Assembly: GCA_030630935.1 (NCBI GenBank) | Contig: DAOVMD010000028.1 | Coordinates: 1-13,967 of the forward strand | Origin: Candidatus Mcinerneyibacteriota bacterium | Lineage (GTDB): Bacteria > AUK180 > JAQVHJ01 | Length of the DNA: 13,967 nucleotides | Direction of reading: 5' to 3' | Shown here: one piece after another, positions 1 through 13,967 of the stretch | Layout: every line of letters starts with the position of its first letter | Numbering within the stretch: position 1 is the stretch's first letter | Translations under genes and position numbers: made by a program | The notes under the pieces: generated by a model | Database searches by the model: none | The model's input: the letters and a program-made list of their open reading frames with translations, nothing else | What the model was told of the DNA's origin: nothing

Positions 1-204
1 GACCGAAGGAAGGAGATCCCGTATAGCCCCGAAGTGAATTCGGGATAAACTCCACATATCGGGAGAACTGAAGAGAACTAACGAGAACTAAAATAAAAAC
101 AAAAAAGTTATATCTTTAGCAGGTCGACGATCAGAGAGAGGAGATCCCGCTCTCCCCGAAAAAACGGGGTAAACTCCGTGCATCGGGAGACTTTTACGAG
201 ACTT
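1..204. repeat. Two tandem imperfect structured repeat units, about 128 bp apart
   Basis: Unit A begins at GGAGATCCCG (12-21) and unit B at the same ten bases (140-149). In unit A, GGAG 12-15 can pair with CTCC 50-53 and ATCCCG 16-21 with CGGGAT 41-46, leaving an AAA bulge. In unit B, CCCCG 154-158 pairs with CGGGG 165-169 over an A-rich loop, and GGAG 140-143 pairs with CTCC 174-177, again next to TAAA. Each unit is followed by ATCGGGAG (58-65 and 182-189). After unit A the heptamer GAGAACT occurs three times at exact 10-base steps (63, 73, 83). No convincing gene is present. This looks like a dispersed intergenic repeat family or a structured RNA; I do not recognise a known riboswitch or intron. 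Confidence 0.55.
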
Positions 205-238
205 GTAAAGGACAATTTCAAAAATGTAATATGCGGTG

Positions 239-269
239 CCCTGAACCCTAGCGAAGCGCGTGGTTCGGG
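239..269 (+). repeat. Hairpin repeat, left copy (inverted relative to the copy at 13426-13458)
   Basis: CCC 239-241 and GAACC pair with GGTTC and GGG 267-269 around a GC-rich loop region containing GCGAAGCGC. The reverse complement matches 13430-13451 at 19 of 21 core positions, and the outer arms differ in sequence but still pair, so the fold seems to be what is kept. It behaves like a REP-type dispersed palindrome. Function unknown. Confidence 0.6.
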
Positions 270-346
270 ATCATTGCCAGGGAAAGTTCAAAGAGGCTGT
301 GCCTCCGGCAATCTCATGTTTCGTTGCTGCAACATTCCTTTATATA
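270..346. other. Intergenic inverted repeats downstream of the large nuclease gene
   Basis: ATTGCC 273-278 pairs with GGCAAT 307-312, enclosing a tight hairpin GAGGC 293-297 / GCCTC 301-305 with a three-base loop. A separate palindrome, GTTGC-T-GCAAC, lies at 323-333, starting 14 bases after the stop codon of the minus-strand operon. The palindrome could help end or protect the mRNA 3' end, but no clear run of T follows it on the minus strand, so I do not call it an intrinsic terminator. No gene is seen here. Confidence 0.4.
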
Positions 347-3300
347 TTAAGAATATTGTTCAACTATTTTCTTTATTTTCTTATATCTTTTTTTATTTTT
401 AATTTCTTTCTCATTCGCATTAAATATTTTCTCTAAATCATGTATAACATAATATCGTACATCAATGTTTTCATCCAAATATTTTTTATTATATTTTAGG
501 AATAATTCAAATAAATCCAAGAAGTCTTCTTGATGATCTTTAAATATCAATTCAAAGGCAATATCATGTGGAAACCATAATGTTATTGGTTTCTTGTTTT
601 CTAAATGATATTTCATTTCTGTTTCTAATGTATTTTTGAAAAGTTTTAAATATTCATTATATTCAGATTCTTTTAAATTCCATTTAAATATCTCCTCGAA
701 TGAATAATAGATTCCTTCAAAAGATCTTTTATCATATTTTTTTAATATCTCTTTCCAATATTTTTTTATTTTTTGGAAATTAGTTTTACTATCTTTGGCA
801 ATTCTCCAAAATTCAAATGCAAATTTTTCTTTAAATGTACTATCTTCCCTGCATAATTTCTTTAACCTTTCTTGAAATCGTTTTTTATCAAAATCCTTTT
901 CTTTTTTAAATTCAGCAAAATAAATAAATAGAAAGTCAGCTCTATCAATTTCATACTTTTCAAAAAAATCTAATACATTATTTGCTTTGGTTGTTGAAAT
1001 ATCTCTAATATATGAAAACATTGTCAATAAATGTTTGACAATTGCATAAGGTTTATATCCTTCTATGAATAATTTATCTGTGCTCTCTAACAATTCAAAT
1101 GCAATAACTTTTATTTGATCACCTAAACCTTCTTCATATTCATTCATTCTTTTTCTTCTTGCAGGATGTGCTAATTCGACTAATGGAACCATCGCTTGCT
1201 TTCTAACATATAGATCTGGCTCTGTATAACCTTTACCTATTTTGCCAGCAGTTTTTCCATCTAAATCCAATAATATCTTTGTTTCTTCAAATGCATATTT
1301 CATCAATTCCGGTTTATTAGTTACAACAAATTCATGTAATAACCAACATACATGTCCCCTCACAGATATAATTCTCTTTGAGTCTTCATTGTTTTTTACC
1401 TTATTACTATAATTCCATTCTGAATCTTTATCTGTATTTGGATCTTCATCATATAAATTCAAATCAACTATCTCCTTTGCCTCTTCATAATGTCCTGTTT
1501 TTACTAATTCATTTCCTAAGTTTACAATTAATTCGCGGAAATAAGATAACTTTCTAAATTTTTGTCGATATTGTTTCTTATTCTTAAAATATCTCTTTAA
1601 TAGATTATATGTTTCAAATGGAAATTCTTTAGAGCTCTCTCGAAGTGGAGATTGTAAAAATTGTAATATTAATTCTGGGACATTCCTGCTTTTCTCAAGT
1701 AATCTGATTATAAAATCTTTTCCATAATTTGTTTCATTTCTAAAATCACTTAAAAGAACACCACTTAAGATTTTCCCTTTTTCTGATATATCAAATCTAT
1801 CAAACAACTTTAAATATTTATAAATATTAATTACTTTAAATATTTTTATAATAAACTGTGGATTATTTTCTGGAATTGTCGAATAACCAATCTGTTCAAA
1901 AGAATCATAGAATTGTTCTTGTTTAAAAAATTTAGGATGTTTTATAAGCTTTAAATAATAATTTTCTGCTTCAATATATTTTAATTCAATTAACTTAATT
2001 AATGTAGATATCACGAATAAATTTGTAGGTAATCCTTTATAATCTTCTAAATCAAATTTCTGTGAATCTATTTCTATTAACTTTATTATTTCTTTTTCCC
2101 CAATTGCGTTTAGATTTGAATTTCTTAATACCTCAAAAATAATAGATGATGTACTTGGAATACCACCTTCTATTTTTATTATTTCTTCAAGATATTCTAA
2201 TAATTTTTTCCTTTCAAATTTATCGATTGTTTCTTTTTCTAAATTTTCTATAAACAATGGAACTAATACCCTTCTTAAAAACACTAAATTTTTTGATGAT
2301 ATTTTCTTTTTTAGTATTTTACCTTCAAAAATACCATATGCATTGTCTTTATTCTTTTCATATAGATATCTAAAAAATTTAGTGAATACTAATTTAACAA
2401 CACCCTTTTCCGATATAGTAAACTGACTTCCGGATCTTCCTACTCCCATCCCGGATAATTCAAATCCGTTGAATGTACCATAATATCTAAATTCAAATTG
2501 TTTTGATATTTTATTTATGATATTTTCAAATTCATTGAAATAATTATTTTCCAAGTATTCCTCTACAATTAAAAATATTTTGGGCGGGGTTTCAATAAAG
2601 GCATCAGCAATATCTGTTGTTAAATCATATACCTCAAAGATAAAATCGATCATTTCTTTTTTATTTTCTGTTCTTTCATATAAATTCAAAACTATTACAG
2701 AAATTTCGTCATCTTCGTGTTTCAATATTCTTCTTCTGTATTTTTTCAAGTCTGATGTAACAGGATATAGAATTTTAATTTTCAGAAGCTTCTTAATTTT
2801 ACTGATAATTGTTTCATCTATACTTTCTGAAGTAATTTCCTTTAATGATCTTAGAATCTTATGAAAACTAAAATCTCCTTTTATTCTATCATAATATTCA
2901 CTGATAAAATCAATATATTCTTTGAATGAAATTAATTTGTTTTTATATTTTGCTATTACAATATCAACTGCATAACCAATATAATGCTTCTTTATTAAAA
3001 ATTTATCAATAAAAAACATGATGTCTTTATATTTAAAATTATTTCTCTTTAATTCATCAATGATAATAAACACTAAATATCTTTTATCTGTAATAGGAGT
3101 TAAAAACTTATGGTTTAAGATCTCTTGGAATTCCTCAGGAGTTCTTAAATATGATTCCAATTTTATTTTCTGTTCAACATATTTTTCTTTATTACTGAAA
3201 TAATCTGATTTATCAACGATATGATTCTTTAATTTATCAAATTCTATTAAAAAATCTGCTTTGGTTATAGAAACCCCATTTTTGCCGGCATACAAAATAT

Positions 3301-3862
3301 TTTGGAAAAATCTTGATACAATATTTTTTATATCCTCTTCATGGAAAAAGATTGGTTGATCATAAACAAAATATTCAATTATCTGATTTTGTATATATTC
3401 AATATCTTTAAATTCTTCTATCTTAGTAGAAAGCAAGAATACTATGTCATCTGCTTTCCAACCTTTTTTTAATAATCTTTTTACTATCTTATTTTCCTCA
3501 TATCGTTTCCCAGACCATATTTTCCAATAATATAATTGTTCTCTAATATAATTGTAATCTTCAATGAAATCTTTTGAAATATTTCTTACTATTATATTAA
3601 ATTTGTCATCATTACTTTTTATTTTTTTCTTTCCATCTTTAATTATATTTAATATACTTTTATAACTTAATGCACGTTTCCAGGATTTAACTTCAAAATT
3701 TATAACATAATTATCAAATATTAATGTGAAATCATTATATTTCTCTCCTTCAATTTGGATTTCAACAAATTCATTTTTATTAATATTCTTCAACAAGTAT
3801 AATAATGTAATATCTGCTTGATCCGAAATGCCAGATATATTATTTTTTCCTTTACTACTCAT
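347..3862 (-). CDS. Large protein with N-terminal Cap4/DUF4297-like nuclease domain and long helical (HEAT-like) C-terminal region
   Basis: This is the last gene of the hsdM-hsdS operon, about 1171 residues. I start it at ATG 3862, which has GGAGA about 8 bases upstream inside the end of the preceding gene; a GTG at 3865 is the alternative. Residues 1-110 read as a PD-(D/E)XK nuclease-like domain: a first helix with Q15, then E38, D44 and the strand motif ending E57-V-K59-S60, which are the expected catalytic Asp, Glu and Lys. Residues about 135-215 also resemble the neighbouring 253-residue protein. The rest is Lys/Glu/Ile-rich and mostly helical, with a HEAT-like stretch near 880-910 (VRKQAMVPLVELAHP). 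I see no Walker A motif, so it is not a STAND/Avs ATPase on this reading, and no signal peptide or membrane segment. The inferred role is a cytoplasmic DNA-degrading effector with a helical sensor or scaffold. The family assignment is by motif only. Confidence 0.7.
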   Translation of the reverse strand: MSSKGKNNISGISDQADITLLYLLKNINKNEFVEIQIEGEKYNDFTLIFDNYVINFEVKSWKRALSYKSILNIIKDGKKKIKSNDDKFNIIVRNISKDFIEDYNYIREQLYYWKIWSGKRYEENKIVKRLLKKGWKADDIVFLLSTKIEEFKDIEYIQNQIIEYFVYDQPIFFHEEDIKNIVSRFFQNILYAGKNGVSITKADFLIEFDKLKNHIVDKSDYFSNKEKYVEQKIKLESYLRTPEEFQEILNHKFLTPITDKRYLVFIIIDELKRNNFKYKDIMFFIDKFLIKKHYIGYAVDIVIAKYKNKLISFKEYIDFISEYYDRIKGDFSFHKILRSLKEITSESIDETIISKIKKLLKIKILYPVTSDLKKYRRRILKHEDDEISVIVLNLYERTENKKEMIDFIFEVYDLTTDIADAFIETPPKIFLIVEEYLENNYFNEFENIINKISKQFEFRYYGTFNGFELSGMGVGRSGSQFTISEKGVVKLVFTKFFRYLYEKNKDNAYGIFEGKILKKKISSKNLVFLRRVLVPLFIENLEKETIDKFERKKLLEYLEEIIKIEGGIPSTSSIIFEVLRNSNLNAIGEKEIIKLIEIDSQKFDLEDYKGLPTNLFVISTLIKLIELKYIEAENYYLKLIKHPKFFKQEQFYDSFEQIGYSTIPENNPQFIIKIFKVINIYKYLKLFDRFDISEKGKILSGVLLSDFRNETNYGKDFIIRLLEKSRNVPELILQFLQSPLRESSKEFPFETYNLLKRYFKNKKQYRQKFRKLSYFRELIVNLGNELVKTGHYEEAKEIVDLNLYDEDPNTDKDSEWNYSNKVKNNEDSKRIISVRGHVCWLLHEFVVTNKPELMKYAFEETKILLDLDGKTAGKIGKGYTEPDLYVRKQAMVPLVELAHPARRKRMNEYEEGLGDQIKVIAFELLESTDKLFIEGYKPYAIVKHLLTMFSYIRDISTTKANNVLDFFEKYEIDRADFLFIYFAEFKKEKDFDKKRFQERLKKLCREDSTFKEKFAFEFWRIAKDSKTNFQKIKKYWKEILKKYDKRSFEGIYYSFEEIFKWNLKESEYNEYLKLFKNTLETEMKYHLENKKPITLWFPHDIAFELIFKDHQEDFLDLFELFLKYNKKYLDENIDVRYYVIHDLEKIFNANEKEIKNKKRYKKIKKIVEQYS

Positions 3863-4616
3863 CACTTATCTCCATAATTGATTTATTTTGTGTGGGTTGA
3901 TTTTTCCTTCCTAAAATATCTGCAATTTTCACTAAAAGTTGGGCGATCTCTTTTGTATTTATTGAATCCAATATTTCGTCAGAATATTTAAGTTTATTTT
4001 TAATATCATATAAAGTTTTGCTAAACATTACTTTAGTATATTTTTCTGACTTTGATGCAAGTTCTAAAAACTTGCCAATAATTGAATACATCTCATGCTC
4101 TAAATACTTATGTGTTATTGGAATATCGATAACTTCATGAAGATCATTCAATATAATTGCTCGAAGATTTTTTTTTGAAATGTTAATTATCTGTATTCTA
4201 TCAATTTCAAATTTTGTAAAATCTAAATTTATTACTCTATTAATTTCATTTAGCATTTTTGGATGATTTATAGTACTTCTATTCAACCTTTGAATTATTG
4301 ACTTCACTCTATCAGCTTCTTTTGTGTTGAAATAATTTTCAGAGAATAAAGTACAATAAACATTTGAATCTTCTCTAATTTTAACTAAAAATCTTGATAA
4401 AATATCTTTTAGTTCATATAAATAAATTTTATTCTTACTTTTTGCTTGGCAATAAATTATTTTATTAGTAAAAAACAAAGAAAAATCTTCACCTAAGTGC
4501 TCAAGATGAAGATTTATAAAATTTGATTTTCTGAATTGTTTTAAAAGATTGTATAAACTAGTATAATGCTGATAAAGTATTTTTTCGTTTAGTTGTGCTC
4601 CGGGATTAATTTTCAT
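3855..4616 (-). CDS. Cap4/DUF4297-like nuclease-domain protein, short paralogue of the downstream gene
   Basis: A 253-residue protein whose start codon shares a base with the hsdS stop (TAATG at 4616) and whose end overlaps the next gene, so translation is probably coupled on both sides. The N-terminus matches the start of the large downstream protein almost position for position: Q16 in the first helix, E39, then D44-F-S-L-x-F-x-N-x-I-I, and Q57-A-K59-S60. Here the catalytic-type Glu is Gln, a variation known within PD-(D/E)XK nucleases. The later part (about 135-215) also aligns loosely with residues 135-215 of the large protein. It lacks the long helical tail. It may be a second nuclease subunit, a partner that forms a heteromer, or a regulator or inhibitor of the large protein. 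I do not recognise a characterised homologue. Confidence 0.65.
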   Translation of the reverse strand: MKINPGAQLNEKILYQHYTSLYNLLKQFRKSNFINLHLEHLGEDFSLFFTNKIIYCQAKSKNKIYLYELKDILSRFLVKIREDSNVYCTLFSENYFNTKEADRVKSIIQRLNRSTINHPKMLNEINRVINLDFTKFEIDRIQIINISKKNLRAIILNDLHEVIDIPITHKYLEHEMYSIIGKFLELASKSEKYTKVMFSKTLYDIKNKLKYSDEILDSINTKEIAQLLVKIADILGRKNQPTQNKSIMEISDE

Positions 4617-5833
4617 TATAATTTATTTTTTACAATCTCCCCTCTGAATGCTTTTTGCATTAATGAATTAAATAGGTTTTCAAGTTCAGTTAGAGATTCT
4701 TTCTGTTGTTGTTTTATTTTAATTATATTTAATACAACTTTCGCAAATTTATTTTGAATTTCAATTGGTGGTAAATAGGCTGGAAATTGTTTTAGTAAAG
4801 TTGGATTTATATTAGATTGATTAACTGATTTCCTACATCTTTCTTGAAATAACTTTTTAAAATAATCTGTATTTAGTAGAAAAGTAAACCATATTGCATT
4901 GAATTCATCTTTTAATCTAAGTTTAACTAAATAGGAAGCTAAAACTGCTTCTTTGTCTTTATTCCAAAATGATGTTTTTCCTACTCGCTCAGATGAGTTT
5001 GTCCTATTAAAAATAACATCCATATTTTGTAATTTTATTTTTTCAAATTCTTCTTTTGAAATATTAACATATTTTAAATTTGAAAAATCTAATTCACCAT
5101 TATAGCTAATATTCCCCATTCCAAGAATTGGATAACCTATTTTTTCATTATTTGATTTTTCGGATATTCCATATTCTGAATATTTAACAATGTTATTTAT
5201 AATTCCCATTTCCCAGTTTTTATTATTTTTCTGTGGCTCACCAAACATCTCTACAAATGTTGACTTTAGAAATTCATCTGCTAATCTAATGGTTTCCTTG
5301 CGTTTCTCAATTTTAGATCGAATATTGTCGAGTTGTTTTACAATTAAATTCTGATTTTCTTTTAAGGTTATAGGAAGTTTAATAAAATCAATGAAATTCT
5401 TATTAATACCTCCCTGACCACTACCATGAAAACTACGTAAGATATTTTTTTTCCCATATTCAGAAAATAAATAATAAAAAACAAATTTAGGTAACATTTC
5501 TTTATCATCAATTCTTAAAATAAATACATGTTCATTTACTGCAGATTTTTTATATGGAAAACTATTATCAACAAATGATACTTTTCCAGTTGTTGCACCA
5601 TCTTTAACAATTAATATATCATTATAGTTTATTACACCTTTTTTAAATTTCTCAAAAAAGCTAGATGAAATGAATTTTATTTTCTTAAAATTAAATCCGC
5701 CATAATTGTCAAGGTGTTCAGCTCCAATACTTGGAATACCATCACTTGTTAATGCTCCGCCTTTTTCTCTTTTTCCACTTTCCAAACAAATAAATATTTC
5801 TTTTAACTTTAAATATTTATTTTTCATAAACAT
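4616..5833 (-). CDS. hsdS: Type I restriction-modification specificity subunit HsdS
   Basis: The DNA-recognition subunit of the type I enzyme, about 405 residues, the usual length for a full HsdS with two half-sites. It shows two target recognition domains. The first ends near QGGINKNFIDFIKLPI and is followed by a coiled-coil spacer (KQLDNIRSKIEKRKETIRLA). The second ends near QSNINPTLLKQFPAYLPPI and is followed by a second coiled-coil and the C-terminal LMQKAFRGEI motif. The parallel order (recognition domain, spacer, twice) is typical. The longest frame opens with TTG at 5836; I prefer ATG 5833, and ATG 5827 is also possible. All lie inside the end of hsdM and none has a strong Shine-Dalgarno sequence, so translational coupling to hsdM is likely. 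The recognised DNA sequence cannot be read from the protein. Confidence 0.93.
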   Translation of the reverse strand: MFMKNKYLKLKEIFICLESGKREKGGALTSDGIPSIGAEHLDNYGGFNFKKIKFISSSFFEKFKKGVINYNDILIVKDGATTGKVSFVDNSFPYKKSAVNEHVFILRIDDKEMLPKFVFYYLFSEYGKKNILRSFHGSGQGGINKNFIDFIKLPITLKENQNLIVKQLDNIRSKIEKRKETIRLADEFLKSTFVEMFGEPQKNNKNWEMGIINNIVKYSEYGISEKSNNEKIGYPILGMGNISYNGELDFSNLKYVNISKEEFEKIKLQNMDVIFNRTNSSERVGKTSFWNKDKEAVLASYLVKLRLKDEFNAIWFTFLLNTDYFKKLFQERCRKSVNQSNINPTLLKQFPAYLPPIEIQNKFAKVVLNIIKIKQQQKESLTELENLFNSLMQKAFRGEIVKNKL

Positions 5834-7343
5834 CAATTTCTTTTTTTAAAATTTCTAGATCATGTGTAATTGATTTCTCAATTTCAATAATTTTGTTTAA
5901 AATTACTTCCGGTTTCTCATACTCAACTTCTTCATATTCGATTGATTTATATCGGTTTATTGAAAGGTCATAATCGTTTTCTTTGATCTCTTTAATATCA
6001 ACCCATAGCCATTTTTCTCCTTTCTCCGGTTCCTTATTCTTATTCCTGGTTTTCCATTTTTCAATTATATCCGGAATATCATTGTCCGTAATCTTCTTCC
6101 TTTTATCATCAAGGGAATATCCATCAGCCTGCATGTCATAGTACCAAATTTTATCTGTCTTCTCTCCCTTTGTGAATATTAAAACGGTTGTTGATACTCC
6201 TGCATAAGGTTTGAATACTCCACTGGGCATTGATAGTACCCCATCCAGACCGCATTTCTCAAGGATCAATTTCCTTACTTCTTTATGTGCATTACTCGAA
6301 CCAAACAAGACTCCATCAGGTACAATAACACCGCACCTGCCGCCTGGCATTAACATATTAATAAAAAGGTTTAGGAATAGTAATTCTGTTTTGGGTTTTT
6401 TACTCTTCCCGGCAACAGTAAGATCAGCTGCAACATCACTTTTATCAACACTTCCCTTAAATGGTGGATTGGCGAGGATTACATCAAAAATTTCCCTGTC
6501 CTTAAAATTTTTAGAGAGTGTGTCTGCATACTTAATATTAGGTTTTTGTATGCCATGTAAAACCATATTCATTAATCCTATCCGAACCATAGTTGTATCA
6601 AAATCATAGCCATAAAAACTCTTATCCCATAGAAATTTCCAGTGTTTTTTTTCAACAATCCTATCCCCGATTAAATTATGAGGAGCTCCTTCTTCATCAA
6701 ACTTAATTGATTCCGGATCGGTATTTTCTTTTAGTATATGATTATATGCTGAGAATAAAAATCCTCCTGTTCCGCAGGCGGGATCACAAATTTTCTCACC
6801 AAGCTTAGGATCAATTAACTCCACAATCATTCTTATAATATGCCTTGGAGTCCTGAATTGACCATTCTTACCGGAAGTTTTTATCTCATTTAATAAAAAC
6901 TCGTAAATATCTCCTTGAACATCAATGTTCTGGGATGCAAGATTAATTTCATCAATGATTGATACTGCCTCTTGTAAAAGCGATGCCTTGGGAATTAAAA
7001 AAACTGCATCCTTCATTGATTCTGAATAGAAATTACCACGACCCTTTAACTCTTTGATGAATTTAAAAACAATATCCCTGACATGAGATAACATGGACTC
7101 AGCATCAAAGTGCATCCAATGTGACCATCTACATTTAGGGTTATCTTTAAATATCGATTTATATTCATCTCCTTTCCTCTCTGCAGCACTCTTCTGCTGG
7201 TTGTCCATATCTTCCAATCTCTTCATGAAAATCAAATATGAAATCTGTTCAATCGCTGTTAATGGATTGGCAATACCGCCTGACCAGAATAAATCCCAAA
7301 GTTTATTAATTTTACTCTTAATTTCCGGATATGAATTTAACAT
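5817..7343 (-). CDS. hsdM: Type I restriction-modification methyltransferase subunit HsdM
   Basis: The adenine-N6 DNA methyltransferase subunit, which acts with HsdS as the modification enzyme and with HsdR as the restriction complex. It is 508 residues, normal for the family. The N-terminal helical domain begins with the IEQISYLIFMKRLED segment (31-45). Residues 162-169 are QFRTPRHI, 187-194 DPACGTGG (motif I, SAM binding) and 292-295 NPPF (motif IV, catalytic). The amino-acid style matches the EcoEI-like branch, consistent with the HsdR here. The ATG has a strong Shine-Dalgarno sequence, AAAGGAG (7349-7355), 5 bases upstream. It is the first gene of its own transcription unit, with a consensus promoter at 7396-7424. 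Nothing looks broken. Confidence 0.96.
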   Translation of the reverse strand: MLNSYPEIKSKINKLWDLFWSGGIANPLTAIEQISYLIFMKRLEDMDNQQKSAAERKGDEYKSIFKDNPKCRWSHWMHFDAESMLSHVRDIVFKFIKELKGRGNFYSESMKDAVFLIPKASLLQEAVSIIDEINLASQNIDVQGDIYEFLLNEIKTSGKNGQFRTPRHIIRMIVELIDPKLGEKICDPACGTGGFLFSAYNHILKENTDPESIKFDEEGAPHNLIGDRIVEKKHWKFLWDKSFYGYDFDTTMVRIGLMNMVLHGIQKPNIKYADTLSKNFKDREIFDVILANPPFKGSVDKSDVAADLTVAGKSKKPKTELLFLNLFINMLMPGGRCGVIVPDGVLFGSSNAHKEVRKLILEKCGLDGVLSMPSGVFKPYAGVSTTVLIFTKGEKTDKIWYYDMQADGYSLDDKRKKITDNDIPDIIEKWKTRNKNKEPEKGEKWLWVDIKEIKENDYDLSINRYKSIEYEEVEYEKPEVILNKIIEIEKSITHDLEILKKEIDVYEK

Positions 7344-7355
7344 TTTATCTCCTTT

Positions 7356-7478
7356 AATAGGGTATTTTTGTTTTAATATTACCCCATTTATTGTTATTAT
7401 AACATATTTGTCCTAATTTGTCAAGGGGGTAATCGTTGTTGCGTTTTACCCCATTTACTGAAGGGTTACCCTATTTTA
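7356..7478. promoter_or_regulatory. Cluster of TTACCC(C/T) repeats around the hsdM promoter (putative operators)
   Basis: The 12-mer TTACCCCATTTA occurs twice exactly, at 7379-7390 and 7446-7457. An inverted TTACCCC lies at 7426-7432 beside the -35 box. A TTACCCTATTTT copy lies at 7466-7477, overlapping the fic stop codon, and an inverted copy (AATAGGGTA) at 7356-7364 touches the hsdM Shine-Dalgarno sequence. One exact copy covers the predicted transcription start and the other lies upstream of -35, the classic layout for a repressor that binds on both sides of a promoter. The binding protein is unknown; the Fic winged helix encoded just upstream is one candidate. Confidence 0.6.
7389..7424 (-). 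promoter_or_regulatory. Consensus sigma70-type promoter for hsdM
   Basis: On the minus strand TTGACA (7419-7424) and TATAAT (7396-7401) are both perfect and are separated by 17 bases. Transcription should start near 7389-7390, giving a leader of about 46 bases before the hsdM ATG. This separates the modification and nuclease genes from hsdR-fic, which have their own promoter. Confidence 0.85.
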
Positions 7479-8509
7479 TGCCATTTGGCAGCGCGACCAA
7501 TACCGTAGCACTTAATTTTACCTTCATCACGTAAGTCACGGAGAATTTTTCGAATCATATCCCTACTGACATTGGGACAATTCTGTTCCAAATCAGAAAT
7601 TGCAAAGGGCTTAATAAACTTCTCGATCTGTGAGATAACTTGTTCTGTTTTAGTTGATTTCCCTTCAAATACACCAACTCTTTCCTCAAACTCCTTATAG
7701 GCACTAATTAAGATTCCAAGAAAGTAATTCAACCAGGGGAAGACATCATGTTTTCCTTTGTCCCATTTCTGTGAAGACAGTAATAGGGTATCGTAATATT
7801 GATCTTTTGATTCTTCAACAATTCGTTCTAAGCTAATATACTTTCCTATCTTAAATCCTGCTTTATATAATAAAAGTAATGTTAACAACCTTGAAATTCT
7901 TCCATTCCCATCAGAGAATGGATGGATACAAAGAAAATCCAGGATGAATAAAGCAATCAATAAAATATCCGGATACTTATCTTCATTTAAAATCTTATTC
8001 ATTAAAGTTGTGATTTCAGCTATAAACCTAGGTGTTTCAAATGCAGAAACGGTTTTTAATCTTAGTTTTTTTGATCCATTTGGATAAATATCAATTAAAA
8101 GATTCTCCCCTGTTTTCCAGGAACCAGATTTCTTTGTTGAATACCTATATAACATTGAATGAAACTGTAGAATAATATTTTCATTAATAGGAATATCTTT
8201 ATGTGATTGATGTATAATATTTAACACATCCTTATATCCTGCGATTTCTTGTTCAGACCTGTTTTTAGGTTTGGAATTTGACTTTACAATCTTTTCTATT
8301 CTGTGATGCGGAGCAACTATTTTTTCAATTCTGCAAGATGACTCAGTGCTTTGAACAACTGCACTCTCCAGAAGTTTCTCCAAAATATCCGGACTCTGCT
8401 TTCTAAATAAATCTTCCTTACCCTTATATTCACCTAACCTTTCAAAGTATGTAATAATTTCAGGTGGGAATTTAAGTTTACTTATGAACTTATCATTTAA
8501 TGATTTCAT
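7466..8509 (-). CDS. Fic-domain protein (putative AMP transferase) with C-terminal winged helix
   Basis: A 347-residue cytoplasmic protein. The Fic active-site motif is complete: HPFSDGNGRISR at 196-207, with catalytic H196, D200 and R207. Such proteins usually transfer AMP from ATP to a Ser, Thr or Tyr of a target. Upstream, S58-C-R-I-E62 fits the inhibitory helix motif (S/T)xxxE, but the next residue is K63 rather than the common Gly or Asn. A similar RIEKIV string recurs at 70-75. Residues about 290-347 form a winged helix (ISDLEQNCPNVSRDMIRKILRDL then a wing), suggesting DNA binding. The start codon overlaps the hsdR stop (TAATG at 8509), with a weak GGAAAAG upstream. Fic genes between hsdR and hsdM are a known arrangement in type I loci; their job there is not established. 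It may regulate the locus or modify a subunit. Confidence 0.9.
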   Translation of the reverse strand: MKSLNDKFISKLKFPPEIITYFERLGEYKGKEDLFRKQSPDILEKLLESAVVQSTESSCRIEKIVAPHHRIEKIVKSNSKPKNRSEQEIAGYKDVLNIIHQSHKDIPINENIILQFHSMLYRYSTKKSGSWKTGENLLIDIYPNGSKKLRLKTVSAFETPRFIAEITTLMNKILNEDKYPDILLIALFILDFLCIHPFSDGNGRISRLLTLLLLYKAGFKIGKYISLERIVEESKDQYYDTLLLSSQKWDKGKHDVFPWLNYFLGILISAYKEFEERVGVFEGKSTKTEQVISQIEKFIKPFAISDLEQNCPNVSRDMIRKILRDLRDEGKIKCYGIGRAAKWHKIG

Positions 8510-11319
8510 TAAGCTTTTCCATTGATATGTAATTGATTGAATATCTGAATGATTTCTCTTAACTCACCCTCACTAAATATTTTAATCGCAGCATCTATAC
8601 CCATTGAAGTAAATGGCGGGTCGAATAAATCATTATATTCAATTTTCTTCTTTTTAGCAAAAACATTTTTAATTGTTCTTAAGAATAACAATTGATCGGA
8701 ATTTAACGGGTTTCTATTATTTCTTTCCACAACATAAGTATTGAAAGCATCATTAATTAAATCTTCAGGTTTAGGAAATTCATACATTCCGATAATAAAT
8801 TTTATAAATTCAACAAGCGTAGCATAAGGTTGGGAATAAACCTTCTTCAAGTTATCTTCAGAAATATACAGCTCCGGGCTATTTAATTCATTTTCTAAAT
8901 TAACCAAATCTTCTTCTGTAATTACTTGGTTTTTTTTGATCTTCTGAATAGTTTTATTTTGTTCTGCAATGTTCAAGATATAATCTTCTATTCTCTTTCT
9001 ATAATTAATAACATAATCTCCTTCTCCTTCCGGACCAAACTCTAACCATTTTCTTTGAATAATCTCATCATCTATATCAAGTTCTATCAATTCCCGGGGT
9101 AGAACCATTTTATGTTTCATTAGTTCAGTAAGCTCATCTTTGATCCATTCTACTTTATCATAATCTAAATCTAACCAAAACTCATCCGAAATCACTTTCA
9201 AAATAATTTCCTTCTTTTTCTTAACTGAACTCAGATTCATGGGTAAACATTTAAGATCACTGATAATGGAATTTCTCAGTAATTCAATATCTTTATTATT
9301 ATCTATCAAAATGACCAAGCCTAATCTCTCAACTTTTAATAAAAACTTAAGTTGGTTGATATTGAATTCTGTGATAAATCTTGTTAAGGGAGCAATCGTA
9401 TCATAGAGAAATTCATAAGATTTTTCTTCAAATATTTCCCAGGTATTAGCCGACAGAGCTTTATCTATATTCTTTCTGTTTTCCTTAATTGTAATTGAGG
9501 TTTCAGGAAGGTGCTTTATATCATTTATTAATTCACCCTTAATCTTATTGATATGATCTTCATGTTTTTTATTAATAAATATTTTGAGCTTCTCCAATCT
9601 TGTTTTAAATATTTTACTCGGTATTGGATCCAACTGTGCCGGGCGTTCTCCTTCCGGTTTTTCTCCAAAATATTCAAAGTTATTCCAATGATCAATGATT
9701 AAAAATTGATCCTTTTCTAAGCACCACGGTTTCCTGTTTTCAATTTTCTTCTCTAAAATTCTTGTTCCCCTGCCTATCATTTGCCAAAATTTGATCTTAC
9801 TGAAAACAGGTTTTGCAAAAACAAGATTGCAGATTTCTTTAATATCAACACCTGTATCCAACATATCTACTGAAATAGCAATTCTGGGAAAGTTTTCATT
9901 TTTAAACTTGTCAATTAACCTTAATGGCCTTTCCATTTTTGAATCAATAATTTCTACTAATCTTCCTTTATATTCAGGATATAATTTATTAAATATCTTC
10001 CAGAGTCTTTTAGCATGAGCATGGGAAATGGCAAATATTATTGTCTTTGCAGGAATTACACCGGAATCATCTTTTATACAAACATCCATAAACTCTCTAA
10101 CCAGAGATTCGTTAGTCCCTAAATTTGTAACCTTTTTTTCAAAGTCGGTTCCTTCAAAATCAATCTCTTCAAGAGAATAACCCTCAGCAATCATTTTCTT
10201 TTGAATACTCGGTGGGAGTTCATTTCCCTTGATCCCCTTAATTTGAAAATTCGTTTTTGCTGAATATGCCGGTCTGAAATCCACAAGAACTTTCTCGCTG
10301 ACAGCTTTTTCATACGAATAGTTAAATGTAGGACACTTATCTTCACAATCAAAGAATTTAAATGTATCTCTTTCAACAAAATCACTTGGAGTTGCAGTTA
10401 AACCAATCTGAATCGCGTGAAAATAACTTAGAACATCTCTCCATTTATTATATATGGATCGATGACATTCGTCTGAAATAATTAAATCAAAAAAACCAGG
10501 TGTTACAGTATGAAACCTCTGCATCATTGTTTGGATTGTTGAAACATATAATCTTGAGGAAGAATCAATTTCACTTGACCATATATAAGACCGTGATTCA
10601 CTAGGTATATGTGTTTTAAATCCATCGATAAATGCTTGGTTTGCTAGGACACTTCGATCGACAAGAAAAAGAACTCGTTTTACCCACTTAGCTCGAAGTA
10701 AAACATCTATCAAAGCGGTTACTGTCCTGGTCTTACCTGTTCCTGTCGCCATAACCAGGAGAAATTTTCTTTTATTCTTCTCTAAACCCTCAAATATTCG
10801 TTTACAAGCTTCAATTTGATAATCTCTATCGATTATCTCAGGCTTAATAGGAATTAATGACAAATCTTTTCTATTTCTATTCTGAAATTGAATTCGTTCA
10901 AGCTCTGTTCTCTCAAAAAAACCATGAACCATTAAGGGGGGATATCTTTCTCTATTCCAAAACCATGTTTCATATCCATTCGTTAAGAAAATCAATGGAT
11001 TAACATTGTGTACCTTTTTTATTCCATCTGCATAATCTTCAGCTTGCTGAATTCCTGAGATAGGATCTCTTGAAGTCCTTTTCGCTTCAACAACAGCTAA
11101 AGGATCACCCTTTCTATCTAATAATAAATAATCAGAAAAACCTGAATCCCCTGAATCCTTTACTCCATTTATAATCTTATATTTCCCTGCACCAGTTCCC
11201 TCAATTTCAAATTCAGGAACTACTTGGGAAAAATTCTGAACATCCCAATTTGCTTTTAATAAAGCTTTATCAATTAATTCTTTTCGGGTCTGAGCTTCTG
11301 TATAATCTTCTTCAAACAT
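8509..11319 (-). CDS. hsdR: Type I restriction enzyme R subunit HsdR (EcoEI-like)
   Basis: The ATP-driven translocase and nuclease of the type I complex, about 936 residues from ATG 11319. The frame opens at GTG 11334, but the promoter places the transcript start near 11344, and GGTG 9 bases before ATG 11319 is a better ribosome site. Counting from that ATG: the nuclease domain has D63, E78 and K80 (VVEAK); Walker A is MATGTGKT 190-197; the Walker B box is DECH 283-286; TATP lies at 308-311; and helicase motif VI is QMIGRGTR 513-520. The C-terminal 180 or so residues look like the EcoEI_R_C domain that contacts the modification enzyme. All key residues are present, so the gene appears intact. 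It forms a two-gene unit with fic, transcribed separately from hsdM-hsdS. Confidence 0.95.
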   Translation of the reverse strand: MFEEDYTEAQTRKELIDKALLKANWDVQNFSQVVPEFEIEGTGAGKYKIINGVKDSGDSGFSDYLLLDRKGDPLAVVEAKRTSRDPISGIQQAEDYADGIKKVHNVNPLIFLTNGYETWFWNRERYPPLMVHGFFERTELERIQFQNRNRKDLSLIPIKPEIIDRDYQIEACKRIFEGLEKNKRKFLLVMATGTGKTRTVTALIDVLLRAKWVKRVLFLVDRSVLANQAFIDGFKTHIPSESRSYIWSSEIDSSSRLYVSTIQTMMQRFHTVTPGFFDLIISDECHRSIYNKWRDVLSYFHAIQIGLTATPSDFVERDTFKFFDCEDKCPTFNYSYEKAVSEKVLVDFRPAYSAKTNFQIKGIKGNELPPSIQKKMIAEGYSLEEIDFEGTDFEKKVTNLGTNESLVREFMDVCIKDDSGVIPAKTIIFAISHAHAKRLWKIFNKLYPEYKGRLVEIIDSKMERPLRLIDKFKNENFPRIAISVDMLDTGVDIKEICNLVFAKPVFSKIKFWQMIGRGTRILEKKIENRKPWCLEKDQFLIIDHWNNFEYFGEKPEGERPAQLDPIPSKIFKTRLEKLKIFINKKHEDHINKIKGELINDIKHLPETSITIKENRKNIDKALSANTWEIFEEKSYEFLYDTIAPLTRFITEFNINQLKFLLKVERLGLVILIDNNKDIELLRNSIISDLKCLPMNLSSVKKKKEIILKVISDEFWLDLDYDKVEWIKDELTELMKHKMVLPRELIELDIDDEIIQRKWLEFGPEGEGDYVINYRKRIEDYILNIAEQNKTIQKIKKNQVITEEDLVNLENELNSPELYISEDNLKKVYSQPYATLVEFIKFIIGMYEFPKPEDLINDAFNTYVVERNNRNPLNSDQLLFLRTIKNVFAKKKKIEYNDLFDPPFTSMGIDAAIKIFSEGELREIIQIFNQLHINGKA

Positions 11320-11343
11320 ACTTTTATGCACCACTTTGTATTA

Positions 11344-11379
11344 TATTCAAATTATACATTAAATATTTTATCATGTCAA
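11344..11379 (-). promoter_or_regulatory. Consensus sigma70-type promoter for hsdR-fic
   Basis: On the minus strand TTGACA (11374-11379) and TATAAT (11351-11356) are perfect and 17 bases apart. The predicted transcription start is near 11344, about 25 bases before ATG 11319 but only about 10 before the GTG at 11334, which is part of the reason for choosing the ATG. Confidence 0.83.
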
Positions 11380-11552
11380 GAAGAAATTTGAAGTAAGATT
11401 GAAAGTACACAAACATGGGTTACACCATAAAACCCTTAACTAAACCACTGTTCTTCTATTACCCGGAATAAATAATACATTAAAGAACACTAATGTAAGA
11501 AGTAAGAGACCGGCACCCTATTTCTGGACATAATACCGTATGGAATAAAACA
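11380..11552. other. Intergenic region with two inverted repeats between the methyltransferase pair and hsdR
   Basis: GGGTT 11417-11421 and AACCC 11431-11435 form an inverted repeat with a 9-base loop, about 40 bases upstream of the hsdR -35 box, so it could be an operator. TGTTCTT 11449-11455 and AAGAACA 11483-11489 form a second, widely spaced pair. An ACCCTATTT string at 11515-11523 resembles the repeat motif near hsdM. I see no intrinsic terminator for the upstream pair and no gene. Confidence 0.35.
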
Positions 11553-12035
11553 TTATTTACTTTCTTCTTTTTCACAAATAAAATTGAATAATTTAATAAG
11601 CTCTTCTTCACAATCATTAATATGTGGTCTAATATGATTGCTTAATTGAAAATGAAACTCAAATAAAAGTTCACTTAACTCATTATAATCAAAGTTATTT
11701 GGATCATTAAATTTAATTAAAACCTCATTAAAAATATCCATAAAAGCATCATAAATATCGTAAATCCCTACTGATATAGTTATAAGTTCTTTTTCATTAT
11801 AACCAAGTTTTAAACATTTTTTTACGAAATCATCACTTAATTTTGCATATAGTTTTTCCTCCGTTGAATCATGTGGTAGGGATTCTGGTATAACATGAAT
11901 ATTTTCAATGACATTTATTAATTCTTCAAGGGATAAGCTATTTGTATGTTCGACAATTTTTTGAGATTTAATATCAAATGTATCATTTCCTTCTGATAAG
12001 CTAACTACTAATTTTAATAATTTTTTATAAGCCAT
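11553..12035 (-). CDS. Hypothetical 160-residue acidic helical protein coupled to the DNA methyltransferase
   Basis: Function not recognised. The protein is acidic (many Glu and Asp), predicted mostly helical, with no signal peptide, membrane segment or zinc-binding cysteines. Its ATG shares a base with the methyltransferase stop codon (TAATG at 12035), and a strong Shine-Dalgarno sequence, AAAGGAGG, sits about 11 bases upstream inside that gene, so the two are made together. In this position a restriction endonuclease partner would be expected. At 160 residues that is just possible, since some type II enzymes are this small, but I see only a weak candidate (FDIKSQK near residue 20) and no convincing PD...(D/E)XK arrangement. 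It could equally be a small accessory or inhibitor protein. Confidence 0.7.
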   Translation of the reverse strand: MAYKKLLKLVVSLSEGNDTFDIKSQKIVEHTNSLSLEELINVIENIHVIPESLPHDSTEEKLYAKLSDDFVKKCLKLGYNEKELITISVGIYDIYDAFMDIFNEVLIKFNDPNNFDYNELSELLFEFHFQLSNHIRPHINDCEEELIKLFNFICEKEESK

Positions 12036-12949
12036 TATTCAAATAACCTCCTTTGAACTGCTTCTTTCATTCGCTTTTTAATAATTTCAAAACTTTTTTT
12101 ATCTTTTTCTATTAAAATATATTTTCTATCTAAAATCTTTGCAGCAAGTCCTGTAGTTCCACTTCCAGCAAAAGGATCTAAAATAATATGACCTTTTAAA
12201 GTAAGCATCTCAATAAGTCCAGAAAATAATTTTATTGGTTTTTGAGCTTCGTGCAAACCTCTATCATTTATATTATAATCACATTTAAATATATTATTTG
12301 GATTGCTAAACCATTCCTTTACGGCTTTTTCATTATATGCACCTAATTCATTTTCTACAAGATTATCAGTAACTGTAATTTTATATGGTTTAAAAAACCA
12401 TAATATTGGTTCAAAATTGGGTTTCAAATTTCCTAAGCGCCAATTATTCCACTTTTCAGCATTTTCGTTATCACCACGTCTTTCAAAAACAATTTTAACT
12501 CTTTGTGCTCGATGAACAGCTTGCGAACGTTCCCAAGCGATCATATCTCTGAAATTAAAACCTGTATCTTCTAAAGCAACGATACATCTCGCGGCAAAAC
12601 GTCTTCCAGCAAAAATTATTGCAGAACCACCGGGTTTTAGAACTCTTAAGGTATCTTCTGCCCAAGATGAACACCATTCTTGATATTGTTTTGGAATTTC
12701 TTTGTCAGCATTCGACCAACCATTAATAGGTTTTCCTCGACGTTTAAAAACATTTCCTGCATTTAATTGAGCTGGACTTGAGCCTAATAATGCAGAATTA
12801 GTATTGTCATGTAAAACATCCCACTTATCAAGCGATATACCGTAAGGAATATCACTCAATATCATATGTACAGAATTGTCTGGAATATTTTTTAATACAT
12901 TTCTACAATCATCACAAATAATTTTATTATAGAATTCTTTTATTTTCAT
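12035..12949 (-). CDS. Beta-class site-specific DNA methyltransferase (adenine-N6 or cytosine-N4)
   Basis: A 304-residue SAM-dependent DNA amino-methyltransferase. The catalytic motif IV comes first, as S32-D33-I34-P35-Y36-G37, and the SAM-binding motif I comes late, as D258-P-F-A-G-S-G-T. This order (IV, target recognition region, X, I) defines the beta class. HEAQKP at 233-238 is the usual segment before motif I. Motif IV reads DIPY in place of the more common DPPY; the key D, P and Y are kept. It starts at ATG 12949 without an evident Shine-Dalgarno sequence. It may be transcribed from the strong promoter of the small basic gene 145 bases upstream or from a weak local promoter. The target sequence cannot be read. 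It is either the modification half of a type II system with the following gene or a solitary methyltransferase. Confidence 0.92.
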   Translation of the reverse strand: MKIKEFYNKIICDDCRNVLKNIPDNSVHMILSDIPYGISLDKWDVLHDNTNSALLGSSPAQLNAGNVFKRRGKPINGWSNADKEIPKQYQEWCSSWAEDTLRVLKPGGSAIIFAGRRFAARCIVALEDTGFNFRDMIAWERSQAVHRAQRVKIVFERRGDNENAEKWNNWRLGNLKPNFEPILWFFKPYKITVTDNLVENELGAYNEKAVKEWFSNPNNIFKCDYNINDRGLHEAQKPIKLFSGLIEMLTLKGHIILDPFAGSGTTGLAAKILDRKYILIEKDKKSFEIIKKRMKEAVQRRLFE

Positions 12950-12986
12950 AATACTATACTTTTATTAAACAACACGATTAAAACCA

Positions 12987-13011
12987 CAATAATGAATAGT
13001 AAAGATTATTG
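12987..13011. promoter_or_regulatory. Perfect 7-bp inverted repeat upstream of the methyltransferase gene
   Basis: CAATAAT (12987-12993) and ATTATTG (13005-13011) are separated by 11 bases and lie 38-62 bases before the methyltransferase ATG. A weak promoter-like pair (TTGTGG and TAATAA on the minus strand, 16 bases apart) overlaps this area. It could be an operator for the methyltransferase gene. In such AT-rich DNA a chance palindrome is also possible. Confidence 0.3.
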
Positions 13012-13094
13012 CATGAAAGAATTTTTCAAAGGATTTATCAAATAGACATTTTATAAAAAATAAGTTCTTTCTCATCTTTAATATTATAAAAACC

Positions 13095-13247
13095 TCATTT
13101 GTATACTTTTTTAACCAGGTTTCTTATCTTTTTCTCAAGATCTTTTTGAGAAATCTTTCCCAGCTTTTTTTGATTCACTTTTTGAAAAGCCCTTTTTGCA
13201 GCTGCTATCAACTTCTTTTTGGGGATTTTCTTTTTCTTCTCTTTCAT
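13095..13247 (-). CDS. Very basic 50-residue protein of unknown function
   Basis: A short gene with strong expression signals. The ATG at 13247 follows GAGGAG a few bases upstream, and a near-consensus promoter lies at 13265-13300. The product is MKEKKKKIPKKK followed by an Ala-rich helix (LIAAAKRAFQKV) and a second amphipathic basic helix (DLEKKIRNLVKKVYK), ending in TGA. It has 19 Lys and 2 Arg against 3 acidic residues, so the net charge is about +18, which suggests nucleic-acid binding. Three TTACCCTATT-type repeats lie upstream of its promoter. It precedes the methyltransferase by 145 bases and may be cotranscribed with it. I do not recognise the family. A small regulator, a nucleoid-type protein or a ribosome-associated peptide are all possible. 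Confidence 0.65.
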   Translation of the reverse strand: MKEKKKKIPKKKLIAAAKRAFQKVNQKKLGKISQKDLEKKIRNLVKKVYK

Positions 13248-13264
13248 CTTCTCCTCTTCTTATT

Positions 13265-13300
13265 ACACTAAATTATAACCTATTTCATTTAATAAGTCAA
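13265..13300 (-). promoter_or_regulatory. Near-consensus sigma70-type promoter for the small basic gene
   Basis: On the minus strand TTGACT (13295-13300) and a perfect TATAAT (13272-13277) are separated by 17 bases. The transcription start should lie near 13265, giving a leader of about 18 bases with the GAGGAG ribosome site. Confidence 0.82.
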
Positions 13301-13325
13301 ATTATTTTTTCAATTAGTTTCATTT

Positions 13326-13380
13326 AAATAGGGTATTATGGAGTCCGAATTACCCTATTTATTAATATGTTACCCTATTC
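13326..13380. promoter_or_regulatory. Phased TTACCCTATT repeats upstream of the small basic gene
   Basis: TTACCCTATT occurs at 13350-13359 and 13370-13379, exactly 20 bases (two helical turns) apart, with an inverted AATAGGGTA at 13327-13335. They lie about 26-80 bases upstream of the -35 box, a position typical of an activator or of a cooperative repressor. The motif is the same as the repeats around the hsdM promoter about 6 kb away, which points to a shared DNA-binding protein. Confidence 0.55.
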
Positions 13381-13425
13381 GGTTAACTCCATTATCCTCA
13401 CCGATAACAGAGAGCTGAGAATCGA

Positions 13426-13458
13426 CCCAGAACCACGCACTTCGTTAGGGTATCTGGG
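13426..13458 (-). repeat. Hairpin repeat, right copy (inverted relative to the copy at 239-269)
   Basis: CCCAGA 13426-13431 pairs with TCTGGG 13453-13458, and ACC and ACG continue the stem towards GGT and CGT around CACTT. The 21-base core matches the reverse complement of the left copy at 19 positions, while the outer arms differ but remain paired. With the left copy it brackets the whole defence cluster. Confidence 0.6.
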
Positions 13459-13486
13459 CTCCGAGAACAGTCGTTTTACAGGTTAA

Positions 13487-13540
13487 AGCATTATTATAAT
13501 TAATGCAAATATTAAATTATCAATTAACAATTATCAATAT
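13487..13540. repeat. AT-rich short repeats downstream of the partial methyltransferase gene
   Basis: GCATTA 13488-13493 and TAATGC 13501-13506 form a hairpin with a 7-base loop. AATTATCAAT then occurs twice, at 13515-13524 and 13529-13538, a 14-base period. The hairpin could act as a weak terminator for the gene ending at 13561. Otherwise this is simple-sequence spacer. Confidence 0.35.
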
Positions 13541-13560
13541 TAAATCATAAATGCGAAGCT

Positions 13561-13967
13561 TTAGGGTTTCTTCGCCAGTATCAGCCATTTGGTATATGGG
13601 AACGGATTAATCTCATAAAAATTCTCCGCGCGTTCAAGGTAATTATTAACCTGTTCATTTAGACTTAAGAATTCCCATTTATCAAATAACTTTCTGATTT
13701 CTTTTTCATTGAAATAATGGTGTTTTACTCCTTCTTCCCAGCCGAAGTTATGAATAAAAGTTCCTTCTTCAACCAGTTCTCCGTGCCCAAATGAATCAGA
13801 CTTAGTCGATATTAGATTACATAAAAATAAACCGCCCGGGAGAAGTTGATCGAATGCAAGATCAACTGCTTGTTGTATATTACTGAGAGTGTTATGATGC
13901 AGGGCGGCCCAACTGAATACGCCGTGAAATTGCTTATCGTTCCAGGGGAAAGAAGTCATATCAGCAA
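13561..13967 (-). CDS. Class I SAM-dependent methyltransferase, C-terminal part (cut by the window edge)
   Basis: The frame is open to the window edge: Ala-Asp precede the internal Met at 13959, so that Met is probably not the start and the 5' end lies outside. The visible 135 or so residues carry the second half of a Methyltransf_11/25-type Rossmann fold: ADMTSFPWNDKQFHGVFS with the acidic residue after strand 3, AALHH, and LLPGGLFLCN, the usual post-motif loop and strand. The AdoMet glycine-rich loop would be in the missing part. The substrate cannot be told; such enzymes methylate small molecules or proteins as often as RNA. It looks like ordinary chromosomal content next to the island and is separated from it by about 310 bases of repeats and promoter. 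Confidence 0.8.
   Translation of the reverse strand, partial: ADMTSFPWNDKQFHGVFSWAALHHNTLSNIQQAVDLAFDQLLPGGLFLCNLISTKSDSFGHGELVEEGTFIHNFGWEEGVKHHYFNEKEIRKLFDKWEFLSLNEQVNNYLERAENFYEINPFPYTKWLILAKKP

Follow-up and report, generated by a model that had tools for sequence, protein, structure and literature searches.

In type I and type III restriction-modification (R-M) loci, HEPN, Sir2, ParB and REase-fold genes take each other's place. Makarova et al. (2012) described this and proposed as a general rule that an immune enzyme may restrain the toxins linked to it (PMC3506569). PrrC, embedded in a type IC locus, is the worked example of an R-M-restrained toxin in a recent review (PMC12707154). RloC, a relative of PrrC, is rarely linked to R-M genes and is activated without R-M (PMC3874168). 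A further point of comparison is the nuclease domains of DUF4297, Avs3 and Cap4, which are activated by assembly into dimers (PMC11291478).

The window analyzed here, 13,967 nucleotides long, makes up a complete contig (G000:C89) from a fragmented, 80% complete genome of a sparsely sampled lineage. Its minus strand carries an operon in the order hsdR, fic, hsdM, hsdS, a 253-amino-acid gene and a 1171-amino-acid gene. The last two are called the small and the large gene.

347..3862, minus strand: large gene (ORF, 1171 aa), with a PD-(D/E)XK-like N-terminus and then about 1100 residues predicted to be mostly helical
3686..3733, minus strand: nuclease-like motif D44-x12-E57-x-K59 of the large protein (motif scan and pairwise comparison)
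3855..4616, minus strand: small gene (ORF, 253 aa), with a PD-(D/E)XK-like N-terminus
4440..4487, minus strand: nuclease-like motif D44-x12-Q57-x-K59 of the small protein (motif scan and pairwise comparison)
4616..5836, minus strand: hsdS, type I specificity subunit (PF01420, 6e-20; PADLOC Specificity_I, 2e-80)
5817..7343, minus strand: hsdM, type I methylase (PF02384, 3e-70; PADLOC MTase_I, 1e-179)
7466..8509, minus strand: Fic gene within the operon, with an HPFSDGNGR motif (PF02661, 5e-14)
8509..11334, minus strand: hsdR, type I restriction subunit (PF04313, PF04851, PF08463; PADLOC REase_I, 2e-155)

The host type I operon is complete, since hsdM, the Fic gene and hsdR all lie upstream of hsdS. 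The hsdR, hsdM and hsdS genes are all intact and adjacent. An original prediction made from the DNA sequence had the coordinates, lengths and overlaps of the small and large genes right (ORFs 3855-4616 and 347-3862); it did not include hsdR and fic among the operon members. The overlap between hsdS and the small gene is 1 base, within TAATG, and that between the small and large genes is 8 bases, with GGAG 7 nt 5' of the large-gene ATG. Translation from this ATG at 3862 gives 1171 amino acids, and an in-frame GTG lies one codon upstream. A stop-free frame of 1171 codons has a chance of about 2e-57 at the local base composition, and the longest run in the other five frames is 127 codons. Clearly, a chance origin of this open frame is ruled out.

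Several other observations concern the surroundings of the pair. A Fic gene between hsdR and hsdM, or adjoining hsdM, was also found in four related loci (L086, L087, L103 and L105). In L086 and L087 its identity to the window copy is about 40%, and the genomes are distant. The Fic gene looks like a recurrent part of such type I operons. In hsdS and both new genes (350-5836) the GC content is 0.24-0.25. The values for hsdR, fic and hsdM are 0.32-0.34, and the difference would fit a separate origin of hsdS and its cargo. Adjoining the operon at 11553-12949, a 304-aa N6/N4 DNA methylase gene shares 1 base with a 160-aa gene whose match to the HindIII endonuclease is just sub-threshold (E=1e-5, 41 residues). 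These two genes are possibly a second, truncated R-M pair, of type II. The contig end at 1-340 is non-coding and contains two 26-base copies of CGGGATAAACTCCACATATCGGGAGA, 81% alike and 124 bases apart, which may be a dispersed repeat at which assembly failed.

To characterize the two proteins, their N-termini were compared. D44, E/Q57 and K59 occupy identical positions in both, and similarity over the N-terminal 72 residues is significant (0/500 shuffles, z=7.2; BLASTP E=0.005). Beyond residue 72 similarity is at chance level. The spacing D44...(E/Q)57-x-K59 fits the PD-(D/E)XK nuclease pattern, and the motif is read here as a putative PD-(D/E)XK core. The motif had originally been called Cap4/DUF4297-like; the paired residues are indeed in register, and membership in the Cap4/DUF4297 family found no support in profiles.

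Pfam, NCBIfam, PADLOC, PHROGs and PDB sequences gave nothing significant when compared with both whole proteins, nor did Pfam with segments of the pair. The PF14130 profile was absent from the pair's matches and found nothing anywhere in this genome. Profile comparison of the pair with two PF14130-type proteins, which involved few sequences and had little power, gave scores within the shuffled range. These results fail to support the Cap4/DUF4297 (PF14130) label, although a comparison of such low power does not exclude it. A match of the small protein to DUF87 (E=0.02) was below the cut-off and lay in a region without Walker A. No HerA gene adjoins the pair, as one does in DUF4297-HerA systems. 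A search for a Walker A motif in the large protein found none and no NTPase family matched it, which bears out the earlier view that this protein has no visible NTPase motif; the P-loop NTPase that stands between effector and sensor in Avs (STAND) proteins was likewise not found. The profile libraries gave no match in the pair to the ABC-type ATPase or the anticodon nuclease domain that characterize PrrC. Two of the outcomes named at the outset as arguing against the original prediction concern these searches. One, a match of the pair to a described system, did not appear in Pfam, NCBIfam, PADLOC, PHROGs or PDB. As for the other, profile searches finding no PD-(D/E)XK fold, the profiles gave no support for a nuclease. 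Judged by sequence, the protein pair matches no described family.

Structure prediction of both proteins returned a strand-strand-helix order around the motif and, in the large protein, a helical tail, in models (mean pLDDT 38-43) that were too poor for assigning a fold. The evidence for a PD-(D/E)XK core combines a motif in register with low-confidence models. The single-sequence AlphaFold model of the large protein (mean pLDDT 42.5) is all-helical after about residue 65. The tail had been described as helical and HEAT-like; it is predicted to be helical throughout, and "HEAT-like", which rests on this low-confidence model, is plausible. Foldseek matches of the models to exportins and SENP proteases were set aside, as the models are too poor for them to mean anything beyond "helical".

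The motif might be incidental or decayed, in which case the pair would not be active nucleases and could serve as a helical scaffold, an inhibitor or a regulator. No family, profile or fold supports a nuclease, and the motif alone is common, its pattern being loosely matched at 15 places within the large protein. Q replaces E in the small protein, though this residue is normal at that point in nucleases of the DUF4297 type. However, the motif residues are in register inside the stretch where the two proteins are most alike, and the models place the expected strand-strand-helix order there. We consider the non-nuclease explanation unlikely, and the two-gene module is probably nuclease-bearing.

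Relatives of the pair were sought in about 760 genomes by full searches; the two 386-genome samples proved nearly one and the same set, and the second added little. The sample is mostly one genome per family and is weak for estimating frequency. Nothing convincing was found in 365 genomes from one phylum, apparently Bacteroidota, and tblastn against plasmids and phages detected no relative of either protein. Pattern scans of 84,980 species genomes (GTDB r220 contigs) and IMG/VR viral contigs, which reach mostly close relatives, detected none. The sole relative in the approximately 760 genomes is a fragment on G214:C43 corresponding to the last 223 residues of the large protein (40% identity, E=7e-37), which has the block FLFIYFAEF in common with it. 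This contig starts inside the gene, and neither the rest of the large gene nor the small gene was found in G214. Housekeeping-looking genes, such as nifS/iscU-type ORFs read by eye, lie 3' of the fragment. G214 is not among the HsdM matches at E<=1e-60 in the 386-genome sample. Because the contig breaks inside the gene, G214 is compatible with the presence or the absence of type I linkage. Weak matches in G318, G205, G752 and G507 were rejected as short and chance-like; the one in G318 is antisense to an alanyl-tRNA synthetase frame. Thus the search across genomes recovered a fragment of a large-protein relative and no second pair. The family is genuine and rare, with members in two distant lineages.

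To examine what follows hsdS in related type I loci, the window HsdM was searched in 386 genomes and 28 surrounding regions were read downstream of hsdS. Genes were called mechanically as longest ORFs, and some starts and gaps may shift by a few codons. An hsdS gene was counted if it was followed on the same strand by either a Fic gene or any other non-hsd gene of 120 aa or more. The slot was occupied as follows.

L083: PtuA and PtuB-like Septu genes
L090, first hsdS: PtuA and PtuB-like Septu genes
L090, second hsdS: SIR2-Argonaute-type gene (PADLOC E=1e-200)
L086: TIR gene
L087: TIR gene, then AbiH and two Schlafen-AlbA genes
L081: GajB-like helicase
L079: LmuA-like hydrolase
L080 and L095: Fic
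L091: DUF3800 with an AAA ATPase
L092: Vsr with a C5 methylase
L093: PIN-like DUF5615 gene
L101: HATPase gene with a weakly HEPN-like gene
L106: TPR
L084: DEAD helicase, at 234 bases
L085 and L096: genes not classed as defence

None of the occupants in the surveyed loci resembles the small or the large protein. Related R-M operons carry different defence genes at this position, as is typical of R-M-linked replaceable cargo. The L090 region (L090:1-13157) has two hsdS genes, each with a 4-base overlap into a different defence gene. Septu and SIR2-Argonaute-type systems act without type I enzymes. Among the 17 qualifying hsdS genes outside the window, 9 show 4-8 base overlaps or 3-15 base gaps to the next gene and 7 are farther from it; in L091 the next gene overlaps hsdS by 82 bases, a figure that hinges on which start codon is taken. 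In 12/13 loci the cargo has a lower GC than hsdM, which fits gene acquisition. Across 13 loci, the difference in GC between hsdS and hsdM correlates weakly with that between cargo and hsdM (Spearman 0.55, p=0.049).

The pair is probably a DNA-cutting phage-defence device of an undescribed family. As the best explanation we propose a two-gene effector module that is nuclease-like, rare and not described before. It would be self-contained and triggered by infection, and would travel as cargo in the variable position after hsdS. We give this proposal an even chance of being right. It is taken to be self-contained cargo because related operons swap defence genes after hsdS, Septu pairs among them. 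Transcription in common with hsdS and coupled translation would supply the two proteins. By analogy, the extended helical region of the large protein may both sense a signal of infection and serve as the scaffold. Once triggered, the large protein would draw together its nuclease domain and the one on the small protein, giving an active PD-(D/E)XK DNase dimer, much as assembly activates the DUF4297 and Avs3 nuclease domains (PMC11291478). In favour of the explanation are the similar N-termini, with motif residues in register in two proteins that have otherwise diverged, the strand-strand-helix order seen at the motif even in poor models, the complete R-M operon upstream and the lower GC of the cargo. 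The DNase would then degrade DNA as a second line once a phage has passed restriction, and the R-M genes would be needed for expression of the pair, not for triggering or catalysis. Counting against this explanation are a nuclease that lacks profile or fold support and a record of one full instance plus one relative fragment.

Because PrrC is tied to its R-M enzyme, we wondered whether the pair guards the type I enzyme, binding to it and being kept silent by it until a phage anti-restriction protein disables the enzyme and frees the nucleases, which would kill or arrest the cell. The pair lies within a type I operon, after hsdS, and its placement and overlaps speak for such a tie. PrrC works in this way in a type IC locus (PMC12707154; PMC3874168), and restraint of R-M-linked toxins has been proposed as a general rule (PMC3506569). 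Conversely, the slot holds many unrelated genes with the same overlaps, self-sufficient systems included. Spacing of 20 bases or less was found in 11/18 cases after hsdS, window included, versus 59/141 other neighbouring gene pairs (p=0.14), so the spacing of hsdS and cargo is not significantly tighter than background in the same regions. G214 has a relative of the large protein and no close HsdM listed, an observation whose weight is limited by the contig break, and RloC is activated without R-M (PMC3874168). The original prediction had taken tight coupling to suggest that the type I enzyme is used, sensed or guarded by the module. The module does sit at the end of the type I operon, but coupling alone is no evidence of sensing, using or guarding, because much of the slot cargo overlaps too. 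The analogy with PrrC is possible and has no positive evidence; the contig of the only relative found starts inside the gene. We regard a guard role of the pair as unlikely.

A bolder version, which we hold to be decidedly unlikely, is a new NTPase-free immune receptor. About 1000 helical residues would serve as its sensor, joined to a nuclease in the same protein and paired with a separate small nuclease, and the type I enzyme would restrain it until a phage knocks out restriction. That HsdM/HsdS recruit the pair to sites lacking methylation, where it would stand in for HsdR or add to it as a nuclease, is very unlikely: the pair adjoins hsdS and has nuclease-like motifs, but the operon already has a complete HsdR with nuclease and motor domains, and the slot contents of its relatives are unrelated to restriction subunits.

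If the pair works as we propose, as a self-contained module triggered by infection, a two-nuclease, NTPase-free effector would join the known phage-defence devices. The position behind hsdS in this type I subfamily is a good place to seek undescribed systems, since even a small sample yielded Septu, SIR2-Argonaute-type, TIR, GajB-like, LmuA-like and Fic genes there. An overlap with hsdS is, however, no proof of a functional tie, because systems known to be self-sufficient occupy the slot with the same overlaps.

The arrangement had been thought to match no described system. The protein pair itself is new, but the general arrangement is already known, because R-M loci with replaceable toxin or REase-fold genes were described earlier (PMC3506569). 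Like those loci, the window has putative nuclease genes in a type I operon as one of many alternative occupants; unlike them, its pair, with the fusion to a very long helical region, matches no family (PMC3506569). The Cap4, DUF4297 and Avs3 nuclease domains resemble the pair in having an N-terminal D...(E/Q)xK, followed in the large protein by a sensor-like region, whereas the pair has no profile match, SAVED domain, STAND NTPase or HerA partner. PrrC combines an ABC-type ATPase and an anticodon nuclease domain in one protein. The window and PrrC/EcoprrI both place a possible nuclease gene within a type I operon, but the window encodes two proteins with a PD-(D/E)XK-like motif and no NTPase motif. 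In Septu, PtuA is an ABC-type ATPase and PtuB an HNH nuclease. PtuA and PtuB have no sequence similarity to the window pair, yet in L083 and L090 Septu occupies the same slot behind hsdS, with two genes, 4- and 1-base overlaps, and a nuclease accompanied by a larger partner.

Follow-up and report, generated by a model that had tools for sequence, protein, structure and literature searches.

The repeats around the hsdM promoter of the analysed stretch of DNA (13,967 nucleotides; hereafter the window) are, judging from their sequence, a real regulatory switch site, and the protein that binds them is very probably the Fic protein encoded just upstream. With a probability of roughly three in four, this Fic protein binds through its C-terminal winged helix and represses hsdM and hsdS, and in other genetic settings its own promoter. 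The window holds a complete type I restriction-modification set, with hsdR, hsdM and hsdS all matched by Pfam and PADLOC; its main genes are arranged as follows.

hsdR, 8509..11334, minus strand: Pfam and PADLOC matches.
Promoter of hsdR, 11351..11379, minus strand: TTGACA-17-TATAAT, 12 of 12 consensus positions, without a composite element.
fic, 7466..8509, minus strand: Fic/Fido domain and C-terminal winged helix; proposed operator-binding protein.
hsdM, 5817..7343, minus strand: Pfam N6_Mtase and HsdM_N, PADLOC; proposed target gene.
hsdS, 4616..5836, minus strand: Pfam Methylase_S, PADLOC.
Type II-like N6/N4 DNA methylase, 12035..12949, minus strand: downstream of the second predicted operator.

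Since hsdS overlaps the end of hsdM, the two genes are presumably carried on the same transcript; likewise, the overlap of hsdR with the start of fic makes co-transcription of these two genes presumable. Straight after hsdS, two adjacent genes (347-4616) encode proteins of 1172 and 253 amino acids without a match in Pfam, NCBIfam or PADLOC, and are candidates for an undescribed defence pair. A 160-aa open reading frame (11553-12035) matches HindIII-type restriction enzymes in their N-terminal part alone (profile positions 22-99 of 321); located beside an intact type II-like methylase gene, it is probably the remnant of a truncated nuclease. The island sits between sequences that resemble a family of repeats dispersed over the host genome (13376-13500 and 1-330), with 43 assembly matches to 13320-13500 and similar-looking sequence at the window start (CCCTAGCGAAGCGCGTGGTTC).

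The predicted regulatory features lie in two places, between fic and hsdM and upstream of the type II-like methylase gene.

TACCCY sites between fic and hsdM: 7359-7364 (minus strand), 7380-7385 (plus), 7426-7431 (minus), 7447-7452 (plus) and 7467-7472 (plus).
12-mer TTACCCCATTTA: two exact copies, 7379-7390 and 7446-7457.
Promoter of hsdM, 7396..7424, minus strand: TTGACA (7424-7419)-17-TATAAT (7401-7396), 12 of 12 positions.
Predicted composite operator O1, 7427..7472, minus strand: inverted pair GGGTA-N15-TACCC (7427-7451) and a direct half-site one 20-bp step beyond.
Predicted operator O2, 7360..7384, minus strand: inverted pair GGGTA-N15-TACCC, over the predicted start and towards the hsdM ribosome-binding site.
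Half-site TTACCCTATTTT, 7466..7477, plus strand: on the minus strand, the last fic codons and the stop codon (ATA GGG TAA).
Second predicted composite operator, 13331..13376, minus strand: half-sites and spacings as in O1, upstream of the type II methylase gene.
Promoter-like TTGACT-17-TATAAT, 13272..13300, minus strand: 11 of 12 positions, before a 50-aa basic open reading frame (13247-13095) and the methylase gene.

The preliminary description of this DNA had reported five TACCC(C/T) sites, a duplicated 12-mer and a perfect promoter for hsdM on the evidence of the letters alone; all five sites, both copies of the 12-mer and the fully consensus minus-strand promoter were recovered. Its further claims, that one repeat covers the predicted transcription start and another touches the ribosome site, also held, as the half-site at 7380-7389 covers the start (about position 7389) and the extended half-site at 7353-7364 runs into the hsdM ribosome-binding site. 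Across the window, TACCCY occurs 15 times (mean of shuffled sequences 5.8, largest 12). Beyond the earlier account, the sites prove to be paired, the half-site at 7467 coincides with the end of fic, a second element occurs at 13331-13376, and the composite pattern is found just twice in the whole assembly. O1 abuts the -35 box of hsdM, its A-rich flank overlapping this box, and spans approximately -38 to -80, counted from the predicted start; the inverted pairs of O1 and O2 are 67 bp apart, one on each side of the promoter, and the direct half-site follows the second pair at exactly 20 bp (7447 to 7467).

The composite pattern GGTA-N15-TACC-N16-TACC has exactly two matches in the 3.16-Mb assembly, both within the window; its reversed control has none in the assembly, and 300 dinucleotide shuffles of the window did not yield the pattern once. 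Of the simpler pair GGGTA-N15-TACCC the assembly has six copies, three lying in the window. The second composite element lies approximately 30 bp upstream of its TTGACT-17-TATAAT promoter and wholly upstream of the -35 box; since it is placed upstream of this promoter and not on it, it would suit activation as well. The repeat family at 13381-13500 was considered as a source of the 13331 operator and rejected, as the genomic copies start at or beyond approximately query position 56, past the inverted pair.

The geometry of these elements follows fic into other genomes. A survey for Fic homologs in whole genomes, plasmids, phage records and viral contigs yielded 139 loci (L numbers below), or 115 after loci with similar flanks were removed; the viral scan returned no loci with a single-protein query and 80 with an alignment query, and the Acidovorax fic gene had no BLASTN match in E. 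coli genomes. In the flanks of the 115 loci, the favoured spacings of GGTA..TACC are 19 and 39 (11 each; mean over other spacings 1.4), and those of GGTA..GGTA are 20 (21) and 12 (11; mean 2.4). When the letters are left free, direct 8-mers at a step of 20 occur within 300 bp upstream of fic in 22 loci (mean 2.6), and downstream of fic at peak steps of 20 and 12; there is no step-20 peak inside fic or at -1000 to -700. The three-half-site element, with free letters, is present in 36 of the 115 non-redundant loci at steps of 20 or 21, compared to 0-6 loci at other steps and 0-1 after the flanks were shuffled; about two thirds of the loci are without it by this test. An A at position -5 before GGTA, which was not part of the selection, is found in 48 of 49 aligned half-sites, and among all GGTA occurrences in the flanks in 56 of 70 paired versus 124 of 349 unpaired copies. 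Counts of 7-mers against mononucleotide shuffles were too weak for single loci. The initial absence of exact GGGTA-N15-TACCC from the first relatives was a false negative, since the half-site letters vary while the geometry is conserved.

In several phyla, on plasmids and on viral contigs, elements of this geometry are found either in the promoter of fic or at its stop codon. The closest parallel is L057, which has the gene order hsdR-fic-hsdM of the window (Fic 61% identical; hsdR broken up in the assembly). From its fic stop codon an array TAGGTA-N14-TAGGTA-N15-TACCCA leads to a TTGACA-17-TATAAT promoter with another half-site on the -10 box; thus the expectation that relatives keeping the operon would keep the repeats is borne out in L057 by an element and a promoter in the same place, with changed half-site letters. 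L072 (Fic 58% identical) carries the same element as L057, in the same place, without hsd genes nearby. Elements just upstream of fic were found in L078, L085, L097 (a plasmid of Acidovorax sp. DW039), L106, L110, L112 and L121; L078 and L106, and L085 and L110, are close relatives, so that these pairs are not independent. That fic homologs without restriction genes carry the element in their own promoter speaks for its operator-like nature, and, since many element loci are without restriction genes, Fic is the shared factor. Other type I neighbours of fic include hsdR-fic-hsdS (L079, L210), an hsdR N-terminus (L097), and an hsdR remnant, hsdS and hsdM (L121). In L091 and L093, fic directly precedes an hsdM gene whose product is 48% identical to the window HsdM, but the Fic recognition helix differs; the L093 fic promoter has inverted repeats ATTACATCA, with letters unlike those of the window. 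Upstream of fic, L092 (G099:C5) shows a fully symmetric set of four half-sites, TTTTCGTCCA-20-TTTTCGTCCA / TGGACGAAAA-20-TGGACGAAAA, with a further copy just past the fic stop codon, and L111 (G862:C127) a near-perfect palindrome AAATGGTGTAATAT-7-ATATTACACCATTT, with GGGTA-type half-sites on both sides.

A GGTA half-site overlaps or touches the fic stop codon in 14 of 112 loci (background 2.8%). Arrays at the stop codon are common in solo relatives, often with a direct step of 12 bp, and the downstream genes are unrelated. Direct GGTA half-sites with this 12-bp step were seen at the fic stop of L075, L077, L079, L080, L082, L083, L084 and L095, without a conserved downstream gene; some of these repeats encode the Fic C-terminal tail (KRG or KIG, followed by the stop). 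Since the stop codon is overlapped in different frames (GGG-TAA or TAG-GTA) depending on the locus, it is the DNA that is conserved and not the peptide. As a caveat, promoter repression does not explain the many solo arrays at the fic stop codon that have no conserved gene downstream.

The half-site letters change together with the recognition helix of the Fic protein.

Helix (S/T)R(D/A)x(I/V)(R/K): half-site (T/G)RGGTA.
Helix S(V/E)TTIE(K/R): half-site TCTGCAT.
Helix S(L/V)SS(I/V)EG: half-site TTCCCTTA.
Helix SKASVE: half-site TTCKCCTAA.
Helix (S/G)RSSALAAL: half-site TTTTCGTCCA.
Helix (S/A)(R/H)xTI(N/Q)R: half-site ACATGATCA.

Helix similarity and half-site similarity are correlated (Spearman 0.49, a value reached in none of 2000 permutations; helix register set by hand, five loci with unclear helices excluded). 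The correlation is 0.40 after allowing for catalytic-domain identity and also holds when the pairs share under 50% identity across the catalytic region. Association of GGTA elements with helix class, tested in a simpler way, had p = 1.2e-6. The suggestion that Fic could be the binder is supported by these comparisons, as the geometry follows fic across the 115 loci and the letters follow its recognition helix.

The window Fic protein (347 aa) has the Fic motif HPFSDGNGR and a C-terminal winged helix at residues of about 287-345. The extended motif HxFx(D/E)GNGRxxR is matched by HPFSDGNGRISR, with a core that is invariant in the homolog alignment; the PF02661 match is above the cut-off (E 5.4e-14) and is the only Pfam match, so that a WYL domain is absent by this search. 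Of the inhibitory (S/T)xxxE(G/N) region, S58-CRI-E62 is present, followed by K63 in place of G/N. In the full-length model (pLDDT 91) the Fic domain precedes a segment of three helices with a wing of two strands; a separate model of the last 64 residues reached pLDDT 90.5, and winged-helix DNA-binding domains were the best matches to this segment (Z about 9-10, with rmsd 1.6-2.6 over 57-64 residues). The winged helix previously attributed to this protein is thus present in both predicted models.

The nearest solved relative is a Fic family protein of Bordetella bronchiseptica (PDB 8uqu; E 2.5e-149 for the full chain sequence against the family profile, and Z 37 for the N-terminal domain), which shares the SRDM(V/I)R recognition helix, although the crystal holds the N-terminal domain only. 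SoFic (SO_4266) of Shewanella oneidensis (PDB 3eqx, 3zcn) likewise combines a Fic domain with a C-terminal winged helix; the window Fic matches the PADLOC SoFic model but, at 43 bits, stays well short of the 550-bit NCBIfam cut-off for SoFic. The C proteins of type II systems are small helix-turn-helix proteins that time methylase and nuclease expression via operators inside the system. The timing of methylase and nuclease proposed here, through operators inside the system, resembles their role, whereas the putative regulator is a 347-aa Fic enzyme and the system is of type I; the 50-aa basic open reading frame, the only small candidate for a type II C protein in the window, had no Pfam match.

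CccR of Yersinia pseudotuberculosis, a secreted effector with a Fic domain and a C-terminal helix-turn-helix, binds inverted repeats near the -35 and -10 boxes of its own promoter; footprint, gel shift and autorepression have been demonstrated, autorepression requires the CccR dimer, and the operator consists of two half-sites, AGATAATCAT-N26-ATGATAATCT (PMC9755527). As a Fic-HTH autorepressor, CccR provides an experimental precedent for the proposed role of the window Fic (PMC9755527). The window Fic also has a C-terminal winged helix in its predicted model, and the window and its relatives carry predicted inverted-repeat operators at promoters. In contrast, the window shows neither the operator letters nor the N26 spacing of CccR: its half-sites read (T/G)(A/G)GGTA, the inverted pair has an N15 spacer, further half-sites are placed at the 20-bp step, and the main proposed target is a type I restriction-modification promoter. 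PDB 7xux, which we take from its title and date to be CccR, is remote from the Fic family profile (E 5.6e-12). Operators at two island places, as predicted in the window, are also known for BrxR, a DNA-binding repressor encoded in a defence island that acts on inverted repeats; yet BrxR has a WYL domain and is not a Fic enzyme, and its repeats are 11 bp long with a spacer of 5 bp (PMC9122601).

In the proposed mechanism, a Fic oligomer would set its C-terminal winged helices on the A-rich (T/G)(A/G)GGTA half-sites, in direct steps of 20-21 bp and as an inverted pair; with Fic next to the -35 box at O1 and on top of the start at O2, RNA polymerase would be blocked and hsdM-hsdS repressed. We infer repression because O1 adjoins the -35 box and overlaps it with its flank, O2 lies across the start, and a promoter of this strength should need no activator. 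As the hsdR-fic promoter is strong and has no composite element, the level of Fic would rise together with that of HsdR. In a newly acquired island, hsdM and hsdS, still free of Fic, would be made first and at full strength; later, HsdR and Fic would accumulate and hsdM-hsdS would be throttled, a timing role that we put forward as a proposal. In solo relatives, the element in the fic promoter would mediate autoregulation.

The same binding could have the opposite sign: Fic may activate hsdM, or may switch between activation from the site upstream of the -35 box and repression from the site over the start. O1 (approximately -38 to -80) and the 13331 element occupy normal activator positions; however, O2 covers the start, the hsdM promoter already matches the consensus at 12 of 12 positions and should need no activator, half-sites of L057 overlap the -10 box, and CccR is a repressor (PMC9755527), so that activation appears unlikely. 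The arrays might alternatively mark fic for mobility or maintenance, as a recombination or partition-like site, and have no part in transcription control. This is consistent with arrays that often begin exactly at the fic stop codon and with solo fic genes in unrelated contexts, but the arrays flank a consensus promoter in the window and in L057 and lie in the fic promoter region in L078, L085, L097, L110, L112 and L121, which renders a mobility mark improbable.

Binding by a different protein of the island (HsdM, the methylase, the product of the 50-aa basic open reading frame, or the 253-aa and 1172-aa proteins) could be entertained because the island encodes several unassigned proteins; it is more improbable still, given that a plasmid and members of several phyla have the element next to a solo fic gene and lack all of these genes, and that the half-site letters track the Fic recognition helix. 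Single TACCCY sites are short and could arise by chance in an AT-rich intergenic region, yet none of the controls gives the pattern and the genome-wide and family-wide counts speak against chance, which is hardly a credible source of it. Repression by Fic through its winged helix thus remains the preferred reading.

A Fic-HTH autorepressor is already known in CccR (PMC9755527), and CccR was the only relevant result when the open-access journal literature was searched for a known operator of this Fic subfamily, an operator or function for PDB 8uqu, and Fic proteins in type I operons. In the literature searched, three aspects appear to be new: a multi-half-site operator with a 20-bp step that is common to a broad Fic subfamily, half-site letters that change with the recognition helix, and such an operator at a type I restriction promoter. 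The establishment of type I systems is described in parts of a review as being controlled by HsdR proteolysis and subunit assembly (PMC12707154); the present proposal is one of transcriptional control of a type I restriction system. Winged-helix Fic proteins of the C-terminal kind occur widely, but a mapped operator was found in the literature searched for CccR only; the present analysis adds predicted operators at about 36 loci, which fall into roughly eight classes of half-site, and both their conserved geometry and the relation between helix and site are directly testable. More speculatively, the whole subfamily may act as regulators that bind an operator with an unvarying 20-bp step and follow a readable code from helix to DNA; in restriction-modification islands the enzymatic state of Fic (AMP transfer or self-modification) might then release methylase repression, so that the island would answer a signal from the cell.
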